IMG/VR virus record: IMGVR_UViG_3300012204_000007
Location: 1-64,000 of that record
Length of the DNA stretch: 64,000 bases
From: a virus
Direction: 5' to 3' (one strand)
The translations under genes were made by a program, and so were the position numbers. Below, piece by piece: positions 1-64,000 of this stretch (position 1 is its first letter; the number at the start of each line of letters is the position of its first letter). The notes beneath the pieces are model-generated. The model had not been told where the DNA came from. It was given only the letters and a program-made list of their open reading frames with translations, and made no database searches.

Positions 1-154
1 ATCTAGGCTAGATGGTCACTTGGATATCTTGAATAATGAAGAAGTAATTGCACGCCTGATGCATCTCGAAGACGAGACGCGGAGAACGCAATTGAAAATC
101 AGAGACTTCATTGCCTTGCTACGAGAGGGCCTTGACAGCGAAGACTCTGAGTGA
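1..154 (+). CDS. Partial small hypothetical protein (3' end)
   Basis: An open frame enters from the left edge and stops at TGA 152-154. The visible 50 residues are charged and end in an acidic tail (EGLDSEDSE). No start is visible and I do not recognise a family. A long inverted repeat follows at once, so it probably ends an operon. Confidence 0.6.
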   Translation, partial: SRLDGHLDILNNEEVIARLMHLEDETRRTQLKIRDFIALLREGLDSEDSE

Positions 155-157
155 TAG

Positions 158-212
158 ACTGGCCGGTAGGCATAAATCGCGGTGTTAAATCCTGTGCAGC
201 CTACCGGCCGGT
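158..212 (+). terminator. Hairpin between operons
   Basis: ACTGGCCGGTAGGC (158-171) pairs with GCCTACCGGCCGGT (199-212), 13 of 14 positions, around a 27-nt loop. It lies after one stop codon and before the next gene. No T-run follows, so it could be an RNA processing or stability element instead of an intrinsic terminator. Both arms contain the recurrent word GCCGGTA. Confidence 0.45.
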
Positions 213-229
213 ACTATTGAGAGGTTACA

Positions 230-544
230 ATGAGCCACGGACTTAAACTCTGGATTGACAATATAGAGGAACCACCAGACGATACCTGGGAGTGGGTTAC
301 TACTTCTGAGGCAGCAATTGCTACATTGGACTTCTTCTCTGACGAAGGCATGCTTTGGTGTCCGCGAGAGGCTATCTCATTTACCTATAGTTTGGCTGGT
401 GACGATACAACCGTACCGGTATTGGCGTGGATGGTCAAAAATAAATTCTACTTCGACCATTACATGACACACTGCAAAGACTTGGTCAAGAACGAATGGC
501 TAGTAGACACGATTGATGCAAACCTCCGAAACTCAAAAATGTAG
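230..544 (+). CDS. cREC-like (cyclic-phosphate-processing receiver-like) protein
   Basis: 104 aa with ribosome site GAGAGG. The pattern LWIDNIEEPP near the start, TWEWVTTSEAAI next, then ISFTYSLAGDDTT and VLAWM follows the layout of the small receiver-like cREC family (usual form LDDxRxPP, W.W..T..EA, ISLDHDLG). The second acidic motif is degraded here (no DHD), so catalysis is doubtful. Known cREC proteins are associated with RNA-repair genes, and an RNA ligase lies two genes downstream. Family assignment is by pattern only. Confidence 0.45.
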   Translation: MSHGLKLWIDNIEEPPDDTWEWVTTSEAAIATLDFFSDEGMLWCPREAISFTYSLAGDDTTVPVLAWMVKNKFYFDHYMTHCKDLVKNEWLVDTIDANLRNSKM

Positions 545-595
545 GAGATTTTCAGACTCGTCGTAATGTTTTCTGATATGAGAAAAGGTATTGAA

Positions 596-790
596 ATGCA
601 GGATAAAACTTATCCGTGGTTCCCAACAAATACAGATTATGAAAAGCAGTATGTTCGTGACCGACAGGGAACCGTTTGGTTGCTTGCTCACGACGGAGGC
701 ATGGTCACCACGGCAGACTACACTGGACAAGTATACAGCGCCGGTATAGAGTGGTTGAGAACCAACTATGGACCATTGGAGGAACTATAA
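596..790 (+). CDS. Hypothetical protein
   Basis: 64 aa beginning MQDKTYPWF. The start at 596 is preferred over the ATG at 566 because AGAAAAGG lies at good distance before 596 and nothing precedes 566. The stop TAA overlaps the next ATG by one base (TAATG), so it is translationally coupled to the RNA ligase. No family recognised. Confidence 0.65.
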   Translation: MQDKTYPWFPTNTDYEKQYVRDRQGTVWLLAHDGGMVTTADYTGQVYSAGIEWLRTNYGPLEEL

Positions 791-1485
791 TGGAAACTTA
801 TCACAAGATACAGACACTTTGGAAAAGATATCAAGACGGCCCAAATAAGGGCAAGATGATTCATAATGCCTGGACCACACCAGAACTAGAATACCTCGCC
901 GGTAATCAATGGGAGTTTACCGAGAAGGTAGATGGCACCAACATACGTATTGGGCATTATGGAATGTCTAATATACATGGGCAACACACCTTCAATAAGA
1001 TTGACTTGCGTGGACGTTCCGACAGTGCTACCATACCTGTAGCACTGCTAGAATATCTAAAAGATACCTTTACATCGGGTCTATTCACAGATGCTGGGCT
1101 AGACAACGTAACTCTCTTTGGGGAAGGGTATGGCCCAAAGATTCAGAACGGCGGTAACTATCGCACAGACCCATCATTCGTTTTATTTGATGTTAAGATT
1201 GACGGCTGGTGGTTACATAGAAAGGATGTAAATGACATCGCTTCAAAGTTGGGCATCGATTCTGTACCGATAGTTGGCGTTGGCACATTATACGATGCAA
1301 TTCATCTAGTATCTGGTTGGGATTATCAAGACCATGGCACCGGAGAGATGATACATGTGCCACCCATGAGGTCTACTTGGGGTGACTTCGAAGCAGAAGG
1401 AATCATAGCGCGGCCGGTAGTTCCTATGTTCGACCGCAAGGGAGAGCGCATCATAACCAAAATCAAGGCGGTAGACTTTAGGTGA
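790..1485 (+). CDS. RNA ligase (T4 Rnl2-type nucleotidyltransferase domain)
   Basis: 231 aa. It carries the covalent nucleotidyltransferase motifs: motif I EKVDGTNIRI (Lys is the expected AMP acceptor), an FGEGYG stretch, motif III FVLFDVK, motif IV EGIIARP and motif V IITKIKAVDF. This is the compact adenylation domain of the Rnl2/DRB0094-like group, which joins 3'-OH and 5'-phosphate RNA ends. The start at 790 overlaps the upstream stop. A larger longer-frame start exists upstream but lacks a ribosome site. It probably seals cleaved tRNA together with the end-healing enzymes elsewhere in the window. Confidence 0.85.
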   Translation: METYHKIQTLWKRYQDGPNKGKMIHNAWTTPELEYLAGNQWEFTEKVDGTNIRIGHYGMSNIHGQHTFNKIDLRGRSDSATIPVALLEYLKDTFTSGLFTDAGLDNVTLFGEGYGPKIQNGGNYRTDPSFVLFDVKIDGWWLHRKDVNDIASKLGIDSVPIVGVGTLYDAIHLVSGWDYQDHGTGEMIHVPPMRSTWGDFEAEGIIARPVVPMFDRKGERIITKIKAVDFR

Positions 1486-1673
1486 ATAAGCCGAAGGTTC
1501 GCAAGCGCCACGGAGTGTGGCGTGTTGAACTAGGTGACTACCGCACAGAATATTCTAATATGTATCTTGAAGACTGGCACGATGCGATGCATCTTGCCAA
1601 TAACATCGCCGGTAAGTCACACTTGTCTATTATAGGTCAATGGGTCATTATGAAATTAGAGAATAGGACATAG
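1482..1673 (+). CDS. Hypothetical basic protein
   Basis: 63 aa, GTG start within a GTGA overlap with the RNA ligase stop. N-terminus is basic (NKPKVRKRHG). No family recognised; coupled into the same operon. Confidence 0.65.
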   Translation: MNKPKVRKRHGVWRVELGDYRTEYSNMYLEDWHDAMHLANNIAGKSHLSIIGQWVIMKLENRT

Positions 1674-1674
1674 T

Positions 1675-1851
1675 ATGATAACCATTAAGATATGGTTTCG
1701 TGGCGGTGGAGACACTACCTTTCAATGCATGACTTTCAAGGCATCTAGAAACAATCAAACTGGTCGTTTTAGTGCTTTTAATGCCACCGGTATGAAGTAT
1801 GATATGGGCATAGTGGCGGATGATGTTTCAGCGTGGAGGCGTATCAGGTGA
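1675..1851 (+). CDS. Small hypothetical protein
   Basis: 58 aa (MITIKIWFRGGGDTTFQ...), starting one base after the upstream stop region and ending at TGA 1849-1851, where it overlaps the next GTG start. It is supported by tight spacing and lack of an alternative use of the interval. No family recognised. Confidence 0.6.
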   Translation: MITIKIWFRGGGDTTFQCMTFKASRNNQTGRFSAFNATGMKYDMGIVADDVSAWRRIR

Positions 1852-2252
1852 AAGGACTAGACCGAGACTGGCCGGTATTCGAACAAACTGGTGAGACTGA
1901 ATCTGTTGATGAAATCATCCTTGATGTTCGCAACCATAACGATGGTCCTATTACTGACCGCGCCGGTAGAGAGTATGACTATATTAATGCATTCTTAGAA
2001 GATAATGATTTTTACCAAGGTCTAAATATGATTACTGTCATCAAGAGAAAGAGCGACGGTGAACTATTTGGATATTCTTGGTGGGATGATATATCTAAGC
2101 ATGGTGAGTCATTTATACAGTCAAATGGTGATGAGTTTGGATTAGAATGCGACACCGACATAGAAGGTTTTGACTGGGATACTGACTACGTATCATATTA
2201 TGTATTCGAGCCAGTAGAGCCTTTCAGTATTCTTGCATATAGAAAAGTTTGA
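1848..2252 (+). CDS. Acidic hypothetical protein
   Basis: 134 aa from the GTG at 1848 (GTGA overlap). A GTG at 1833 would give 5 more residues. Aromatic and Asp/Glu rich, with SWWDD and WDTDYVSYYVFEPVEPF near the C-terminus. No known domain recognised. Confidence 0.6.
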   Translation: MKGLDRDWPVFEQTGETESVDEIILDVRNHNDGPITDRAGREYDYINAFLEDNDFYQGLNMITVIKRKSDGELFGYSWWDDISKHGESFIQSNGDEFGLECDTDIEGFDWDTDYVSYYVFEPVEPFSILAYRKV

Positions 2253-2267
2253 TGATATACTAATTAC

Positions 2268-2471
2268 ATGACTATTTGGACTATATTATGGCTGGTTTGG
2301 GGTACAATATTTGCAATTATAGAATCTGTAGCGGTATTGAACGATACCCGCAATGACACGCTATCCCAGCATTTACGATTGTGGTTCCGCACCGACACGA
2401 AACTAGGTCGCACAATCTGGTTGATTGTTTCTGGTGTATTCTTTATATGGTTTGTTGTCCATATCGCTTGA
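2268..2471 (+). CDS. Small membrane protein, leaderless transcript
   Basis: 67 aa with two hydrophobic segments (about residues 3-22 and 49-66) joined by a polar basic loop; likely a two-pass inner membrane protein. No ribosome site. Instead TTGCAT (2233) - 17 nt - TATACT (2256-2261) places the ATG six bases after the -10, predicting a leaderless mRNA. Confidence 0.6.
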   Translation: MTIWTILWLVWGTIFAIIESVAVLNDTRNDTLSQHLRLWFRTDTKLGRTIWLIVSGVFFIWFVVHIA

Positions 2472-2496
2472 CAGCGACATATAAGTAGTGTATAGT
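2468..2496 (+). promoter_or_regulatory. Sigma-A-type promoter for tRNA cluster
   Basis: TTGACA 2468-2473, 17-nt spacer, TATAGT 2491-2496. It overlaps the end of the upstream gene and is followed by a GAGCACGA/TCGTGCTC hairpin and then tRNA-Gln. Confidence 0.75.
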
Positions 2497-2536
2497 AAGA
2501 AATGAGCACGACTCCACGTGTATTCGTGCTCATCTT

Positions 2537-2608
2537 ACTTCCGTAGTGTAATTGGCAGCACAAAACACTCTGACTGTTTTAGTTTAGGTTCGAATCCTTA
2601 CGGAAGTG
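2537..2608 (+). tRNA. tRNA-Gln (CTG)
   Basis: Acceptor ACTTCCG/CGGAAGT; anticodon stem AAACA/TGTTT around CTCTGAC gives CTG; T loop TTCGAAT. CCA is not encoded. Confidence 0.85.
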
Positions 2609-2612
2609 CGAG

Positions 2613-2798
2613 ATGGATGAGTTTAACAGACAAGATTTGGAATATGTCATCCGTCTGCTTAAGACGGCGTTCGACTATGGGCGGGAGCGGCCGGTAGAAG
2701 ATGTAGAACTACCAGAAGAAGATGTAGTAGAACTTCCTCTTGACACCATAGATGATGATGTGTTAAGATGGGAAGACGAAGGTGGAAGTCCTTCTTAA
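2613..2798 (+). CDS. Acidic hypothetical protein
   Basis: 61 aa, very rich in Asp/Glu (PVEDVELPEEDVVELP), lying between two tRNA genes. Its stop abuts the first base of tRNA-Trp. No family recognised; no strong ribosome site. Confidence 0.5.
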   Translation: MDEFNRQDLEYVIRLLKTAFDYGRERPVEDVELPEEDVVELPLDTIDDDVLRWEDEGGSPS

Positions 2799-2869
2799 AT
2801 CCTGTTGGTCTAATGGTAAGACAAGAGATTCCAAACCTCTTAACGTGGGTTCGATTCCTACACAGGGTG
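2799..2869 (+). tRNA. tRNA-Trp (CCA)
   Basis: Acceptor ATCCTGT/ACAGGGT; anticodon loop TTCCAAA gives CCA; T arm GTGGG-TTCGATT-CCTAC. The innermost anticodon pair is A-C. CCA end not encoded. Confidence 0.85.
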
Positions 2870-2880
2870 CGGGAGATATT

Positions 2881-3051
2881 ATGCCAGTACATAGAACATA
2901 TACAGAAGATGGTAAGCCCGCATATCAGTGGGGGCAAAATGGGCATAAATATCCTTATACGCCCGGTAGCGAAGCAAGTCGTCGTAGGGCAAAGCACAAG
3001 GCACATATGCAAGAAGCAGCAGCAAGAGCAAACGGTTATACAGGTAAGTAA
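2881..3051 (+). CDS. Small basic protein
   Basis: 56 aa (MPVHRTYTEDGKPAYQWG...) after GGGAG, 11 nt from the tRNA-Trp 3' end. C-terminal half is Lys/Arg/Ala rich (RRRAKHKAH), suggesting nucleic-acid contact. Family not recognised. Confidence 0.6.
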   Translation: MPVHRTYTEDGKPAYQWGQNGHKYPYTPGSEASRRRAKHKAHMQEAAARANGYTGK

Positions 3052-3127
3052 CGGGGTGTGGGGCAGCCAGGTCAGCCTGCTTGATTCGGATTCAAGAGTA
3101 TCGCAGGTTCGAATCCTGCCATCCCGA
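3052..3127 (+). tRNA. tRNA-Pro (CGG)
   Basis: Starts CGGGGTGTGG as actinobacterial tRNA-Pro does; acceptor CGGGGTG/CATCCCG; CTTGA-TTCGGAT-TCAAG gives CGG; T arm GCAGG-TTCGAAT-CCTGC. No encoded CCA. Confidence 0.9.
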
Positions 3128-3138
3128 CTGTTTGGAAC

Positions 3139-3167
3139 TTGACATTTAATTCCAAACGTAGTATAGT
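3139..3167 (+). promoter_or_regulatory. Sigma-A-type promoter
   Basis: TTGACA 3139-3144, 17 nt, TATAGT 3162-3167. The first ATG follows seven bases later, the same arrangement as at the intact HNH gene at 4502. Confidence 0.7.
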
Positions 3168-3174
3168 TGCATAT

Positions 3175-3210
3175 ATGAAAAAATGTACTCGTTGTAATAC
3201 TATGCGCTAA
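3175..3210 (+). pseudogene. Relic of an HNH-type gene (N-terminal zinc finger stub)
   Basis: MKKCTRCNTMR then stop. The promoter, the ATG position and the Lys-rich CxxC start mirror those of the HNH gene at 4502 (MKICQSC...). The rest of the gene is absent before the next tRNA, so I read this as the remnant of a deleted homing-endonuclease gene; a real 11-residue peptide is the alternative. Confidence 0.4.
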
Positions 3211-3259
3211 TTGTCACAGAAAAAGAACAATTATACAATTAGATATATGGCGTGGACGA

Positions 3260-3332
3260 ATGGGTGTCGCCTAATGGCATGGCTCTTGCTTTGGGAGCAA
3301 GTATAATGGGAGTTCGATTCTCCCCACCCGTA
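3260..3332 (+). tRNA. tRNA-Pro (TGG)
   Basis: Acceptor ATGGGTG/CACCCGT; CTTGC-TTTGGGA-GCAAG gives TGG; T arm GGGAG-TTCGATT-CTCCC. No encoded CCA. Confidence 0.88.
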
Positions 3333-3359
3333 CAAAGCGTAGGGGTAACCCTACGGCGA

Positions 3360-3431
3360 CGGACTATAGTGAAATGGTAATCACACAATCCTGATAAGAT
3401 TGTATTCTGGGTTCAACTCCCAGTAGTCCTA
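3360..3431 (+). tRNA. tRNA-Ile (GAT)
   Basis: Acceptor pairs 2-7 GGACTA/TAGTCC with a C-T mismatch at 1-72; CAATC-CTGATAA-GATTG gives GAT; T arm CTGGG-TTCAACT-CCCAG. Confidence 0.82.
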
Positions 3432-3433
3432 CT

Positions 3434-3516
3434 CGAAGGTTAGTGTAATTGTTTCTAGCACGGGCTTCCACTTGGGGAAGTTCAAGACCGTTGGTGGCGT
3501 GGCGGACTTTCGACCA
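3434..3516 (+). other. Degenerate tRNA-like element
   Basis: CGAAGGT (3434-3440) pairs with ACTTTCG (3506-3512) and is followed by A-CCA. A D-arm-like GTG...CAC is present, but the anticodon hairpin GCTTCC/GGAAGT has a six-base loop and no TTCRA T loop exists. Either a decayed tRNA or an unusual tRNA-like RNA between tRNA-Ile and tRNA-Asp. Confidence 0.3.
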
Positions 3517-3518
3517 AT

Positions 3519-3594
3519 GCTCGCGTGGTGTAGTCTGGTCTAACATACCTCCCTGTCACGGAGAAGAACGCCGGTTCGAATCCGGTCGCGGGCG
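3519..3594 (+). tRNA. tRNA-Asp (GTC)
   Basis: Acceptor GCTCGCG/CGCGGGC; loop CTGTCAC gives GTC; T arm GCCGG-TTCGAAT-CCGGT. Discriminator G, no encoded CCA. Confidence 0.9.
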
Positions 3595-3611
3595 CTTATA
3601 TAAGGAGTAAA

Positions 3612-3821
3612 ATGACTATCAATTTTCCAGAAGCGCCTCAGCCAGCAGAGGTTGAGACCGAGAAGATTACAGAAGAAGAGTTCGATGAAAATGGTAATCT
3701 TACTCGTAGAACAATCACCGAACGTACCATAAAGCGTAAGAATCCATGGGTGCCACCGGCCACCACGCGTCCATATTATCCATATGTAACTCATAGCACT
3801 AGCGACGACCCAGTATTGTAA
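3612..3821 (+). CDS. Small acidic hypothetical protein
   Basis: 69 aa after AAGGAGTAAA. A Glu-rich first half (EKITEEEFDENG) and a Pro/Tyr-rich tail. Not recognised. Followed by the RlaP-type gene 25 bp on. Confidence 0.65.
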   Translation: MTINFPEAPQPAEVETEKITEEEFDENGNLTRRTITERTIKRKNPWVPPATTRPYYPYVTHSTSDDPVL

Positions 3822-3846
3822 TATTGCACACTGAGAGGACAAGGTC

Positions 3847-4386
3847 ATGGAAAGAACTATACTTTTTAAGACCGTCCACGGTAGTCGTCTTTATGGACTT
3901 GCTTATGCTGGTAGCGATAATGACTTTTATACTGTCGTAACTAAGGCTGAGACAGACCACAGATTTGGTAAACAAACTCGCGCCCGGTATGCGAAACAGA
4001 AAATAATCGGTAATGAAGACTCGTTCGTAGTAGACTTTGGTACATGGATAGAAATGTGTAAGTCGGGAGTGCCACAGGCACTCGAAGCCATGTTCTCTGA
4101 TATGGTTATAGGTAATGATTTAATTGAAGACTACCGTCGCTCGTTCCGAGCCGGTAGTCAAGTGTTTCCTAAGTATCTAGACACCATTAAGTCATTTGCA
4201 CTGGCAGAAGACCCAACTACGAAGAAAAGACGCCACGCATTAAGGTTGGCTCTGAACCTCAACCAGATGGCGAAGACAGGCCGGTTCAATCCTACTCTTT
4301 CAGAAGAGGACGCCCGGTATGTTAGTTTATATTCAACTAAAGGTCACGAAGATGTATATGGCCTTGCTAAGTGTATAGCGTGGTAA
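3847..4386 (+). CDS. RlaP-type nucleotidyltransferase (RNA repair associated)
   Basis: 179 aa. HGSRLYGLAYAGSDNDFYTVV near the N-terminus matches the Pol-beta-like signature GSxxYG...SDxDxxxV of the RNA-repair-pathway nucleotidyltransferase family (PF10127, RlaP), which sits beside RNA ligases and cREC proteins in bacteria. The later helical part (TTKKRRHALRLALNLNQM) fits the family. Likely acts on RNA ends; precise reaction unknown. Part of the window's dispersed RNA-repair set. It is shorter than typical members. Confidence 0.7.
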   Translation: MERTILFKTVHGSRLYGLAYAGSDNDFYTVVTKAETDHRFGKQTRARYAKQKIIGNEDSFVVDFGTWIEMCKSGVPQALEAMFSDMVIGNDLIEDYRRSFRAGSQVFPKYLDTIKSFALAEDPTTKKRRHALRLALNLNQMAKTGRFNPTLSEEDARYVSLYSTKGHEDVYGLAKCIAW

Positions 4387-4408
4387 TAATTAAATAGGCC
4401 AGTGTGAC

Positions 4409-4437
4409 TTGACACGACCGTATCTTTTATGTTACAC
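4409..4437 (+). promoter_or_regulatory. Promoter within an inverted repeat
   Basis: TTGACA 4409-4414, 17 nt, TTACAC 4432-4437. The element is bracketed by CCAGTGT (4399) and ACACTGG (4434), so it may be an operator as well as a promoter. Confidence 0.5.
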
Positions 4438-4466
4438 TGGTGAGAGTGGTTTACTTACGTATAAAT

Positions 4467-4495
4467 TTGACAGTGTAATTCCACTGTGGTATAGT
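4467..4495 (+). promoter_or_regulatory. Promoter of HNH gene (leaderless)
   Basis: TTGACA 4467-4472, 17 nt, TATAGT 4490-4495, then six bases to the ATG at 4502. No ribosome site fits, so translation probably begins at the mRNA 5' end. Confidence 0.75.
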
Positions 4496-4501
4496 TGATA
4501 T

Positions 4502-4948
4502 ATGAAAATTTGTCAATCATGCGGCGTAAGTAAGCCACTCTCAGAATTTCACAAACGTACTCGCGCTCTAGATGGGTTGCAAACCAGATGTAAAATATGC
4601 AATCGAGAACAGCGTAAGGCTTATTATAAGACCGCTCATGGTAGAGATAAAAATGATGTGACCGGCAAACGGTGGCTGACCCAGATGCGCAGGAAGGTTT
4701 TTGAATATCTTTTGGAGCATCCTTGTGTTGATTGCGGTGAAGCAGACCCGGTCGTATTAGAGTTTGACCATCGTGATAATGTGGAAAAATTTGCAGCGGT
4801 TAGTAATATGTTTAAAATGTATGGCTGGACAAGAATTTCAGAAGAGATTGCTAAATGTGACGTACGATGTGCAAACTGTCATAAGAGGCGTACTGCTAAA
4901 CAATTTGCATGGTCTAAGTTAGCATGGTATGATGGTATAGAAAAATAA
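4502..4948 (+). CDS. HNH homing endonuclease
   Basis: 148 aa. N-terminal zinc finger (CQSC...CKIC, residues 4-35) followed by an HNH core: CVDCGEADPVVLEFDHRD, then KCDVRCANCHKRRT at about 120-135, giving two CxxC pairs that hold the fold and the DH/H catalytic residues. It stands alone between tRNA genes with its own leaderless promoter, typical of mobile endonuclease genes in phages. Confidence 0.85.
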   Translation: MKICQSCGVSKPLSEFHKRTRALDGLQTRCKICNREQRKAYYKTAHGRDKNDVTGKRWLTQMRRKVFEYLLEHPCVDCGEADPVVLEFDHRDNVEKFAAVSNMFKMYGWTRISEEIAKCDVRCANCHKRRTAKQFAWSKLAWYDGIEK

Positions 4949-4952
4949 ATAT

Positions 4953-5033
4953 GCATGGGTATGCAAGAGGCTAAAGCATACTGTCTTACACACAGTTCCG
5001 TAAGGTTCGCAGGTTCGAATCCTGTCCCATGCA
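4953..5033 (+). tRNA. tRNA with Val anticodon (TAC) and extended variable arm
   Basis: Acceptor GCATGGG/CCCATGC; ACTGT-CTTACAC-ACAGT gives TAC; T arm GCAGG-TTCGAAT-CCTGT. The variable region is 12 nt and can form CC-GTAA-GG, a class II feature that a Val tRNA should lack. Identity therefore uncertain. Confidence 0.75.
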
Positions 5034-5205
5034 CGGTTACTTAACAGAAAACTGCACGCGCGGTAAGTGTCTGGTTGGTTATATTTGTTACTAATGATAT
5101 CTAATGGTGCATTTGGCCGGGTAACTACAATTTTGAGGGTTGAAGTCCCAGTAAGCATTCTATCTAACGTAAGAGGACTGGGTATACGGATAGAATCACC
5201 AGCAT
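5034..5205 (+). other. Intergenic stretch with tRNA-like debris
   Basis: No gene found. AGGG-TTGAAGT-CCCA near 5135 resembles a T arm but no full cloverleaf closes around it; likely a decayed tRNA. Confidence 0.3.
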
Positions 5206-5290
5206 GGAAGGTAGCGCACAAGGAGTGCAAATCGCCTTGAAAGCGATTGCCGTCGCGGGAGCGGCGAGGGTTCGAGTCCTTTACTTTCCT
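5206..5290 (+). tRNA. tRNA-Ser (TGA)
   Basis: Acceptor GGAAGGT/ACTTTCC; ATCGC-CTTGAAA-GCGAT gives TGA; long variable arm (GCCGTCGCGGGAGCGGC) as expected for Ser; T loop TTCGAGT. Confidence 0.88.
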
Positions 5291-5291
5291 C

Positions 5292-5399
5292 ATGGAGCAC
5301 AAGGATAGTTATATTGCTTATAAGCCATTATGGATATTGCTGAGTACCGGCGCGGTATTAATTGCGTTAGGTTACATACTTGACAAAGTAGGCTCATGA
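5292..5399 (+). CDS. Single-pass membrane microprotein
   Basis: 35 aa (MEHKDSYIAYKPLWILLSTG...). One hydrophobic helix at about residues 13-29. It begins one base after tRNA-Ser with no obvious ribosome site, so translation is uncertain. Confidence 0.4.
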   Translation: MEHKDSYIAYKPLWILLSTGAVLIALGYILDKVGS

Positions 5400-5500
5400 T
5401 GGTAGTCTTAGTTACTGGTGGTTGGTAGCCGATACGTAGGTCAGGTGGTATTGCCCCTAAAGGGCCAATCCTGCTATTAACTCCCCTAACCACTAGTCTT
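5400..5500 (+). other. Intergenic stretch with hairpins
   Basis: ATTGCCC-CTAAA-GGGCCAAT forms a strong hairpin, enclosed by GTGGTTG/TAACCAC. It looks like a decayed tRNA; no TTCRA T loop. Confidence 0.3.
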
Positions 5501-5573
5501 GGGTAATGCGCAGGTGGGGACTTGCGGTGGTGTGAAGTACCACTTTGACTCGGTTCGACTCCGAGATTACCCA
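5501..5573 (+). tRNA. tRNA-Phe (GAA)
   Basis: Acceptor GGGTAAT/ATTACCC; GTGGT-GTGAAGT-ACCAC gives GAA; T arm CTCGG-TTCGACT-CCGAG. No encoded CCA. Confidence 0.9.
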
Positions 5574-5587
5574 CTGTATTAAATAAT

Positions 5588-5658
5588 GCGAGTAAGGTGT
5601 TACGGTAGCATCTTTGACTTCCACTCAAAGGGCGCGGGTTCGACTCCCGCTACTCGCT
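5588..5658 (+). tRNA. tRNA-Gly (TCC)
   Basis: Acceptor GCGAGTA/TACTCGC; TTTGA-CTTCCAC-TCAAA gives TCC; T arm GCGGG-TTCGACT-CCCGC. Confidence 0.9.
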
Positions 5659-5686
5659 CGGAGACTGTGCACAAGTCTCTTAGGAA

Positions 5687-5758
5687 AACTTTTCAGTGGT
5701 GCAATGGCAGCATGCCCCTTCAAATGGGGAGATATCGGTTCGAATCCGGTCTGAGTTA
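5687..5758 (+). tRNA. tRNA-Leu (CAA)-like with disrupted acceptor
   Basis: CCCC-TTCAAAT-GGGG gives CAA; T loop TTCGAAT is intact. The 3' acceptor CTGAGTT would pair with AACTCAG, but the 5' side reads AACT-TTT-CAG, a three-base insertion. Short variable loop, unusual for Leu. The gene is enclosed by AGGAAAACT (5682) and AGTTTTCCT (5775), a perfect 9-bp outer stem. Confidence 0.55.
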
Positions 5759-5787
5759 AGGAATGCGCATTCCTAGTTTTCCTATAT

Positions 5788-5864
5788 CCGGGTGTAATGG
5801 CGCTGGCTACGAACCAGTAGTGCATAACGGAATGAAAATGAGGGTTCGAATCCCTTCACCCGGT
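5788..5864 (+). tRNA. tRNA-Arg (ACG)-like, D arm missing
   Basis: Acceptor CCGGGTG/CACCCGG and T loop TTCGAAT are good, but GCTGG-CTACGAA-CCAGT (ACG) comes only seven bases after the acceptor, where the D arm belongs, and about 22 unpaired bases follow. Total length is normal (77). Either a rearranged pseudo-tRNA or a fold I cannot resolve. Confidence 0.45.
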
Positions 5865-5872
5865 CTACTACG

Positions 5873-5992
5873 ATGAGTGAGAAAAAGGGATTAAAAACTG
5901 CTAAAACCAAAGCGGAGGTCATTAGGACCATCGTCGGTGTGACACAGTTGTTAGTCGCGGTTACTACACTCATTGTTGTGCTTGTAAGGTAG
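5873..5992 (+). CDS. Single-pass membrane microprotein
   Basis: 39 aa: basic N-terminus (MSEKKGLKTAKTKAE) then a hydrophobic helix TQLLVAVTTLIVVLV. Not recognised. Next promoter starts immediately after. Confidence 0.5.
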   Translation: MSEKKGLKTAKTKAEVIRTIVGVTQLLVAVTTLIVVLVR

Positions 5993-6010
5993 TCATGCTA
6001 TACTTAGGCC

Positions 6011-6166
6011 ATGAGAACATTCAAATATAGCGTTAGTCTTGTGGTAGAAGTAGAAGCATTTGATGAGATTGACGCAGAGGAAGCGGTAAGAGACGCCTTC
6101 GGTTTAGGAGACGTTTGCGGTATAGAGGTAATTGAGTCAGAGGTTGGAGATTTCACCGTAACATGA
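6011..6166 (+). CDS. Small acidic protein, leaderless
   Basis: 51 aa (MRTFKYSVSLVVEVEAFDEIDAEEA...). TTGTGC, 17 nt, TATACT 5999-6004, six bases, ATG: predicted leaderless mRNA. The sequence resembles small beta-alpha phage proteins of unknown role. The stop overlaps the next gene (ATGA). Confidence 0.6.
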   Translation: MRTFKYSVSLVVEVEAFDEIDAEEAVRDAFGLGDVCGIEVIESEVGDFTVT

Positions 6167-6297
6167 TACATCTAGAATGGTGTAGTTTCTGTCTTAAGAA
6201 GCCATGTGATGGTATGGTTACAGTATTAGACCCTGACAATGGTGAAATGGAACTACCGACCTGCTTTGATTGTTACCAAGCATTACTTAAAAATTAA
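6163..6297 (+). CDS. Small zinc-ribbon protein
   Basis: 44 aa with WCSFC near residue 7 and CFDC near residue 34, a two-knuckle zinc site. Coupled by ATGA to the upstream gene. Function unknown. Confidence 0.6.
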   Translation: MIHLEWCSFCLKKPCDGMVTVLDPDNGEMELPTCFDCYQALLKN

Positions 6298-6331
6298 TTA
6301 CTTTTCTTAGGTCCCCATTTCCCAGAACCAT

Positions 6332-6472
6332 CTAAGTAGTGAAATACTTGATGATGCGTGGGGCACCAATAGCACCACATGCTTTAGAACAAAAAAGCCC
6401 TTGGCCTCTATTCAAATATCTCGGGTCTGCTTGGTACTCGACTTGACATTCGTTACAGTTCCGTGTTATCAT
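6332..6472 (-). CDS. Small zinc-finger protein on the opposite strand
   Basis: 46 aa, begins MITRNCNECQVEYQ and contains CSKAC, the four-Cys pattern of short phage zinc fingers and of N-terminal parts of HNH proteins. AAAGGG lies upstream. It runs against all neighbours and could be the surviving part of an inserted endonuclease gene. Confidence 0.45.
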   Translation of the reverse strand: MITRNCNECQVEYQADPRYLNRGQGLFCSKACGAIGAPRIIKYFTT

Positions 6473-6489
6473 AGTTATATCCCTTTCGT

Positions 6490-6563
6490 GGGGGCGCAGT
6501 GTGGTACTAGACATTTTTTGCAAGAATGCTCGCAGCGGGTTCAACTCTCCGTCGCCTCCACCA
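6490..6563 (+). tRNA. tRNA-Ala (TGC), CCA encoded
   Basis: Acceptor GGGGGCG/CGCCTCC; CATTT-TTTGCAA-GAATG gives TGC. The T arm only closes with an 8-base loop and G-T pairs, so it is weak. Unlike most tRNAs here the CCA is in the DNA. Confidence 0.65.
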
Positions 6564-6622
6564 TGAATTAAATCATACTCCACAATGCAAGTCAAATATG
6601 CTACACACGTTAAGGAGTTATT

Positions 6623-6940
6623 ATGGGTCTGTACCACGGCTGGTCGGATGAGCCCGACAAGCACGCAGATGCTGTTCGCGGCGGGGTAGAGATAAGCGAT
6701 TTCGATGACGAGGTCAAGCGCGCACCATCTAAGAAAACCAAGCCGAAGCCTAAGCGCGGATGCCCTGGAAACGACTTCAAGGCGCATGTCTACGTTTGGC
6801 AGACCGAAACCCGATACCACAGCAAGTGGTCTCCCCAGGGATTTATGGTTCAAGACAAGACTCGACCATACACTGTAGACTTGAACATCTGCTGCGGTTG
6901 TGGTAAGGTTGCAAAGAGACGCTACCACTGGTGGCAATAA
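6623..6940 (+). CDS. Hypothetical protein with C-terminal zinc knuckle
   Basis: 105 aa after AAGGAG. Acidic N-terminus, a Lys/Pro-rich linker (KKTKPKPKRG), then CCGCGK near the end. Not recognised. Confidence 0.65.
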   Translation: MGLYHGWSDEPDKHADAVRGGVEISDFDDEVKRAPSKKTKPKPKRGCPGNDFKAHVYVWQTETRYHSKWSPQGFMVQDKTRPYTVDLNICCGCGKVAKRRYHWWQ

Positions 6941-6970
6941 GACGGAACTGGCCGGTTAACCCAGACTAAA

Positions 6971-7114
6971 TTGAAAAATTATTGTAGCAAGTGTAAAGCA
7001 CGCATTACAACCCATCTATGGATTGTTGGAGAGAATGTCTATTGTGGGGCATCGTGTCAACGCGGCGGTAAGTCACAGTTTGAAAAGACGTTCCGCGCTC
7101 TGGCCAAGATGTAA
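6971..7114 (+). CDS. Small zinc-binding protein (TTG start)
   Basis: 47 aa from TTG: CSKC near residue 5 and CGASC near residue 25. No ATG/GTG and no clear ribosome site in the open frame, so start and expression are uncertain. Confidence 0.4.
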   Translation: MKNYCSKCKARITTHLWIVGENVYCGASCQRGGKSQFEKTFRALAKM

Positions 7115-7200
7115 TAACTAAATACTACCGGGCGCCAGTTAGAACTGCTGGCTGGTGATTAATTGTGGATGACCACGTTGAGTCAGCCCGCTCGGTATAT

Positions 7201-7272
7201 GCCTCTATCGTATAACGGACATTACTCTGGTCCTCTAAACCAAGAATGCGGGTTCGACTCCTGCTGGGGGTA
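7201..7272 (+). tRNA. tRNA-Arg (TCT) with C33
   Basis: Acceptor GCCTCTA/TGGGGGT; TGGT-CCTCTAA-ACCA gives TCT, but position 33 is C instead of the near-universal T. T arm GCGGG-TTCGACT-CCTGC. Confidence 0.75.
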
Positions 7273-7278
7273 CAAGGC

Positions 7279-7307
7279 TTGACATCGTCTGGCCGGTATG
7301 GTACGAT
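7279..7307 (+). promoter_or_regulatory. Sigma-A-type promoter
   Basis: TTGACA 7279-7284, 17 nt, TACGAT 7302-7307, followed by the palindrome TTGACTAGTCAA. No gene lies in the 65 bp before the next promoter. Confidence 0.6.
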
Positions 7308-7371
7308 TGACTAGTCAAGCACCAAGGGTTGGGGTGGATTGAACTAGGATGAAAGACTTAGTCCAAGTTGC

Positions 7372-7400
7372 TTGACAGGTAGGATAGCAAGTGCTAGACT
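7372..7400 (+). promoter_or_regulatory. Promoter for tRNA-His unit
   Basis: TTGACA 7372-7377, 17 nt, TAGACT 7395-7400, seven bases before tRNA-His. Confidence 0.75.
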
Positions 7401-7406
7401 ACTCAT

Positions 7407-7479
7407 GGCGTACGAGGTCAAACGGATAGACGCTGGCTTGTGGTGCCAGTCATAGCGGGTTCGACTCCCGTCGTTCGCC
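7407..7479 (+). tRNA. tRNA-His (GTG)
   Basis: Acceptor GCGTACG/CGTTCGC plus the extra G-1:C73 pair specific to tRNA-His; CTGGC-TTGTGGT-GCCAG gives GTG; T arm GCGGG-TTCGACT-CCCGT. Confidence 0.9.
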
Positions 7480-7595
7480 CTAGGTCGCACGACCTGTGGC
7501 AAAACGTGCTAGGCCAGGTAGGAGCACTGGTTGAAGTTAATTGGTTGACAGATTAAATAGACCACGGAGTGAGTCCGCTTCAAAATCTGTCGTAT
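7480..7595 (+). other. Intergenic stretch with hairpin
   Basis: GGTCGCACGACC and a wider GACAGATT...AATCTGTC inverted repeat (about 7544-7592). No gene seen; possible terminator or decayed tRNA. Confidence 0.3.
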
Positions 7596-7676
7596 GCACC
7601 CGTTGGACAATAGGATAGTCCAGTAGTCTCTTAAACTACCGCCTCGGCTGTGTGGGTTCGAGCCCCACCGGGTGTA
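7596..7676 (+). tRNA. tRNA with Lys anticodon (CTT) and extended variable region
   Basis: Acceptor GCACCCG/CGGGTGT; GTAGT-CTCTTAA-ACTAC gives CTT; T arm GTGGG-TTCGAGC-CCCAC. Variable region is 12 nt where 4-5 are expected for Lys. Confidence 0.78.
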
Positions 7677-7755
7677 CTGCCTCACATGGGATGCGTTAGG
7701 TGATTACTCGCTGGCTGTTGTGGACCTAATCAATTCACATCAAGTCCCATATTAT

Positions 7756-7828
7756 GCACCTTTAACTCAGTTGGTAGAGTGGCTGACTCTTAATCAGTAT
7801 GTCCTCGGTTCGAGCCCGAGAAGGTGTA
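7756..7828 (+). tRNA. tRNA-Lys (CTT)
   Basis: Acceptor GCACCTT/AAGGTGT; GCTGA-CTCTTAA-TCAGT; T arm CTCGG-TTCGAGC-CCGAG; normal short variable loop. Confidence 0.92.
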
Positions 7829-7939
7829 CAAACATCAATAATCTTTACTACCGGGCATGCGTGAGGGTTACAACTCCCACTACCCACAACAATTGAAACG
7901 GTAGTTGATGTAGCATGGAGATAGGCTAAATTAGATTAT
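7829..7939 (+). other. Intergenic stretch with T-arm-like debris
   Basis: GAGGG-TTACAAC-TCCC near 7862 resembles a mutated T arm. No gene or complete cloverleaf found. Confidence 0.3.
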
Positions 7940-8012
7940 GATTCCTTACCTCAGTTGGTAGAGGGCTGGTCTTTTAAACCAAGTGTCCTGGGTTCGAGTC
8001 CCAGAGGAATCA
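7940..8012 (+). tRNA. tRNA-Lys (TTT)
   Basis: Acceptor GATTCCT/AGGAATC; TGGT-CTTTTAA-ACCA gives TTT; T arm CTGGG-TTCGAGT-CCCAG. Confidence 0.92.
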
Positions 8013-8040
8013 CACCCCCTCATATGGGGACAGGAGATGT

Positions 8041-8670
8041 ATGAAGAAGTTACTAGTATATGTAATAAGTCTACTGGGCGCGTTATCACTGATAACAGTG
8101 GTGGGGCCGACCGCTCCCGCCTCAGCAAATGATGGCTGTTGGACAACGTCACGACTTATGTCTAGTGTTTGGGTTCAATACAGTTATCCTACTGAGAATG
8201 ATTTGTTATTTGGTAATCCTCAGTCATGGAAATACACCGCTAGAGAACATTATCGTGATTGTCCAGACAACCCCAACGGTGACAACCATAAAATCATGGC
8301 ATTGGACACATTGTACTGTGCAGAGAAGTTAGACAACCTGAGTTATCTCTACATGGTAGGATTCAAGTTCAACATCCTCATCTCAAACAATAACAATGTC
8401 GATACAGACCCTAATGATTTTGACTGGGATTGGTACCAAGGTTTTGGTAGTAAAGGTACCGTGAAATGTGCCACTCATAATCACATCAATTCTCCATGGA
8501 TGTATATGTCTAGCCATCCTTGGTGGTCATGTACAGGATGGATTAGGAATAAGAAGTTTTCCATAGGTGAATATCTCAATCGTGAAGAGATTTTCTGGTC
8601 ACAGCCAGATGGCAATAGAAAATTTTTCCACCCTAGCACTGATTACTTTACGGGTGATACTTTCCCATAA
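8041..8670 (+). CDS. Secreted protein
   Basis: 209 aa after GGAGATGT. A signal peptide is clear: MKK, hydrophobic core LLVYVISLLGALSLITVV, then APASAN as a signal-peptidase I site near residue 29. The mature part is rich in Trp, Asn and Cys (about eight Cys), suggesting a disulphide-linked extracytoplasmic domain. No family recognised. It stands alone inside the tRNA cluster, as do the proteins at 9137, 9583 and 10460. Confidence 0.75.
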   Translation: MKKLLVYVISLLGALSLITVVGPTAPASANDGCWTTSRLMSSVWVQYSYPTENDLLFGNPQSWKYTAREHYRDCPDNPNGDNHKIMALDTLYCAEKLDNLSYLYMVGFKFNILISNNNNVDTDPNDFDWDWYQGFGSKGTVKCATHNHINSPWMYMSSHPWWSCTGWIRNKKFSIGEYLNREEIFWSQPDGNRKFFHPSTDYFTGDTFP

Positions 8671-8678
8671 TAATACTC

Positions 8679-8760
8679 GCTTCCGACGCAAAATAGGTAT
8701 TGCAGCAGACTTTTAATCTGCCACCGAAAGGTTATGTGGGTTCGACTCCCACCGGAAGTA
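8679..8760 (+). tRNA. tRNA with Lys anticodon (TTT) and class II variable arm
   Basis: Acceptor GCTTCCG/CGGAAGT; GCAGA-CTTTTAA-TCTGC gives TTT; variable arm ACC-GAAA-GGT is a proper extra stem; T arm GTGGG-TTCGACT-CCCAC. A normal tRNA-Lys(TTT) lies at 7940. Confidence 0.8.
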
Positions 8761-8893
8761 CGTAGAGATTAATACGCTTGGCCCTTTCCCTTAAGCAAGG
8801 AACTAAGCCAAGTGAGGCGGATTGCTTACCCGCCGTGCAGACTGTTAGAGTTCATTGAACCGACATGCACACAAAATCTTTACATCTAGTTCC

Positions 8894-8938
8894 CTGGCGT
8901 CCTAGGGACGCGAGTCGAATAGGACTGCCAGGGTTTTT
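8894..8938 (+). terminator. Intrinsic terminator
   Basis: CCCTGGC ... GCCAGGG followed by TTTTT, ending just before tRNA-Glu. The stem encloses a further GTCC/GGAC pairing. Confidence 0.7.
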
Positions 8939-9012
8939 GCTCCATGGGTCTTGTGGCAAGGATACCACCCTCTCAAGGTGCGTGAAGGTCGGTTCGAATC
9001 CGACATGGAGTA
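8939..9012 (+). tRNA. tRNA-Glu (CTC)
   Basis: Acceptor GCTCCAT/ATGGAGT; CACC-CTCTCAA-GGTG gives CTC; T arm GTCGG-TTCGAAT-CCGAC. It begins directly after a terminator T-run. Confidence 0.88.
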
Positions 9013-9136
9013 CGCGGCTGATGTGTACTAGGCGATGCGACCCTTTACTGGGCAATTAAATGGATGACCCCTATGAGTGCGCGCTAATGGGCGATTCGTA
9101 CACACCTTAATCAACTCAACTATAGATAGGACAACA

Positions 9137-9586
9137 ATGTTCTTTGTAGATAAGTATGGCGACCCTCGTTTGGGTCGCATCGCCGCTGTAGTAAGTGTAG
9201 TAGTCATCGTTCTCCCGCTCACTCTTTGGGGTGCTAAGGTTGCGCTATCTGACCTATTCGGTCAGGGTAATGCAATCATTAAGAAGAATGATGCTACCAA
9301 CCGTATCAGCGCACAGGAGCGCTTTGAATCGCTTTATGCTGAGATTGTAAACGCCGATAGGCGTCTCGACGTTCTAAAAGACGCGTTAGACAATGACCCG
9401 TCATATACCAACAAGGTAAACTTCACTGGTGGGCAGACATACTGTCTCTCAGTGGTGGCAGATTATAACGCCGAAGCGCGTAAGTATTCTGCGCGTGACT
9501 TTAGGTCGTTCGACCTACCGGCCCAGATTGATAACTGGGACGAGACAACCGATTGCAAGCCCACTCCCGAAAGGAACAAGCAGTGA
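9137..9586 (+). CDS. Membrane-anchored protein
   Basis: 149 aa from ATG 9137 (AGGAC upstream). One N-terminal transmembrane helix (about residues 14-32, IAAVVSVVVIVLPLTLWG) followed by a soluble, helical, probably extracytoplasmic domain. Its stop overlaps the lipoprotein gene start (GTGA), so the pair probably works together at the membrane. Family not recognised. Confidence 0.7.
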   Translation: MFFVDKYGDPRLGRIAAVVSVVVIVLPLTLWGAKVALSDLFGQGNAIIKKNDATNRISAQERFESLYAEIVNADRRLDVLKDALDNDPSYTNKVNFTGGQTYCLSVVADYNAEARKYSARDFRSFDLPAQIDNWDETTDCKPTPERNKQ

Positions 9587-10107
9587 AGAGATTAGTAGGA
9601 GCGATAGTCGCAGTAGTATTGGCTGTTTCAGTCGCCGCGTGTAGTGAAACACACAAGTCAACCGCGCAATCCGAGGGTCAGAAGTTGACCGAACAAGCCT
9701 TTGAGCAGCAGTCAAAGGCAGTGCCCTATCCGGCTGACCAGATGAAGGACTCTCAGGAACGACGCAACCTTCGCGAGCGCCTGCTGCGTACCAATGACCC
9801 TGATGCCATTGGATATGTTTATCTCCTGAACTTTGGCAAGATTTTTGGATATTACACCATCAAGGGCAAGGTATCCAGCACGCAGTCACAGATGACTACC
9901 GACCAACTTCTTGTAAAGGCAGACTACGGCGAGGGCTGGGAGTCGCAGGTAGTTAATGCTCCTGGCGACGACGGTAGTTACGGTGCCAACGAAGATGGTG
10001 TCTTCTTCTTCACCACTGAGGGCGCGTTTGTAACGACCAATCTGGAATACGTCTGGTCCGACCAGACTCTCCCGTTTGATGTACCGGAGTTGAACTCCAC
10101 GAAGTAG
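9583..10107 (+). CDS. Lipoprotein
   Basis: 174 aa from GTG 9583. MKRLVGAIVAVVLAVSVAAC is a lipoprotein signal with lipobox SVAAC. The mature part is polar with a Gln/Ser-rich start and an aromatic core. Coupled to the membrane protein at 9137. Phage lipoproteins are often involved in superinfection exclusion; that role is only a guess here. Confidence 0.75.
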   Translation: MKRLVGAIVAVVLAVSVAACSETHKSTAQSEGQKLTEQAFEQQSKAVPYPADQMKDSQERRNLRERLLRTNDPDAIGYVYLLNFGKIFGYYTIKGKVSSTQSQMTTDQLLVKADYGEGWESQVVNAPGDDGSYGANEDGVFFFTTEGAFVTTNLEYVWSDQTLPFDVPELNSTK

Positions 10108-10166
10108 TGTGCTATACTAAGTCGTGAGGTAGTAACGGACAGTTCCGTCAAACGCCTCATGCTCTT

Positions 10167-10237
10167 GGCCCGTTCGTTTATTGGTAGGACCGCTGTTTTT
10201 CAGGCAGCAGAAGAGAGTTCGATTCTCTCACGGGCTA
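10167..10237 (+). tRNA. tRNA-Glu (TTC)
   Basis: Acceptor GGCCCGT/ACGGGCT; GCTGT-TTTTCAG-GCAGC gives TTC; T arm GAGAG-TTCGATT-CTCTC. Confidence 0.9.
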
Positions 10238-10360
10238 CAATTCAAGACTAGGTACCGCCCGGTAAGCGGTTAGATAACTGGAAAAGTAGGATACCAGCCG
10301 ATTTTGATTTGGTTAGCAAATCATATCTGTCCCCGAACACCAATTAAAGCCTAGTCGCCT
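10238..10360 (+). other. Structured intergenic stretch
   Basis: GACTAGG (about 10245) and CCTAGTC (about 10350) enclose ACCGC-CCGGTAA-GCGGT and GATTTG-GTTAG-CAAATC hairpins. No open frame. It may be a small RNA or a decayed tRNA. Confidence 0.35.
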
Positions 10361-10431
10361 TCGGTATAGATGTAATGGTTGCATGCAAACTTGCCAAGTT
10401 TGTCGAACGGGTCCGATTCCCGTATACCGGA
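10361..10431 (+). tRNA. tRNA-Gly (GCC)
   Basis: Acceptor TCGGTAT/ATACCGG; CAAAC-TTGCCAA-GTTTG gives GCC; T arm ACGGG-TCCGATT-CCCGT, with C at position 55, normally T. Confidence 0.82.
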
Positions 10432-10459
10432 CGTAAATAACTAAAGAATAGGATTATTA

Positions 10460-11026
10460 ATGATTCAAAGAATTCGTAGGGCAATTGTTGTATCATTAGC
10501 GATATTTGCTTTTACAATGCTAGAGATTGTTTTCTTTGTATTGCCAAACACAGGCAACAACAGCGCGGCAATCGACCGAGTTATAGAAGCGCCGGTAGCA
10601 AAGGTAGCATACACATGTACCTGGGATACCATGACAGCCAAAGACTTTGATTATAATGAAGTCTTTTTAACTGAATTTTACACCAGATTCAAGACAGTAA
10701 CTCATTATAAGCACTGTGTGAGTCCCATCAATCACTACGATATTGTCACTAGAACTGTAGCATCAGTTACAGAACTAAAGTCAAAGAGTTGTGATGGCCG
10801 TACTGGTTATGACATTAATCCTGGCACGCTGAGTGGGCAGAACTTGGTCACCCACCACTGGGGATGTAACCCGGGCCAACAAACTTATTGGCATACATAT
10901 TATTGGAATGATATGTATGTGCATACCAGTAATCCCGATAGATGCATGGGATTCGATTGGAGAATCTATAACAATGGTATTATTAAGGATACTACCGGAA
11001 CCGCTCCGGTGGCGTGTTTGGGCTAG
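10460..11026 (+). CDS. Secreted or membrane-anchored Cys-rich protein
   Basis: 188 aa after AGGATT. Signal/anchor helix at residues 9-30 (VVSLAIFAFTMLEIVFFVL); the rest is extracytoplasmic, with six or more Cys and many Tyr/His/Trp. Composition resembles the secreted proteins at 8041 and 40791 without obvious alignment. Its 3' end abuts the promoter of the large ncRNA. Confidence 0.7.
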   Translation: MIQRIRRAIVVSLAIFAFTMLEIVFFVLPNTGNNSAAIDRVIEAPVAKVAYTCTWDTMTAKDFDYNEVFLTEFYTRFKTVTHYKHCVSPINHYDIVTRTVASVTELKSKSCDGRTGYDINPGTLSGQNLVTHHWGCNPGQQTYWHTYYWNDMYVHTSNPDRCMGFDWRIYNNGIIKDTTGTAPVACLG

Positions 11027-11029
11027 GGC

Positions 11030-11058
11030 TTGACATACCGGCCCCGGTAGTGTAGAGT
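11030..11058 (+). promoter_or_regulatory. Promoter of large ncRNA (shared leader type)
   Basis: TTGACA 11030-11035, 17 nt, TAGAGT 11053-11058, then AGTACTTGTTGG. The same promoter plus ACTTGTTGG leader recurs at 17223, 24150 and 30477. Confidence 0.8.
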
Positions 11059-11064
11059 AGTACT

Positions 11065-11545
11065 TGTTGGTGGGCGAAGCCGCACCAACCAAATTATTCT
11101 AAAAATAAATAATGAAACAACGTCGTCTGGGACGATATGGTTGGGTGACCAACTGAAAGGAGGGCTGGCAGCCTTCCACCTAGCAATAGGCAAATCCAGA
11201 CAAGGCTAGTCTTTAGGCAATCGTTACGGCGGTTGTAGGAGAACAAAGCAGCCCCGTCCGAGAGCATCTGCGGAGGACACCCGGTAGGGTAAAAGGGAAT
11301 ACATGCGAAACTCCAATAGACTAAGTGAGATACTAAGTGCGAGGCTGCAACCAAGTGCGGGTATCATGAAACCATAGTGGGGATAGACATATCCTGACAA
11401 CGGTCACAGATTGTGAGTAGTCGCAAGCGAAAGCATATGATGGAGTGAAGCATTTTGTAATCCAAAAGGTTACGGAACTTCATGGAGAAGCACTTCGTCT
11501 GCCAAACCCCTAGCGGGACGGGTTGCCCCGCTCTTTTAATATGGA
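11065..11545 (+). ncRNA. Large structured non-coding RNA (GOLLD/ROOL-like candidate)
   Basis: About 480 nt between a strong promoter and a strong intrinsic terminator, without a convincing coding frame. It starts with a GTTGGTG...CACCAAC hairpin; other elements include GGAGGGCT-GGC-AGCCTTCC, CCTA-GCAA-TAGG (GNRA loop) and a long-range GCAGCC/GGCTGC pairing. Known giant ornate RNAs of phages (GOLLD, ROOL) also sit in tRNA clusters. Class membership is inference; only the promoter, terminator and stems are seen. Confidence 0.6.
11512..11538 (+). terminator. Intrinsic terminator of ncRNA
   Basis: AGCGGG ACGGGTTGC CCCGCT followed by CTTTT. Confidence 0.7.
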
Positions 11546-11561
11546 TATACTAAAGCAAAAG

Positions 11562-11860
11562 ACTTCTCCCGTCACAAGTCGATAGCGTCTTAATGGCTGA
11601 CCGTAAGGAATCAGCCCACGAGGAAGGCCGCAAGCCCAATCGTGTTGGTGTGCAAGTAGTGCAGTTTAGAGATTTAGCGGTCTCTCTACGAAACAAAAGC
11701 AGCCGAGTAGACTGTGATGTAAAGGGTGCTGGCCTTAAGCCAGTAGACGCGGTTCGTACGGTAGGAATACCGTGGATACGTTGGGAATCAATAATCCAAC
11801 CAAAGCGAATCATGTATGGGTTGAGTCCAGGCCCACACAACGCTCCCTCGGGAGCGCAAG
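11562..11860 (+). ncRNA. Second structured RNA segment leading into a tRNA-like end
   Basis: After TTGCCC-17 nt-TATACT (about 11533-11561) comes roughly 300 nt without a convincing gene but full of perfect hairpins: CC-GTAA-GG inside GGCTG/CAGCC, CTGGC-CTTAA-GCCAG, ACGGTA-GGAA-TACCGT, CGCTCC-CTCG-GGAGCG. GNRA-type loops recur. It runs into a tRNA-Met-like element at 11861. Either a separate RNA or the 3' domain of the RNA that starts at 11065. Confidence 0.5.
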
Positions 11861-11925
11861 CCGGTGGCAGGTTGCAAAGATTCTCTCATAAGGAATCTGA
11901 CTAGGGTTCGTTTCCCTTCGCCGGT
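11861..11925 (+). tRNA. tRNA-Met (CAT)-like, truncated D arm
   Basis: Acceptor CCGGTGG/TCGCCGG; ATTCT-CTCATAA-GGAAT gives CAT; T-arm-like AGGG-TTCGTTT-CCCT. Only about 12 nt separate acceptor and anticodon arm, so the D arm is vestigial. It forms the 3' end of the structured RNA segment. Confidence 0.45.
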
Positions 11926-11927
11926 AC

Positions 11928-12003
11928 AGCGCGGTGGTCTAGTTCGGTCTAGGACATGAGGCTCATAATCTCAAGGACGCCGGTTCGAATCCGGCCTGCG
12001 CAA
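11928..12003 (+). tRNA. tRNA-Met (CAT), possibly initiator
   Basis: Acceptor pairs 2-7 GCGCGG/CTGCGC with an unpaired A1-A72, as initiator tRNAs lack a 1-72 pair; TGAGG-CTCATAA-TCTCA gives CAT; T arm GCCGG-TTCGAAT-CCGGC. It could instead be elongator Met or Ile(k2C). Confidence 0.85.
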
Positions 12004-12027
12004 CTACTAACAACAGTTAGGAAAAAT

Positions 12028-12567
12028 ATGCAGACCCAATGGAGCAAGACACGACATGGTGGTCTGCGCCGCACGCGGGTACCTCAGAAGTATGATGAAG
12101 CGAAAGCGGAGTCAGGGCCAGAGGACCTCCGTCACACGGAGGCAGTCGTTGGTTCGAATCCATCCCCGCGTACTTTTATTATAAAGTTTAAAGAAAGATT
12201 GGGACTTCCCACCTGTCCATATCTTGTAAGATGGAGATTGGAAACAAAGTGGGGTTCAGTCAGATTGCATCATTGGCTTGGTCCAGACGACAGTAGAAAC
12301 TTTCACGACCATCCCTGGGACTTTGTCACCTTTGTTCTAAAGGGAGGATATACAGATAGCAACCCGAACGGCAAGCAGCATCTAAAGGCACCAGCAGTTC
12401 AATATCGCTCAGCCATTCATCAACACACAGTTTTTCCTGATAGCAAAGGCGCATGGACCTTGGTCTTTACTGGACCGAAGATTAGGCCGTGGGGATTTTG
12501 GGTGACCGGTAAATTCAAGAAGGCTAATAAATACTTTCTTTCATACGGTCATCATCCGTGTGATTGA
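12028..12567 (+). CDS. Cupin-like phage protein (start uncertain)
   Basis: Up to 179 aa. The conserved part begins near KERLGLPTCPYLVRW and holds LHHWLGPDD, FHDHPWDF and VLKGGYTD, the His-rich core of small cupin-like proteins found in actinophages. The ATG 12028 has AGGAAAAA upstream, but this frame then reads through tRNA-Val (12073-12172). A non-ATG start after the tRNA would give about 130 aa. Function unknown. Confidence 0.6.
   Translation: MQTQWSKTRHGGLRRTRVPQKYDEAKAESGPEDLRHTEAVVGSNPSPRTFIIKFKERLGLPTCPYLVRWRLETKWGSVRLHHWLGPDDSRNFHDHPWDFVTFVLKGGYTDSNPNGKQHLKAPAVQYRSAIHQHTVFPDSKGAWTLVFTGPKIRPWGFWVTGKFKKANKYFLSYGHHPCD
12073..12172 (+). tRNA. tRNA-Val (CAC) with expanded D loop
   Basis: Acceptor ACGCGGG/CCCGCGT; CCTCC-GTCACAC-GGAGG gives CAC; T loop TTCGAAT. 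D stem CCTC/GAGG encloses about 38 nt, including a GC-GAAA-GC hairpin, roughly 27 nt longer than normal. It lies inside an open reading frame. Confidence 0.7.
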
Positions 12568-12592
12568 CAGAACTACATTGAAGTAGTATAAT
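12564..12592 (+). promoter_or_regulatory. Promoter for tRNA-Tyr unit
   Basis: TTGACA 12564-12569, 17 nt, TATAAT 12587-12592; overlaps the stop of the upstream gene. Confidence 0.8.
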
Positions 12593-12602
12593 TAAATATC
12601 AT

Positions 12603-12684
12603 GCGTTAGTTAGACAGGTGGTGTGTCTAGCAGGCTGTAACCCTGTAGCCATTGGCATTGGAGGTTCGATTCCTCTCTAGCGCA
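12603..12684 (+). tRNA. tRNA-Tyr (GTA)
   Basis: Acceptor GCGTTAG/CTAGCGC; GCAGG-CTGTAAC-CCTGT gives GTA; long variable arm as expected for bacterial Tyr; T arm GGAGG-TTCGATT-CCTCT. Confidence 0.9.
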
Positions 12685-12758
12685 CAGAAGGTGTAAATTC
12701 CCACGAGGTATCTGGAAGCAGTTACAATTCTGCGCATGGGGTGCATAAAAATTGTTGA

Positions 12759-12829
12759 TGACCAAAGCGTAGGCTGTGTCGGCGTGGCTGTAAACCACCT
12801 CCGTTCGGGTTCGAATCCCGGTTGGTCAA
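12759..12829 (+). tRNA. tRNA with Tyr anticodon (GTA) on a class I body
   Basis: Acceptor TGACCAA/TTGGTCA; GTGG-CTGTAAA-CCAC gives GTA; variable loop only six bases; T arm TCGGG-TTCGAAT-CCCGG. Bacterial tRNA-Tyr normally has a long variable arm, as the copy at 12603 does. Confidence 0.75.
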
Positions 12830-12979
12830 CATGAATAATATAAAATGTTTTGGCATACCGGCAACGCCTTTCAAATTGTCATCGAAATCGTACACACTTA
12901 CGCGCTAGAAACAATATAGATGCTAAATATGAGACTGGTGTAGAAATATCAGAATATTATAGGAAATGAGCAATGGTAA

Positions 12980-13948
12980 ATGCCAGAGGGAATTGATGTA
13001 AGTAAGTATCAAGGAACAATCAACTGGGCGTCTGTAAAGACGGCCGGTAAGCAATTTGCAGTAGCAAGATGTACCATTGGTATGTCAACCAAAGATGCTA
13101 CATTCGCAACTAACTATCAGCGTATTGTGAATAATGGTTTGATACCGGGCGCATATCATTTATTGACTGGTGACTCTACCGGTGCCCAGCAGGCTGCAAA
13201 TATCAAGGATTCATTGGACGCGGCAGGCTTTAATAAAGGACTGCTTGTCCTTGATGTTGAGGGATGGAGCGGAACCACCACGACCCCCAAAGAAACACTC
13301 TTGGCCAATATAGAATATCTATGTAACTGGATTAGAGATACATATAAGCGGACGCCAATTATCTATACCGGCGCCTTTTGGAGAGATTATCTAAAACAGC
13401 CAATAGATAACTTTGGTAGTAAGTTGTGGCTGGCGGCATATGTGAGCGACCCCGACCCATATGTTCCTGTTGCCTGGGCAACCTATAAGATTTGGCAGTA
13501 TTCATCAACGGGGGCGGTAAGTGGAATTACCGGAAATGTAGACCTAGATAAAAGCGTCGGCACTTTGAATTCACTCAAGATGTTGGCAGGATGGGAATGG
13601 GACGAATTGGCTACACAAGAAGAAGTCCGCGCGGTAGTGGCGGATGAGGTAAACAAGGCAATAACAGCATTACGGTCATCTGACCTGTCTGTACAGGCGG
13701 CACTCGTTGATAAACTCAATGAAGTAGTATCGGGTATAGAGGCTGTTGCAAATGCTGAGGTAAACACCAAGGCGTCTGTGGTAGATGCACGTACTACTAT
13801 TCTAGATAAGATTGATGCAACATCGGCAATTCTTACTGCTCTTAGCAGGTCGCTAGCAAACGAGGATGCATTAGATATTCTAGAACTTCAAACAAAGTTG
13901 GATACTCTGCATGCTCACGTATGTCAAAGAGTAGACCTGCATATTTAA
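12980..13948 (+). CDS. Endolysin, GH25 muramidase
   Basis: 322 aa. Residues 1-205 form a GH25 lysozyme: GIDVSKYQG, AGAYHLL-like strand at 56, LVLDVEG with the Asp/Glu pair at 92-94, YTGAFW, IWQYSSTGAVSGITGNVDLD. It cleaves the MurNAc-GlcNAc bond of peptidoglycan. Residues 210-322 are helical coiled-coil-like with no recognised wall-binding repeat. No signal peptide, so export needs a holin or another route. The ATG overlaps the stop of a four-codon frame (ATGAGCAATGGTAAATG), suggesting coupling; the ribosome site is weak. Confidence 0.88.
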   Translation: MPEGIDVSKYQGTINWASVKTAGKQFAVARCTIGMSTKDATFATNYQRIVNNGLIPGAYHLLTGDSTGAQQAANIKDSLDAAGFNKGLLVLDVEGWSGTTTTPKETLLANIEYLCNWIRDTYKRTPIIYTGAFWRDYLKQPIDNFGSKLWLAAYVSDPDPYVPVAWATYKIWQYSSTGAVSGITGNVDLDKSVGTLNSLKMLAGWEWDELATQEEVRAVVADEVNKAITALRSSDLSVQAALVDKLNEVVSGIEAVANAEVNTKASVVDARTTILDKIDATSAILTALSRSLANEDALDILELQTKLDTLHAHVCQRVDLHI

Positions 13949-13967
13949 GGTATGCTATACTGAAAAT

Positions 13968-15062
13968 ATGACTACTAGGACAGAAGCAATTACCGCGCTA
14001 GACTCTTATGCTGATACAGTTTATACCGCCGCCAGGGCGGAGCAAAAGGCTCTAGACCAAGTAACGATTGACGACTTGAACTCCCAAGTAACATCATTGA
14101 CCAATGATGTTTCTATGCTCAACATCACAATTGCAAACTTGAATCAACAGATTGTTGATTTGAAAGCACAAATTGATGCATTAACCGCGCCAGAACTTAT
14201 TGAGTTCTCTAACTTTGCAGTACAGTGGTCCGGTATCTTTCTAGATGCAAAATCACTACTAGGTAAAGGCGTCAGTAAAACTATATATCAGATGAAACCC
14301 CTAACCTCAACGAAGGCCGATGCTGTTAATGCTCTAACGAGCGGACAATCAAATCTATGTCTTTTAGTACGCAGTGGCGGGCTAGATTCTAGTCACATCT
14401 ACAGCGGTATCGAGATTGGTGATTTTACTCTTCGCGGTACGAATCAGGGTCATAACTATGGCGGTTTGAATGTTGGTTACTCTACCGGCGCATATTTACA
14501 TGATTTGAAGATTACTGGAATTCCAGGGTCTTCATCAAGTCCTCCCGGCGAGACATTTGCACTTGGCGCATGGCATGCTAACGGCTATCGCTATGAGGAT
14601 ATTATCCTAGATGGCCGCGATAGCGCCGGTATAAAGGTGTCTGCAAGTCTATTAGGTATCAACTCAAGTCTTACCGGCACAGTTAGAAGGTTGAAGTCTA
14701 ACTATGCTAAGTATGGATTTGGCGCGGCGCTGTGGGATAGTAAAGATTTGACATTTGTTGACTGTGATTTCAGATACAACCGTAAGGCTATTAATATCGA
14801 AGAGTCTCGCGGCGGGTACTATACCTTTACAAGGTGCGATTTCCGTGGTACCACTGGCGCAGCCTACATCGCGCAGGTATCCAGTACAAAGGCATCATCA
14901 AAGGTGACATTCAATGACTGTGTCTTTGACAACGACTTGTGCAAAGTATTGACTTACCCAGGTCAGACCAACGGAAAGCAGTTGGATTCAGATATCAAGC
15001 GCTTCATTAATGGCGTAGATGTTACCTCGGATGCAACCAAGTTCCAAATTGTACACCCTTGA
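13968..15062 (+). CDS. Beta-helix (pectate-lyase-like) tail or surface protein
   Basis: 364 aa. Residues 20-75 form a coiled coil (QVTSLTNDVSMLNITIANL), a trimerisation-type stalk. Residues 110-345 carry repeating short strands (LHDLKITGI, YEDIILDGR, LTFVDCDF, YTFTRCDF, VTFNDCVF) typical of right-handed parallel beta-helix proteins, as in tail spikes or appendages that bind or degrade polysaccharide. TATACT 13956-13961 is six bases before ATG: leaderless. Lies next to the endolysin. Confidence 0.65.
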   Translation: MTTRTEAITALDSYADTVYTAARAEQKALDQVTIDDLNSQVTSLTNDVSMLNITIANLNQQIVDLKAQIDALTAPELIEFSNFAVQWSGIFLDAKSLLGKGVSKTIYQMKPLTSTKADAVNALTSGQSNLCLLVRSGGLDSSHIYSGIEIGDFTLRGTNQGHNYGGLNVGYSTGAYLHDLKITGIPGSSSSPPGETFALGAWHANGYRYEDIILDGRDSAGIKVSASLLGINSSLTGTVRRLKSNYAKYGFGAALWDSKDLTFVDCDFRYNRKAINIEESRGGYYTFTRCDFRGTTGAAYIAQVSSTKASSKVTFNDCVFDNDLCKVLTYPGQTNGKQLDSDIKRFINGVDVTSDATKFQIVHP

Positions 15063-15068
15063 TTTAAC

Positions 15069-15140
15069 GCGACGTTAGCATATCGGCTATGCACTACCCT
15101 CCTGAGGTAGATTAGATGGGTTCGACTCCCATACGTCGCA
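15069..15140 (+). tRNA. tRNA-Arg (CCT)
   Basis: Acceptor GCGACGT/ACGTCGC; CTACC-CTCCTGA-GGTAG gives CCT; T arm ATGGG-TTCGACT-CCCAT. Confidence 0.9.
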
Positions 15141-15222
15141 CGCGGAGCCCGTAAGGGATGGAGGCATGCGCAACCCATGGATAAGCGTATGGTTTAATGG
15201 TTGAAATATCACTCCGCTCCAA

Positions 15223-15297
15223 GTCTCTATGGTCCAAAGGACACGACAACTTCCTCCTAAGAAGTGAATTTCAGTTCGATTCTGAATAGGGACACCA
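15223..15297 (+). tRNA. tRNA-Arg (CCT), second copy, CCA encoded
   Basis: Acceptor GTCTCTA/TAGGGAC; ACTTC-CTCCTAA-GAAGT gives CCT; T arm TTCAG-TTCGATT-CTGAA; discriminator A then CCA in the DNA. Confidence 0.85.
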
Positions 15298-15443
15298 GGG
15301 GTATGCCAACGGCGAGTAACCTAAAAAGGAGTCATGACCTGAGTAAGAAGACCTCGGAGCAACGGATTACTAGTGTCCATCTGCTGAGAGCAACGTGGCC
15401 GTAAACCACGTGGATGTGGGTTCGAATCCTGCCCCCTGAACCA
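15295..15443 (+). other. tRNA-like element with long insertion, CCA encoded
   Basis: 3' half is convincing: CGTGG-CCGTAAA-CCACG (GTA, but C33), GTGGG-TTCGAAT-CCTGC, CCCCTGA, A, CCA. The only 5' partner for CCCCTGA is CCAGGGG at 15295-15301, 145 nt upstream. So this is either a tRNA carrying about 65 extra bases in the D region or a 3' tRNA half behind unrelated sequence. Confidence 0.35.
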
Positions 15444-15447
15444 CTTG

Positions 15448-15476
15448 ATTGAGACGCAGCGATGTGCTACACTAGA
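15448..15476 (+). promoter_or_regulatory. Promoter upstream of tmRNA
   Basis: TTGATT, 17 nt, TACACT, followed by about 145 nt of leader before the mature tmRNA; the leader has a TGGG...CCCA hairpin and no gene. Confidence 0.6.
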
Positions 15477-15624
15477 TATGAGGCCACCGAGAGATGGCTG
15501 GGGTAATCAATCCCACGAAAGGTCGTCGCTGACCTGTAGTAGAGAACAAAACTCTTTAAATTGGAAAAGTCCTGTTGAACACTAGACACCGTGGGACGCG
15601 CACGATTAGGTGTTACAGGCACAT

Positions 15625-16013
15625 GGGGCCGTCATGGTTTCGCCTCGGTGCAAAATGAGATAGGTACGCAACCAGAGTTAAGATGTGCCAGACTCTTAAA
15701 ACGGGTATATCAACAATAAATGCTAACTATTCTGTAGTTGCAGAGGCTGAGGCAATTCTTGCCGAGGCCGCTCTAGTCACTGCGTGACTGGTGGGGTTCT
15801 AGATACCTTATTAACCAAATCTAGATAGCAATAACCGACAGTGCGACGGCGGTATAGAAATAGATTTGTATTGAAGGCACAATTGAAAATGCTATTGGTA
15901 TAGGTGGTCTCCCTAGTCACCAGCATAGAGCGAAGACTTAATGACCAAAATGGTTGTGATACGGATTTATTTTCTGAGTATTGAGTACGGGAGTTCGAAT
16001 CTCCCCGGCTCCA
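15625..16013 (+). ncRNA. ssrA: tmRNA (transfer-messenger RNA)
   Basis: 389 nt. 5' end GGGGCCGTCATGGTTTCG pairs through GGGGCCG with 3' CGGCTCC; the T arm GGGAG-TTCGAAT-CTCCC precedes the 3' end. A resume codon GCT at 15722 opens a 21-codon tag that begins ANYSVV, ends EAALVTA and stops at TGA 15785-15787. It rescues stalled ribosomes and tags nascent chains. The tag does not end in the usual LAA, so protease routing of tagged proteins may differ from the host's. Confidence 0.88.
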
Positions 16014-16030
16014 CAGATTAAGGAGGACCA

Positions 16031-16486
16031 TTGGAAATTATTCATAAGAGTGTTCAAGATTTAAACAAGATTGAATACCGCGCATGCTATGCTGCTAACC
16101 TTGGCTATGAAGGATATATGCGAGATGAACTTGTTTTATGTAGGAATGGTCGTACCGGTCAAGTAATTATGTTATGGGATGGACCTTCTGATACCGCCCG
16201 GTCGCTCATCGGTTGGGCATTACTAACGCCGGTAAGACTATATGGAATGATTGCCGCGACAAGATGGGTTAAGTATCGTTCAAAGTTTACTGTTGAGTTC
16301 TGGGTAAAGAAAAAGTATCGTAAAAAGGGATATGGAAAGATACTCATGGCCGAGGTTAAGAAACTGGATGATAACCCACATGTATTTCCACATGATACGG
16401 CCTCAGCAGAGTTCTTTAGTAGTTACAAGTGTCAGGTGCTACAGATTGACAAACATCACATGCGGCCTAAGCCGCAAATTGCATAG
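16031..16486 (+). CDS. GNAT-family N-acetyltransferase
   Basis: 151 aa from TTG with AAGGAGG four bases upstream. The central VEFWVKKKYRKKGYGKIL is GNAT motif A (strand then RxxGxG/A acetyl-CoA loop), preceded by a LIGWALLTP strand. Substrate unknown. Starts 18 nt after the tmRNA, probably on its transcript. Confidence 0.7.
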   Translation: MEIIHKSVQDLNKIEYRACYAANLGYEGYMRDELVLCRNGRTGQVIMLWDGPSDTARSLIGWALLTPVRLYGMIAATRWVKYRSKFTVEFWVKKKYRKKGYGKILMAEVKKLDDNPHVFPHDTASAEFFSSYKCQVLQIDKHHMRPKPQIA

Positions 16487-16506
16487 GATTATGGTATAAT
16501 ATCAAT

Positions 16507-17226
16507 ATGAGATTTAAAGTATTCACTGGCAACTACTATGTACTTAATGAGCAACCAATAAAGGACGCTCTTCTCCTGCCGACGCTCCACTGTGACGTAT
16601 ATGGCATTCAGGAGGGACAGGGCGGTAATGCGCAGAAGATTAGAAATACTCTGAAAAATCTGTTTACAACCTTCTGGGGAACAAGTGCTAATAAAGATAT
16701 TCAACGAGCGATGATTGATGTTCCCGTTGTTGTGGACAAAGATATTGATATTATTAAGATGTGGGCTCGTAAAGTCTGCGACCGCTCCCAAGAGAAGAAT
16801 ACCGGCGCGCCTCGTGCGGCGACGGTAGTTCGTCTACACAAACGCGGTAGAACAATCACCTTTATCAATACACATCTTAATGCTGGCGTACAAGATACTG
16901 GAACTAAACTACCTTTCTCTATGAAGATTAAGCGCATTTATGAGTATGCCAAGTCAATCGCTGTCTTGGAGTTGATGATACGAGCAGCACAGAGCCGTGG
17001 CGACCTAGTTGTATTGGTCGGAGACCTCAACTACTCAGTACAGAAATCAGGTATCTGGAAGTTCAGCCCACAGGCACTGTTCAATAGAACTAAGTTGAAC
17101 TTCAAGTCACACCATTACGACTATATTGCTTATAGCAGGCAGTTTGAGGCTAATGACTTTACTGTGATTCCTAGTTCGAAAACTGGTTCCGACCACGACT
17201 GGCTGACTCTGACACTGTTTGCTTGA
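16507..17226 (+). CDS. Endonuclease/exonuclease/phosphatase (EEP) family protein
   Basis: 239 aa. EEP signature residues in order: N in TGNYYVL, E in GIQEGQ, TFINTHLN (His), VLVGDLNYS (Asp/Asn) and GSDHDWL (Asp-His) at the C-terminus. Members are metal-dependent phosphodiesterases acting on DNA, RNA or phosphoinositides; the substrate cannot be told. TATAAT 16495-16500 then six bases to ATG: leaderless. Could process RNA ends given the neighbours. Confidence 0.78.
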   Translation: MRFKVFTGNYYVLNEQPIKDALLLPTLHCDVYGIQEGQGGNAQKIRNTLKNLFTTFWGTSANKDIQRAMIDVPVVVDKDIDIIKMWARKVCDRSQEKNTGAPRAATVVRLHKRGRTITFINTHLNAGVQDTGTKLPFSMKIKRIYEYAKSIAVLELMIRAAQSRGDLVVLVGDLNYSVQKSGIWKFSPQALFNRTKLNFKSHHYDYIAYSRQFEANDFTVIPSSKTGSDHDWLTLTLFA

Positions 17227-17251
17227 CACGCGGCTGTAGGTAGTGTATAGT
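17223..17251 (+). promoter_or_regulatory. tRNA-unit promoter with shared leader hairpin
   Basis: TTGACA 17223-17228, 17 nt, TATAGT 17246-17251, then AGTACTTGTTGGTCC. The leader TTGGTCC (17260) pairs with GGACCAA (17328) across about 60 nt, immediately before the first tRNA. Confidence 0.8.
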
Positions 17252-17339
17252 AGTACTTGTTGGTCCGAGGGCGGGCGATGATAAGGCGGATATGGCCTGC
17301 TTTAGTTAGTAGGAACGATATCGTGTAGGACCAACGCAT

Positions 17340-17426
17340 TCTGGTTAGGGCACTGCTGGCTAGTGTCGATGCGCTGTTAACGCATTCGGTGAGACTCCGT
17401 CGTAGGTTCGATTCCTACAACCAGAG
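17340..17426 (+). tRNA. tRNA with Asn anticodon (GTT) on a Ser-like class II body
   Basis: Acceptor TCTGGTT/AACCAGA; ATGCG-CTGTTAA-CGCAT gives GTT; 16-nt variable arm CGG-TGAGACT-CCG; T arm GTAGG-TTCGATT-CCTAC; discriminator G. Long variable arm plus G73 are Ser identity features. A normal tRNA-Asn(GTT) follows at 17442. Confidence 0.8.
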
Positions 17427-17441
17427 CGCGATAAATAACAA

Positions 17442-17512
17442 TCTCCAATCGGTTAACGGCAAACCTACTCCCTGTTAAGGAGCGACTACTGGTTCGAATC
17501 CAGTTTGGAGAG
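17442..17512 (+). tRNA. tRNA-Asn (GTT)
   Basis: Acceptor TCTCCAA/TTGGAGA; CTCC-CTGTTAA-GGAG gives GTT; short variable loop; T loop TTCGAAT; G73. Confidence 0.9.
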
Positions 17513-17516
17513 CAAC

Positions 17517-17711
17517 ATGGCACACAATTGGATTAAAGACGATGAAGGTAATATTGACTTCTGGGCTATGAATGACTTTGGAAGTCGTCACCATGGTCCT
17601 CATTGTAAGTTGTGTGATGTAAGATTCTGTATAGAGTGTAACCCAGAACTGTTGCAGTCTGACTGTTTCTGGTTTCGTGGTAAGGCCCCCGCTGGGGCCG
17701 GTGGTAATTAG
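17517..17711 (+). CDS. Small zinc-finger protein
   Basis: 64 aa from ATG 17517, four bases after tRNA-Asn. HGPHCKLCDVRFCIEC holds a CxxC...CxxC site. The pattern is common among short actinophage proteins of unknown role. Confidence 0.65.
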   Translation: MAHNWIKDDEGNIDFWAMNDFGSRHHGPHCKLCDVRFCIECNPELLQSDCFWFRGKAPAGAGGN

Positions 17712-17877
17712 GTGGCACTGGGAGCCACTGGTTTAATACTAGGCCGCTCAGGGGCATCCTGAGAAGCCTGGCAGCAATCAAGGGCAGTAGTTGGAAGGTA
17801 TCGCAGGTTCGATTCCTGCAATAGAGTGGTTCTTGGCTCGACGGAGCGCCAGAGGGTTCGACTCCCTCACTGTTCAC
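17712..17877 (+). other. Intergenic stretch with two orphan T arms
   Basis: GCAGG-TTCGATT-CCTGC (about 17803) and GAGGG-TTCGACT-CCCTC (about 17853) are perfect T arms, but neither finds a 5' acceptor partner. CTCAGG-GGCAT-CCTGAG is another hairpin. Probably decayed tRNA genes. Confidence 0.45.
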
Positions 17878-17948
17878 GCCGGTATGGGATAATGGTAGTC
17901 CGTCTGTCTCGTAAACAGCAAGTTCCTTTTCGACTAAGGATACCGGCT
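17878..17948 (+). tRNA. tRNA-Thr (CGT)
   Basis: Acceptor GCCGGTA/TACCGGC; CTGT-CTCGTAA-ACAG gives CGT; T arm TCCTT-TTCGACT-AAGGA. Confidence 0.88.
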
Positions 17949-17996
17949 CGCAAGGCTCGTTCAGTAACCTTGGTTAGCACCTAAAACTGAACATTT

Positions 17997-18070
17997 GCCT
18001 CTGACACCTAACTGGTATGGTACATCTCTTGTAAAGATGAATAGACTCGGTTCGAGACCGGGCAGAGGCT
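17997..18070 (+). tRNA. tRNA-Thr (TGT)
   Basis: Acceptor GCCTCTG/CAGAGGC; CATCT-CTTGTAA-AGATG gives TGT; T arm CTCGG-TTCGAGA-CCGGG. Confidence 0.9.
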
Positions 18071-18268
18071 CGGCATGGGTGCGATAAAAAGCACTTAACA
18101 ATATGCAACGATAGCGGAACGAAAGCAGACGCCTGTGATAAGTCTGCCGGTAGTTGAATTCGGTGTCAACGGAATGAATATCCTAAATAAACATCACAGT
18201 GAATCAAGGGTAGCATCAGGCGGGTTTGCTCCGTCGAACATATTGGTGATAGCAATATCATGCCGCCG
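18071..18268 (+). other. Intergenic stretch, no gene
   Basis: About 200 nt without a convincing frame. GCAGAC...GTCTGC near 18125 is the clearest stem. No promoter of the common type seen. Confidence 0.3.
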
Positions 18269-18339
18269 GTCGCAATAGTATAATGGTAATACGTATTCTT
18301 GGTAAGAATATAATCTGGGTTCAATCCCCAGTTGCGGCT
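18269..18339 (+). tRNA. tRNA-Thr (GGT)
   Basis: Acceptor GTCGCAA/TTGCGGC; TATTC-TTGGTAA-GAATA gives GGT; T arm CTGGG-TTCAATC-CCCAG. Confidence 0.9.
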
Positions 18340-18341
18340 CT

Positions 18342-18416
18342 GAAAAGATAATGGAAAACGACGGTTCGAGCCCGTGTAAATGGTATCCGGTGAGGTTCGA
18401 TTCCTCAATCTTTTCT
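18342..18416 (+). tRNA. tRNA-like element (possible Ser CGA)
   Basis: GAAAAGAT pairs with ATCTTTTC and a T arm TGAGG-TTCGATT-CCTCA is present. ACGG-TTCGAGC-CCGT could be an anticodon arm (CGA) or a second T arm. The D arm is missing. Probably a fused or decayed tRNA. Confidence 0.4.
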
Positions 18417-18481
18417 TGATGGATTATAGGTGTAGATGCAGCCGACCTATAATTAAATGAAACTGGGTTCGTCCATCGCTT

Positions 18482-18572
18482 TGCTCCGTTGACTTCGCTG
18501 GCTTGGTCGCTGGATTTTGGTTCCAGTATGCCGTAATCATTCGGTACGTAGGTTCGATTCCTACCGGAGCAG
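18482..18572 (+). tRNA. tRNA with Gln anticodon (TTG) and class II variable arm
   Basis: Acceptor TGCTCCG/CGGAGCA; CTGGA-TTTTGGT-TCCAG gives TTG; 21-nt variable region with CCG...CGG stem; T arm GTAGG-TTCGATT-CCTAC; G73. Gln tRNAs normally have short variable loops. Confidence 0.8.
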
Positions 18573-18575
18573 CCC

Positions 18576-18608
18576 TTGACAAGACTATACCTCTTCTGGT
18601 ATAGTCTT
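18576..18608 (+). promoter_or_regulatory. Promoter inside an inverted repeat
   Basis: TTGACA 18576-18581, 18 nt, TATAGT 18600-18605. AAGACTATACC and GGTATAGTCTT form an 11-bp dyad covering spacer and -10, so the element may be an operator for the macro-domain operon. Confidence 0.65.
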
Positions 18609-18645
18609 GACTTGTTAATAGACCACCCCAAACGAAGGGAATATC

Positions 18646-19140
18646 ATGATTGAGAAGTATGGAGACCTGTTTGACACTACCGCGACCTATCTGGCACAAG
18701 GCGTTAACGTCAAGGGCGTCATGGGCGCCGGTATTGCAAAGCAGTTCAAGAGTTACTTCCCCAATATGTTTGATGAATATAAAAGGTCATGCGATAACGG
18801 AGAACTAGAGCCTGGCGGTTTTCAGGCTGTGCCTTTATCACGCATTATTGTTGTAAACCTGGCTAGCCAAGAAAAGCCAGGTGCGGACGCCCGGTATCAT
18901 TGGCTGTTTGAGTCGCTTATGCGATTTGCACAGATTGCATCCAAGCCTCATCTGCTAGAGGCTTACGGCGGCACCATCGCTATTCCTGAAATTGGATGTG
19001 GCATCGGTGGCCTCGAATGGCATCGTGTCAAGTACATGCTAGAGTGCATCGAGAAGATGTATCCCGGTATCGAGTTTGAGGTTTGGCACTATGCTCCCAA
19101 GGAGAAGAGTGAAGAGGCTACTAGCACATCTAGTCGGTGA
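18646..19140 (+). CDS. Macro-domain protein (ADP-ribose(-1''-phosphate) hydrolase type)
   Basis: 164 aa after GAAGGGAA. Macro-domain landmarks: GDLF at residue 6, the ribose-binding loop GVNVKGVMGAGIAKQF (20-35), VNLASQ, and IPEIGCGIGGLEW (about 107-119). Closest in style to Poa1-like members that remove the phosphate from ADP-ribose 1''-phosphate or release ADP-ribose from nucleic acid or protein. ADP-ribose 1''-phosphate arises during 2'-phosphate removal from spliced or repaired tRNA, which fits the RNA-repair context; reversal of toxin ADP-ribosylation is an alternative. Confidence 0.82.
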   Translation: MIEKYGDLFDTTATYLAQGVNVKGVMGAGIAKQFKSYFPNMFDEYKRSCDNGELEPGGFQAVPLSRIIVVNLASQEKPGADARYHWLFESLMRFAQIASKPHLLEAYGGTIAIPEIGCGIGGLEWHRVKYMLECIEKMYPGIEFEVWHYAPKEKSEEATSTSSR

Positions 19141-19495
19141 CTATATACTGCAGACTCATTATGAGGCTGTTGCTAAGACTAATAGTTGGCTACCGGCCGC
19201 TACACATGCTGCTAAGTATACCGCAGCCTTTTTGCCTGTTACCAGAAGCCCAAAGGCTCTCGCTGTAATCGGTGGAACGCACATGATAATAGACAGGTTC
19301 AGGTTGACAAAGCGAATCTCTTGGGCGGTCAACCAATTGGCGCCGGTAGAATATAGGTCAACCAAACTAGATAACTGTGGTTATCCAAAGTCTACGCCGC
19401 AAGGTTTAGCAATAGCGCTTATGATTATAGTAGATAATACAACACATATGCTCATCAATGAATGGGCTTTAGACAAATGGGAAGATAATGGTTGA
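19109..19495 (+). CDS. Small membrane protein (DUF3307-like)
   Basis: 128 aa from GTG 19109 with AAGGAGAA upstream, overlapping the macro gene by 32 nt. LLAHLVGDYILQTHYEAVAKTNSW then VIGGTHMIIDRF are the HxxxDxxxQ and HxxID patterns of DUF3307-type membrane proteins. Hydrophobic segments at about 10-25, 50-70 and 95-112. Function unknown. Confidence 0.65.
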   Translation: MKRLLAHLVGDYILQTHYEAVAKTNSWLPAATHAAKYTAAFLPVTRSPKALAVIGGTHMIIDRFRLTKRISWAVNQLAPVEYRSTKLDNCGYPKSTPQGLAIALMIIVDNTTHMLINEWALDKWEDNG

Positions 19496-19724
19496 TATGG
19501 TTGCTCTAAGTTTTATGGAGGCGGTGGCCTATGTCGATGATAACGCCTCAGAGTTCGTTATAAGTTCAAAGGGTCTAGACTCTCTTACTGATTTAATGGA
19601 GCATTTATACCATGGCGGTAGTATTGTTGACAATGCCGCCTTTCCAGTACCAGCAGCACAGGTGATGCTTGCGATTATATGGCGTGAGATAAGAAACATA
19701 GTGGTGCAGTACGATGAAATGTAG
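19488..19724 (+). CDS. Hypothetical protein
   Basis: 78 aa, overlapping the previous stop by 8 nt; an internal ATG at 19497 is possible. Helical, mildly acidic. Not recognised. Confidence 0.6.
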   Translation: MVDMVALSFMEAVAYVDDNASEFVISSKGLDSLTDLMEHLYHGGSIVDNAAFPVPAAQVMLAIIWREIRNIVVQYDEM

Positions 19725-19995
19725 ATTATATCGTGGTCCGTTCAACGGCAAGATTATTCATGTTGACCCCAGAAGGTTACTATATGGTCGTATTGAGATG
19801 GCGAAGCCGGTAAAGTTCAATGCTCTACAATATGATTTTGATGCACTATCTAGTAACCTGACATTCGAGACAGTTACATACGTAATGAAGAGGATGAATC
19901 TCAATCTCGACGGTGTGACCTATCATGCGCCAGCCATGCATCCAGATGGTAGTCTGTACTTAGAATATGATAAGCCTAGAAGGAGTAAGAAATGA
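19714..19995 (+). CDS. Hypothetical basic protein
   Basis: 93 aa, overlaps the upstream gene by 11 nt. MKCRLYRGPFNGKIIHV at the start and a KPRRSKK tail. Not recognised. Confidence 0.65.
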   Translation: MKCRLYRGPFNGKIIHVDPRRLLYGRIEMAKPVKFNALQYDFDALSSNLTFETVTYVMKRMNLNLDGVTYHAPAMHPDGSLYLEYDKPRRSKK

Positions 19996-20267
19996 GTTAC
20001 GAAAAGCGACACATGAACGCAGATAGTGATTTGTACCGCGCTGTCTTGTCATATGACTATCAAGAGAACAAGAGTGTTCTTGACCCCACTACCAGAAGAT
20101 ACAATTATTTTCCGGTAGGGCCTGTACAGATTAGAGAATTCATGATTGGTCCATACCTTAGGCTGTCTGATATCAAGACATATATGACGCGCCACCGTAA
20201 CAGGAAGACCAATCTACAATTGGTTAGAGTAGAGAAAGCAACGGCTTGGGAAGAGGTAGAACTATAA
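19992..20267 (+). CDS. Hypothetical protein
   Basis: 91 aa, ATGA-coupled. Tyr/Arg rich (RNRKTNLQLVRVEK near the C-terminus). Not recognised. Confidence 0.65.
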   Translation: MSYEKRHMNADSDLYRAVLSYDYQENKSVLDPTTRRYNYFPVGPVQIREFMIGPYLRLSDIKTYMTRHRNRKTNLQLVRVEKATAWEEVEL

Positions 20268-20815
20268 TGTGGAAGTGGAGTGACCTTAAGCGTATATTGC
20301 TGCGCAAGGCGGTGAGTGATACCGCCGAACTCGGTGCTGTTATGTGGCCGGTAGTATATCCAGATATGGGTGATGGCTACAATCCCAAAGACCCACATGT
20401 CACAATCGTTATTTTTAGAGATATCAACAATGAGAACCTTGGTTTTACCAAGGAAGACGTAATTGATGTCATCCAGACAACGGAGCACAATGTGATGTTA
20501 TGGCTTAAGCCTGACGGTATTGAGTGGTTTGGAGCAGACAAGGACGTTCCCGTTCTGCGTGTGAAACATGACTATCTCTATGTATATCATACCGCCATCA
20601 TCAAGGCGCTCGCAGAGCGTGGTATTCCAGTTGACATGACCTTTCCTGAATACAAGCCGCATGTTACCATTACCGATGCAGCAGCGTTAGATGGTGTGAT
20701 TCCAGACCGCATGATTGCTGGGCCGGTGGAACTGTGGTGGGGCGACGAGCATTTCACTGTCCCAGACGATGTCAAGAACATGAAAATTGCTTTGAATAAG
20801 GACGGCAGCCTCTAG
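20267..20815 (+). CDS. 2H phosphoesterase-like protein (LigT / cyclic phosphodiesterase type)
   Basis: 182 aa from ATG 20267 (TAATG). Two HxT motifs, DPHVTIVIF at about residue 45 and KPHVTITDA at about residue 131, are the paired catalytic signature of 2H phosphoesterases, which open 2',3'-cyclic phosphates or cleave 2'-5' bonds. Spacing and length fit. In this window it would supply the cyclic-phosphate-opening step of RNA healing; degradation of 2'-5' signalling nucleotides is an alternative. Confidence 0.72.
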   Translation: MWKWSDLKRILLRKAVSDTAELGAVMWPVVYPDMGDGYNPKDPHVTIVIFRDINNENLGFTKEDVIDVIQTTEHNVMLWLKPDGIEWFGADKDVPVLRVKHDYLYVYHTAIIKALAERGIPVDMTFPEYKPHVTITDAAALDGVIPDRMIAGPVELWWGDEHFTVPDDVKNMKIALNKDGSL

Positions 20816-20994
20816 TGGTGGTTGATAAAGTCTGGGTAAAAGATTATTCAGCCTTTGGTGTGTATTGTTATGCAGTAATGGTAGATGGTAAGAGATATGA
20901 TGTTTTTACAAGTACGAAGCCAGTTACGCTATCAGAGCAAATAGATATTGCAGCGGGGTACAAAGAAGGTCTTGACGTATCCCGCCCGGTATGA
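20815..20994 (+). CDS. Small hypothetical protein
   Basis: 59 aa from GTG within TAGTG overlap (next GTG at 20818 possible). Beta-rich (VDKVWVKDYSAFGVYCYAVMVDG). Not recognised. Confidence 0.55.
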   Translation: MVVDKVWVKDYSAFGVYCYAVMVDGKRYDVFTSTKPVTLSEQIDIAAGYKEGLDVSRPV

Positions 20995-21006
20995 TACTGT
21001 GGTCAC

Positions 21007-21114
21007 ATGAAGACACTAGTAGCAAATGACGACAAGGAGCGCCGCCTCACCTATGCTGAGGCGCGAGCCATTCTAGTAAAACTAGGAGTGATTAAGAATG
21101 GACCTGAACGATAA
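21007..21114 (+). CDS. Microprotein
   Basis: 35 aa (MKTLVANDDKERRLTYAEAR...), GATACT eight bases upstream suggests a near-leaderless start. Overlaps the next gene by 17 nt. Looks like a short helical DNA-binding fragment; unproven. Confidence 0.45.
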   Translation: MKTLVANDDKERRLTYAEARAILVKLGVIKNGPER

Positions 21115-21304
21115 AGCCGCACATGAAATGGCTATCGAGGCTCTTGAAGACTTGCTTGCCGAACTACCGGCCGAGTTTTCCTTCTTCCCTCCCGATGAGA
21201 TTGAGCCTCGTAACGAGTTTCGCGTAATCAAGCAGAGCAACGTACGCGCGGTACACGAGGCTCTTTGGCAACTACAACTTTACTTCGGACTACAGGAGAA
21301 CTAA
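21098..21304 (+). CDS. Hypothetical protein
   Basis: 68 aa, acidic, helical. Its TAA overlaps the following ATG (TAATG). Not recognised. Confidence 0.65.
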   Translation: MDLNDKAAHEMAIEALEDLLAELPAEFSFFPPDEIEPRNEFRVIKQSNVRAVHEALWQLQLYFGLQEN

Positions 21305-21339
21305 TGCGTTGGCAACTGATTAAAGAGGGAAAATGGTAA
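21304..21339 (+). CDS. 11-residue coupling peptide
   Basis: MRWQLIKEGKW, with TAATG junctions on both sides and AGAGGGAAA before the next start. It may be a genuine micropeptide or simply keeps ribosomes moving between two genes. Confidence 0.35.
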   Translation: MRWQLIKEGKW

Positions 21340-21701
21340 TGTCTAAATCATATGACCTATACCGCGACTGTCACAATATCGCACATGCAATCGTGAGGCA
21401 GTCAAAGGGCCTTGGCTTTAGTACATTCGATGTGAAGAAACTCCATGCTGATATAGGTGTCGCTGCCGGTATTGCAAAGATTGCCGAAGAATACTGGGGT
21501 GCCATGCATCGTAAAGCCGCTGCTAATGAGCGTCTTAATGCTGCCAAATTGCTTGGAGTGGATAATTTCAAGCAGTATACCAGGGAGTTAGAAAAAGCAG
21601 ACTTGGAAGAGAAGTGTTGCATCGACGCATTGCGGGCGGTAGTAGATAGTGGTCTCTACTTCAAGGACTATTATGGAAATTGGAGGATAAAGAATGACTA
21701 A
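21339..21701 (+). CDS. Hypothetical helical protein
   Basis: 120 aa from ATG 21339 (ATG 21333 also possible). Ala/Lys-rich helices (HRKAAANERLNAAKLL). Not recognised. Confidence 0.65.
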   Translation: MSKSYDLYRDCHNIAHAIVRQSKGLGFSTFDVKKLHADIGVAAGIAKIAEEYWGAMHRKAAANERLNAAKLLGVDNFKQYTRELEKADLEEKCCIDALRAVVDSGLYFKDYYGNWRIKND

Positions 21702-22086
21702 GCACATCCATGACTTTGCTGAGTATCCGGTAGTTACTTGGTTTGCTGCTAAAGAGAATGCCGACAGTACCGAAGGTAGAGGACCCATGGTAACAGTTGG
21801 CATCTTTACTATTAAAGATGATGCCTACAAGGCAATTAAGGGTCACGCCACTATGGGCCAAGGTGACGGTGATGTGTATTTGCTTCAATATTGGTCTTGT
21901 ATGGGATGCTCCTTAATCAAAGAGGAAGAGACCATAATCTATCACGGTAGCAACTATACTCAAAAGAATACCATTCCTATGATGCGAGACTTTGCATTGG
22001 ACGGTTGGAGAAAAGACTTTAGCCCGATGTTTCAAGACCCAGAGTATGTTGAATATGTCCGTCTAAAGGATAAATTTAAGCGATAG
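21694..22086 (+). CDS. Hypothetical protein
   Basis: 130 aa, overlaps upstream stop by 8 nt. Contains CMGC and two aromatic stretches. Not recognised. Last gene before a new promoter. Confidence 0.65.
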   Translation: MTKHIHDFAEYPVVTWFAAKENADSTEGRGPMVTVGIFTIKDDAYKAIKGHATMGQGDGDVYLLQYWSCMGCSLIKEEETIIYHGSNYTQKNTIPMMRDFALDGWRKDFSPMFQDPEYVEYVRLKDKFKR

Positions 22087-22094
22087 AAAGACTT

Positions 22095-22123
22095 TTGACT
22101 TGCACACAACTCTAGTGTAGGAT
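22095..22123 (+). promoter_or_regulatory. Sigma-A-type promoter
   Basis: TTGACT 22095-22100, 17 nt, TAGGAT 22118-22123; drives the paralog pair and the CCA-adding enzyme. Confidence 0.7.
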
Positions 22124-22153
22124 GGTACTCACATGATACAAGAAGGAAGCAGC

Positions 22154-22291
22154 ATGAACTTGTACAGAGTCTATATACAAGTTCCAGCAGATGTATCGTT
22201 GCAGGAGGTCATCAACGCCGGACTATCGGTTCTTGGATATGGACTCGATGACGAACTGGTAATCAACTATTTAGGAGCGCACGATGGATGA
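22154..22291 (+). CDS. Small protein, paralog A
   Basis: 45 aa after AAGGAAG. VYIQVPADVSLQEVINAGLSVLGYGLDDEL is closely similar to the next gene product. Beta-alpha-beta look; function unknown. Confidence 0.65.
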   Translation: MNLYRVYIQVPADVSLQEVINAGLSVLGYGLDDELVINYLGAHDG

Positions 22292-22421
22292 GTATACGGT
22301 ATATGTAAATATTCCAGAGGATGTTTCTCTACGGGAAGTTATCAATGCCGGGTTGCTGGCGTTGGGATACGAAGTCGATGATGAGTTGGAAACCAATTTC
22401 GTAGATAACTGTCCTAGTTAG
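22284..22421 (+). CDS. Small protein, paralog B
   Basis: 45 aa, overlaps paralog A by 8 nt with TAGGAGC upstream. VYVNIPEDVSLREVINAGLLALGYEVDDEL: about two thirds identical to paralog A, so a tandem duplication. Confidence 0.65.
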   Translation: MDEYTVYVNIPEDVSLREVINAGLLALGYEVDDELETNFVDNCPS

Positions 22422-22429
22422 GAAAAATA

Positions 22430-22624
22430 ATGACAAACAAGCAGATTAACAGAGAGTTGAAGTCTTGGGCTAGCATTCGGCAAGACTGGATTGACAGACT
22501 TGTAAAGCAGCCCAGCAACAATCAGGCTTGTTTGCACATTATTCAAATCAACTCCAAGATGGAAATGCTTAGGTGCCAGTGGAACTGGAACGACGAATTG
22601 GTTGAAATGGAGGTCGTATCGTAA
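22430..22624 (+). CDS. Hypothetical protein
   Basis: 64 aa after AGGAAAAA. Helical, Trp/Gln rich. TAATG overlap with the CCA-adding enzyme gene. Confidence 0.6.
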   Translation: MTNKQINRELKSWASIRQDWIDRLVKQPSNNQACLHIIQINSKMEMLRCQWNWNDELVEMEVVS

Positions 22625-23358
22625 TGAAGATGTTTCAAGTAGGCGGGTTCGTCCGAGACGAACTGCTTGGTGTAAAGTCAAAAGATATTGACTTCTCCGT
22701 TGTGTTGGATACCGACGAGCACCAGCGCTTCAATCACGTAGACCCCTTTAAGTACATGGTTAGGGTGCTGGAAAATGAAGGTTTTGAGATTTTCCTTGAG
22801 AAGCCTGAATTTCTTACTGTTACCGCTCGCTTTCCCAAGAGCGCCGGTAAGGCCGTAACCGCCGACTTTGTATTGGCTCGCAAAGAATCTGGTTACACAG
22901 ACGGACGCAGGCCCGACAAGGTCGAGCCCGGTACTCTTCTAGACGACCTGTCAAGACGTGACTTCCGTATGAATGCTATCGCCAAGGACTCCGATGGTAC
23001 TCTCATCGACCCGTTTAATGGTGTGGGCGACATTGAGGCTCGCATTATCAGGGCTGTCGGAGACCCGATGGAGAGGCTTACAGAGGACGCTCTGCGCGCG
23101 GTACGTGCTCTTAGGTTTTCTGTGACCAAGGGGTTCATCATTGATGTGCAACTGACCAACGCACTTCACTCTACCGATGTTGCTATTATGCTAGAGCGTA
23201 TCAGCGACGAGCGTATCCAGCAGGAACTGTCAAAGATGTTCAGATACAATACGACAGCAAGCATCAGGCTCCTTAATGCATTTCCTAAGTTGACCAGTGC
23301 AATCTTCTCTGGTAGTGTGTCGCTTGATGCAACGATGAAGACGAAGGGTAGAGGTTAA
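22624..23358 (+). CDS. cca: CCA tRNA nucleotidyltransferase
   Basis: 244 aa. Class II signatures: GGFVRDELLGVKSKDIDF (GG..R and catalytic DxD), DDLSRRDFRMNAIA (motif B), EDALRAVRALRF (motif C/D) and ERISDERIQQEL (motif E). The C-terminal tail domain of full-length enzymes is mostly missing. It adds CCA to tRNA 3' ends, which fits the fact that nearly all tRNA genes in this window lack encoded CCA, and it could also mend trimmed tRNA ends. Confidence 0.9.
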   Translation: MKMFQVGGFVRDELLGVKSKDIDFSVVLDTDEHQRFNHVDPFKYMVRVLENEGFEIFLEKPEFLTVTARFPKSAGKAVTADFVLARKESGYTDGRRPDKVEPGTLLDDLSRRDFRMNAIAKDSDGTLIDPFNGVGDIEARIIRAVGDPMERLTEDALRAVRALRFSVTKGFIIDVQLTNALHSTDVAIMLERISDERIQQELSKMFRYNTTASIRLLNAFPKLTSAIFSGSVSLDATMKTKGRG

Positions 23359-23567
23359 TGGGAAAGAAATTGAGACCGGTAAGCCAAAGGCAATATGCAG
23401 AAGTGTGGGCCATCGATGGCGAGGGTCTGATTGCTGTTAAGCAAGAGGATGGGGCTTTTGAAGTTTATCTATTGGCCTCATCATTCGATGGCACACTAAT
23501 GGAGTCTAGAGTCCGCGAGTTTGCAACAGATATGAAGTTGCAGATTCTTCATGCGAAGGGGCAGTAA
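23358..23567 (+). CDS. Hypothetical protein
   Basis: 69 aa between cca and the phosphoesterase, with TAATG overlaps on both sides. Basic N-terminus. Not recognised. Confidence 0.65.
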   Translation: MGKKLRPVSQRQYAEVWAIDGEGLIAVKQEDGAFEVYLLASSFDGTLMESRVREFATDMKLQILHAKGQ

Positions 23568-24163
23568 TGATTTGGTTTACATCAGACACACACCTCTCTC
23601 ATAAGAATATAATCAAATATTGTGACCGTCCCTTCGATGACACAGACCACATGGATGAGACAATCATCGAGAACTGGAACTCTGTCGTCAAGCCAGAGGA
23701 CACGGTATACCATCTAGGTGACATTGCACTTGGTCCTATTAGCGAGAGTCTGGCCAAGGTGGCGAGGCTGAACGGTCACAAGATTGCTATTCTTGGCAAC
23801 CACGACCGACCGTTCATGCGCGCCGGTAAGCCGGACGAGCAAAAGTGGTGGGATATGTACGCCGAGGTATTTCAAAAGGTTGTTCATTGGCGAGGTATGC
23901 TTGTTGATATCGGACCAAATCTGGATACCGTCAAGGTTAGTCATTTCCCTTACGAGGGAGACCACACTGAAATTGACCGGTATGCAGATGTGCGGCCTCA
24001 TGATATTGGTACATCACTGATTCATGGTCACACGCACGGCAGTGAGACTCTAACACACTCCAAGCGTGGCACACCTATGTACCACGTCGGCGTCGATGCT
24101 CATAATTATGAACCAGTTTCAGAGACCAAGATTCTCAAGGCTCTGGGGCTTGACAAGCAGTAG
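23567..24163 (+). CDS. Calcineurin-like metallophosphoesterase
   Basis: 198 aa. Dimetal motifs in order: FTSDTHLSH (DxH), HLGDIAL (GDxx), LGNHDR (GNHD), VSHFPYEG and LIHGHTHGS (GHxH), then a final His in the YHVGVDAHNY stretch. Resembles small YfcE/phage phosphoesterases. It may hydrolyse nucleic-acid or cyclic phosphodiesters. The operon places it with cca and RNA-repair genes. Confidence 0.85.
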   Translation: MIWFTSDTHLSHKNIIKYCDRPFDDTDHMDETIIENWNSVVKPEDTVYHLGDIALGPISESLAKVARLNGHKIAILGNHDRPFMRAGKPDEQKWWDMYAEVFQKVVHWRGMLVDIGPNLDTVKVSHFPYEGDHTEIDRYADVRPHDIGTSLIHGHTHGSETLTHSKRGTPMYHVGVDAHNYEPVSETKILKALGLDKQ

Positions 24164-24178
24164 TTGAAGGTGTATAGT
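24150..24178 (+). promoter_or_regulatory. tRNA-unit promoter with shared leader hairpin
   Basis: TTGACA 24150-24155, 17 nt, TATAGT 24173-24178, then TGTACTTGTTGG. Leader GTTGGTG (24186) pairs with CACCAAC (24217) just before tRNA-Leu. Confidence 0.8.
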
Positions 24179-24227
24179 TGTACTTGTTGGTGGCGGTATT
24201 GCTTCAAGTGAGAAGTCACCAACATTT

Positions 24228-24308
24228 GCCTCTGTGGCGCAATGGTTGACGCGCGTGCCTTAGGAGCACGTTTCTTCGGATATGCTGGTTCGAATCCAGT
24301 CAGGGGCA
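24228..24308 (+). tRNA. tRNA-Leu (TAG)
   Basis: Acceptor GCCTCTG/CAGGGGC; CGTGC-CTTAGGA-GCACG gives TAG; long variable arm; T arm GCTGG-TTCGAAT-CCAGT. Normal class II Leu. Confidence 0.92.
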
Positions 24309-24402
24309 CTGCTACATAGTAGCAAATGGGATAAAACTTTTCCGACCGCGAGCCGGTACATAAAGGTATCGTTAACTGTAGCGGTATAGAAAACACAGGC
24401 AT

Positions 24403-24475
24403 GGTTCTATAGGCAATGGCAGACCACAAATACTCAAAATATTTGATGCTATGGGTTCGAATCCCATTAGAACTA
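24403..24475 (+). tRNA. tRNA with Leu anticodon (CAA) on a class I body
   Basis: Acceptor GGTTCTA/TAGAACT; AAATA-CTCAAAA-TATTT gives CAA; variable loop six bases, too short for Leu; T arm ATGGG-TTCGAAT-CCCAT; A73. Confidence 0.8.
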
Positions 24476-24506
24476 CGTTTTATTACAACTACAGTAGGGA
24501 AACCAT

Positions 24507-24587
24507 ATGAAGCGCGAAGCGCTAAGGTTGATATGGCTAGAGTTAACTGATAGAGTTTTTAGAGTAGGTTGTTACAGTAAGAATTGA
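24507..24587 (+). CDS. Conserved microprotein, copy 1
   Basis: 26 aa, MKREALRLIWLELTDRVFRV then GCYSKN, after AGGGAAACC. It matches the peptide at 42887 almost throughout, which argues for a real, selected microprotein. Amphipathic; function unknown. Confidence 0.55.
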   Translation: MKREALRLIWLELTDRVFRVGCYSKN

Positions 24588-24589
24588 TT

Positions 24590-24690
24590 GTCCCGGACTG
24601 AACTCATAATTCAGGTAAAGGAAAGTCCCCTGGCAGGGGCGACAAACATAGTTTATGTTGATGCCAGTCAAGTAGACTGTGTTTGTTTAT
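24590..24690 (+). other. tRNA-Met-like relic
   Basis: CTGAA-CTCATAA-TTCAG is a perfect Met (CAT) anticodon arm and GTC...GAC could be part of an acceptor, but no T arm exists. CCCCT-GGC-AGGGG follows. Probably a decayed tRNA. Confidence 0.35.
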
Positions 24691-24764
24691 GCCTGTGTAT
24701 CCCAGCGGCTAGAGGAATTCGACTTAAAATCGAAGTGTCGTGGGTTCGAATCCCACCACAGGTA
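24691..24764 (+). tRNA. tRNA with Leu anticodon (TAA) on a class I body
   Basis: Acceptor GCCTGTG/CACAGGT; TTCGA-CTTAAAA-TCGAA gives TAA; variable loop five bases; T arm GTGGG-TTCGAAT-CCCAC; A73. Confidence 0.82.
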
Positions 24765-24871
24765 CGGTAATAATAGGACGAAAGACTAGTCATCGAGGTA
24801 TGGCGTATAGACTGTACGCCTTGGACGCTTATGAGACGCCCAGCAAATTTACCTCAGTTATAATTACCGTA
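24763..24871 (+). ncRNA. Small structured RNA candidate
   Basis: TACGGTAAT (24763) pairs with ATTACCGTA (24863); inside, GAGGTA (24795) pairs with TACCTC (24850) and GGCGTA (24802) with TACGCC (24815). Nested perfect stems over 109 nt with no coding frame. Its 5' arm overlaps the last bases of tRNA-Leu, so pairing may compete with tRNA 3' processing. Confidence 0.45.
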
Positions 24872-24945
24872 GTTTAAATTCGGAAAATGGGTGGCACACA
24901 CGCTGCCGGACGCAGGGACGAGACCTGCCGGTATTATAACTTCAA

Positions 24946-25017
24946 GCGCCATTCGTCTACCGGTTAGGGCCGCTGTCTTATTAACAGCAGAAGTGGGTTC
25001 AACTCCTACATGGCGTA
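24946..25017 (+). tRNA. tRNA-Ile (TAT)
   Basis: Acceptor GCGCCAT/ATGGCGT; GCTGT-CTTATTA-ACAGC gives TAT; T arm GTGGG-TTCAACT-CCTAC. Confidence 0.88.
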
Positions 25018-25073
25018 CACAATATAGTCATTTATAACTAGACTTAGAAGGGTCTACATGGTACAATCGGGCT

Positions 25074-25481
25074 ATGAACAGGCTAAAAAGATACATAATA
25101 GATGGTTCAGAGTTCCTATTGGCATTCTTATTCATTCAAGGCGGTATCAGGGTCTTGGGTCTAGATGAGTTGCCTGACGTACCGGGCTTTCTCGGATATT
25201 TAGCCAGCCAATATGCTATATATTTCTATGGAATTCTGTGGATTCTCGCCGGTATTGGACTTGTATATGGTAAAGCATGTCAAAAGAAAGCAATTCACGG
25301 CTGGTCACTAATGATTATGTATCTTTCCTGCGTATATGTCCTTGTTCTTGGCATGGCTATTAATGGAATCCATTGGCGCATGCTTACAACGTTGGGTGTC
25401 TCATTCTTGTCTGGTGGACTATATCTACGTTGGAAATATAGAAATTATGTACCCAAGGAAGATGAAACTACCGGGGCGTAG
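25074..25481 (+). CDS. Four-helix membrane protein, leaderless
   Basis: 135 aa with hydrophobic segments at about 13-28, 45-66, 76-95 and 100-118; basic ends. TACAAT 25062-25067 then six bases to ATG. Similar plan to the membrane protein at 37536. Its last codons overlap tRNA-Ser. Confidence 0.7.
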   Translation: MNRLKRYIIDGSEFLLAFLFIQGGIRVLGLDELPDVPGFLGYLASQYAIYFYGILWILAGIGLVYGKACQKKAIHGWSLMIMYLSCVYVLVLGMAINGIHWRMLTTLGVSFLSGGLYLRWKYRNYVPKEDETTGA

Positions 25482-25540
25482 TCGCAGTTTGCTAAACTGT
25501 TGGGTCCGAAAGGGCTGGGAATCGTGCTCTCCGTCTTCCG
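25457..25540 (+). tRNA. tRNA-Ser (GCT), overlapping a coding sequence
   Basis: Acceptor GGAAGAT/GTCTTCC; CAGT-TTGCTAA-ACTG gives GCT; long variable arm; G73. The T arm is poor (loop ATCGTGC instead of TTCRA). The first 25 bases lie in the 3' end of the membrane-protein gene. Confidence 0.6.
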
Positions 25541-25569
25541 CTTAACAACAACTATAGTAAAGGATAATT

Positions 25570-25842
25570 ATGGCTGAAAATACTAACACTACCCGTGGCG
25601 GTATGGGATTTATCGGTTGGCTCACAATCTTGTTTGTCTTTCTAAAGTTGAACCCAGGCGATAACTTCACTACAGCGATTGCAGATTGGTCATGGTGGTG
25701 GGTACTCTCACCTTTGTGGATTACTACCGCCTTGGGCATTGTCGTTCTAGTGGTCGCTCTAGTAGTTGCGCTGGTCATAGACAATCGTCGTCGCAAGAAA
25801 GCCAGGGCTAAATCGGCCGCTCGTCGTAATAGACTAAATTAA
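25570..25842 (+). CDS. Two-pass membrane protein, basic tail
   Basis: 90 aa. GFIGWLTILFVFLKL (13-27) and WSWWWVLSPLWITTALG... (41-70) are membrane segments, the tail is RRRKKARAKSAARR. The WSWWWVLSPLW pattern is shared with small phage membrane proteins sometimes labelled transmembrane Fragile-X-F; a holin-like role is possible but unproven. Confidence 0.65.
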   Translation: MAENTNTTRGGMGFIGWLTILFVFLKLNPGDNFTTAIADWSWWWVLSPLWITTALGIVVLVVALVVALVIDNRRRKKARAKSAARRNRLN

Positions 25843-25852
25843 GGAACTAAAC

Positions 25853-26965
25853 ATGGCACACGTAAGAGACCTAGGCTTCCATCAGGGAGACCTAATGGAT
25901 GCTATTGATGCCGGTGATGTACGTGTCCAATTCCATCCAGAATTTCCCAACTTGGCTATCTTCAACTACACCGAAGATGTACAATGGAGAAACAAGTGGA
26001 ACAAGGTCACCCTTGCATGCCGTGGATTGATTCTTGACCTTGATACCGGCGAAATCGTAGCGCGCCCTTGGAACAAGTTCTTTAACCTTGGCCAGCGCGA
26101 CAATGAGATTGAGTTTGATGCGCCGGTAGAAGTTACCGATAAGATGGACGGCAGTCTAGGTATTCTTTATCGCCAGTCTGACGGAAAGTTGGCTATCGCT
26201 ACGCGCGGTAGTTTCGCAAGCGACCAGGCTATCCACGCCACACGTCGTCTATATGACTACGATATGAACTACTTCGGTATAGATGATTACACTATTCTAT
26301 TTGAGATTATCTATCCAGATAACCGTATCGTCTGCAACTATGATGGCATGGACGAACTAGTTCTACTCGGAGCGGTACATAAGCAACATGGTCACTACTA
26401 TGGTCCAGATATTGCATTCAGCATTGGTTGGAACGGTCACAGAACGCTTAAGTTCTCATATGACACTTTCGGTGAGGCCATTGGTGCTATTGATAGGCCA
26501 GGTGCCGAGGGTATCGTAATCCGCTCCGGTAACAAAATGGTAAAGTTGAAGCAACAGGACTATGTAGAACTGCATAGGATTGTAACCAACTTGTCTCCAA
26601 AGACCATTTGGGAAATGCTAGGTGACGGTAAGACCATTGGTGATATCAACGCCGGTATTCCAGACGAGTTCCATAAGTATGTAGAAGATATCGGTAATAG
26701 TCTACTTAAGATGGCAAGTGAAATCAAGTATCAAACCTCTCTTGAGTTCAATAGAATTATGGTTTCGATGGGTCGTCGCTCTGCTGTCTGGGATAATAAT
26801 GACTATCCTGAGTTCTCACGCAAGAAGTTTGCTGAAAGGGCTAAGGGGTCAGAGCACACAAAGTATCTATTCCTACTACTTGACGGCAAGTCTATAGATG
26901 ATGTAGTATGGCAGTCTATCAAGCCGCGCGGCGACGTGAAGACTTTAGTGAAAGATGAGGGATGA
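25853..26965 (+). CDS. RNA ligase (T4 Rnl1-like)
   Basis: 370 aa. TLACRGLILDLDTGEIVARPWNKFFNLG precedes nucleotidyl motif I TDKMDGSLG (about residue 96, Lys adenylated); ILFEIIYP (motif III region), GAEGIVIR (motif IV) and MVKLKQQDY (motif V) follow. C-terminal helical domain as in T4 Rnl1, which seals tRNA broken in the anticodon loop. With the polynucleotide kinase-phosphatase at 28545/29630 it forms the classic phage anti-nuclease repair pair. Confidence 0.88.
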   Translation: MAHVRDLGFHQGDLMDAIDAGDVRVQFHPEFPNLAIFNYTEDVQWRNKWNKVTLACRGLILDLDTGEIVARPWNKFFNLGQRDNEIEFDAPVEVTDKMDGSLGILYRQSDGKLAIATRGSFASDQAIHATRRLYDYDMNYFGIDDYTILFEIIYPDNRIVCNYDGMDELVLLGAVHKQHGHYYGPDIAFSIGWNGHRTLKFSYDTFGEAIGAIDRPGAEGIVIRSGNKMVKLKQQDYVELHRIVTNLSPKTIWEMLGDGKTIGDINAGIPDEFHKYVEDIGNSLLKMASEIKYQTSLEFNRIMVSMGRRSAVWDNNDYPEFSRKKFAERAKGSEHTKYLFLLLDGKSIDDVVWQSIKPRGDVKTLVKDEG

Positions 26966-27147
26966 AGGTCTATCAGCCGGTAGCATACATTCAGGGTAAT
27001 GGTATGCAATTTCCAGGGCACACCGAAGGTGGGCCTTTGTTCCTAACTAGATATCAGGCCAAGAAATGGGCTGACAATAACTGGTACACAGTCAATTACG
27101 TGAAGATTAAATCACGTACCGTATTTGAGAAAGCAAAGGATGCATAA
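26962..27147 (+). CDS. Hypothetical protein
   Basis: 61 aa, ATGA overlap with the ligase stop. Basic, aromatic. Not recognised. Confidence 0.65.
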   Translation: MKVYQPVAYIQGNGMQFPGHTEGGPLFLTRYQAKKWADNNWYTVNYVKIKSRTVFEKAKDA

Positions 27148-27347
27148 TGTCTGTTATTCATAGTGCTCATAAGACAGAAATCTTCAAGTTCAAGGAAACT
27201 GGACTGCTTCCGCTTTTTTATGAGGTAATCAGATTCATTGATGAACAGCATGCCAATTATGGAGTTAATTGGACGCCGGTAGACATTCGTCAGGATGATA
27301 CCTCTTGGTATGTAGAAATGAGGGATGACGATGAACTACACCTATGA
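27147..27347 (+). CDS. Hypothetical protein
   Basis: 66 aa, TAATG overlap. Acidic C-terminus (MRDDDELHL). Not recognised. Confidence 0.65.
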   Translation: MSVIHSAHKTEIFKFKETGLLPLFYEVIRFIDEQHANYGVNWTPVDIRQDDTSWYVEMRDDDELHL

Positions 27348-27483
27348 AACAGTTATTAGTCAGGCCCGCACCACCTTTTCTGATACATTAAATACGATAG
27401 CCCGAGATGATTGGGAAGTAATTTCTTCGGGTCGTGATGCTCAAGGCTATTGGTGGGCTATTATCAGGAAAGTAGAACAATGA
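27331..27483 (+). CDS. Small hypothetical protein
   Basis: 50 aa (MNYTYETVISQARTTF...). Overlaps the upstream gene by 17 nt and the phosphatase by 4 (ATGA). Not recognised. Confidence 0.55.
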   Translation: MNYTYETVISQARTTFSDTLNTIARDDWEVISSGRDAQGYWWAIIRKVEQ

Positions 27484-28001
27484 ACTTCGATGAACTAAGC
27501 ACTGACTTTGAGAGCCACCGCATTGAAGGATGGCTACATACCGGCGACCATATTAGTGTTCCGCTCATTAGCCAGATTACCGATAATCTCTATGTTGGTG
27601 GCTGCATTGGCGGTGTAGAACTGGGAGACTTCTTCACCTATGTATTCTCAATGTACAAGTGGGAAAAGTATTCTACCACACCGGGTACGATACATGTCGA
27701 GGTTGAGATGTATGACTCTGCTAATGTTGATGTCGATGCGGTAATGGACTATTCCTTGCAGGTAGCAAATGCTATTCAGACAGGCGGTAATGTTTTGGTA
27801 CACTGCCAGGCCGGTATCAATAGGAGTAACCTCATTGCTACCGCCGCGCTAGTGAGGCTAGGATACACTGTGAGTGACGCTATTGACCTATTACGAGAGA
27901 AGCGTAGCAGCCTAGTTTTGGCAAATCAGACGTTCGAGCGCTGGCTTAGGGATGAACTACAGGATTGGCTTGACGCCAACCCTGTCTCTATGGTAGAGTA
28001 G
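27480..28001 (+). CDS. Dual-specificity (Cys-based) phosphatase
   Basis: 173 aa. VLVHCQAGINRSNLIA at about 108-123 is the HCxxGxxRS P-loop with catalytic Cys and Arg; the general-acid Asp is probably in MYDSANVDVD. N-terminal ITDNLYVGG is typical of this family. Substrates may be phosphoproteins or RNA 5'/3' phosphates. It lies directly between Rnl1 and Pnkp, hinting at RNA-end healing. Confidence 0.82.
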   Translation: MNFDELSTDFESHRIEGWLHTGDHISVPLISQITDNLYVGGCIGGVELGDFFTYVFSMYKWEKYSTTPGTIHVEVEMYDSANVDVDAVMDYSLQVANAIQTGGNVLVHCQAGINRSNLIATAALVRLGYTVSDAIDLLREKRSSLVLANQTFERWLRDELQDWLDANPVSMVE

Positions 28002-28027
28002 CACTCACACCGATTAAAGGAGTGACA

Positions 28028-28372
28028 GTGCTTTATCATCCGGACGTATTCTTGCCCGAGTGGTTTACAATGCCTACAGAGCGTGTAGAGTTGAAATATA
28101 CAAAGCACGCTCTGTATGCATGTAACAATGACCGCTATGGTGCAATTCCCGTTTTCAAGAGTCTCCCGCTGAGTCAATTCAGATTAGTTGAGATGGAGGC
28201 CGCGCACCAAGAAGTAAATAAGATTGTTGTGCGAGGAAGACTGCGCGCCGGTATGGATTGTGTATTTGTGCTAATCCCTGGTGGCAAGTATCTAGTCAAG
28301 ACAGTATGGCTGAATAAGTCAGATGATACACATAAGACGCTTGACCGTTCTAGATATTGCGGCACGCCATGA
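28028..28372 (+). CDS. Hypothetical protein
   Basis: 114 aa from GTG 28028 with AAAGGAG five bases upstream (GTG 28022 possible). KYTKHALYACNNDRYG and a C-terminal beta-rich half vaguely recall DUF4258/RelE-like folds; not firm. Confidence 0.55.
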   Translation: MLYHPDVFLPEWFTMPTERVELKYTKHALYACNNDRYGAIPVFKSLPLSQFRLVEMEAAHQEVNKIVVRGRLRAGMDCVFVLIPGGKYLVKTVWLNKSDDTHKTLDRSRYCGTP

Positions 28373-28548
28373 TAACAGAACGCATAGCATATCTATTGTT
28401 TGAGCGTCAGGCTAAGACTTATGCCGATGATGATAATATAGTGGATACCGCGTTCATCTGGCAGACGGAAGATGGCGTCAGAGAGTTCTGGATAGAAGAG
28501 GCCACAGCCATCTTAGGATGGCTCGGAATTAAGGATAAAACATTATGA
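28369..28548 (+). CDS. Hypothetical protein
   Basis: 59 aa, ATGA-coupled on both sides. Acidic and helical. Not recognised. Confidence 0.6.
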   Translation: MITERIAYLLFERQAKTYADDDNIVDTAFIWQTEDGVREFWIEEATAILGWLGIKDKTL

Positions 28549-29114
28549 CTAAGTTAACCATTATGCGTGGCGTGTCAGGTTCTGGCAAGTCTACCTGGGC
28601 AGACTCCCAGTTCGGTGCCACCGTCGTATCTAGAGACCGTCTGCGCGTTGCACTGTTCGGTTCTGACGGCGTAGATTATTACCAATCTCCCAATCTGCGC
28701 GCTCGTGAGGACCTGATTACTGAGGTCGAGCACGCCGCTATTCGCACGGGGCTGGCTGCTGGCAACCACGTAATTTCTGATAATACCAACATCGAGCCGA
28801 AGTACATGAAATCAATTGTTAAAATTGCTCATGATGCTGACGCCGAGGTCGAAGTTCAGGTCGTTGATATCACACTTAACGAGGCTCTTACTCGTAATGC
28901 TGAGCGAGCCCTGGGTGGCGGTCGTAATGTACCTGACTCTACTATTAAAAAGCAATTTGAGCGATTCAGGCAAACTCGCAATTGGGTGCCGCCTTTGCGA
29001 CCCGCGCTTCCTAAACCGTACAACGGTACGCCCGGTAAGCCAAAGGCGTTTATGGTTGACCTTGACGGCACTCTGGCGCATCGGACTTGTCCGGTCCATC
29101 AATCTATGGTATAA
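28545..29114 (+). CDS. Polynucleotide kinase with start of 3'-phosphatase domain (split Pnkp, N-part)
   Basis: 189 aa. P-loop GVSGSGKSTWA at residues 9-19, VVSRDRLR and the lid ERALGGGRNVPDSTI match the 5'-kinase half of T4 Pnkp. The linker leads into FMVDLDGTLAHR, the DxDGT nucleophile motif of the HAD 3'-phosphatase, after which the frame ends in eight unrelated residues. The rest of the phosphatase is at 29630, behind an HNH gene. Kinase should work; phosphatase needs the second piece. Confidence 0.88.
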   Translation: MTKLTIMRGVSGSGKSTWADSQFGATVVSRDRLRVALFGSDGVDYYQSPNLRAREDLITEVEHAAIRTGLAAGNHVISDNTNIEPKYMKSIVKIAHDADAEVEVQVVDITLNEALTRNAERALGGGRNVPDSTIKKQFERFRQTRNWVPPLRPALPKPYNGTPGKPKAFMVDLDGTLAHRTCPVHQSMV

Positions 29115-29115
29115 T
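29087..29115 (+). promoter_or_regulatory. Leaderless promoter of inserted HNH gene
   Basis: TTGTCC 29087-29092, 17 nt, TATAAT 29110-29115, six bases, ATG 29122. It sits in the last codons of the kinase fragment. Confidence 0.65.
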
Positions 29116-29121
29116 GAATGT

Positions 29122-29646
29122 ATGGCTCACCAATTAGTAGGACAAACATTCGGTATGTTAACAGTTACGGAGAAAACAGACGAGCGCTCTCCGAGCAAGA
29201 AAGTCATCTGGATGGTGTCTTGTATCTGTGGCGGTTCCGCGAGAGTAACCACCGCCGACCTGTTGCGTAGTGATGGAAAGGCTAGGGTGTCCTGCGGGTG
29301 CATGAACTTTCGAAAAGGTCAAGAAAGTTCAAATTGGAAAAGCCCCAATGCCATCTCTGTGAAATATTGGAATGCCGTTCGAACCTCGGCTTCTCGGAGA
29401 AATTTTGATTTTAATATTACTATAGAATACGCATTTCAGCAATTCACTGGTTCGTGCTCTCTCACCGGCCTGCCCATTGAATTAAATTCAACAGCATCTA
29501 TTGATAGAATTAATTCCGCACTTGGATATGTCGAGGGTAATATTCAGTGGTTGCATAAAGATATCAATAGGCTAAAAAGCAATTGGCCCGAAGATAAATT
29601 CGTAGAACTATGCAGAAAGGTTGTGAAACATGCAGAAGGCCATTGA
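29122..29646 (+). CDS. HNH homing endonuclease inserted in the Pnkp gene
   Basis: 174 aa. N-terminal LVGQTFGMLTV plus CICGG...CGC zinc region, then CSLTGLPIE, ASIDRINSALGYVEGN and IQWLHKDINRLKSN, the HNH/His-Me core with DR and N/H residues. It occupies the exact point between the DxDGT motif and the SPFDW segment of the phosphatase, so its arrival split the host gene. Flanking room is too small for a group I intron. Confidence 0.85.
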   Translation: MAHQLVGQTFGMLTVTEKTDERSPSKKVIWMVSCICGGSARVTTADLLRSDGKARVSCGCMNFRKGQESSNWKSPNAISVKYWNAVRTSASRRNFDFNITIEYAFQQFTGSCSLTGLPIELNSTASIDRINSALGYVEGNIQWLHKDINRLKSNWPEDKFVELCRKVVKHAEGH

Positions 29647-30049
29647 ACCTGGATGTACGTGTCGCTCTCCGTTCGACTGGGCGCGGGTAGGCGAAGACGA
29701 TGTAGATGTCGTAATTGCCGAACTGGTTAATGTATTGGCATCTACCAATTTTGCATTAGACATGGGTCATTATAAGGTTATTGTCATGTCTGGTAGAGAT
29801 GCTGTCTGTCGGGATGAGACAATGGAATGGTTAGACAACGCTGGTATTCAATGGGATTATCTATTCATGCGTGCAGAAGGTGACAACCGTCCTGACAATA
29901 TCGTAAAGGCTGAACTATTTGATACTGATGTTCGTGACAACTTTGATATTCAGTTTGTCATTGATGACCGCTGGCAGGTTTGCAAGATGTGGCTACAGAT
30001 GGGTCTAAAGGTTCTCAATGTGTCTGGACTAGACCGTGGCGAGTTCTGA
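29630..30049 (+). CDS. 3'-phosphatase domain of split polynucleotide kinase-phosphatase (C-part)
   Basis: 139 aa from ATG 29630 with AAAGG upstream, overlapping the HNH gene by 17 nt. SPFDWARVGEDDVD, YKVIVMSGRDAV (HAD motif II), DNIVKAELF (Lys) and QFVIDDRWQVCKMW (motif III DD) continue T4 Pnkp exactly after DGTLA. Alone it lacks the nucleophile Asp pair carried by the 28545 product; the two probably assemble. Confidence 0.85.
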   Translation: MQKAIEPGCTCRSPFDWARVGEDDVDVVIAELVNVLASTNFALDMGHYKVIVMSGRDAVCRDETMEWLDNAGIQWDYLFMRAEGDNRPDNIVKAELFDTDVRDNFDIQFVIDDRWQVCKMWLQMGLKVLNVSGLDRGEF

Positions 30050-30254
30050 TTGCCGTTCTAAATCGCCGGTATTGGTACAGGATATGCTTGGGCTATCCTG
30101 TACCAAGCCGAGAGGGCATAAAAGTAGATTTCATTCTAATCCTCAATCAAAGAAACGATGGACTGGCGGTATTAAAACGGTTCCATCTTGGGAAATTGTT
30201 GATGATGGATATATGAGCCAAGCCGATTGGGATACTTGGGGACGATTGCTATGA
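30036..30254 (+). CDS. Hypothetical basic protein
   Basis: 72 aa from GTG overlapping the Pnkp fragment by 14 nt and the next gene by 4 (ATGA). Arg/Lys/Ser-rich middle, Trp-rich end. Not recognised. Confidence 0.5.
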   Translation: MASSDCRSKSPVLVQDMLGLSCTKPRGHKSRFHSNPQSKKRWTGGIKTVPSWEIVDDGYMSQADWDTWGRLL

Positions 30255-30502
30255 CCAATTCTAATATACAAATAACATTTACGAATGGTCAATTTATAAA
30301 GCCTGCTGTTACATCAAATGGTAATGGTCTCTTAGATTTCAATACTCACGCTAAACCATTACCGTGTTATGTCAGGAAGGGCGGACCTAAATCACGTATC
30401 TACTGTGAGGTATTCAAACATGTACCGCATGAGTTACACTGTGGTAGGTCTCGCACAGGTAGATGGTGGTCATGGGTTGACAAGCCGCTGCCGGTAGTGT
30501 AG
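30251..30502 (+). CDS. Hypothetical protein
   Basis: 83 aa from ATG 30251. Beta-rich, ends GRWWSWVDKPLPVV. The shared-leader promoter lies inside its last codons. Confidence 0.6.
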   Translation: MTNSNIQITFTNGQFIKPAVTSNGNGLLDFNTHAKPLPCYVRKGGPKSRIYCEVFKHVPHELHCGRSRTGRWWSWVDKPLPVV

Positions 30503-30505
30503 AGT
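30477..30505 (+). promoter_or_regulatory. Promoter of second large ncRNA (shared leader type)
   Basis: TTGACA 30477-30482, 17 nt, TAGAGT 30500-30505, then AGTTCTTGTTGG. Confidence 0.78.
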
Positions 30506-30510
30506 AGTTC

Positions 30511-30960
30511 TTGTTGGAGAGGAAAGCAGCCGTGAGGTTAAGAGCCTTGGCAATGAGACTCTTCAACAAAGTCTGAAAGCCACAAAGTGCCGTGGTTAGT
30601 AGGACAAAAGTATAGGGTTTGAGCCCCTAACATGTGATTAAAGGGTACGCACTTGTCACCGCTGTGCATGAGTTTGCTACTTAATGACAGGCCCGGTGGC
30701 CGGTATAGATAGGTGGAGAAATCTTAGACCGTTCGTTTCAGTGACTAGGTCTAGGTAGGATGAAAGTAGTCGGGTTGCTGACCGTCAGAATTACCGTCCG
30801 TTCAGAGAAGCCAGAGATTCTATACCGGCTCCGCTTAGTATAAGTAATATGTAGTCTCATACAACGGCAAGCCTGCTACATAGATTCGGTTAAAGGGCAA
30901 ACCACATACTGCACCGATGAGTCAGGTATGTTTAGACGAGATAGCCGAATCACTCACACT
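30511..30960 (+). ncRNA. Second large structured non-coding RNA
   Basis: About 450 nt without a coding frame, starting with TTGTTGGAGAG (30511) paired to CTCTTCAACAA (30559). Long-range GCCGGTATAGA (30699) pairs with TCTATACCGGC (30819) over 11 bp; ATGTAG/CTACAT (30849/30876), GATTCGG/CCGAATC (30883/30945) and CATACTG/CAGGTATG inside it. No clear terminator is seen before the next gene, so it may also serve as a long leader. Confidence 0.55.
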
Positions 30961-30988
30961 TGCTCATAACTAGTAGATGGAGATAACA

Positions 30989-31201
30989 ATGGTTACCGAA
31001 GAAATTATTCAGGATTGCATTGAGAATCCCGTGCGGAGCGTAAACCACGACTTTACTCCTGAGCAGGTTGCTCAGTATGGCTCTATGTTCGCCAAGGGCC
31101 GCAGCCTCTATGACAATCTTCGTACTAAGTGCGAGATTGGTCACGATGAGGCTTTTCAGATTTCTGCCGAATGCTTTGGCATTCGCCCTCGTACTCGATA
31201 A
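30989..31201 (+). CDS. Hypothetical protein (IIQxCxxNPVR family)
   Basis: 70 aa from ATG 30989 after GGAGATAAC. EEIIQDCIENPVRSV resembles ADIIQECFDNPVRVS in the protein at 43216, so the two share a motif. Function unknown. Confidence 0.6.
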   Translation: MVTEEIIQDCIENPVRSVNHDFTPEQVAQYGSMFAKGRSLYDNLRTKCEIGHDEAFQISAECFGIRPRTR

Positions 31202-31222
31202 CAAAATTCGAAAGGAACCGTT

Positions 31223-33232
31223 TTGATTCCCAATGCTGTTGACACCGTAGATGTCACATCAAACATGACCGATGAGGCTGTTCCGTTCTCTGTTGATGAG
31301 AATGGTCTAGTCAAGTTGATGAGTGTGTTGACCAATCTCTATTCTGACCCAGAGGGCGCGGTGGTCCGCGAATACCTCACCAATGGTCTTGACTCTCAGA
31401 CCGAGGCATTGCGAACCGTCCCCGGTTTTGTATGGCGTCCTATCGAGGTTACCACGCCTTCTTACTTCAACACAGAGTATAAGGTCCGTGACTTTGGCCT
31501 TGGCATGAACGCAAACGATATTGCCAACACCTATTCACGATACCTTACTTCCACCAAGGAATCGAGTCAGTTTGAGACCGGTATGCTTGGTCTCGGTAGC
31601 AAGTGTGCTCTGACCTATACCAGTCAGTTCAATATTGTTGGCTGGAAGGATGGCGTTAAGACTAGCGCCATTATCTCTCAGGATAGTTCAGGCATTCCTG
31701 TGTTCCGTATTGTTGATACCCGCGCCACCGACGAGCCCAACGGCGTAGAGATTTCTATTCCCGTGCGAGAGCGCAACTCGTTTGCTGAGAAGACCGCACA
31801 CTTTCTTAAGTTCTGGAAGGATGGCCAGGTTCTTGTTAATGGAGAAGAGCCGGTAAAGCACGGATGGCAGGAGGTCAAGCCTGGTGTTTTCATTATTGAG
31901 CGGCCTAGCAACTCTTATCGTACGCAATTGCCTAAGTCATACATCGTAATGGGTAATGTTGCCTATCCGATTGATGATGAGTTCATCAATGTCGACCTGC
32001 GCAACTGCTACACAGGCTTCGCCGCCTATGTTGAAATGGGCGCGGTAGACTTTCCTCCTAGCCGCGAGCAGTTGTTCTATAATAACCGCACCAAGGCAGT
32101 TATTGAGAAGGTCAGCGCAGGTCTATTTGAACTTCTGCTAAAGACAAAGTTGGATGAAGTTACTAGTGCGCCAGACCATCGGAGCGCTTGGCATCGGTAT
32201 AATGCGTTATCTTACTACTTCAAGAACACAAAGGCTGCGAAGGAACTTACCTATAAAGGTGACGAGTTCGTAGACAACGTTCTGCATGATACGCGATATC
32301 TGCATTGGAATCTACAGGGCATTAGCAAGATATCAGCAGGCAGTTATATTGCCTTGTCTAATATCTTCGGTATAAAGAACGATGTTGTAAGAAATAATGT
32401 TATCTTTGTTACCGGCCTTGATGATGATGTTAACCCTCATGCTTCTTTTAAGAAGAAGATTAACTATTACATGACCGAGAATGGTATGTCAGCGGGACAT
32501 GCCTACCTCATGAATGATGATGTTGACTCTATCTGGTTGAAGCAGGTGCCTCGTGTAACCGCTGATACCATTAAGGCTATCAAGATTCCTAGGACGCCCT
32601 CTAGTGGTCCGCGTGATGTTCCTACCTATGATGTATATTCAATTGAGGCGGATGGAAATGTTAAGTACAATGCTCTTACCGCTGTGTCTGTACCGACTGG
32701 TAAAAAATTGGTTTATATCAGCCCGCAGGAAATCAAGGAATCCTATAGGATGAACGGTTGTACGCCAAACGAACTCGTGAAGACTCTAGGCAAGCATTAC
32801 ATTCTTGTTGTTCTGGCTAAGAACCGTTTTGATAAGTTTTTGCGTAACCACAAGGCCAGTACGGTGAGCGGTGCTTTACAGGATGTTCTAGACTCTTATA
32901 TCTCGAAAATCACAAAGGTTGAGTCTACGATGGCCGGTATGCAATATGAAGAGAAGCGATTCTTCAAGGCTATTCAGGCCGACTCACTTAAGGACCCTGA
33001 CCTGCGTAAGTTGGCTATAGCAGTTCAATCAAGCACAGGTAATAAGTCAAACTATGAGAAGGCGCATAGCGTTTATCAGTTTGGTAGGCGCATAGGACTT
33101 CATTTGAAAATGCCTGAGGCCAAGCCAATATTCAGGCTTTCAGATGCCTACCCTCTGATTAACGTCGGTAGTAGGGCTCCGAGGAACCACGTAGTGCTTT
33201 ACTGTAACGCAGTATACAGCGCTAAATCGTAA
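31223..33232 (+). CDS. rIIA-like GHKL ATPase protein
   Basis: 669 aa from TTG with GAAAGGAA upstream. The GHKL ATP site is visible: VVREYLTNGLDSQTEA (N-box Glu/Asn) at about 48-63, VRDFGLGM (DxGxG) at about 93, and SKESSQFETGMLGLGSK-like lid with GLGSK. The length, the N-terminal ATPase and the rIIB-like gene next door point to the T4 rIIA group, membrane-associated proteins tied to lysis timing and superinfection/abortive defence. The remainder is not recognisable. Confidence 0.75.
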   Translation: MIPNAVDTVDVTSNMTDEAVPFSVDENGLVKLMSVLTNLYSDPEGAVVREYLTNGLDSQTEALRTVPGFVWRPIEVTTPSYFNTEYKVRDFGLGMNANDIANTYSRYLTSTKESSQFETGMLGLGSKCALTYTSQFNIVGWKDGVKTSAIISQDSSGIPVFRIVDTRATDEPNGVEISIPVRERNSFAEKTAHFLKFWKDGQVLVNGEEPVKHGWQEVKPGVFIIERPSNSYRTQLPKSYIVMGNVAYPIDDEFINVDLRNCYTGFAAYVEMGAVDFPPSREQLFYNNRTKAVIEKVSAGLFELLLKTKLDEVTSAPDHRSAWHRYNALSYYFKNTKAAKELTYKGDEFVDNVLHDTRYLHWNLQGISKISAGSYIALSNIFGIKNDVVRNNVIFVTGLDDDVNPHASFKKKINYYMTENGMSAGHAYLMNDDVDSIWLKQVPRVTADTIKAIKIPRTPSSGPRDVPTYDVYSIEADGNVKYNALTAVSVPTGKKLVYISPQEIKESYRMNGCTPNELVKTLGKHYILVVLAKNRFDKFLRNHKASTVSGALQDVLDSYISKITKVESTMAGMQYEEKRFFKAIQADSLKDPDLRKLAIAVQSSTGNKSNYEKAHSVYQFGRRIGLHLKMPEAKPIFRLSDAYPLINVGSRAPRNHVVLYCNAVYSAKS

Positions 33233-33238
33233 ACATTG

Positions 33239-33282
33239 CCATGGTTGGGGTGCTTGCAATAGCACCCCAACCATGGTATACT
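33239..33282 (+). promoter_or_regulatory. Composite terminator-promoter between rIIA- and rIIB-like genes
   Basis: A perfect 16-bp hairpin (33239-33254 with 33261-33276) after the rIIA-like gene. TTGCAA of the loop (33254-33259) is 17 nt from TATACT 33277-33282, so the hairpin's 3' arm is also the promoter spacer. Confidence 0.7.
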
Positions 33283-33334
33283 TGAACATAATCGAAACAA
33301 TAACAGCCGCGAAGGTGGCATACGAGAGGTAATT

Positions 33335-34174
33335 ATGAGTTTAAAGTTTAATCTTGTGCGACACGATGATTCTGCAAACATCACGGTCGTTGTCGATGGA
33401 GAGATGTTTGTTGCAGACGACCAGCATCCACTCTTTGATGAAATTATTGAGTTGGCCGTTGGTGGCTATGAGGGTGTTGTAGAATTGTTTGATACCTCTC
33501 GCCGCGTTGCTGAGCGCTTTGAAGACCTGAGCGACCGCGTGCGAGTTGCTAATTCACGAGTCTACGTAGACCAGACCGAGGTCGAAGACGCTTATACCGC
33601 GCAGGTTGTGCGTTTCTTGGAGGAAGACCTAGACGACTGGCAGCCTATTGTCAACTTTCTGGAAAAGGTCTACTCTAACACCAACGAGGATATCCGAGAG
33701 AACCTTTCTCGTTGGCTAGATGCCGAGCGCTTCACCATTCTGCCAAATGGCAATATCCTTGGGTATCGTGGTCTAAACGCCAATTATACCAGCAAGCATG
33801 CTGGGCCGGGTATCGTAAATGGTGTTGCTGTCAATGGTAACCTCGACAACAGCGTTGGCAACACTGTTGAGATGGACGCGAGCGCGGTCGAGCACAACCC
33901 GAGCGTTGGTTGTTCTGTAGGGCTACACGTTGGAACCTATGAATATGCCAAGCGTTGGGCCGGTAACGGCGTGGTGGTTAACGTCGAGGTTGACCCCCGT
34001 CATGTGCGTAGCGTTCCCTACGAGTGCAATGGTGCTAAGATGCGTGTCAGCAAGTACGTCGTGCTCGACACCGTAGCGCAGAAGTTGGTTACCGCCGTCG
34101 ATTACTCTGATTACGATTATAATGAGTATGACGACGACGATGACGATGACAATTACTATGGCTACGACTACTGA
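33335..34174 (+). CDS. rIIB-like protein
   Basis: 279 aa. RFTILPNGNILGYRGL, then SVGLHVGTYEYAKRW, VVVNVEVDPRHVRSVPYECNG and MRVSKYVV follow the conserved C-terminal part of T4 rIIB-like proteins, which occur widely in actinophages. The tail is a run of Asp/Tyr (DYNEYDDDDDDDNYYGYDY). Two-component partner of the rIIA-like protein by analogy. Confidence 0.72.
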   Translation: MSLKFNLVRHDDSANITVVVDGEMFVADDQHPLFDEIIELAVGGYEGVVELFDTSRRVAERFEDLSDRVRVANSRVYVDQTEVEDAYTAQVVRFLEEDLDDWQPIVNFLEKVYSNTNEDIRENLSRWLDAERFTILPNGNILGYRGLNANYTSKHAGPGIVNGVAVNGNLDNSVGNTVEMDASAVEHNPSVGCSVGLHVGTYEYAKRWAGNGVVVNVEVDPRHVRSVPYECNGAKMRVSKYVVLDTVAQKLVTAVDYSDYDYNEYDDDDDDDNYYGYDY

Positions 34175-34192
34175 GTAGTCTATAACTAAGGA

Positions 34193-34234
34193 GGGCTAGG
34201 CGAACTTGATTCGCCTAGCCCTTTCTGCTACAAT
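34193..34234 (+). promoter_or_regulatory. Composite terminator-promoter
   Basis: 12-bp hairpin 34193-34204/34210-34221 followed by TTTCT; TTGATT (34206-34211) starts in the loop, 17 nt, TACAAT 34229-34234. Confidence 0.72.
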
Positions 34235-34240
34235 AAGAGC

Positions 34241-34450
34241 ATGAAGGTCAAGATTAAGCACGACACCAGACAGTTCCTGAACCAAGCGTGGACTTGGAAC
34301 GGTAGAGCAAAGACAATTGTTACCGGCGAGCCTCTTATTCTGGCATGTCTACTGCACACGCGCGGCACCGGTAGAGAATCAGATGATTTTAAGACCGTAC
34401 AAGAACTAATGCAAGACATTAATCTAGAAGAGGATAACAATGAAGAGTAG
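34241..34450 (+). CDS. Hypothetical protein, leaderless
   Basis: 69 aa; ATG six bases after TACAAT. Basic start, acidic end (NLEEDNNEE). Not recognised. Confidence 0.6.
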   Translation: MKVKIKHDTRQFLNQAWTWNGRAKTIVTGEPLILACLLHTRGTGRESDDFKTVQELMQDINLEEDNNEE

Positions 34451-34649
34451 TAGATTCATCACGGTGGCAGAACTGGACGATATCCAAGAGGCTATTAACA
34501 TAATAAAGTCTTTGCGTGGCTTGAAGAATATCGTAGCAAACCCATTGGCTAAGGGCCATTCGATTACAGTGTGGGACACTAGCGATGAAATCCTCGGGTA
34601 TATCTCATATACTGATTCTGGGTACGTATTCAACCTTGACGAAAGGTAA
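34440..34649 (+). CDS. Hypothetical protein
   Basis: 69 aa, overlapping upstream by 11 nt with AGGATAACA before the ATG. Alpha/beta; not recognised. Confidence 0.6.
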   Translation: MKSSRFITVAELDDIQEAINIIKSLRGLKNIVANPLAKGHSITVWDTSDEILGYISYTDSGYVFNLDER

Positions 34650-34694
34650 GTGCAGATTCCAGAATCGTGAGTATTTGTATGCTATAATACTCAT

Positions 34695-35135
34695 ATGAAT
34701 ATCTGTAGAATTTGTAAAGAGGCTAAGTCCGAAGATAGATTTGAATTAATTAAGGCTTCTGGTAATAGACGGAAGGTTTGTCGTGAATGCATCGCAAATA
34801 GGCGTAAAGCCAAACAAGATAATGACCCAGAGTGGAAGTTGACTCGTGCATTCACATTATTAAAGTGGAAATATGGAATCAGTAGAGAACAATATGAACT
34901 CAGATTATCTGAGCAAGGCGGCAGTTGTGCCGTCTGCAATGATGTGGTAGACTACTTATTACATGTTGACCACGACCATGATTGTTGCGAAGGCAGAGTA
35001 ACTTGTGGATTATGCATCCGCGGTTTATTGTGTATTCAGTGTAATTCTGCGATGGGAATTATGAAAGACGACCCGGTACGTCTAAGAAAGGCTGCCGATT
35101 ATTTAGAGAGGTGGCGAAGACAATCCGTATCCTAG
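34695..35135 (+). CDS. Endonuclease VII-type HNH protein
   Basis: 146 aa. N-terminal zinc finger (CRIC...CREC), then LKWKYGISREQYELRLSEQ, CAVCNDVV, HVDHDHDCCEG and RGLLCIQCNSAMG, the conserved recombination endonuclease VII pattern (four Cys zinc site, DHDH catalytic part). Resolvase-type or homing function. TATAAT 34683-34688 then six bases: leaderless, as for the other HNH genes. Confidence 0.85.
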   Translation: MNICRICKEAKSEDRFELIKASGNRRKVCRECIANRRKAKQDNDPEWKLTRAFTLLKWKYGISREQYELRLSEQGGSCAVCNDVVDYLLHVDHDHDCCEGRVTCGLCIRGLLCIQCNSAMGIMKDDPVRLRKAADYLERWRRQSVS

Positions 35136-35908
35136 TTTGTGGAGACACACACGGACATGCTCGTGTTATAAAGAATAAGTTGGATATTGCTAAGACGCTC
35201 GGAGCCACACATATCTTGGTGGTTGGCGACTTCGGCATGTGGCCTGGCTTTGGGGGAATACAATTTCTAGATGAGATTAACGAATACGCCCGCCCTCTCA
35301 ACATTAATATCTTTGCGCTGCCTGGAAATCATGAAGACCACGACCAGTGGGAATGGTGGGTGAACTCCACCACTGCTACTAAGGACAACCAAGGCTTTAC
35401 CTATATTCGTAGCAATTTGCTAATCTCACCAAAGGTACATAATTGGAAGTGGGGCGATAAGCGGTTCTTTATCGCTGGCGGCGCGGTATCTATCGATAGA
35501 CAGTGGCGCACCGAGGGTAAGACGTGGTGGCGTAATGAAGTTCTATCTGAAAAAGAACTGGCCAGTGTTCAAGAGTACCGGGGTCCTGATATCGACTACT
35601 TGTTTACTCATGACTGCTCAGACTACACGCCTTGGGGGTTCCGCCTTGACCCAGACCCTTCTAGCCTGGCACATAGGCTGCTCATAGACCAAGTAATCAA
35701 GGCTGTACGGCCCCGTATGCAATTCCATGGTCACATGCATCGCAAGTATGACTGGATTAATACCGCCAGCCACGATGGAGCCAGGCAGACGCAGACTTTT
35801 GGCTTGGACTGTGACGGCGAGGACAACTCGTGGGGAATCTTGGACACAGAGCATGACAGTTTCTATTGGCCGTTGCAAGCAAAAATGGTGTTTAACCCGG
35901 AAGGGTAA
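35111..35908 (+). CDS. Calcineurin-like metallophosphoesterase
   Basis: 265 aa from GTG overlapping the endonuclease gene by 25 nt. CGDTHGH, VVGDFG, LPGNHEDHD, FIAGGA, THDCSDYTP and FHGHMHRKY are the dimetal ligands in order. Similar to phage and bacterial phosphoesterases of the serine/threonine-phosphatase-like type; substrate unknown. Second such enzyme in the window. Confidence 0.82.
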   Translation: MAKTIRILVCGDTHGHARVIKNKLDIAKTLGATHILVVGDFGMWPGFGGIQFLDEINEYARPLNINIFALPGNHEDHDQWEWWVNSTTATKDNQGFTYIRSNLLISPKVHNWKWGDKRFFIAGGAVSIDRQWRTEGKTWWRNEVLSEKELASVQEYRGPDIDYLFTHDCSDYTPWGFRLDPDPSSLAHRLLIDQVIKAVRPRMQFHGHMHRKYDWINTASHDGARQTQTFGLDCDGEDNSWGILDTEHDSFYWPLQAKMVFNPEG

Positions 35909-35950
35909 ATAGTTATTTGCTTTTGTAATTTCATCATGATATACTGTTCA

Positions 35951-35974
35951 TATGACTTTAAGAAAGGTGGTATG
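35951..35974 (+). CDS. Leader peptide candidate
   Basis: MTLRKVV, starting six bases after TATACT (35939-35944), then stop. Its codons overlap the AAGAAAGG ribosome site of the next gene, so it may couple leaderless initiation to the downstream start. Confidence 0.3.
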
Positions 35975-35978
35975 AATT

Positions 35979-36176
35979 ATGGCTCTATATGATGGAACTG
36001 TTGCCGACCGTTACAGCCGCGACCTAATGCAACTTACGGACACTCGTAAGCAGCGTGACTTCGACAACCAGAATGTTAATCGTCGTAACCGTAGATACGT
36101 TAACCCAGTCAACAGCACTACTGTGTCTTCTACTGGCGATAACAACCACGGTACCGTAACGCTTAGCCCAGCCTAA
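35979..36176 (+). CDS. Small Asn/Arg-rich protein
   Basis: 65 aa (MALYDGTVADRYSRDLMQ...). Polar and low-complexity in the second half, ending TLSPA. Not recognised; possibly a virion or nucleic-acid-binding peptide. Confidence 0.6.
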   Translation: MALYDGTVADRYSRDLMQLTDTRKQRDFDNQNVNRRNRRYVNPVNSTTVSSTGDNNHGTVTLSPA

Positions 36177-36197
36177 TTTATACTAGGCAGGATTAAA

Positions 36198-36239
36198 CAA
36201 CCAGAGGACTTGATAGTCCTCTGGTTGTTGTGTTATAAT
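36198..36239 (+). promoter_or_regulatory. Composite terminator-promoter
   Basis: 13-bp perfect hairpin 36198-36210/36215-36227 followed by TTGTGTT; TTGATA (36210-36215) in the loop, 18 nt, TATAAT 36234-36239. Confidence 0.72.
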
Positions 36240-36272
36240 AGTAATGTACAATACAACCAGAAGGATATAAAA

Positions 36273-36509
36273 ATGATTGCTCTAACCATTGATAAGGCCG
36301 ATGGATTCGTTGCTAAGTTGCAGCGTAAGGGTATTCCAGTTCGCTGGGATGGATGGGATATGGTTTTCTTCAAGCCTGACCGCATAGCAGCAAGGCATGT
36401 TAATGGTCGCCGCTACCGTGATGAGTGGGGCTTCGAAACTGTTGTATCACCCAATAGTAATGGAAAGTGGCTTATTAACTATCGCCTAGCGCGAGGAGCA
36501 GATGCCTAA
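36273..36509 (+). CDS. Hypothetical protein
   Basis: 78 aa from ATG 36273 after AGAAGGATA. FVAKLQRKGIPVRWDGWDMVFFKP suggests a small beta-rich domain. Precedes whiB by an 8-nt overlap. Confidence 0.65.
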   Translation: MIALTIDKADGFVAKLQRKGIPVRWDGWDMVFFKPDRIAARHVNGRRYRDEWGFETVVSPNSNGKWLINYRLARGADA

Positions 36510-36792
36510 TACCGATAAAGAACTTGAATGGTACCACCTGGCCATTTGCAAGAACATGGAAATCCGATGGTTTTATGATGACTATGAGTCAGACCCGGTA
36601 TTCGCACAGGTGATGGATAGTATATGTCTTTCTTGTCCGGTTCGCGCCATGTGTTTGCGTGAAGGTCATGAGAACAATGAATACGGCCTCTGGGGTGGAG
36701 TTTATCTGAACAATGGTAATACCGATGAGGTAAGGAACTCACACAAGACAGAAGATATATGGAAGCAGATTCGGAGCGGTATAGATGTTTGA
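36502..36792 (+). CDS. whiB: WhiB-family (Wbl) iron-sulfur regulator
   Basis: 96 aa. Four cluster-ligand Cys in the order C...CxxC...C: AICKNM, SICLSCPVRAMC; then EYGLWGGVYL, the G-[VIL]-W-G-G turn. Wbl proteins exist only in actinobacteria and their phages and bind the sigma-A region 4; phage copies can repress host whiB genes and block superinfection. The usual basic C-terminal helix is weak here. Confidence 0.88.
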   Translation: MPNTDKELEWYHLAICKNMEIRWFYDDYESDPVFAQVMDSICLSCPVRAMCLREGHENNEYGLWGGVYLNNGNTDEVRNSHKTEDIWKQIRSGIDV

Positions 36793-37033
36793 TGGGCTTT
36801 ATACAGAAGAGGTCAAACGTTGTATCTACGAAGCCAAACCGCTTCTCCCAGGTGACTTTCCATTAGTAACAGAAGATAGAGAAGCGTTTATTGTTATCTC
36901 AGTACAGATGGAGCACTTTGCGTGGCGCACGGTAGAAGATAGGCTTGAGATTGCTCTGGAACTAGAGAAGTTAAGAACCGCTATTGAGAGGACTGGTATC
37001 GGATGTCTAATCGAGAAAGTATGGACAGAATAG
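36785..37033 (+). CDS. Hypothetical acidic protein
   Basis: 82 aa overlapping whiB by 8 nt. Helical (DRLEIALELEKLRTAIER). Not recognised. Confidence 0.62.
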   Translation: MFDGLYTEEVKRCIYEAKPLLPGDFPLVTEDREAFIVISVQMEHFAWRTVEDRLEIALELEKLRTAIERTGIGCLIEKVWTE

Positions 37034-37209
37034 TCTGGATTCCAGACGAGGACAACCCACGTATAGGCCATATGGGTGAAATCGTTGGGAGCATGGGTGC
37101 TTTTTATACGACCATCCGTTATGAGTCTGGCGGTATTGAATTTGAAGTATTGATGGAGAACGAAGAGTTTCAATTACTAGGAGAACTGATAGAGTATGAC
37201 AACGACTGA
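37003..37209 (+). CDS. Hypothetical protein
   Basis: 68 aa from ATG 37003; ATG 37021 with GAGAAAG is an alternative start giving 62 aa. Beta-rich SH3-like pattern (VWIPDEDNPRIGHMGEIVG). Not recognised. Confidence 0.58.
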   Translation: MSNRESMDRIVWIPDEDNPRIGHMGEIVGSMGAFYTTIRYESGGIEFEVLMENEEFQLLGELIEYDND

Positions 37210-37441
37210 CAGCATGCTTTGCACATCATGTCGCAAGCCAAAGAATAGTCTAAAACAGAAAAAGTCAAAGGCGCTTCCTGGCATTCAGATGTACATATGT
37301 CAGGATTGTCTAGACAACAAACGTGAACCGCGCGGGTTCCTTGTGCTGGCCGGTAGAGAGCACGGTATAGACTTCATCAAATACTGGGTTAAGCCCCAGC
37401 GTTACCTTGGCGAGCCAATTACATTGAGCGAGTTAACTTAA
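37196..37441 (+). CDS. Small zinc-ribbon protein
   Basis: 81 aa. LCTSCRKPK and YICQDCLDNK give a CxxC...CxxC site, typical of short phage zinc proteins. Overlaps upstream by 14 nt. Confidence 0.65.
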   Translation: MTTTDSMLCTSCRKPKNSLKQKKSKALPGIQMYICQDCLDNKREPRGFLVLAGREHGIDFIKYWVKPQRYLGEPITLSELT

Positions 37442-37499
37442 ACGTTGGTTCATATTTATGCAACTTTTACGTCTGCATGTATCTGCAAATAGTTTACCT

Positions 37500-37528
37500 T
37501 TGCATTAAAATGCAGCGTGAGGTACAAT
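37500..37528 (+). promoter_or_regulatory. Sigma-A-type promoter
   Basis: TTGCAT 37500-37505, 17 nt, TACAAT 37523-37528; ATG seven bases on. TGCATT/AATGCA repeats lie over the -35. Confidence 0.68.
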
Positions 37529-37535
37529 TTATGAT

Positions 37536-37973
37536 ATGAAGCAGAAGAGACTAACACCATATAAGCCCAGAACTATAGACAGGGTAGTATTTGGTATATT
37601 GGCGGTAGCGTTCGTTACCGGCGCCGCCTATCTGATTGGGCCATGGTATCTTACTGTAACAGAGGGAGCCAGGACCCCGCTCTATGCTATGATTAACAAT
37701 CATAATATCATAATATTATATGGTGTATTGTTGTTTATAGACGGGCTAGTTTTGTTATACGCTTCCGTAAGCGATGGTAATACCCGCCGATACACACATA
37801 TTGTAACCAATGGATTGTTAGTAGGATTCTTACTAAGGTTATACTCTCTGATTGGTGTATTTCTAACTCTAGATAGTTGGAAACCCCCATCATATATCTC
37901 TCAAACAGCGATTGTGCTGATAACAGGGAGTTATTGGTTGTGGGTGAGGGTGAATGCGCGAACTGCTCAATAA
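37536..37973 (+). CDS. Four-helix membrane protein, leaderless
   Basis: 145 aa; hydrophobic segments at about 16-35, 52-75, 85-105 and 118-140. Same size class and architecture as the protein at 25074 without clear identity. Function unknown. Confidence 0.68.
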   Translation: MKQKRLTPYKPRTIDRVVFGILAVAFVTGAAYLIGPWYLTVTEGARTPLYAMINNHNIIILYGVLLFIDGLVLLYASVSDGNTRRYTHIVTNGLLVGFLLRLYSLIGVFLTLDSWKPPSYISQTAIVLITGSYWLWVRVNARTAQ

Positions 37974-38295
37974 TCCAGGGTTCATAGCCTTGGTCGGCAC
38001 TCTCTTTGGTGGTACGGGACTAAAGATTATTGAACAGTGGCTTAACAAAGCAAAAGAGCGCTCTACCGAGGCGACCTCGATTCGTGACGAACTTCGAAAG
38101 GAAATAGACAGCCTACGCACCCAACTAAAAAGTGCGGACGAAGAAGAAAAGCGTTTAGAGATAATTGTTGAAGAGTGGCGCAGTAGGTATTATGACCTAC
38201 GAGATGAAAAACAAAAAGTAGTTACAGAACTGTCTATAACATTAGACCGTCTAAAGCACATGGAGGAACGGTATGAAAAACCACACAACAACTGA
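37954..38295 (+). CDS. Membrane-anchored coiled-coil protein
   Basis: 113 aa: N-terminal hydrophobic stretch (GFIALVGTLFGGTGL, 9-23), then a long coiled coil to the end (KERSTEATSIRDELRKEIDS...). Overlaps the membrane protein gene by 20 nt. Phage lysis accessory proteins often look like this; not proven. Confidence 0.6.
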   Translation: MRELLNNPGFIALVGTLFGGTGLKIIEQWLNKAKERSTEATSIRDELRKEIDSLRTQLKSADEEEKRLEIIVEEWRSRYYDLRDEKQKVVTELSITLDRLKHMEERYEKPHNN

Positions 38296-38312
38296 TACAA
38301 TGGAACAACGAG

Positions 38313-38513
38313 ATGCGTGAGTTTAAAGCCAGCGACCGCTGTGACAGATGCGGCGCTCAGGCATATCACATAGCCATTAAAAATAATTTCGAACTGTTGT
38401 TCTGTTCTCATCATTACAGAGAGAATCGAGAGGTCCTTCTAAATGATTATTGGTTGGTTGAGCCCGACCTCCCTTTTAGTGAGCCTATACCGGCAGTCGC
38501 ATACACAGAATAG
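38313..38513 (+). CDS. DUF7455-like zinc protein
   Basis: 66 aa. SDRCDRCGAQAYH and LLFCSHHYREN match the short actinobacterial family with CxxC...CxxH. Role unknown. Confidence 0.7.
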   Translation: MREFKASDRCDRCGAQAYHIAIKNNFELLFCSHHYRENREVLLNDYWLVEPDLPFSEPIPAVAYTE

Positions 38514-38520
38514 AGAGACA

Positions 38521-39111
38521 ATGAAATTTCAAGAACTAAACGAATATATTCCCTATGCCAGATTTGGTAAGGAAAAGTCTCTCATCATGGAGCCCTATCC
38601 AAATATTAGACTATTGCTACCCGGAAGGCATGCCGAAGATACTTCTCCTAAGGGCGGAGACTTCTGCGTGGTAGTAACCGACCCAAAGATAAACTGGAAT
38701 AATCATCAGTTCACACACGCCGGTATCTTTAATGACATTGAAGTTAAATATGAGGATAATCCAGAACTTACAAGAGCATTGATGAATGAATATCTGGAAG
38801 TTATTGTTGGCGGTAAAGAACCCAGCGCTAAGTCAATTAAAGCAATAAATCTATCCGGCATGGATGCACTAACTTTTCTATATGGTACACAATGTCTCGG
38901 AGTTGCAGAACATAGACGTTATCATATGCATGAGGCAAAGTTCGGTGGCCGCTATCTACCGTTCCGATTTGCAGCCGGTATCGCAGAGGGTCTATGGACT
39001 GCCGATATGGGCAGTGAAGTGCAAAAATATGGAAGGCCAGCAGTAGAAAGACTAGAAAAGTCAAATGGTATACCGCGCCTCACACAAGAACTGATGAATC
39101 CAACCTCTTGA
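38521..39111 (+). CDS. Hypothetical protein
   Basis: 196 aa from ATG 38521 (GAGAGACA). Alpha/beta, several Tyr/Arg-rich stretches (EHRRYHMHEAKFGGRY). No family recognised. Ends one base into the next -35. Confidence 0.65.
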   Translation: MKFQELNEYIPYARFGKEKSLIMEPYPNIRLLLPGRHAEDTSPKGGDFCVVVTDPKINWNNHQFTHAGIFNDIEVKYEDNPELTRALMNEYLEVIVGGKEPSAKSIKAINLSGMDALTFLYGTQCLGVAEHRRYHMHEAKFGGRYLPFRFAAGIAEGLWTADMGSEVQKYGRPAVERLEKSNGIPRLTQELMNPTS

Positions 39112-39142
39112 CAACAACGCCACCATCGTGTAGGATGGTGGC
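39108..39142 (+). promoter_or_regulatory. Promoter overlapped by an inverted repeat
   Basis: TTGACA 39108-39113, 17 nt, TAGGAT 39131-39136. GCCACCATC (39119) and GATGGTGGC (39134) flank the -10: likely operator or hairpin. Confidence 0.68.
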
Positions 39143-39164
39143 ACACCTACTTTAAGGAGACACA

Positions 39165-39893
39165 ATGAGCACGCTTTTTGCCTACGACCTCCGCGCAGAC
39201 GGAACTACCGACCGGGACGACTGGCTCAACCACGACTTCTACAGCAGCGCTGTCCGAACCATTGCCTACAACCGTAAGGCTAAGGAACTTTTTATCGAGT
39301 TCGTCAGCGGTGGAGCGTACGTATATGGTGATGTAGAAGAGTCAACCTATCTCTTTCTCCTTGGGAGTAAGAGCCTTGGTCGTTTCTACAGCAATCACAT
39401 TCAGGGTAACTTCGACCGCGTTCCTACAGAGAAGCCTATCTACTTGATTGCGCCGGTACTTGATGAACCGGTAAAGGAAGAGGTTGATGAGGGTAATGAT
39501 TATCTTACTACCGGCGCTGGCGCTTTGCCTACCGAGGCAGAGGGTGGGTTCCTTTTCTCACAGATTAGCCCGCTCATTGCAGACGTTGTTGACCTGAAAC
39601 CTGAGCAGAAATGGCTGACTGGTGACCTTGAACTTGAAGGCACGAACAATGTCCTTGATAGTGTTGAACTAGAAAGTTCACGATACGGTATTACTTATCG
39701 TATCACCAAGAACGATTCAGACTATAGTAATATCGACAGGGACCTTCTAGCACCACGATATGAGCCGGTATTTAATGCTCTTTCTGAGGCAGATGCTCTC
39801 GCACAGTTTGAACATGCCGTCGCCGGTATGAACGTCATCACCGGTTGGAATCTCAATATAGTCATCGAGAAGGTGACACACTACCTTGACTGA
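39165..39893 (+). CDS. KTSC-domain protein
   Basis: 242 aa after AAGGAGACAC. Residues 27-83 (SSAVRTIAYNRKAKELFIEF, YVYGDV, YLFLLGSKSLGRFYSNHIQG) form a KTSC domain, a fold found in lysyl-tRNA-synthetase-associated and phage proteins and thought to bind RNA or protein. The rest is acidic and unrecognised. Confidence 0.72.
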   Translation: MSTLFAYDLRADGTTDRDDWLNHDFYSSAVRTIAYNRKAKELFIEFVSGGAYVYGDVEESTYLFLLGSKSLGRFYSNHIQGNFDRVPTEKPIYLIAPVLDEPVKEEVDEGNDYLTTGAGALPTEAEGGFLFSQISPLIADVVDLKPEQKWLTGDLELEGTNNVLDSVELESSRYGITYRITKNDSDYSNIDRDLLAPRYEPVFNALSEADALAQFEHAVAGMNVITGWNLNIVIEKVTHYLD

Positions 39894-40224
39894 GTATAAT
39901 GTAACTAAAGAAGCAGAATTTGATGCTCTGCCATGGGATGACAACAAGATTCTAGTATTATTCACAGCGCCAACATGGTGTATACCATGTCAACGCCTAG
40001 AGCCGCACTGGAATAAGTTAAAGGACCTGTACGACAATATTATCTTTGTGACAGTTGATATGGGCTCGTTCCCCGAAGATATGGATAGTCACTGGGCCAG
40101 TGAACGCTTCAACATTCTTGGTGTGCCGCAGTTAAAGTTAGCAATGGGATATGAAATCGAGCCGGTAGATATCAAGTCTCGCGCGGTAGTTCCTTTGATT
40201 AAGGAGTTGTCGCAATATGTCTGA
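39886..40224 (+). CDS. Thioredoxin-like protein
   Basis: 112 aa from TTG 39886 (8-nt overlap). VLFTAPTWCIPCQRLEP carries the redox WCxPC site; VTVDMG and LGVPQLKL (cis-Pro) complete the fold. Could reduce the ribonucleotide reductase encoded at 62459 or act as a processivity factor as in T7; neither is shown. Confidence 0.8.
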   Translation: MTEYNVTKEAEFDALPWDDNKILVLFTAPTWCIPCQRLEPHWNKLKDLYDNIIFVTVDMGSFPEDMDSHWASERFNILGVPQLKLAMGYEIEPVDIKSRAVVPLIKELSQYV

Positions 40225-40507
40225 TGAATTCGATGTAGTGCACCTTGATGAGGAAGAGACACAAAACGTTGTTGAGTGGGCGGTGCGAGCAGCCGCTATG
40301 GTGCTTTTGCTCAGCGATATGCCAGAGTTTGACGATGACCCAGTAGCATCAAACAAGACATATGAAAGAGTCGTTGAGTTAATGAGTGGTGATATTCCAG
40401 AGTGCCTGGTACCGTCTGCTATTACGTTAGCCAATGAGTCAGTAGCCTTTGCCGTTGAAGCAGAAGCAACAATCGAAGAGTTTAAAGCAGAACTAGACGA
40501 ACTATGA
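40217..40507 (+). CDS. Acidic hypothetical protein
   Basis: 96 aa, strongly acidic, overlaps thioredoxin by 8 nt. Not recognised. Confidence 0.62.
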   Translation: MSDEFDVVHLDEEETQNVVEWAVRAAAMVLLLSDMPEFDDDPVASNKTYERVVELMSGDIPECLVPSAITLANESVAFAVEAEATIEEFKAELDEL

Positions 40508-40707
40508 CACATTATTTGGACTATGAAGGCACGGGAGACAGCATAGACCTAGGTGAATATATGACTAGGATATGTGTATGTGGGTCTGAATGGTTCAAAA
40601 CTGTTATTCAGATAGATGAAGACTATGAGATTGCTGCATATGGCCTCGACGCAGAATGTATTGAGTGTGGTTCAAGGGTAAAATTGCCCTCTCCTGCCGA
40701 TAGGTAA
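40504..40707 (+). CDS. Small zinc-ribbon protein
   Basis: 67 aa, ATGA-coupled. RICVCGSEWF and ECIECGSRV give paired Cys knuckles. Not recognised further. Confidence 0.62.
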   Translation: MTHYLDYEGTGDSIDLGEYMTRICVCGSEWFKTVIQIDEDYEIAAYGLDAECIECGSRVKLPSPADR

Positions 40708-40722
40708 AATTAAGGTAAAGAG

Positions 40723-40762
40723 TTGGCCCTCGGCATAACCGAGGGCCAATCTGTGCTAAACT
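40723..40762 (+). terminator. Hairpin, possible composite with promoter
   Basis: TTGGCCCTCGG-CATAA-CCGAGGGCCAA (40723-40749), 11 bp, then TCTGTG and TAAACT 40757-40762. The geometry matches the composite elements but the loop -35 (CATAAC) is poor. Confidence 0.6.
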
Positions 40763-40790
40763 GAATGGAAACCCTTAGGAGGGAATATAA

Positions 40791-41822
40791 ATGACATTTA
40801 AGAAGATTGTATTACCTATGTTTATGGCGTTGGGACTATCACTCGCTCTACTTGGAATAGTAAATACAGCGCCGGTAACAGCAGTAACAGCAGACTCAAC
40901 GTGTATCGGTGCGCCAGGGCCAGATGCAGCAACCGTTTACCCACAAACACGACAGTTTGTGGAGACCCAGACTTGGTGGATGCCGGGAGCCGGTCAGGTA
41001 GATGATGCCGCGACTCATCACGGTCATTCTCATCTTGGAGCATGTATCCCAGAGCGTGAGACATTGACCTCAGGAAATCTTACGATTAATGTACGTGTAA
41101 TGATGCACGATAACCCTGGAACCTTCAACTATGTTTCTATGGTGTTCAAGGGGACCGATTATGAGACTACGGTCCAAAAGTGTTATGTGCGCGCCACAGC
41201 AGAAGATTTCACCTGTCCAGGAGCATCTAGCACTGGCAAGGGAGACTTCACCTGTGCTCAGCCTGGCAACTGTGCAAGATGGTTGACATTCTCGATGCCA
41301 TTATCATTATTCAATCACTCTGGTCTTCAAGAGGTGCGTTTCCGTGGCTTCGTACCGGAGCCGAGCAGCAAGGAAATGCGTAACAACCTGAATTTCCAAG
41401 TTTATGTACAAAATGGAAAGTCGGTCTCTAATGTAACTAGAGAACCTAACTTACGCGGTAAGGGATGGTATACTCACGCACTATATTGTGAGGCTACCGT
41501 AAAGTCTGTACCGATTCCAGACGCGCCAGTATCAGGAGTCTGGTCGCCTACTCTCGAACAGACTACACACGACACCGATGCAAGTCTGCCGGTAACGCAT
41601 TCGTTCTTCACGATTGACCCTGACTTCCATGCAGTACCACCGGTAGTCGGAACAGTATTACATGATGCTGACGGCGGTTATGGACCATCTGCTTCACCAA
41701 TTGATACAACAATGCTTACCAATGGTGTACATAAGTTATACCAGAAGGTAGATTGTAGAGACGATACGCTCGGCTCTACTAATTCTGGCGTGCTAGTGGT
41801 TCCCTTTGTAGTTGCCAATTAA
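40791..41822 (+). CDS. Large secreted protein
   Basis: 343 aa after TTAGGAGGG. Signal peptide MTFKKIVLPMFMALGLSLALL with cleavage probable after APVTAVTA. The mature chain has about ten Cys, a HHGHSH patch and Ig-like/beta-sandwich-looking repeats in the C-terminal half (VPVSGVWSP..., SHSFFTIDP). One of three secreted proteins in the window; may act on the host surface or outside the cell. No family recognised. Confidence 0.72.
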   Translation: MTFKKIVLPMFMALGLSLALLGIVNTAPVTAVTADSTCIGAPGPDAATVYPQTRQFVETQTWWMPGAGQVDDAATHHGHSHLGACIPERETLTSGNLTINVRVMMHDNPGTFNYVSMVFKGTDYETTVQKCYVRATAEDFTCPGASSTGKGDFTCAQPGNCARWLTFSMPLSLFNHSGLQEVRFRGFVPEPSSKEMRNNLNFQVYVQNGKSVSNVTREPNLRGKGWYTHALYCEATVKSVPIPDAPVSGVWSPTLEQTTHDTDASLPVTHSFFTIDPDFHAVPPVVGTVLHDADGGYGPSASPIDTTMLTNGVHKLYQKVDCRDDTLGSTNSGVLVVPFVVAN

Positions 41823-41845
41823 AATTAGACGTTGGTAAAGACTTA

Positions 41846-41885
41846 GCCCCGAGGCTTGACCTCGGGGCTTTGTCTATGTTAGACT
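41846..41885 (+). promoter_or_regulatory. Composite terminator-promoter
   Basis: 9-bp hairpin GCCCCGAGG-CTTGA-CCTCGGGGC (41846-41868) then TTTGTCT; TTGACC (41856-41861) starts in the loop, 18 nt, TAGACT 41880-41885. Confidence 0.7.
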
Positions 41886-41912
41886 GGTGTCACCCGAACG
41901 AGAGGAACTGTC

Positions 41913-42233
41913 ATGGATGCTTACACGATTGTAGACGAGATGCCTTTTGGTTACCGATGGGCCGTCGAAGATGAGGCTGAACTCTGGTATGTACGCCCCG
42001 AGCGTTTTGTCCAGGTCCGCGTCGGTGGTACCGATGAAGAGCCATCGACCGATATGGCAATCCAGTGGGATTGTTTTATTGAGTTTGGTCCGGACCATGA
42101 CCACGACAGCGCCGGTTGCGAAAACGCAATGGCTGCTGTTACAGATTGGCCGGTAACGAATGAGGAACGCCGTGCCATGGGTGACGACCTACTCTATCCG
42201 ACATATGACTTATTCGGCAATTGGGAGAACTGA
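41913..42233 (+). CDS. Acidic hypothetical protein
   Basis: 106 aa after AGAGGAAC. Rich in Asp/Glu/Trp. Not recognised. Confidence 0.65.
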   Translation: MDAYTIVDEMPFGYRWAVEDEAELWYVRPERFVQVRVGGTDEEPSTDMAIQWDCFIEFGPDHDHDSAGCENAMAAVTDWPVTNEERRAMGDDLLYPTYDLFGNWEN

Positions 42234-42361
42234 TGGATTGGGATACCTTCTATTTTGAGTTTTGGGTAGAGACACATGAGCCAGGCGATGAGCCCACTGA
42301 TGACGACTACCGCGAATGGCTTTTTGATAAAGCCGAACTAACTTTAGGGAATGATTGGTAA
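42233..42361 (+). CDS. Small acidic protein
   Basis: 42 aa (MDWDTFYFEFWVETHE...), TGATG overlap. Not recognised. Confidence 0.5.
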   Translation: MDWDTFYFEFWVETHEPGDEPTDDDYREWLFDKAELTLGNDW

Positions 42362-42366
42362 ATATA

Positions 42367-42741
42367 ATGAGTAGAATTCTTATTACCGGCTCGCGTGACT
42401 GGACGGACGCGATTGCCATCAAGGTTGCATTGTGCATCCTTGAGACCACTGACAATGTATTGGTTAGTGGCGCATGTCCTACCGGCGCTGACTTTCTTGC
42501 TGAAAAAGCAGCAGAAGAACTAGGGTGGTCCGTAGAACGGCATCCAGCCGATTGGAATAAGCATGGTAGGCGCGCCGGTTTCGTTCGTAATGCTGAAATG
42601 GTGGCGCTTGGTGCAGATGCTTGTGTGGCTTTTATTAAAAACGAAAGCAAGGGTGCCAGCATGACTGCCAAACTCTCAGAGACCGCTGGTATTCTCACAT
42701 TTAGGTTTATTGCCAACTACCCGGACATTGCATTAAAGTGA
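42367..42741 (+). CDS. SLOG-family (YspA/DUF2493-like) nucleotide-binding protein
   Basis: 124 aa from ATG 42367. LITGSRDWTD, SGACPTGADFLAEKAA, HPADWNKHGRRAGFVRNAEM and the final beta strand fit the Rossmann-like SLOG group that binds nucleotide ligands and is common in phages. Exact ligand unknown. Confidence 0.78.
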   Translation: MSRILITGSRDWTDAIAIKVALCILETTDNVLVSGACPTGADFLAEKAAEELGWSVERHPADWNKHGRRAGFVRNAEMVALGADACVAFIKNESKGASMTAKLSETAGILTFRFIANYPDIALK

Positions 42742-42890
42742 TTCATCAAAAAGACACGCCATGTATCTGCGGTCATCTATACTACAGGCACATTATAGTC
42801 TATGACATGATGGCGCGCCAATCGATAGAACACTGCATGTATTGTGATATTTGTAGTGTATTCCGAGAAGATAATGGGAACAGCGTATGA
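42738..42890 (+). CDS. Small zinc-binding protein
   Basis: 50 aa from GTG (GTGA overlap). TPCICGHLYYRH and HCMYCDIC hold the ligands. Overlaps the microprotein gene by 4 nt. Confidence 0.58.
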   Translation: MIHQKDTPCICGHLYYRHIIVYDMMARQSIEHCMYCDICSVFREDNGNSV

Positions 42891-42976
42891 TGCGAGAGGC
42901 GACACGCCTTCTATGGCTAGAACTAACCGATTACATCTTTCGAATCGGTTGTTATTCAAAAAAAGTAGGGTCTTGA
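42887..42976 (+). CDS. Conserved microprotein, copy 2
   Basis: 29 aa; MREATRLLWLELTDYIFRIG then CYSKK aligns with the 24507 peptide over 25 residues. ATGA-coupled; its stop overlaps the next -35. Confidence 0.58.
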   Translation: MMREATRLLWLELTDYIFRIGCYSKKVGS

Positions 42977-43001
42977 CATACCGTCGCCGGTAGTATAGAC
43001 T
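42973..43001 (+). promoter_or_regulatory. Sigma-A-type promoter
   Basis: TTGACA 42973-42978, 17 nt, TAGACT 42996-43001. The spacer contains GCCGGTA. Confidence 0.75.
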
Positions 43002-43030
43002 GTGGCTACACCTAGCGAAAGGAGCCCATG

Positions 43031-43216
43031 ATGAGCGTAGAGAGACTAGTAACCATTTATGAAGTTCAAGTGGATTGTGCAGTGAGTTCTACTTGGACAC
43101 CCTATACAGGTGGTATTCAGGATATCCAGGCCAGCGACCTAGGCGTGCACATCAATTGGAACTTCGGTGCCACCTTTGTTCCGTGGTCAAACGTAGCATA
43201 CATCTTGGAGGGATGA
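43031..43216 (+). CDS. Hypothetical protein
   Basis: 61 aa after AAAGGAGCCC; two adjacent ATG codons (43028, 43031). Beta-rich. Not recognised. Confidence 0.62.
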   Translation: MSVERLVTIYEVQVDCAVSSTWTPYTGGIQDIQASDLGVHINWNFGATFVPWSNVAYILEG

Positions 43217-43461
43217 TGGAAACCACTAATGGAATGCGTCTCACTCTTACTCGCACCGCATGCAAGCAGGCGGTAAAGCATGGATTGACTGCTGATATCA
43301 TTCAAGAGTGTTTCGACAACCCAGTCCGCGTATCTGCCAGTAAGACACGTGACGGACAGTACCGTATCGTTAGCAAGCAAGTCTGCATCGTAGGCGTGCC
43401 GGTAAACGATACTGAGTTCCGTGGTATCACCATGTATGCGAGGGAGCACAACAATGTCTGA
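43216..43461 (+). CDS. Hypothetical protein (IIQxCxxNPVR family)
   Basis: 81 aa from ATG 43216 with GGAGGG close by. ADIIQECFDNPVRVS resembles the 30989 product. Basic N-half, beta C-half (QYRIVSKQVCIVG). Function unknown. Confidence 0.62.
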   Translation: METTNGMRLTLTRTACKQAVKHGLTADIIQECFDNPVRVSASKTRDGQYRIVSKQVCIVGVPVNDTEFRGITMYAREHNNV

Positions 43462-43708
43462 CCTACTATATATTTATCTGACTATTGCTATTGTATTGGC
43501 TGGCGTATGTTTGGTTATGGTTATTGGTGGGGCTGTTGCCTATAGTGATACCAATAACCATAACCACAATGTAAAAGAAGATATACGCAAAGAAATGCGC
43601 AAAGCATTGGTTGTGCTTGCGGTCTCTCCGTTCTGGCCGCTGGCTCTGTGCTATGTAGTATTTATGGTTGCTCGTAAGGTCTACCTCATCGCAACCGGTA
43701 AAATCTGA
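43454..43708 (+). CDS. Two-pass membrane protein
   Basis: 84 aa from ATG 43454. Segments at about 4-30 and 53-74 separated by a polar HNHNVKEDIRKEMRK loop. Not recognised. Confidence 0.62.
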   Translation: MSDLLYIYLTIAIVLAGVCLVMVIGGAVAYSDTNNHNHNVKEDIRKEMRKALVVLAVSPFWPLALCYVVFMVARKVYLIATGKI

Positions 43709-43878
43709 TGCCTCCAATATGGCCTAATGCGCTTTACAACAACTATGACCTATGTGATAGTTGTGGACACCAATGGCATGGCTTGGCTTGCACAACGATG
43801 CTAAAGTCAACCAACAAGTTAGGCATCGTAACCTATAGCGACCCATGTTTATGTTTAACTTCATTTAAGGAGAACTGA
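43708..43878 (+). CDS. Small zinc-binding protein
   Basis: 56 aa with CDSCGHQWHG near residue 16 and CLC near 48. TGATG overlaps on both sides. Confidence 0.58.
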   Translation: MPPIWPNALYNNYDLCDSCGHQWHGLACTTMLKSTNKLGIVTYSDPCLCLTSFKEN

Positions 43879-44033
43879 TGATTTTCACACGCTCACTCAG
43901 CCTCATGGCAGGAATTTATACCGCTATCCTAACCGTTAGAGCATATGACAATGGGAATCGCGGTTGGGTGGTTGGGTTGGTTTGCTCACTGGTGCTTTTG
44001 AGCATCTATACTTTTGCAGGGGATAAAGAGTAA
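43878..44033 (+). CDS. Small membrane protein
   Basis: 51 aa with two short hydrophobic stretches and a charged end (AGDKE). TAATG overlap with the next gene. Confidence 0.55.
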   Translation: MIFTRSLSLMAGIYTAILTVRAYDNGNRGWVVGLVCSLVLLSIYTFAGDKE

Positions 44034-44173
44034 TGGCATTTGGAGTTCCCGGTCTACATGAGGCTATGGCTAGGCTCGATGCGACCGAGGAAAAAATGAC
44101 GCAGTTGGTCGCAGGTATTGATAAAGTGATTGAACTGCTAGAAGAGCAAAATGAGATTCTGAGGAATAAGTAA
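44033..44173 (+). CDS. Small coiled-coil protein
   Basis: 46 aa; heptad-like LVAGIDKVIELLEEQNEILRNK at the C-terminus. TAATG overlaps both sides. Confidence 0.55.
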   Translation: MAFGVPGLHEAMARLDATEEKMTQLVAGIDKVIELLEEQNEILRNK

Positions 44174-44445
44174 TGCTTAAACCATGTGTAGAATGCGGCG
44201 GTGTAGAAGAACACACTATCAAGCCATTCTGCCCTGCGATGATAAGAGGCGCCGGTAGTAGACGTGACTTGTGCAATTCTATCTATCCACTCAACCATGG
44301 ATATAATAGATGCCAAAAGACCAAAGGCCATGAGGTCGAAGACCCTGTTTGTGTATTTGAACTTGGCCTTGATACCGGTTACCGGTATCAAGAGGAAGTT
44401 CTCTATCAAGATGCCATCCATGCTGTAAACTATGAATTGGAGTAA
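44173..44445 (+). CDS. Cys-rich zinc-binding protein
   Basis: 90 aa with PCVECGG at the start and further Cys/His (FCPAM, NRCQKTKGH). Not recognised. Confidence 0.62.
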   Translation: MLKPCVECGGVEEHTIKPFCPAMIRGAGSRRDLCNSIYPLNHGYNRCQKTKGHEVEDPVCVFELGLDTGYRYQEEVLYQDAIHAVNYELE

Positions 44446-44447
44446 TA

Positions 44448-44594
44448 ATGATACCCGACCCAGAGAACCATACTTTCTTCGATGAGCAGGATGATGAATA
44501 TAGTGATGGCTCTGAGGATGATTGGTTCTTCATATTCTGTTCGGTGCTATTCATCATCTGGACCGTTTTGATTATTGCATTATTCTTGCTATGA
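44448..44594 (+). CDS. Tail-anchored membrane peptide
   Basis: 48 aa: acidic N-half (DEQDDEYSDGSEDD) and a C-terminal helix of about 20 hydrophobic residues. Overlaps the next gene by 4 nt. Confidence 0.52.
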   Translation: MIPDPENHTFFDEQDDEYSDGSEDDWFFIFCSVLFIIWTVLIIALFLL

Positions 44595-44785
44595 CATTCG
44601 ACTGGTGTGTACGTGGAGACCACAATGGTTGCAAGCGTGAGTACCGGCGCTTTTTGGTTGACCCGAAGACCAACAAGGTGGTATACTCAGACGATATGAG
44701 ATACTGCGAGTGCAAGGCGCGCGGTTGTAAATGTTATAAACCAACCAAAGACAGAACCAAGACGAGAAAGACGAGACGCAAATGA
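44591..44785 (+). CDS. Small basic Cys-rich protein
   Basis: 64 aa from ATG 44591. CECKARGCKC cluster, then a KDRTKTRKTRRK tail; likely nucleic-acid binding. Not recognised. Confidence 0.58.
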   Translation: MTFDWCVRGDHNGCKREYRRFLVDPKTNKVVYSDDMRYCECKARGCKCYKPTKDRTKTRKTRRK

Positions 44786-45006
44786 AAGTAACCGTTGTTA
44801 AGTATTACGACACCGATTCATATAACTCACCGCCTCCGAGAGTGGTGGCTGTAGCAAAGAGCACTTCTGCGGCGATGCGCTGGATTAAGGCCGAGGTTGA
44901 TGGTGAGCATGAGGGCTCCTACAATACCTATGCAAAGGGTCACGATGCCCAATGGTGGTTTGAATACGGTACCTTCCGTCTCGAAGAGGTTGAGGTAGTG
45001 GAATGA
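44782..45006 (+). CDS. Hypothetical protein
   Basis: 74 aa, ATGA-coupled; acidic C-terminus. Not recognised. Confidence 0.6.
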   Translation: MKVTVVKYYDTDSYNSPPPRVVAVAKSTSAAMRWIKAEVDGEHEGSYNTYAKGHDAQWWFEYGTFRLEEVEVVE

Positions 45007-45323
45007 CATTTGTTGACGATATAAAAGAGTTTCTAGAAGAGAACCCCACAGACACACATGGTATTACATATTGGTTTGGTGCTACATTCGTAGAGTCTGA
45101 AACACATGACAAGCGTCGTTGGTATACTGTAGAGCATACAATCTTCAAAAAGCGTACGCTACAGTTGGAAGGCACCGACCTAGAGTGGGTCAAGGAAGAG
45201 TATGTGCTTGTGGAGCACTGTGAGCCTGCTACAGAATTGCAGGAGCGTGATGGGCTACCAGAGCCCACCGTATTTGCAGTAGAGCCTTACGAGGTCACTG
45301 AGACGAGGTACCGGCCGATATGA
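45003..45323 (+). CDS. Hypothetical acidic protein
   Basis: 106 aa, ATGA-coupled. Beta-rich. Not recognised. Confidence 0.6.
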   Translation: MTFVDDIKEFLEENPTDTHGITYWFGATFVESETHDKRRWYTVEHTIFKKRTLQLEGTDLEWVKEEYVLVEHCEPATELQERDGLPEPTVFAVEPYEVTETRYRPI

Positions 45324-45634
45324 AGCCAGAGGATGCATTCACCAAGAAGAGCCTAAAGCGATACAAGAAGATTAGACGTATTGCAGACGACACATATGTC
45401 GCGCTCGGCTATAATATAATTGTCGGTAGAAAGCGCGTCGAAGATGGTAAGTCAGATATTGTCTACTTAGAGGTAAGGCGTGCACACGCCTTCAACGAGG
45501 GCTACACCAGCCATTGCTTTTGTTTTGAGTCCATGCCAACAAAGCGCGAAGTCACCCAAGTCATTAGGCTGTTGATACTGACGGCGATGAATGTCACCGT
45601 TACTACAGAAGGAGAGAAGCCATGTGGATTCTGA
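45320..45634 (+). CDS. Hypothetical basic protein
   Basis: 104 aa, ATGA-coupled. KSLKRYKKIRRI near the start. Not recognised. Confidence 0.6.
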   Translation: MKPEDAFTKKSLKRYKKIRRIADDTYVALGYNIIVGRKRVEDGKSDIVYLEVRRAHAFNEGYTSHCFCFESMPTKREVTQVIRLLILTAMNVTVTTEGEKPCGF

Positions 45635-45783
45635 CAGTTATCGTAACGGTATTCGGTATCGTAGTAGGTAGAGAAATAGTCAAAACAACGTTTGAAAATA
45701 GTCGCAAGACTAACTATAAAGGCATGGTTTTGTTTTCTATGTGGGTTGTTACATACGTAATATATATATGGGTGGCAATCTGA
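45622..45783 (+). CDS. Two-pass membrane protein
   Basis: 53 aa after AAGGAGAGAAG. Hydrophobic at 2-16 and 36-53. TGATG overlap. Confidence 0.58.
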   Translation: MWILTVIVTVFGIVVGREIVKTTFENSRKTNYKGMVLFSMWVVTYVIYIWVAI

Positions 45784-45947
45784 TGGTCTTTATATATATA
45801 TGTATTCTGCTGATTGTATGGTTCATCATATGGCGACCCAGTATGGTCGATGCATTCAAGAATAGAAAGACCAACGACGCCGGTATAAAGCAACTAGACA
45901 ACATCGAATACATCGAAGACATTCTTAAAGAATGGAAGGATAAATGA
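45783..45947 (+). CDS. Single-pass membrane protein
   Basis: 54 aa; N-terminal helix VFIYICILLIVWFIIW, then a charged helix. ATGA overlap with the next gene. Confidence 0.58.
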   Translation: MVFIYICILLIVWFIIWRPSMVDAFKNRKTNDAGIKQLDNIEYIEDILKEWKDK

Positions 45948-46150
45948 AACTTACATTAACAGGCAGCGAGTGGATGTTAGAGATTGACACCGATATCAAT
46001 AGACATGGAGTAGGAGTGACACCAATGTCGCTTACTCATCACTCCTTTCCCACTCATTACACAAGGGACGGATATCCAATGGGAATTGAATTCTTCCCAG
46101 CAGGTGAATGCGACATTGCAGGTTATTGGGTGGAGGTAGATAGCCGATGA
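45944..46150 (+). CDS. Hypothetical protein
   Basis: 68 aa, ATGA-coupled; beta-rich. Not recognised. Confidence 0.6.
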   Translation: MKLTLTGSEWMLEIDTDINRHGVGVTPMSLTHHSFPTHYTRDGYPMGIEFFPAGECDIAGYWVEVDSR

Positions 46151-46788
46151 ACTATACAACTGAGAATGCACAAGAATTGATTGAAGAGTGGGACTACCAC
46201 AATCGTAGGCATAACTGCTATTATGAGCAGTCTGATGATGCTGGTCCCTATGAAGAATGCCCAGCCGAACACGCGACACTGCGTGCATTCATGATGAGCA
46301 AGGGATTCCCTGTCAGTTACAAGAATGATTGGGTTCTTGGACGTGAACTAAACGAACCTAATTATAGATTGAAGAGCGAAGCAATATATGGACCAAGGCG
46401 GGTAAACTCATTGTCTACCCGCCTAAAGGAAAGTATTGAGCGTCTAGAATCCAAAGGCCACGCGGTAGAAAAGATTGAGACCCCAGAGGAACAGGAAGCC
46501 TTCGACACCGCATGGAAGACGCCTCTACGAGACAGGTACAAGCAAGTGTTGACAGACAACACGGACGCCGTGCTGAGGAATAGGGCTGAGAGGGCCAGAA
46601 ACGACGGTCAGAGCGCCGGTAGTAATGAAGTGGACCCAGGACACCATGAGTATTATAAGAGCCGTTTAGACAGCATAGAGAGTGTTCTTGTAAATGTGGT
46701 TAGAAAGTTGGACTGGATTCAAGAGCGGTTGGGCGAACTCGCGCCGGTAGTAACAGATGATGATTATAACTGGTATGACGACCTATGA
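46147..46788 (+). CDS. Hypothetical protein with C-terminal coiled coil
   Basis: 213 aa, ATGA-coupled. N-part His/Tyr/Glu-rich; residues 165-200 predict a coiled coil (SRLDSIESVLVNVVRKLDWIQ). Not recognised. Confidence 0.62.
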   Translation: MNYTTENAQELIEEWDYHNRRHNCYYEQSDDAGPYEECPAEHATLRAFMMSKGFPVSYKNDWVLGRELNEPNYRLKSEAIYGPRRVNSLSTRLKESIERLESKGHAVEKIETPEEQEAFDTAWKTPLRDRYKQVLTDNTDAVLRNRAERARNDGQSAGSNEVDPGHHEYYKSRLDSIESVLVNVVRKLDWIQERLGELAPVVTDDDYNWYDDL

Positions 46789-46931
46789 GCGCCGGTAGGA
46801 AATTTAATCAAGAAGATATTGATGAAATCATTCCCAAAATTCACGGTAACAAAGCAACTGTAGTTTGGTTTACTAATGGTCAATACTACTGCTCTTGTGG
46901 TGGCAACAATGAACTTATACTTCGTGAATAA
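46785..46931 (+). CDS. Small protein with CxC motif
   Basis: 48 aa, ATGA-coupled, last plus-strand gene before the AT-rich gap. YYCSCGGNNE near the end. Not recognised. Confidence 0.55.
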   Translation: MSAGRKFNQEDIDEIIPKIHGNKATVVWFTNGQYYCSCGGNNELILRE

Positions 46932-46938
46932 GAAAAGA

Positions 46939-46969
46939 TTATCCACAAGATAGGTTAACCTGTGGATAA
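46939..46969. promoter_or_regulatory. Inverted pair of consensus DnaA boxes
   Basis: TTATCCACA at 46939-46947 and TGTGGATAA at 46961-46969, both exact matches to the strong DnaA box; TTGTGGAAA at 46972 is a weaker third site. Confidence 0.65.
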
Positions 46970-47354
46970 AGTTGTGGAAAAAGAGTTAACACCGTAAACA
47001 AAAGTAATATGTGTAAACTGTGTAGGGGATATAGTGTATTGGAAATATACAAATGCGCCAAATTTAAGCCTATTTTATGTACAATTGGCCTAATTTTATC
47101 CAAAAAAGTGTACCAATGGCCCAATATACCCAAAAATGACCCAAAACCTCATATGCCATACAAAACCGGGCCGGTAGTCAGTCTTTGTTATACTTACTAG
47201 ATATTATTATAGGGATTGACTACCGCGCCCGTTGAATATAGCATATCACAGCGTTCAATTACCATTTTGTAAGTTGAATATGACATTTGGGAAGGTTAGG
47301 TATCACTTGATGCATTAAAATAGACCATTTGATAGGGTAAAATATATACCAATA

Positions 47355-47370
47355 CAGACCATATGGTCTG
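47355..47370. repeat. Perfect 16-bp palindrome
   Basis: CAGACCATATGGTCTG; typical size for a dimeric repressor operator. No gene starts nearby. Confidence 0.55.
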
Positions 47371-47593
47371 TCTCGTAATGTTTATTCTACGGATATCGTT
47401 GTTGAGTGAGGTTTTGAACCATGAGATAATCTGAATTTTCCAGGAGATTCTACGCCCTATCGTAATACTCTCTGATATAGATATGTCAATTATTTCATAA
47501 ATGACAATACTGTTCAGGAGATATATACTTTCGTCGTAATCTATTGTGATATTGTTATCTCAATTGTTTAAATGGGAAAATGTTATGGGAATT

Positions 47594-47617
47594 GCCCACC
47601 ACCGTAAGGTGGTGGGC
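47594..47617 (-). repeat. GCCCA-type intergenic hairpin (family member)
   Basis: GCCCACCACC-GTAA-GGTGGTGGGC flanked by A-rich sequence. About twelve relatives follow: 48496, 50320, 50898, 51603, 52109, 52598, 53480, 54236, 54710, 55082, 55587, all of the form ATGCCCAnCA...TGnTGGGCAAAA. Confidence 0.7.
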
Positions 47618-47637
47618 AAAACCAAAGGATATAAGAA

Positions 47638-47655
47638 AAGGCCCCGAAGGGCCTT
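47638..47655 (-). terminator. Intrinsic terminator
   Basis: AAGGCCC-CGAA-GGGCCTT followed on the minus strand by TTTTCTTAT; ends the 48441-47659 operon. Confidence 0.75.
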
Positions 47656-47658
47656 GAC

Positions 47659-47910
47659 TTATGCGACTCGCAGCAGCACGTCTTCACGAGCCTCAGCCAG
47701 CGTCATGTCATAATGACCCCAGCAAGCGCACTGGTTCAGGTCACTATCGTAGTAAAGATAGTGAGTTGAAAAGGCTCGACTGGGGAATGAGTACGCGGGC
47801 TGTCTGACTACCGCCCAACCACAAAGCATGTTCTCTACCTCTTCGGCGGCCTCGTCGCGGATGAAAGCAACCAATTCACCGTGCAGGCCGGTGACAGTGT
47901 GAATGTTCAT
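47659..47910 (-). CDS. Hypothetical protein
   Basis: 83 aa after AAGGAGTAATA. Contains CACWGHYD. Second gene of a two-gene operon with the SprT-like protease. Not recognised. Confidence 0.65.
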   Translation of the reverse strand: MNIHTVTGLHGELVAFIRDEAAEEVENMLCGWAVVRQPAYSFPSRAFSTHYLYYDSDLNQCACWGHYDMTLAEAREDVLLRVA

Positions 47911-47919
47911 TATTACTCC

Positions 47920-48441
47920 TTAGAAGTATCGGTTGTACTCATACTGGTACTTGGTGGGCATGTCTTCTAGACTCATGGTATCACCATTCTTGGTCCAGCG
48001 CAAGGGAGTACGACCACATGGGTGATGGAAGTATACGCGCTGAGGGAGACGGTGTGCCTTGTGAACTGCCTTATCGCAGATGCAGCACGTACCAACTACC
48101 GCGTGGTCTGGACGTACTGAGGGCGTTACACACCGCTCCGGAGTGGCACCAACCTTACGGGCAACGATGCGCCAGCGAGGACCATGATGTGCCTCTGCAC
48201 CAGCAATTGCATGCGCAATCTCATGTAACACCACATCGCGGACCTCGGCGGCCGGTAGCAGAGTTACATAGTGCTTTGATAGGCTGATATTAATGGGCTT
48301 CCAGATGGTATCGTTCCACTCCTTGATGAATTGAGTTTGACCAAGCCTGGTCTTAGAATTGTCAAACTTGAACTCAAGGTGACCGACACCATGGAGAGCC
48401 ATCAGGGCCTTTGCATGCTTCTCTACCTGTCTAAGTTCCAT
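47920..48441 (-). CDS. SprT-like metalloprotease
   Basis: 173 aa. VVLHEIAHAIAGAEAHHGPRW holds HExxH plus the third His, and a Cys-pair zinc region CCICD...HHPCG follows, as in SprT/Spartan-like proteins. Such proteases clear DNA-protein crosslinks or process proteins; the phage role is unknown. Confidence 0.78.
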   Translation of the reverse strand: MELRQVEKHAKALMALHGVGHLEFKFDNSKTRLGQTQFIKEWNDTIWKPINISLSKHYVTLLPAAEVRDVVLHEIAHAIAGAEAHHGPRWRIVARKVGATPERCVTPSVRPDHAVVGTCCICDKAVHKAHRLPQRVYFHHPCGRTPLRWTKNGDTMSLEDMPTKYQYEYNRYF

Positions 48442-48524
48442 GGTGTAACCTTACCTCATATTCTCTACCGGCGTCAAGACGCTGTGTGCTTTTGCCCACC
48501 ATGTTTCACTGTTGGGCATTTACA

Positions 48525-48648
48525 AAAGATACAACAAGGCCCGAGCATCGTCGTGGCGATGCTCGGGCCGGTATGTGAAGGTGGATTGACCGTCAAACTC
48601 CTTATGCCCTAGCCTGCCGACTGATAGGGCCACCTTCGTTATGTTGTG
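48525..48648 (-). ncRNA. Small regulatory RNA candidate
   Basis: On the minus strand a promoter (TTGACA at 48682-48677, TACACT at 48659-48654) is followed by a transcript closed by GAAGGTGG/CCACCTTC with an inner CCCTA/TAGGG hairpin, ending in the strong hairpin 48538-48568 and a T-rich run. No convincing gene fits; a GGAG lies exposed between the stems. Confidence 0.55.
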
Positions 48649-48653
48649 TAACA

Positions 48654-48694
48654 AGTGTAGCAGACGGGCGGTAGCGTGTCAACTACCGCCCGTC
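48654..48694 (-). promoter_or_regulatory. Composite terminator-promoter (minus strand)
   Basis: 12-bp perfect hairpin (48683-48694 with 48663-48674) just after the Lsr2-like gene; its loop holds TTGACA, 17 nt from TACACT. Same design as the plus-strand composites. Confidence 0.72.
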
Positions 48695-48698
48695 GTGG

Positions 48699-49049
48699 TC
48701 ACTCAGCCAGACGCTCAGCCTCAAGAGCCAGCGCGAGCAGGTCCTTGTCGAAACGACCACGCTTACCAGCCGGGTGACCGAGCAGCGCGCGGGCGTGCTC
48801 CGTGGTGACAGTGACAGGCTTGGTCGTCTTGCGACCACCCGCGAGCATCACGACATTCACGGTGATGGTCCGCTTCTCAGCCTCGGAAGCGACCACGTAG
48901 ACCTTGCTGCGGTTGGCCTTGTTGAAGGCGGCGATGATGTCCGGGTTGAGTCGGCCTCGGGTACCGGGAGCCTTGACGCCCTCGGGCTTGGCCTCGTTGA
49001 ACCACTCGCGTACGGCGCTGGCGGGAACGTTGGTCTTCTTGCTAGCCAT
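48699..49049 (-). CDS. Lsr2-type DNA-binding protein with two modules
   Basis: 116 aa from ATG 49049 after AAGGAGAAACACC. VREWFNEAK...GTRGRLNPDIIAAFNKAN matches the Lsr2 C-terminal DNA-binding domain (E/W helix, then the RGR hook that enters the AT-rich minor groove). A second, weaker unit HARALLGHPAGKRGRFDKDLLALAL repeats the pattern. The Lsr2 N-terminal dimerisation domain is absent. It may counteract host Lsr2 xenogeneic silencing or shape phage DNA. Confidence 0.72.
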   Translation of the reverse strand: MASKKTNVPASAVREWFNEAKPEGVKAPGTRGRLNPDIIAAFNKANRSKVYVVASEAEKRTITVNVVMLAGGRKTTKPVTVTTEHARALLGHPAGKRGRFDKDLLALALEAERLAE

Positions 49050-49084
49050 GGTGTTTCTCCTTAGAGTTGTTGTTGGTTGGCTTA

Positions 49085-49118
49085 TGAGTGATACTCTACG
49101 CGATTCTGGTGTTGCTGT
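49085..49118 (-). promoter_or_regulatory. Promoter of Lsr2-like gene
   Basis: Minus strand TTGACA, 17 nt (GCAACACCAGAATCGCG), TAGAGT; ribosome site present downstream. Confidence 0.75.
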
Positions 49119-49136
49119 CAAGCCTTTTGAGAAGTT

Positions 49137-49283
49137 TTAACCGCCGAACATGATGCCATAGACGATGGCACCGAGCATCGCAAGGACTGGCCACATGCCG
49201 ATTATGGCAAGGCCAAGACATAGACCGAGCGTTACCATGGCGGCTATTAATATGCGGTCGATACAATCACCGCCTTTCTTCAA
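49137..49283 (-). CDS. Small membrane protein
   Basis: 48 aa from TTG 49283 overlapping the upstream gene (an internal ATG gives 33 aa). One long or two short hydrophobic helices (ILIAAMVTLGLCLGLAIIGM...). No ribosome site, so coupling is assumed. Confidence 0.45.
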   Translation of the reverse strand: MKKGGDCIDRILIAAMVTLGLCLGLAIIGMWPVLAMLGAIVYGIMFGG

Positions 49284-49635
49284 TGCTGACAGTGATGAAA
49301 TTGTGAATCGTGGGGGTGTTACACATGTGGTTAGTGAGACTCACCCGACACGTGTTGCAACACTCACGCATGGAATACGTCTTACCGTCAGCATCCCGCG
49401 CGAGGTATTCCTTCTCAGGAAAGCGGAAATCATCAGGCGAGAGATAGGGAGAATCTCCATCCTTCTTGACCTCGGGAGCCTTGTCAGACTTGACTACCGG
49501 CGCGCCGGTAGTAGAATCAGAGAATCGCATACCCTCAGACTCAGCCTTAACAAGTGCCTCTTTTGCGGCATTGGAGAACTTGCCACGGCCAGGCTTAGCC
49601 AGACCCTTTGAAACGAGGTAATCACGCTTGTTCAC
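49267..49635 (-). CDS. Hypothetical protein with Cys site
   Basis: 122 aa. MNKRDYLVSKGLAKPGRGKFSNAAKEAL looks like a compact DNA-binding start (also GRGKFS, reminiscent of Lsr2-type RGR hooks); the C-half has CCNTC and CNTP. Not recognised. Confidence 0.6.
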   Translation of the reverse strand: MNKRDYLVSKGLAKPGRGKFSNAAKEALVKAESEGMRFSDSTTGAPVVKSDKAPEVKKDGDSPYLSPDDFRFPEKEYLARDADGKTYSMRECCNTCRVSLTNHMCNTPTIHNFITVSIEERR

Positions 49636-49838
49636 TTTGCCTCCTGAGGAATTGAGTAATCAAGCGGAACAACCACGACATTGTTTTCACAAATCATGGG
49701 ACCATCGTTGGCTAGGTCTCCGCTGTTATGCACATAGACAGCCTCTGGATAGGTTGCCAATCGGAAGACGGCAGGACAGCCTTCACAGAAGACGCGGTTG
49801 GAATACGGGACGTTGAGCACGAGGGTATGAAGGTGCAT
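49632..49838 (-). CDS. Small protein with CxxC
   Basis: 68 aa from ATG 49838 after AAAGGAACACC. FCEGCPAVF near residue 18. ATG-stop overlap with the next gene. Not recognised. Confidence 0.6.
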   Translation of the reverse strand: MHLHTLVLNVPYSNRVFCEGCPAVFRLATYPEAVYVHNSGDLANDGPMICENNVVVVPLDYSIPQEAK

Positions 49839-49905
49839 GGTGTTCCTTTCTCTTGAGATAAGCATACCCCATTGTAATGGGTATGTCCAGCCCTATGGGC
49901 TGGCA

Positions 49906-50211
49906 TCACCACCAGGGGCGAACAATAGGGTCAATGTACTCGGAGAGGTTCACGCCGTGGTCGCAGGCGACTTCCTCAGGGTCATTGCCGAGAACAAAGA
50001 AGATGAATGATGTACGACCATCGGGCAGGTCGACGTACACAATGGCCTCATCTACGTTGGTAACTAGGTCAACAGCCTCCTGCACGGAACTGACTTCCTG
50101 AGTCTCCTCTGGATTCCATGTATCGTCACCCACGCTTGTGACCTTGCAGCCCACGTTGGTGAGACCGTCAAGGATGAGAGTGATGGCTTCGCGGTCGTTG
50201 CTGGGCTTCAT
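49906..50211 (-). CDS. Acidic hypothetical protein
   Basis: 101 aa after AAGGAGTTTCA. Own promoter upstream (TTGTAA, 17 nt, TACGCT) preceded by ATTACGATAG. Alpha/beta; not recognised. Confidence 0.62.
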   Translation of the reverse strand: MKPSNDREAITLILDGLTNVGCKVTSVGDDTWNPEETQEVSSVQEAVDLVTNVDEAIVYVDLPDGRTSFIFFVLGNDPEEVACDHGVNLSEYIDPIVRPWW

Positions 50212-50358
50212 TGAAACTCCTTGGTTCGTTTGGCTGGTAAGTACAGCGTAACAGAAAATCCCAGTGATTACAAGGCTCTATCGTAATGGGATTATATGGG
50301 ACGCGGGCAAAATGAAAATGCCCAACACGATGGTGGGCAAAACGGTAGGATATAGAAA

Positions 50359-50378
50359 AGCCCCGCCGAAGCGGGGCT
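50359..50378 (-). terminator. Intrinsic terminator
   Basis: AGCCCCGC-TTCG-GCGGGGCT then TTTTC on the minus strand, directly after the 50733-50383 gene. Confidence 0.75.
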
Positions 50379-50382
50379 AATC

Positions 50383-50733
50383 TTAGTCGTTAGCGCAACG
50401 AACCGGGTCGTCGGCGTCCATGCCCTGGCGATAGAGCGGAGCGCCGTCCGGGTCGGTGGCCTGAGTCCAGCCATCGGACTCATCGGCATTCCAGTCGTAG
50501 TCCCAAACCTTTCCGCACGACATGCACTCGCCGTGCAGGTCATCAATCCAGTCGAGGTCGCCACCAGTGCACCAGCGCTGGTCGCGCTCACACGGAGCCT
50601 CGCCGTCGTTGTCGTAGAAGTGGTCGGCTTCATAGTCCGCTTGCGCGTCCATGTCCAGTTGCTGCTCGAATCGCCACGCGGCGCCATCCATGATGGGCTC
50701 GCCGTCTTCGTTGGTCCATCCATAATTGCTCAT
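50383..50733 (-). CDS. Acidic zinc-binding protein, leaderless
   Basis: 116 aa, strongly acidic, with CERDQRWC and CMSCGKVW. Promoter TTGACA, 17 nt, TAGGAT, six bases, ATG. Function unknown; acidic DNA mimicry is conceivable. Confidence 0.62.
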   Translation of the reverse strand: MSNYGWTNEDGEPIMDGAAWRFEQQLDMDAQADYEADHFYDNDGEAPCERDQRWCTGGDLDWIDDLHGECMSCGKVWDYDWNADESDGWTQATDPDGAPLYRQGMDADDPVRCAND

Positions 50734-50742
50734 GGTGCAATC

Positions 50743-50847
50743 CTACTCGTCATCGTTGGGGTTGTCAAGGACCGGCACGCCATCTTCAAGATGATAACGC
50801 GGGTCATGCGTGAGGCATGAATGGGTTTCGTCTGGTGTGTCATACAT
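50743..50847 (-). CDS. Acidic microprotein, leaderless
   Basis: 34 aa (MYDTPDETHSCLTHD...). TTGACT, 17 nt, TGTAAT, six bases, ATG on the minus strand. Its 3' end contains the promoter of the next gene. Confidence 0.5.
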   Translation of the reverse strand: MYDTPDETHSCLTHDPRYHLEDGVPVLDNPNDDE

Positions 50848-50948
50848 ATATTAATTACACTACCGTCGTATTTAAAAGTCAAGTCTTTAATGGAAATGCC
50901 CACCATCCTCCGGATGGTGGGCAAAACCGCCGGTAGGCGGTTTTGCTA

Positions 50949-51008
50949 TTAACTGAATGCCCCTATTACAATAATGACAATGACAACAATAACAATTGCC
51001 ACCATCAT
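50949..51008 (-). CDS. Hydrophobic micropeptide
   Basis: 19 aa, MMVAIVIVVIVIIVIGAFS, TAATG-coupled to the upstream gene. Pure membrane helix; small phage peptides of this kind can be toxins or lysis modulators, but expression is unproven. Confidence 0.4.
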   Translation of the reverse strand: MMVAIVIVVIVIIVIGAFS

Positions 51009-51553
51009 TACTTAATTCCCTTCTCACGTCGCCAGGTAATCCAGGTAATAGCCTGAATCTGGTTTACCGAGATACCGGCTTCGTTGGCAGCCACAGAATA
51101 CGCGGCAGCCATATCCCGATAGATGCGCTTACCAATCTTGCGTGTCTTATCGGTAAACACCTGGTTCATGGCGATATCGAATGCGTGACGGTCGATGGTG
51201 GCAATGTTTGCCTTACCATTGGTGGCAATTGCTGTTGCGAAGTTGCGTGTCTTATCCCCACGCATAACATCTAGCGGATGCTCACCGTCGAGAATGCGCT
51301 GCGCATATGCAGTATGAATACTGATATGTCCTGAGACAATGCCGGTATCGAATGCGTTACGCGCAAGTCTGACATTGAGATTCCATGTTTTGAGCGGAGA
51401 TAGCGCGGCAATAACACCGGCACCGCGCCACACATTATTAGGGGATAATTCGAGCGCGAGGTTATGAGCCTCGTTATACCAGACCATTCCGGCGGCATTG
51501 TCGTCAGCGGTGGCGCGCGCAAAGCACGCGGCGATATTCTCTGAATACGTCAT
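51008..51553 (-). CDS. Conserved actinophage protein (DUF7178-like)
   Basis: 181 aa from ATG 51553, leaderless (TTGCGC, 17 nt, TACAAT, six bases). WRGAGVIAALSPLKTWNLNVRLARNAF and IATIDRHAFDIAMNQ resemble a family frequent in actinophages, with a helix-hairpin look reminiscent of DNA-glycosylase-type folds. Function not established. Confidence 0.6.
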   Translation of the reverse strand: MTYSENIAACFARATADDNAAGMVWYNEAHNLALELSPNNVWRGAGVIAALSPLKTWNLNVRLARNAFDTGIVSGHISIHTAYAQRILDGEHPLDVMRGDKTRNFATAIATNGKANIATIDRHAFDIAMNQVFTDKTRKIGKRIYRDMAAAYSVAANEAGISVNQIQAITWITWRREKGIK

Positions 51554-51716
51554 GGCACCATTGTACGCGCTAGGAGCAGACGGCGCAAGCCCCAGCGGAA
51601 ATGCCCAATAGGTAGTGATGGTGGGCAAAACCAAAATAGTATTGCGCTGGCGGCCGGTATGCCGTATTGTTGTCTTTGTCAGGGGGAACAGCCCCCAATC
51701 AGACTTAGGAGCAATC

Positions 51717-51914
51717 ATGGCTCGACGCAGGACTCGCACTGTCAGCATTCCGACCACGTTCGTTGGCACGTTCTATGACGTGCAGGCGGGTGTCTACGTT
51801 GCCACTCGCAGGGATGGCAGCCTCACCGTGGGCGCTATCAACAAGCGCGGCGTCAATGTGCAGGCTGCGGACTTGGTCATCGGTTCTGACCCGGCTGTCT
51901 ACACGGAGCACTGA
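51717..51914 (+). CDS. Small basic protein
   Basis: 65 aa after TAGGAGCAATC; promoter TTGCGC, 17 nt, TATTGT around 51637-51665. ARRRTRTVSIP start, beta-rich rest. First gene of a plus-strand pair lying inside the minus block. Confidence 0.62.
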   Translation: MARRRTRTVSIPTTFVGTFYDVQAGVYVATRRDGSLTVGAINKRGVNVQAADLVIGSDPAVYTEH

Positions 51915-51915
51915 C

Positions 51916-52062
51916 ATGGATGAGGTCGATGAGGTCATCCAGTCGTGGGCCATGGTAGCGGAAGTTATCTATGAGCGCAGGACGGCAGGTGACCACACTT
52001 GGTCAGGCTTCCTCAGTGAGTTTTTGACTGAGGTCGACAAGGCGCGCGAGAGCGTATCGTAA
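51916..52062 (+). CDS. Small acidic helical protein
   Basis: 48 aa (MDEVDEVIQSWAMVAEVIYE...), one base after the previous stop. Followed at once by a terminator. Not recognised. Confidence 0.55.
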   Translation: MDEVDEVIQSWAMVAEVIYERRTAGDHTWSGFLSEFLTEVDKARESVS

Positions 52063-52063
52063 C

Positions 52064-52093
52064 CAAAACCCCACTGTAAAAGGTGGGGTTTTG
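52064..52093 (+). terminator. Intrinsic terminator
   Basis: AACCCCAC TGTAAAAG GTGGGGTT then TTGG, ending the plus-strand pair. Confidence 0.75.
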
Positions 52094-52151
52094 GTATGTC
52101 TTTCGTAAATGCCCAGCACAAGATGTTGGGCAAAAGCGTTAGATATAAGAA

Positions 52152-52169
52152 AAGGGCCCGAAGGCCCTT
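52152..52169 (-). terminator. Intrinsic terminator
   Basis: AAGGGCC-TTCG-GGCCCTT then TTCTTAT on the minus strand, after the 52373-52173 gene. Confidence 0.72.
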
Positions 52170-52172
52170 GAC

Positions 52173-52373
52173 TTAGTCTTTATGGAGTCTGACTGTCACT
52201 GTCTGATGGAATGGAGGCTTATAGCGGTCGACGCTCCACCCAAAGAGAGAGTGCGGGTCCTCATTGACAGCGGCCATGGCGAAACCGACAATCATGTCCT
52301 CTGAAACGGCACCGATGTTTTCCACCATGACCTCGGTCACGGTCTTTCCACGGTCAATTGAACGAATGTTCAT
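52173..52373 (-). CDS. Hypothetical protein
   Basis: 66 aa from ATG 52373 (GGAGTT upstream), overlapping the preceding gene's stop region. Not recognised. Confidence 0.6.
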   Translation of the reverse strand: MNIRSIDRGKTVTEVMVENIGAVSEDMIVGFAMAAVNEDPHSLFGWSVDRYKPPFHQTVTVRLHKD

Positions 52374-52374
52374 A

Positions 52375-52548
52375 TCAGAACTCCACTCGAATCTCAATGG
52401 TGCGATACCAAACGGTATCGTCCTTGGAAGCCATGATGCTGGCAACGGCGGCGATGCCCTCAGCCACGTTGTCACCTTGATAGAAAGGCATGTCCACTGG
52501 TTCCTGTGGGTTGGCGCTGGTGCTCTGGACCTTCTGAATAACTCTCAT
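52375..52548 (-). CDS. Hypothetical protein, leaderless
   Basis: 57 aa (MRVIQKVQSTSANPQEP...). TTGACA, 17 nt, TAGTCT, six bases, ATG. First gene of a two-gene unit. Confidence 0.58.
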   Translation of the reverse strand: MRVIQKVQSTSANPQEPVDMPFYQGDNVAEGIAAVASIMASKDDTVWYRTIEIRVEF

Positions 52549-52646
52549 GTCTAAAGACTACGCTCTCTAGGTGGCTGTGTCAAGTGGATATGGAAATGCC
52601 CAACACTTCGTCTGGTGGGCAAAACCGGGCCGGTAGGCCCGGTCTG

Positions 52647-52880
52647 CTAGTAGTCCACGTCCTCGAATTCGTATTCCTCATCAAACGAGGTAACGATTGT
52701 GATTGGGTCGAATGGTCCGACAGAGATGAAAGTGTGAACCGCATCTTCATCAACAATGTCGAGTTCGATAAAGTCTCCATCGTCATTGATGGAATAGATA
52801 TATCCAAGCAAGCATCCGTCATTATCGAGAAGGAAGTCATTGTTCTCGATAACGTACGCGAACACTACGTCAGTTTTCAT
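52647..52880 (-). CDS. Acidic hypothetical protein
   Basis: 77 aa, acidic (EEYEFEDVDY end), beta-rich. Overlaps the upstream gene by 11 nt. Not recognised. Confidence 0.62.
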   Translation of the reverse strand: MKTDVVFAYVIENNDFLLDNDGCLLGYIYSINDDGDFIELDIVDEDAVHTFISVGPFDPITIVTSFDEEYEFEDVDY

Positions 52881-53046
52881 TGGTATCCCTTACTCTCTTT
52901 GCAATGTCATGGAGCAACTTGCTAGCGTGCCGCTCGGCTGACCGAAACGAACGGAATGCTCTTGGCTTGCCATCCTTGGAAACACGAATGCCGGTATAGA
53001 GACTACGAATGTAGTATCGCCGACCGTACCTTTCTACTTCAAACAT
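52870..53046 (-). CDS. Basic protein (integrase-DNA-binding-like)
   Basis: 58 aa, Arg-rich (VERYGRRYYIRSLYTGIRVSKDGKPRAFRS). The strand-rich pattern with KDGK recalls AP2/integrase arm-type DNA binding, but no firm match. Confidence 0.55.
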   Translation of the reverse strand: MFEVERYGRRYYIRSLYTGIRVSKDGKPRAFRSFRSAERHASKLLHDIAKRVRDTNEN

Positions 53047-53294
53047 TAGGACACTTTGACCGTGTCTCCAACACGCACAATCTGACCGTAAAACTTACGG
53101 TTTTTGTACGGGTCGGGGCCGACGAAGTAGTGTGTTACGCCCTGAGGCATATCGACCACGCGACCGCTGTATTCGTTGCCAAAAACAGAAGTTGCTTCCA
53201 GCCTGACAAGAAAACCATTGCCCTCGGCAATAGTATCTTTGATTGCCTTTTTTGACTTGGGCCTTCCAGCGCCAATCCAGATACCTTGCGTCAT
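53046..53294 (-). CDS. Hypothetical basic protein
   Basis: 82 aa from ATG 53294 after AGGAGGAATC. Small beta-barrel look (YGQIVRVGDTVKVS end). Not recognised. Confidence 0.6.
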   Translation of the reverse strand: MTQGIWIGAGRPKSKKAIKDTIAEGNGFLVRLEATSVFGNEYSGRVVDMPQGVTHYFVGPDPYKNRKFYGQIVRVGDTVKVS

Positions 53295-53302
53295 GATTCC
53301 TC

Positions 53303-53398
53303 CTAGAGTTTGGTCCACCAGAATGGTAGCACAGTGGCAAGCCACCATGCAACCACGAGCCAGGCGATTGTAAGAACAACCTTCCCGCGTGTGGTCAT
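53303..53398 (-). CDS. Single-pass membrane microprotein, leaderless
   Basis: 31 aa: MTTRGKVVLTIAWLVVAWWL then ATVLPFWWTKL. TTGCGT, 17 nt, TAGCCT, six bases, ATG. Confidence 0.5.
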   Translation of the reverse strand: MTTRGKVVLTIAWLVVAWWLATVLPFWWTKL

Positions 53399-53518
53399 GA
53401 GTAAAGGCTAGCACGATTGCCCGAGATACGCAAGCGCAATCGTAATGGCAATATTCAGGGTGAAGGGCATTGTGGAAATGCCCACCACAGTGTTGGGCAA
53501 AACCAAAGGATACAAACA

Positions 53519-53540
53519 AACCCCGGTTTCCCGGGGCTGT
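53519..53540 (-). terminator. Intrinsic terminator
   Basis: CCCCGGG-AAA-CCGGGG then TTTGTTTG on the minus strand, overlapping the end of the 53771-53544 gene. Confidence 0.68.
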
Positions 53541-53543
53541 TTG

Positions 53544-53771
53544 TCAGAAAGCGAACCCGAACTTGGTTCCGCTGTCGTTGCTGTCCGCCTCGACACCACT
53601 ATGCCACTCCCACCCGAGAACGGTAGCGAGCACACCAGCCGCGTGTCCGTGGTTCCATGCGGTTGACTTGGAAAGGTCGAGCGGCGTCGTACGCTGCACG
53701 CCGCCACCCTTCGCACGAATCTTTGGGGTGCCGTTCACGTTCACGTACTCAGTACGAATGATGTTGCTCAT
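53544..53771 (-). CDS. Hypothetical protein
   Basis: 75 aa; basic N-half, aromatic C-half. Coupled to the upstream gene by a shared base. Not recognised. Confidence 0.6.
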   Translation of the reverse strand: MSNIIRTEYVNVNGTPKIRAKGGGVQRTTPLDLSKSTAWNHGHAAGVLATVLGWEWHSGVEADSNDSGTKFGFAF

Positions 53772-53956
53772 TAGTTCTCCTGAAAGCGTCGGTTGACATG
53801 CTTGGACTTACGGTTATACTTGGTACCCGAAGGTACCGGCGAAGTTGCGGAAGACTTACGCAATTCTATCATTGCGTCAATGTAATGGCGGTTGCCAGCC
53901 TTGCGTGACTGATTACGCCGATTCTTACCGCTCTGGCGATTGGTCCTGTTTGCCAT
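53771..53956 (-). CDS. Highly basic protein
   Basis: 61 aa, about 28% Arg/Lys, Asn-rich (NRTNRQSGKNRRNQSRK). Probably nucleic-acid or ribosome binding. Coupled on both sides. Confidence 0.6.
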   Translation of the reverse strand: MANRTNRQSGKNRRNQSRKAGNRHYIDAMIELRKSSATSPVPSGTKYNRKSKHVNRRFQEN

Positions 53957-54174
53957 TAGTCGACCGCCATTCCAATAATGCCCTCGCGCTTGAGAATACG
54001 AATCTCAGTCTCAGCGTCCTTACGTAGATTCAGAGTGGCCGCCTTAATGAAACGCTCGCGGTCAAACTGTTCATTGAATTCTCCGCACATGTCAGCAAAG
54101 TCACAGACAAGTGCGAGATTGGCGCGGTTGGCGTCGAGGGTGTGGGCGATGGCTTCAAAGTGCTTTCTGGTCAT
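53956..54174 (-). CDS. Hypothetical helical protein, leaderless
   Basis: 72 aa. TTGACT, 17 nt, TAGTCT, six bases, ATG; the spacer contains TTACGATAG. First gene of a three-gene unit. Not recognised. Confidence 0.6.
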   Translation of the reverse strand: MTRKHFEAIAHTLDANRANLALVCDFADMCGEFNEQFDRERFIKAATLNLRKDAETEIRILKREGIIGMAVD

Positions 54175-54280
54175 GGGTAAAGACTAGCCTATCGTAACAG
54201 ATGAGTCAAGTAGTGATGGGCAATGATTTGATAATGCCCACCATCAATCTTGTGGTGGGCAAAATGAGAGAATAAAAGAA

Positions 54281-54298
54281 AAGGGCCGGTAGGCCCTT
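54281..54298 (-). terminator. Intrinsic terminator with TACC/GGTA loop
   Basis: AAGGGCC-TACC-GGCCCTT on the minus strand then TTTTCTTTT. The loop and closing pairs spell GCCGGTA on the plus strand. Confidence 0.75.
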
Positions 54299-54305
54299 GA
54301 CTTTC

Positions 54306-54626
54306 TCAGTATTCGCGGTCGCTCTGATAATACTGCTCTTCCCAGTAGTCACGCTCGCGCTGAGCCTCCATCATGTCGTACTCCCGTGCGGCCAGCGTCT
54401 CCCACTGCTGTTCGGTCTCGCGCTCTTCCCAGTCGAGCACGGTCTGTAGTTCGTCGCGGTCGTGTTGGGTGACGGACTCCATGTCAGACTCTGACACGTA
54501 CCGGCGAGATTCGGGGTCGGTCTGGTCGTGCTCCCACGTGGGGTGGTTGTCATCCCACTCTTCGGCGTGCGCCTGGCGCGCGGTGTTGGTACGGCTGTCG
54601 GGGTCAAAGGCTTCGATGTAGGTCAT
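54306..54626 (-). CDS. Highly charged helical protein, leaderless
   Basis: 106 aa from ATG 54626. Very rich in Asp/Glu/Arg/Gln/Tyr, long helices (REYDMMEAQRERDYWEEQYYQSDREY). Promoter TTGACA, 18 nt, TACGAT, six bases, ATG, with ATTACGATAG just upstream of the -35. Function unknown. Confidence 0.62.
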   Translation of the reverse strand: MTYIEAFDPDSRTNTARQAHAEEWDDNHPTWEHDQTDPESRRYVSESDMESVTQHDRDELQTVLDWEERETEQQWETLAAREYDMMEAQRERDYWEEQYYQSDREY

Positions 54627-54754
54627 GTGACCATCGTACTTCACGATTCCCAGGGATGTCAAGGCCCTATCGTAATGGCGTGAAGTGGGGTGGCGGGTCT
54701 TTTGAAAATGCCCACCATCTGCATGTGTTGGGCAAAACCAAAACGCATTGAAAA

Positions 54755-54797
54755 TACCCCGCTTGACATAGCCACTACTCCATGTCAAGCGGGGTAA
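54755..54797 (-). terminator. Long hairpin terminator
   Basis: TACCCCGCTTGACAT (54755) pairs with ATGTCAAGCGGGGTA over 15 bp, followed on the minus strand by TTTTC. Both arms contain TTGACA/TGTCAA. Confidence 0.68.
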
Positions 54798-54807
54798 GAT
54801 GGTGGGG

Positions 54808-55029
54808 TCAGACGTGCTTGAGTTCGCGCAGGGCCGCTTCGGCAATGTCGGTGCCGAACTTGTCCGCGAGGAAGATGCGCGAACCCATGAGGTCGCCCGT
54901 GCGGCGCAGGTCGCGGTACTTGCCTCGTCCGCTCGCGTACTCGACAGCGGTCAGGATGAGCGCGTTGCGCTTGGCAGCCTTGTCGGCGTGGTTGTGAAGG
55001 ACGGTGGCGGGAGTCGGGTTCTTGGTCAT
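54808..55029 (-). CDS. Hypothetical basic protein, leaderless
   Basis: 73 aa from ATG 55029. TTGACA, 18 nt, CATAAT, six bases, ATG. Helical, Arg/Ala rich. Not recognised. Confidence 0.6.
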   Translation of the reverse strand: MTKNPTPATVLHNHADKAAKRNALILTAVEYASGRGKYRDLRRTGDLMGSRIFLADKFGTDIAEAALRELKHV

Positions 55030-55110
55030 GTCTCTATTATGGGCCATGTGGGAGAGTGGTGTCAACAGATAATTTGAAAATGCCCAACAGGTGTTGGGCA
55101 AAACCCCGAG

Positions 55111-55182
55111 TTAGCGGGGTTTTGCGACAAAGGGCTTAGGCGATGGTAACCTAGGCACTGGCGGCGGGTATTGAATCTGCAT
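55111..55182 (-). CDS. Proline-rich micropeptide
   Basis: 23 aa, MQIQYPPPVPRLPSPKPFVA then KPR, with a perfect AGGAGGAATT ribosome site. Strong translation signal for so short a frame; the stop lies inside a terminator hairpin (AACCCCG/CGGGGTT). Confidence 0.5.
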   Translation of the reverse strand: MQIQYPPPVPRLPSPKPFVAKPR

Positions 55183-55209
55183 AATTCCTCCTAATTCATG
55201 ATAACACAA

Positions 55210-55524
55210 TTACTTGCAAAGACCATGAACCGTGTAACCATAGTCCTGTGAGGTGGTTCCCTGCAATATGGCTTTATTGACAATGGCCATATTGCCGGTA
55301 TAGGTAACATCACCGTTCGGAAGGGTGACCACCGCGTGATGCGGGTAGCCATCCTTGGGCTGACAGCGCTCCATGAGCACAACGGGGCTTCCAGCAGGGT
55401 GGGGGCGCGTGTCAGCGGCAGGATTGGCCTGCGCCTGGAATGATGTGAAGGCAACATGAACCGCGAAGGCGAGAATCGCAAGAATCTTCACAATATGTGC
55501 GTCACGCTTGGTCGGCTTGTTCAT
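55210..55524 (-). CDS. Small secreted protein, leaderless
   Basis: 104 aa. Signal peptide (KRDAHIVKILAILAFAVHVAFTSF, cleavage near AQANP). Two Cys in the mature part. TTGCGC, 18 nt, TAATCT, six bases, ATG; the spacer holds ATTACGATA. Confidence 0.65.
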   Translation of the reverse strand: MNKPTKRDAHIVKILAILAFAVHVAFTSFQAQANPAADTRPHPAGSPVVLMERCQPKDGYPHHAVVTLPNGDVTYTGNMAIVNKAILQGTTSQDYGYTVHGLCK

Positions 55525-55553
55525 ATCCCAAGATTAGCACATGTTATCGTAAT

Positions 55554-55950
55554 CGCGCAATATAGGATACCGGGCATTCCCAAAATGCCCAACACTGCGT
55601 GTGTTGGGCAAAAAGATAATTTTCAAGCGGATTATTGACTTTATCGTAATCGTGTGATACCGGGTGCTGGGCATAGTTGGTTGCCGAAGGCAACCATTGC
55701 ATGTGCATAGGCATACTGCCGGTATGCCAGGGTGCCGCCGGTATGGTCACATACCCTCAGTACGTTGTCCCATGCATTGTTTGTCTCACAGTGTGGTCTT
55801 CCCCCAGTCCACAGAATGGACACTTTCAAACTACTTTCATGTGTTTCCGCAGGTCAGAGCGTTGCGCCCAAGTTTTTACCTTTCTGCTGGGCATATTCCC
55901 TATGCGTGTCCTACCTTGGTACTGCAACACAAACCACTACCTAGGAGCAC
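55554..55950. other. Non-coding stretch between divergent units
   Basis: About 400 bp without a credible gene. Holds one GCCCA-type hairpin (55587), a TATCGTAAT site (55642), GGTTGCC-GAA-GGCAACC and two GCCGGTATG copies. Probably the leader/promoter of the GC-rich plus genes. Confidence 0.4.
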
Positions 55951-55953
55951 ACC

Positions 55954-56139
55954 ATGGCAAGCACAAGCGTCCCTCGGGCGGAGATTCAGCCGGGCATGAT
56001 TCTGCGCTCGACGCGGTGGAGTGAACTGCTCATCCTCAGCGCACCGAACAGTCGCGGCATGGTTCGTTGTGAAACGTACGATTCCACGGGCACGGCAATT
56101 GTCGTTGTCCTTCCCTACAAGGTCATTAGGTGGCTCTGA
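55954..56139 (+). CDS. Small basic protein
   Basis: 61 aa after TAGGAGCACACC. SH3-like beta pattern (IQPGMILRSTRWSELLILS). GC-rich codons unlike most of the window. Not recognised. Confidence 0.6.
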   Translation: MASTSVPRAEIQPGMILRSTRWSELLILSAPNSRGMVRCETYDSTGTAIVVVLPYKVIRWL

Positions 56140-56140
56140 C

Positions 56141-56653
56141 ATGTGTAACCAGACCCTCGCTCATGGTGTGACCACCGTGTGCAGCAAGGTCCGCCCGGAA
56201 TGCCACGCTCCCTCGGGCTACAGCGTCAAGGACTACAGCGCAAAGCAAGCACCCAATGGCATCGCACCCCGTGACCGTATGCGTGACGTCATCCTCGCAT
56301 TCTGGGAGTCGCAGGGGGTCGCACGTTGGGTGTCTGGCGGCAAGGGTGGGGGCGGCCGGTGGCAGGTGCGCGACATGGTGAACGGTGGCGCGGAATGGCT
56401 TCCTCTCGCTGACGGTACCGAATGGGGCAGTGGCCGTGCGCAGGTCGCAGAGTTCTCCCACATCGTGTCAACCAACAATCGTGGCGCATGGTGCGCTTGC
56501 AATCTGCTTCCTGAATCGGGAGCAACTAATGCGGCACGTGGGGAGATGAGCATTGTGACCCTCTCGCCCGGTGCACGTGCCTTGCTCGCGGCGTGGCCTG
56601 CCTACTGGACCAAACACTACGCGCGGAAGGCTTCACTCGCTCGGCTGTCCTGA
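56141..56653 (+). CDS. Hypothetical protein
   Basis: 170 aa from ATG 56141, one base after the previous stop. RMRDVILAFWESQGVARWVSGGKGGGG in the middle; Trp-rich. High GC. Not recognised. Confidence 0.6.
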   Translation: MCNQTLAHGVTTVCSKVRPECHAPSGYSVKDYSAKQAPNGIAPRDRMRDVILAFWESQGVARWVSGGKGGGGRWQVRDMVNGGAEWLPLADGTEWGSGRAQVAEFSHIVSTNNRGAWCACNLLPESGATNAARGEMSIVTLSPGARALLAAWPAYWTKHYARKASLARLS

Positions 56654-56659
56654 CAACAC

Positions 56660-56688
56660 TGCCCGGGGGAGCATCCGCTCCCCCGGGC
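56660..56688 (+). terminator. GC-rich hairpin
   Basis: GCCCGGGGGAGC-ATCC-GCTCCCCCGGGC between two plus genes; no T-run, so it may attenuate instead of ending transcription. Confidence 0.6.
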
Positions 56689-56710
56689 CAACACTGAAAG
56701 AGAGACCATC

Positions 56711-56956
56711 ATGACTCGCTCTGCCACTCCCCCGGTCGCTGTTTGGTTCGGCGCTCCCGCCTTCCTTGACTATGACAGCCATGGTGACCTGACCCTCTGG
56801 TTGGGTGCGCCGAACAGTGCCTACCCGCGTGCGCTCATGTCACAGAACAAGTGCGACAGCACGGTGTGGGACATGCTCATGACCCTGTTCGATGCCGACG
56901 ACCTGGCCCACCTAGTCAAGCAGCGTGACGCATGGTCAAGCGTTAATGACTTCTAA
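56711..56956 (+). CDS. Hypothetical protein
   Basis: 81 aa after AAAGAGAGACC. High GC, aromatic. Last gene before the composition change near 57.1 kb. Not recognised. Confidence 0.6.
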   Translation: MTRSATPPVAVWFGAPAFLDYDSHGDLTLWLGAPNSAYPRALMSQNKCDSTVWDMLMTLFDADDLAHLVKQRDAWSSVNDF

Positions 56957-56961
56957 TCCCA

Positions 56962-57000
56962 CAGGAAGCCCTCAGATTGGCTCTGAGGGCTTCCTGTTTT
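56962..57000 (+). terminator. Intrinsic terminator
   Basis: AGGAAGCCCTCAGA-TTGGC-TCTGAGGGCTTCCT then GTTTT; 14-bp stem. Confidence 0.8.
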
Positions 57001-57170
57001 ATCTGTGGGTACCGACCCCATTGGGACCCCCCGCACGTCTCCTAGGGCCCATTCTGTGCGTCTGAGACGCCTTCCCACGTGCGCACTATCCTGTGCTGCG
57101 CATAGCGCTCTCGGGGTAGTATCATACAAGATAGATATTTTTTAACATTTACAAATATTGATATAATAGT
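57001..57170. other. Non-coding composition boundary
   Basis: GC-rich sequence changes abruptly near 57.12 kb to AT-rich (TTTTTTAACATTTAC). No gene. Possible genome-end or module junction. Confidence 0.4.
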
Positions 57171-57332
57171 CTAGTCTTTTTGTAGACTTTCAGCGGGACT
57201 CCATGTCCATCCCCACCGCTTGTTACACGGGGTATGATGTTTATGAATACCACACGGTGGAGAACCCACTGGGCAGTCCGGTGAATATTTCCAACAAACT
57301 TCTATAAGTTCATCGTTGTCATATATACACAT
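57171..57332 (-). CDS. Small zinc-binding protein
   Basis: 53 aa, MCIYDNDELIEVCWKYSPDC then further Cys/His (PPCGIHKHHTPC). TAATG overlap with the gene above. Last gene of the thyX operon direction. Confidence 0.55.
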   Translation of the reverse strand: MCIYDNDELIEVCWKYSPDCPVGSPPCGIHKHHTPCNKRWGWTWSPAESLQKD

Positions 57333-57547
57333 TACTCTTCTACCGGCCCCGGTATAAAAATATCTGGGTTGTTGTGACCCTTGTTCTCATGATGTTCATA
57401 TAGTTCGTTGGCGGTATCTTCATCAAGATGAGTTAGTATAGCCATACCAATGTCATACAGTCTCATTAGTAGTGCTATTTGAACAAGGTCTTGTTCTGAG
57501 GGCTCACTTACTAATACCGGCGGTAGTTCTTCGTTCCAGTCGTTCAC
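57332..57547 (-). CDS. Acidic hypothetical protein
   Basis: 71 aa, acidic, helical. Coupled both sides. Not recognised. Confidence 0.62.
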   Translation of the reverse strand: MNDWNEELPPVLVSEPSEQDLVQIALLMRLYDIGMAILTHLDEDTANELYEHHENKGHNNPDIFIPGPVEE

Positions 57548-57747
57548 TCTTCATCGCTCCATTCAAATGTCATAGTACAATACATTGTAACATCTAAAGT
57601 AAATTGGTCTGTCCATGTTGTTTCTGAATCTACGTCAACCGTAGTTAGAACAGCATTTTCAGGTAGTTTTAGTGCATTGAGGGCAGCAATAATCTCTGCC
57701 TTACCGCCGCTGCCTACATTTACCTTAACGCTCTTGTGAACCCTCAC
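57544..57747 (-). CDS. Hypothetical protein
   Basis: 67 aa, ATGA-coupled to the ATPase gene. Alternating beta pattern. Not recognised. Confidence 0.62.
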   Translation of the reverse strand: MRVHKSVKVNVGSGGKAEIIAALNALKLPENAVLTTVDVDSETTWTDQFTLDVTMYCTMTFEWSDEE

Positions 57748-58904
57748 AGTTCCTCTTTCTTGTAGTTAGAGATTTCCATGCGTGCTGCTTGAGCACTCTC
57801 TGGGTGAAGTTTCAAGATATTGACAAACTCCGCCATAGATGGGAACTTAGGTAGTTTTACTGCTACCGGCTCGTCATATACCCACAAGAACATCTCTTCT
57901 ATCTGAGAATCTATTGGCGGTAGAAGATGAATCTTCTTATCCATCCTACCGGCGCGGATAAGAGCATCGTCTAGGTTCTCAACATGATTTGTTGTCATAA
58001 ATGTCATGAGGCCGTTAGGAGTTGCTACGCCATCTAGAGCGTTGAGAAGGCCAGCCAATGTTGGGCCTGGTCCTAAGTCAGAATCTCTAGTCACACTACT
58101 AGAGAAGATATCAACATCTTCCAATAGTAGAATAGAGTTGTCTTCAATTGTATTGATAGCACTCACCAACATATTGTCATCCTTAAGTGCAGCCAGGGAG
58201 AGTGAGTATAGACTCATCTTGTACCTATGCGCAATAGCCGCCACGAGAGAGGACTTACCATTGCCAGGTGGACCATAGAACAGATAGCCTCTGTGCCACG
58301 GTGCACCGATTCTTTCGTACTTCTTCTCATTCTCAAAAAACCCGCTAATGTCATCTAGCAAAGAGTTTTTTACACCTTTCGGCAGAAAGATAGACTCAAT
58401 ATCGCGGTATGATAATGGAGACTGGCTCCAATAACTACTGGTATAGGTAAGGATATTTACCGTCTTGGTCTCCATCTTGCGCGCTTCTGTAAGTTCTTCG
58501 AACTTCTCAAGTAGCATTTCGATACCGGCGCGGGTACGACATTTGAAAATCATCTCACCCTTTGGCTTGTTACCATCGTACGAGTCAATGATAACATTGG
58601 TCTCAGGCATCGCTACAGAAATCTTATATTCGTAACCTCTATAGTTGACCTTAGAAGTACCATTTTGGTTGTAGACCTTGTGCAAGCCTATTGAGTTAGA
58701 CTCTACGCGAGTATGGTTCGTCTTGGTCTCATCGACCAACCAGCGCAGCAGTGCTGGATAGATATACGCAGAGCCATCTACGGTCATTGTATATTGAAAC
58801 CTCTCTTCGTATCTTGTTTTTAGGTCTCTAGAGAGAGACCACGCTGTGGTCGCCACACTGAGCGCAGTCGCGGCGGTAGCGAGTTTACTCTTCTTCTTCG
58901 TCAT
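57744..58904 (-). CDS. BCS1-like AAA ATPase
   Basis: 386 aa. N-terminal hydrophobic/helical start (TAATALSVATTAWSLS), a BCS1-type linker, then the AAA core: Walker A GYLFYGPPGNGKSSLVAAIA at about 208-227, Walker B ILLLEDVDIF, sensor 1 TFMTTNHVENLDDALIRAGRMDKKI with Arg finger region. BCS1-like ATPases unfold or move proteins; phage and bacterial versions are of unknown role, some linked to defence. Overlaps its neighbours. Confidence 0.85.
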   Translation of the reverse strand: MTKKKSKLATAATALSVATTAWSLSRDLKTRYEERFQYTMTVDGSAYIYPALLRWLVDETKTNHTRVESNSIGLHKVYNQNGTSKVNYRGYEYKISVAMPETNVIIDSYDGNKPKGEMIFKCRTRAGIEMLLEKFEELTEARKMETKTVNILTYTSSYWSQSPLSYRDIESIFLPKGVKNSLLDDISGFFENEKKYERIGAPWHRGYLFYGPPGNGKSSLVAAIAHRYKMSLYSLSLAALKDDNMLVSAINTIEDNSILLLEDVDIFSSSVTRDSDLGPGPTLAGLLNALDGVATPNGLMTFMTTNHVENLDDALIRAGRMDKKIHLLPPIDSQIEEMFLWVYDEPVAVKLPKFPSMAEFVNILKLHPESAQAARMEISNYKKEEL

Positions 58905-59172
58905 CGCCTGTCTCTATCTCCCAAAAGTTTTCCATACGTAGCAAAGTGCCCCTGTCATCCATAGGGATAAGGTCCAACTTAATGGATGCATTTTCTCTTG
59001 TATAGTATGGTCTCGTTAGTACGTCCATCATGTCATAATCATAATCTTGACCCAACTCAATCTCTATAATGCCTGTGCGACCACATATTACTCGCTCTCT
59101 CTTGTCGTCATCAATCTCGACAAGAAAGACCTTGTATTGCTTGGTCTTAATATGCTGCAATCCATTATTCAC
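58885..59172 (-). CDS. Acidic hypothetical protein
   Basis: 95 aa from GTG 59172 (GGAG seven bases upstream; ATG 59196 would overlap thyX more). Ends ETGDDEEEE. Overlaps the ATPase gene by 20 nt. Not recognised. Confidence 0.58.
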   Translation of the reverse strand: MNNGLQHIKTKQYKVFLVEIDDDKRERVICGRTGIIEIELGQDYDYDMMDVLTRPYYTRENASIKLDLIPMDDRGTLLRMENFWEIETGDDEEEE

Positions 59173-59938
59173 TAATATTCTCCGAATATGTCTCAAAAGC
59201 CTCTAATTGGGCAACACGCTTGCGCAGTTGCTCAAGTTCCTTGGCATCTTCGCGCCAATCGTACTTCTTGTAGGCGGCATATGTCAGGGGCATCTGCTTG
59301 GCAAATAACCTCTCGATTTCCTGAGCCACCATACGAATTTCATACAGAGCATTAGGGTCATTGCGAAGTGTAAGGAACTGCATCACATTGCGAGGGTTGG
59401 CGGTAGCATAGAACTGGGTCATAATACCGACCGGTAGCACATCTCTTGCTATCTCGCGTGCAATACCAAGCCCCAGCATCTTTTGATAAGCAAACCAAGA
59501 CTCAGTATATGCATACCTAGTTTGATTAAATACTTGTTTATATTGCTCATTATTACCAGGCTCAAATCGGTACGAACCAACTTTCCCAGTCTGGACTAGT
59601 GGTCTATCTGGTGCCGCTACATAGAATCTTGAGTCTAGTTCCTTATACCGGCCCGAGGTCTCGTTATACGACCATGTGCGGTGGCGCATAAACTCACGCG
59701 CCACAAAGATTGGAGTATCTATAAAAAAGGTGAGCGACCCGTGCTCGAATGGCGACATGTGTCGCTCGCGGTAGAGAAAGTTGATAAGCCCTTCTTGCTT
59801 ACCAGACTCAGCCAACTTTTGCTGAGCATCACTACCAAAGTTACTTACCCATGCCGCACGGCACACATCTTCGTCAGATGCATTGCTCTTTATAAGTTCT
59901 ACTGTGCTGTTTGATACAAATTTAAGTTTAGTTGTCAT
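59165..59938 (-). CDS. thyX: Flavin-dependent thymidylate synthase ThyX
   Basis: 257 aa. ThyX signature RHRTWSYNETSGRY (RHRxxSxNxxSxRY) at about 84-97; HMSPFEHGSLTFFIDTP before it and RNVMQFLTLRNDPNAL later are conserved. Converts dUMP to dTMP using FADH2 and methylene-THF. C-terminal KELEQLRKRVAQLEAFE is an extra coiled coil. Feeds DNA synthesis together with the ribonucleotide reductase. Confidence 0.93.
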   Translation of the reverse strand: MTTKLKFVSNSTVELIKSNASDEDVCRAAWVSNFGSDAQQKLAESGKQEGLINFLYRERHMSPFEHGSLTFFIDTPIFVAREFMRHRTWSYNETSGRYKELDSRFYVAAPDRPLVQTGKVGSYRFEPGNNEQYKQVFNQTRYAYTESWFAYQKMLGLGIAREIARDVLPVGIMTQFYATANPRNVMQFLTLRNDPNALYEIRMVAQEIERLFAKQMPLTYAAYKKYDWREDAKELEQLRKRVAQLEAFETYSENISE

Positions 59939-60176
59939 TATTCCTTAGGTTTTCTACTATCTCGCCAATATTGGCTCTAATCTGGTCCCATGTATATATA
60001 CTAATACCAAATACAGTTCGGCATGCAAAGCATTTGAGTTCTGGTTCTGAGTGCTGTCCGACTACGGGGACAAGTTCGCTCTGACAGTCTGGACATACTA
60101 TCACGGGAGCATCGCCATTGGCTACCGCTGAGCGGTAGACATGAATTGCAGGCCATTTGTCTTCGTCCCTCACCAA
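59928..60176 (-). CDS. Zinc-ribbon protein
   Basis: 82 aa with CPDCQSEL and CFACRTVF. Overlaps thyX by 11 nt. Function unknown. Confidence 0.65.
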   Translation of the reverse strand: MVRDEDKWPAIHVYRSAVANGDAPVIVCPDCQSELVPVVGQHSEPELKCFACRTVFGISIYTWDQIRANIGEIVENLRNNDN

Positions 60177-60379
60177 TAACCTCTTTTAATACGCTTACTA
60201 GACTTGAAATGGTACCATCGGATGGGAAAGAAATCCATCTCACCGTCAATGTTATTAGTCTTGCATATGTGCCATCTACCGCAATCAGAACATGGTATGA
60301 GAGTTCCTTTGACATAGTGTGATGGATGACCATACATTCTGCATATATGCTTTTCCGAAGGTCCTATGATATCTCTCAT
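60170..60379 (-). CDS. Small zinc-binding protein
   Basis: 69 aa with HICRMYGHPSH and PCSDCGRWH...C. Not recognised. Confidence 0.6.
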   Translation of the reverse strand: MRDIIGPSEKHICRMYGHPSHYVKGTLIPCSDCGRWHICKTNNIDGEMDFFPIRWYHFKSSKRIKRGYW

Positions 60380-60510
60380 AATTTAACCATAACTTCCATA
60401 AATATTAGAAAGATGCAAATGCCTACAAGCGATAATAATATTATCGCTGGCCAACTCCATCGTGTTCTCATCTTCGCCACTCTATCATCCACCATCTGTG
60501 ACCAAACCAT
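60376..60510 (-). CDS. Single-pass membrane protein
   Basis: 44 aa: basic helix (VAKMRTRWSWP) then ILLSLVGICIFLIFMEVM. ATGA-coupled to the next gene; no strong ribosome site. Confidence 0.48.
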   Translation of the reverse strand: MVWSQMVDDRVAKMRTRWSWPAIILLSLVGICIFLIFMEVMVKL

Positions 60511-60588
60511 ATTTCTACACTTCTATGAAACCTGAAAACCCTAAACCAACCGTTATGATGGCTCTGTGGATACTTAAACCAAGCGGTA

Positions 60589-60765
60589 TCAATCTTCATT
60601 AGGAAGCCTTTCAAGGAAATGGGTACCGGCTCCATCCTTCATCCATACATAGGACTTACCAAAGAGTTCGGTACGAAATAGAAACTTACATCCAGCATCA
60701 ATTAGTAGTTGCAGATATGCTAACTGTGCTTCATCCAACTGCTCATTTATCTGATTACTCATCAT
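60589..60765 (-). CDS. Hypothetical protein
   Basis: 58 aa from ATG 60765 in an ATGA overlap (ATG 60762 also in frame). Small alpha/beta protein (LLIDAGCKFLFRTELFGKSYVW). Not recognised. Confidence 0.55.
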   Translation of the reverse strand: MMSNQINEQLDEAQLAYLQLLIDAGCKFLFRTELFGKSYVWMKDGAGTHFLERLPNED

Positions 60766-60959
60766 GCACCATAGTTGTGTGGTGCGAAGTTCTTGTGGGG
60801 GGTAGTGGGACAGGTCTCATGAGTGAATGTTGCACCATCGTAGCGATGAACTAGACTGCCCTTTCGAATATATACGTTGCATTTGTAACAATACATTGCA
60901 AACGGAGCCGCGATTGTGGTGAAAGTGCTATCTACGAGCGCCTGCTCTGCGAGAGTCAT
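60762..60959 (-). CDS. Small zinc-binding protein
   Basis: 65 aa with CYKCNVYIRKGSLVH...H..C, a short zinc fold, after AAAGGAAGAC. Preceded by TTGACA, 17 nt, TACCGT (minus strand, about 61014-60986). Confidence 0.62.
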   Translation of the reverse strand: MTLAEQALVDSTFTTIAAPFAMYCYKCNVYIRKGSLVHRYDGATFTHETCPTTPHKNFAPHNYGA

Positions 60960-60997
60960 TGTCTTCCTTTCGGTAGGTGATGAACAACGGTACCATA

Positions 60998-61216
60998 CTA
61001 GAATGGGGGTGTCAACTCTTCTGTACTAAGGATTTCCTTGCCGGGCGTGGGGTGTCTATCACGGCTTGCACGGAGTTCATCATAACACTTCACATGTGCA
61101 AGATGTGAACCTTGCTTCTTGGTGCAGTCAAAGTAGACCAAAGTGCTGTGTGGGAACTCTTTTTTGCAGATTGCACACATTCCCGCTCTTATTGTTAATC
61201 CTGTCCATGCTGGCAA
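60998..61216 (-). CDS. Small zinc-binding protein
   Basis: 72 aa with CAICKKEFPHS and H..C later. The promoter of the downstream operon lies in its 3' end. Ribosome site is weak. Confidence 0.55.
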   Translation of the reverse strand: MPAWTGLTIRAGMCAICKKEFPHSTLVYFDCTKKQGSHLAHVKCYDELRASRDRHPTPGKEILSTEELTPPF

Positions 61217-61438
61217 AAGAAAATCCCCTAATAACCCCTTAAGAAAAGTATTACTTCAAAGAAGTAATACTAGAACTTGTTTTATATTATATTAATATAA
61301 TATGTAACTCTTAGTTACACTCTTGTTAGTATACTTGTATTGGTGTTCTTCCTTAGGACCAATTATACACAGCATATGTCAAGTTGGCACCATTGTCAAG
61401 TTACGATAGAATAGATGTATCTAGATAGGATTTTATAA
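61217..61438. promoter_or_regulatory. AT-rich divergent promoter region
   Basis: Between divergent units: AGTATTACTTC-AAA-GAAGTAATACT hairpin, TATTATATTAATATAATA palindrome, and for the plus strand TTGGCA, 17 nt, TAGAAT overlapping TTACGATAG (61401-61409). Confidence 0.55.
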
Positions 61439-62374
61439 ATGAAGGTTTCTTTTAACCAAACTAGTTCCCCAAACGTCAGGGCTACTAATGGATATGGCTA
61501 TGCTGCCAAGATGTGCAGGGAGTCTTTGATAAGGCTTGGACATTCTGTAGATTGGCGTGACGATACCGCCGATGTTGAGATTAACTTCATTCAACCCGAG
61601 AACTGGCACTGGACGGGCCCATATCGTATAGCCTATCTTCCTTGGGAGTCTACAGGGCTGCGCGACGGCTGGTCCTCGCTGTTGAACGAGGTTGACGAGG
61701 TCTGGACGCCCTCACCAGTAATCGCACAGTGGTTTGCGGACGCTGGGGTCACCAAGAACATACGCATTTATGAGCATGGCGTAGAGAGGCTCTGGGAGCC
61801 CTATCTGAGACCGCTCGACGGCACTTTCCGCATTCTTCACCATGGCGGTGAGGCTTTGCGCAAGGGCGGTAACGAGACAATCCGCGCCTTCCTTACCAAG
61901 TTAGGCGACGAGGATGCTCAACTCGTGTTGAAGATGATTCTTCAACAGTTTAACCTCCACGACACAAAGCACATCCAACTTCTTCTAAAGAAGGTTGATA
62001 TTGATGAACTTGTTGCAATCTATCACGGATGTAGCATGTTTTGCTATCCTTCGTGGGGAGAAGGGTTTGGCCTAACTCCGTTACAGGCAATGGCGACCGG
62101 TATGCCTATTTTGATTACCGATGGCTGGGCACCATATGCCAGATTCATTCCTGAGAATAGCTTAATAAAATCTGAGTTAGTTGAGTCTCCTTGGCAGTCA
62201 CATCATCCTGGGATGATGTTCAAGCCAGATGAAGACGACCTACGAGATAAACTGCGCTGGCACTTTGATAACCGTGAATCAGAACGAGACCGCGCATTCA
62301 ATATTGCTGAAACAGTACGTTCTGAGTATGATTGGGACACACTAACAGCCGCAGCATTCGCTCATCTTATCTAA
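61439..62374 (+). CDS. Glycosyltransferase, GT4-like
   Basis: 311 aa after AGGATTTTATAA. GT-B architecture: N-domain with YGYAAKMCRESLIRLGHSV, linker RIYEHGV, C-domain with CYPSWGEGFGLTPLQAMATG, the donor-binding EGFG-E motif (here Gln in place of the last Glu). Could glycosylate phage DNA, capsid or a host glycan; the context with nucleotide-metabolism genes leaves this open. Confidence 0.8.
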   Translation: MKVSFNQTSSPNVRATNGYGYAAKMCRESLIRLGHSVDWRDDTADVEINFIQPENWHWTGPYRIAYLPWESTGLRDGWSSLLNEVDEVWTPSPVIAQWFADAGVTKNIRIYEHGVERLWEPYLRPLDGTFRILHHGGEALRKGGNETIRAFLTKLGDEDAQLVLKMILQQFNLHDTKHIQLLLKKVDIDELVAIYHGCSMFCYPSWGEGFGLTPLQAMATGMPILITDGWAPYARFIPENSLIKSELVESPWQSHHPGMMFKPDEDDLRDKLRWHFDNRESERDRAFNIAETVRSEYDWDTLTAAAFAHLI

Positions 62375-62458
62375 GCAAAAATTTATCTGAGTGGGTCGCC
62401 TTAGAACCCATACGCTGCTATGCTTAGAGAACCACATTTTTTACTAGGAGCGTTAAAA

Positions 62459-64000
62459 TTGAACACTATTTTGGATGAAAAGGGCATGATTAAAGACTCT
62501 TACAGGTCTTTCATTGCAGCAAGTCGTTACAGTAGATGGCTCGATGACGAAGGTCGTCGTGAGTCATGGACAGAGACGGTAGATAGATATATTAACTATA
62601 TGCATAACCATGTTAATACAAACTATACCGGCGCAATTTCTGACACATTTTGGTTAGAAGCCAGAGAGGCAATTCTTAATCATAAGGTTATGCCGTCTAT
62701 GCGGGCGCTGATGACAGCCGGTAAAGCATTGGAGCGTGAGAACCTAGCATCCTATAACTGTTCATTTATTGCAATTGATGACCCGAGGTCATTTGATGAA
62801 GCGCTTTATATCCTGATGAATGGTGTTGGTTTAGGATTTTCTGTAGAAAAAGAGCATATTGCTAAACTACCACTCGTAGATGAGCATTTTGAGCAGTCTG
62901 GCTCAACCATCGTGGTTGCAGACTCTAAGGCAGGATGGGCGCGTGGTCTGCGTGAGTTGATTGCAATGCTTTACGCTGGTCAGATTCCCAGCATTGATAT
63001 TACTAATGTTCGCCCAGCGGGAGCAAGATTGAAGACATTCGGTGGCCGCGCCAGCGGGCCACAGCCTCTAATCGACCTATTTGACTTTACTATTGATATC
63101 TTCAAGAATGCCGCCGGTAGGAAACTAACCCCAATCGAAGCACATGACATTATGTGTAAAATTGGAGAGGTGGTAGTTGTTGGTGGTGTTCGTCGCAGCG
63201 CACTTATCTCTTTGTCTGACCTATCCGACTATGATATGGCTAAATCAAAGTCTGGCGCATGGTGGGAGTCAGAGCAACAGCGGGCATTGGCCAACAATTC
63301 TGTAGCCTATTACAAGAAGCCTTCTATTGGTGAGTTCTTAACAGAGTGGGGGCATCTATATGAATCTAAGTCGGGCGAGCGCGGTATTATCAATATGGAT
63401 GGTCTTCGCAAGCACACAAATGCCCCACGTAGAGACTTATCTCAAATAATGGGCCTCAACCCTTGCGGAGAGATTCTACTACGCTCTAAGCAGTTGTGCA
63501 ACCTTACAGAAGTGATTGTTGACTCTGAGGATACACCCGCCGACCTCGTAAAGAAAATTGAAATTGCTACAACATTGGGTACCATCCAGTCTAGCCTTAC
63601 AAATTTCAAATATCTTCGAAAGGTTTGGAAAGACAACTGTGAAGAAGAACGTCTATTGGGTGTTTCTCTTACCGGGCAACTTGGACACCAGACATTGTCT
63701 GGTGCGGCAGGTATAGACTCTTTGATACATCTGCTTACACAGATGAAAGAGGTTGCTATTGACCAAAATAGAATAATTGCTGAGTCAATGGGAATTAACA
63801 TTTCCACCGCGATTACTACAGTAAAGCCTTCTGGCACTGTATCTCAGTTAACAGCCTCATCTTCTGGAATGCATCCATGGCACAATGACTATTACATTCG
63901 TTCTGTTCGTGGTGATAACAAGGACCCAATTACAAAGTTCTTAAAGGATATGGATATTCCTAACGAGCCGGATGTAACCAAACCAGGCTCAACAACTGTA
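62459..64000 (+). CDS. Adenosylcobalamin-dependent ribonucleotide reductase (class II, monomeric type), partial
   Basis: Open from TTG 62459 (TAGGAGC upstream) to the window edge, 514 codons. ASYNCSF and NPCGEILL carry the first redox Cys and the active-site CxE; VRPAGARLKTFGGRASGPQPL and VKPSGTVSQLTASSSGMHP are hallmarks of the monomeric triphosphate-reductase type. Reduces ribonucleotides to deoxy forms with B12, oxygen-independent. The thioredoxin at 39886 could re-reduce it. The 3' end is outside the window. Confidence 0.9.
   Translation, partial: MNTILDEKGMIKDSYRSFIAASRYSRWLDDEGRRESWTETVDRYINYMHNHVNTNYTGAISDTFWLEAREAILNHKVMPSMRALMTAGKALERENLASYNCSFIAIDDPRSFDEALYILMNGVGLGFSVEKEHIAKLPLVDEHFEQSGSTIVVADSKAGWARGLRELIAMLYAGQIPSIDITNVRPAGARLKTFGGRASGPQPLIDLFDFTIDIFKNAAGRKLTPIEAHDIMCKIGEVVVVGGVRRSALISLSDLSDYDMAKSKSGAWWESEQQRALANNSVAYYKKPSIGEFLTEWGHLYESKSGERGIINMDGLRKHTNAPRRDLSQIMGLNPCGEILLRSKQLCNLTEVIVDSEDTPADLVKKIEIATTLGTIQSSLTNFKYLRKVWKDNCEEERLLGVSLTGQLGHQTLSGAAGIDSLIHLLTQMKEVAIDQNRIIAESMGINISTAITTVKPSGTVSQLTASSSGMHPWHNDYYIRSVRGDNKDPITKFLKDMDIPNEPDVTKPGSTTV

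Follow-up and report, generated by a model that had tools for sequence, protein, structure and literature searches.

What does a stretch of about 900 bp encode when it lies within a viral tRNA array and appears to hold no protein gene? This question is raised by positions 11030-11925 of the window, by which we mean the whole 64,000-nucleotide stretch that was analysed (positions 1 to 64,000 of IMG/VR record IMGVR_UViG_3300012204_000007). A sequence-only reading had proposed a large ornate RNA of the GOLLD or ROOL type, either as a new or divergent member or as two RNAs in tandem. The features of the locus are as follows, with the basis of each in brackets.

11030-11058, plus strand: promoter TTGACA-17-TAGAGT of the GOLLD transcript (promoter scan)
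11065-11437, plus strand: GOLLD 5' domain, with an approximate start predicted from the promoter (nhmmer matches, covariation)
11438-11834, plus strand: GOLLD 3' domain, full RF02032 model (cmscan, alignment, covariation)
11503-11550, plus strand: variable linker with the hairpin 11511-11537 (RF02032 alignment, relatives, hairpin scan)
11841-11856, plus strand: additional hairpin of 6 bp, CGCTCC-CTCG-GGAGCG, separating the tRNA-like element from the GOLLD end (hairpin scan)
11860-11926, plus strand: tRNA-like element with a CAU anticodon (tRNA-like fold)
11928-12004, plus strand: tRNA-Met(CAT), the next gene of the array (ARAGORN, Rfam)

Identity of the RNA

A cmscan search of the window with Rfam 15 gave a match to RF02032 (GOLLD) at 11438-11834 on the plus strand, with a score of 192.5 bits and an E-value of 1e-52, against a curated cut-off of 150 bits. 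The match spans model positions 1-416, i.e. the whole model, which covers only the conserved 3' region of GOLLD. No match to ROOL was found in the window in the Rfam scan, either at the curated threshold or among the weak matches, and of the two families proposed GOLLD is thus the one borne out. GOLLD and the tmRNA are the only large RNAs that Rfam 15 detected in the window, and the virus record of 120,830 bases carries a single GOLLD copy.

The locus also shows the other traits by which GOLLD is recognized. The distance from the predicted start to the end of the RF02032 model is about 770 nt, where the family has a total of about 800 nt; GOLLD occurs in phages or prophages near tRNAs, and this copy lies in a virus record, with 34 tRNAs and one tmRNA in the window; and a less conserved, structured 5' half and a variable linker are both present. 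It is virtually certain that the region at 11030-11925 is a GOLLD RNA, and a GOLLD RNA gene within a phage tRNA array is very probably the best explanation of the locus as a whole. The copy is new and ordinary for the known family. It is a regular member and not a strongly divergent one.

The view that the region contains no credible gene was upheld. The three longest open reading frames tested inside it matched no PHROG or Pfam family, and base-pair covariation accompanied by insertions and deletions runs across the region. Small "hypothetical protein" genes are annotated within the GOLLD 5' half in three deposited mycobacteriophage records (L273, L276, and L278), upstream of the 3' domain, and are probably spurious.

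As to the surroundings, no close relative of the window's first 20 kb was present in the phage collection, and an RIIA-like protein further along the window is about 33% identical to its Streptomyces phage counterparts, e.g. that of Muntaha. The phage-encoded tmRNA lies at 15625-16014 and has the tag peptide AEAEAILAEAALVTA. A protein similar to a PHROG named cysteine dioxygenase is encoded at 12205-12567, immediately after tRNA-Met.

Fold, covariation, and the 5' half

The region had been described as holding at least ten perfect hairpins, several with GNRA loops, and the counts agree. Between 11030 and 11925, 11 perfect hairpins have a stem of 5 bp or more, compared with 3.4 in dinucleotide shuffles (maximum of 200 shuffles, 9), and 3 GNRA hairpins compared with 0.2. 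Folding of the whole RNA gave a z-score of −4.5 (20 shuffles).

With the whole region as the nhmmer query, mycobacteriophage GOLLDs aligned with most of it, including the 5' half. L272, L274, and L279 extend into the 5' half of the window copy from about 11128 on, with E-values of 1e-25 to 1e-30 (7e-30 for L274). Judged by these alignments, the variable 5' half (about 11065-11437) also belongs to GOLLD. The window thus supplies a further actinophage-like GOLLD with a near full-length alignment, which helps to delimit the variable 5' half.

Lack of covariation in homologs had been named as one observation that would speak against a structured RNA. Alignments of 14 relatives for the 5' half and 16 for the 3' half were examined for compensatory changes, counted where both sides of a pair had changed. 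Such changes were found in 24 of the 56 pairs of the 5' consensus fold and in 66 of the 93 pairs of the 3' consensus fold. They are many and are distributed over most helices. The covariation score was 0.440 for the 5' half (0.194 shuffled, at most 0.078 slid) and 0.566 for the 3' half (0.216 shuffled, at most 0.105 slid), and none of 500 shuffles equalled the real alignments on any measure in either half; the consensus folds were built from the same alignments, so that support for the fold is somewhat favoured. These results demonstrate that the GOLLD fold in the window is under selection.

Promoter

The consensus promoter noticed from the sequence was confirmed as TTGACA-17-TAGAGT at 11030-11058. 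The window contains 43 copies of the motif TTGACN{17,19}TANNNT where 7.2 are expected, and none of 100 shuffles had as many, which suggests that 11030-11058 is probably of the phage's own promoter type. Examples of the phage-wide form TTGACA-17/18-TANNNT lie at 11030, 30477, 42973, and 49490. The nearest relative, L298, has a promoter-like site at an almost identical offset.

The promoter spacer at 11030-11058 carries the inverted repeat TACCGG/CCGGTA, and several other promoter copies likewise hold an inverted repeat in the spacer, which is possibly an operator. A split tRNA interrupted by GOLLD, with TACCGGC at 11036 as its 5' part and GCCGGTA as its 3' part, was considered and ruled out, because TACCGGC sits in the promoter spacer and a full 7-bp acceptor stem forms locally.

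The linker hairpin

A strong internal terminator had been placed near 480 nt. A 6-bp hairpin followed by TCTTTT is indeed present at 11511-11537, but it is not strong: its folding energy is −9.8 kcal/mol, and its absence from the output of the terminator scan indicates a weak-to-moderate terminator at most.

This hairpin bears on the proposal of two tandem RNAs, in which an independent 5' RNA would stop at 11511-11537 and a second RNA would start beyond it. The TCTTTT directly after the hairpin and a weak promoter-like match within it (11523-11551, 9/12) are what such an arrangement would have. However, the hairpin falls inside the RF02032 model, between the paired halves of the model, in a linker that varies freely among relatives; the terminator is modest, and relatives have tRNAs or A/U-rich sequence at the same place. 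In GOLLD a variable linker separates the 5' domain from the 3' domain, and this layout accounts for the position of the "terminator", so that tandem RNAs are not needed, and we regard them as very improbable. Within a single GOLLD transcript, some partial termination at the hairpin is conceivable.

The linkers of GOLLD relatives often contain a tRNA, or a tRNA with a shortened acceptor stem, where the window has a hairpin. In the linker-embedded tRNAs of L273, L277, L278, L281, and L298 the acceptor stem tends to be partly or wholly missing, unlike that of the tRNAs after GOLLD. PMC12286853 also reports that tRNAs sometimes occur in the GOLLD linker, and that the env-38 linker is seen by cryo-EM to be disordered within the cage.

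The tRNA-like element at the 3' end

The tRNA-Met-like fold said to end the region does exist: it occupies 11860-11926, and its D-arm is truncated. The true tRNA-Met starts at 11928. All seven acceptor pairs are formed (two of them G-U), as are four of the five T-stem pairs, and a 9-nt stub replaces the D-arm. The anticodon loop is CUCAUAA and the T-loop UUCGUUU. ARAGORN did not call the element, and it gave no RF00005 match up to an E-value of 5. The T-loop is without A58, normally present there, and tRNA enzymes might recognize the element less well as a result. Pairing of the T-loop with the GOLLD RNA was rejected, since the complementary AAACGAA is absent from that RNA.

One reading is that the element is a decaying tRNA-Met pseudogene of the array, unrelated to GOLLD maturation. 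The Streptomyces phage Annadreamy has two tRNA-Met genes in tandem, with the first of which the element aligns, and such pairs occur in Streptomyces phage arrays that have no GOLLD directly upstream. Moreover, ARAGORN also passed over four other tRNA-like elements in the array of the window, each with a good acceptor stem and T-arm (5501-5572, 5788-5863, 17824-17875, and 18343-18414), so that the GOLLD end is not the only place with a decayed tRNA. The element at 17824 is just 52 nt long, and that at 18343 apparently has two T-arm-like hairpins. A pseudogene is a serious possibility, if somewhat short of an even chance; against it stands what occupies the same place in independent GOLLD loci.

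The 3' slot in other GOLLD loci

Loci were collected by a motif scan of IMG/VR, by a second, actinophage-type motif, and from mycobacteriophages, and were clustered at 85% identity, giving 68 non-redundant clusters among the matches listed, most of them chosen by one exact motif. A first viral pattern, AAAGCAAAAGNCTTC, yielded no usable GOLLD loci. The pattern GTGGATA in bacterial genomes gave 30 matches, about as many as chance is estimated to give; of these, the Mycobacterium match (L249) alone was used. All five loci checked with the covariance model were GOLLD.

The content of the 3' slot was classified with our own script, starting at +60 of the anchor motif, with controls starting at +200 and +300. 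Among the matches listed, the 68 clusters divided into 21 with a tRNA, 7 with a tRNA-like element (including the window), 27 with an intrinsic terminator, and 13 with neither, whereas the control stretches of the same clusters held 3 and 4 tRNAs. The slot tRNAs among these matches have at least 12 identities, Met being the commonest. This variety of tRNAs and reduced tRNA-like elements in independent loci argues against a chance pseudogene, as does the frequency with which terminators fill the slot where tRNAs do not.

The first downstream tRNA lies within 25 nt in 21 of the 32 tRNA-bearing loci among the matches listed. Ordinary gaps between tRNAs in the same loci are often equally short (137 of 336, or 41%, at most 25 nt), so adjacency may simply be operon packing, which gives part of the effect. 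In several loci with a gap above 25 nt (the window, L278, L272, L284, L124, and L220) a reduced tRNA-like element fills the slot.

Some details of individual loci were also noted. A minimal tRNA-like element follows GOLLD at L124:5434-5530 and at the same place in L146, L180, L187, L190, and L220; in loci of the L124 type it seemingly consists of the acceptor stem and T-arm alone. The T-loop UUCGUUU is common to the window and several loci of the L124 group. For L290, the sequence had suggested that a tmRNA follows GOLLD, but neither ARAGORN nor Rfam supported this.

A second alternative is that the element at 11860-11926 remains attached as a functional part of the RNA, e.g. as a tRNA mimic displayed by a cage. 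Linker-embedded tRNAs offer a precedent, both in the relatives collected here and in PMC12286853. Yet the element of the window keeps the full 7-bp acceptor stem and the T-arm, whereas linker tRNAs tend to have shortened acceptor stems: nine linker tRNAs had 3-6 contiguous acceptor pairs, whereas those in the 3' slot had 3-9, in most cases 6-8 (Mann-Whitney p 0.005, from a simple and approximate pair counter). An attached mimic is therefore unlikely.

A further idea, which we consider less likely than not, is that the GOLLD family has a dedicated 3' slot, occupied in some members by a terminator and in others by a tRNA, or a worn-down mimic of one, retained as a cleavage signal; the cage-forming RNA would then borrow the tRNA processing machinery. 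In the window the D-arm would have been lost and the signal kept. No mention of a regular 3' tRNA or tRNA-like slot was found in the passages on GOLLD that were consulted. The slot is possibly the sole new point of the window GOLLD.

Proposed maturation

The acceptor stem and T-arm are the parts of a tRNA that RNase P reads. From the anatomy of the locus and from comparison with its relatives, the following course appears most likely. Transcription would begin near 11065 from the promoter at 11030-11058 and, meeting no terminator at the GOLLD end, would continue into the tRNA genes. RNase P would cut in front of the tRNA-like element at 11860-11926, around which tRNA 3' enzymes would also act, and cleavage would release the GOLLD RNA, about 770-795 nt long, as well as the tRNA-Met downstream. 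As to the 3' end itself, the chances are evenly balanced that it is set by tRNA-type processing. A regular slot for a tRNA, tRNA-like element, or terminator gives a concrete idea of how the GOLLD 3' end forms, and of why GOLLD travels with tRNA arrays.

The released RNA would then probably multimerise into a cage like the 14-mer of env-38, with the linker hairpin inside. By analogy with the family, cage-like assembly of the window GOLLD is somewhat to be expected. From what is known of the family, the cage would act during lytic growth, perhaps holding tRNAs or ribosome parts. Very few natural RNAs are known to build RNA-only cages; GOLLD is among them, and the cages of its best-studied member are hollow.

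Comparison with known systems

ROOL resembles the RNA of the window in being a large phage RNA near tRNAs, and differs in that its model finds no match in the window. GOLLD env-38 (PMC12286853) shares the Rfam family, the layout, and a similar length (833 nt) with the window copy. That source describes env-38 as a 14-mer cage solved by cryo-EM, and reports that GOLLD expression rises during phage lysis and that GOLLD binds ribosomes in pull-down assays.

The nearest relative is L298 (IMG/VR contig 3300036652_001273), which was found through a neighbouring protein. Like the window, it has a large tRNA array, a downstream protein that is 75% identical, and a GOLLD (176.7 bits). Unlike the window, it has a linker that contains a tRNA body, and its GOLLD, which ends at 4828, is followed by an intact tRNA-Lys at 4841.

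The GOLLDs of mycobacteriophages (Reyvirus, Bongovirus, and prophiGD54-2) align with the window copy in both the 5' and 3' domains, at about 65-69% mean column identity. They share with it a tRNA array, a tRNA directly after the RNA, and a variable linker, and several have a tmRNA nearby. In comparison with them, the window copy is distinguished by its own promoter, a linker free of tRNA, and a 3' tRNA-like element with a reduced D-arm.
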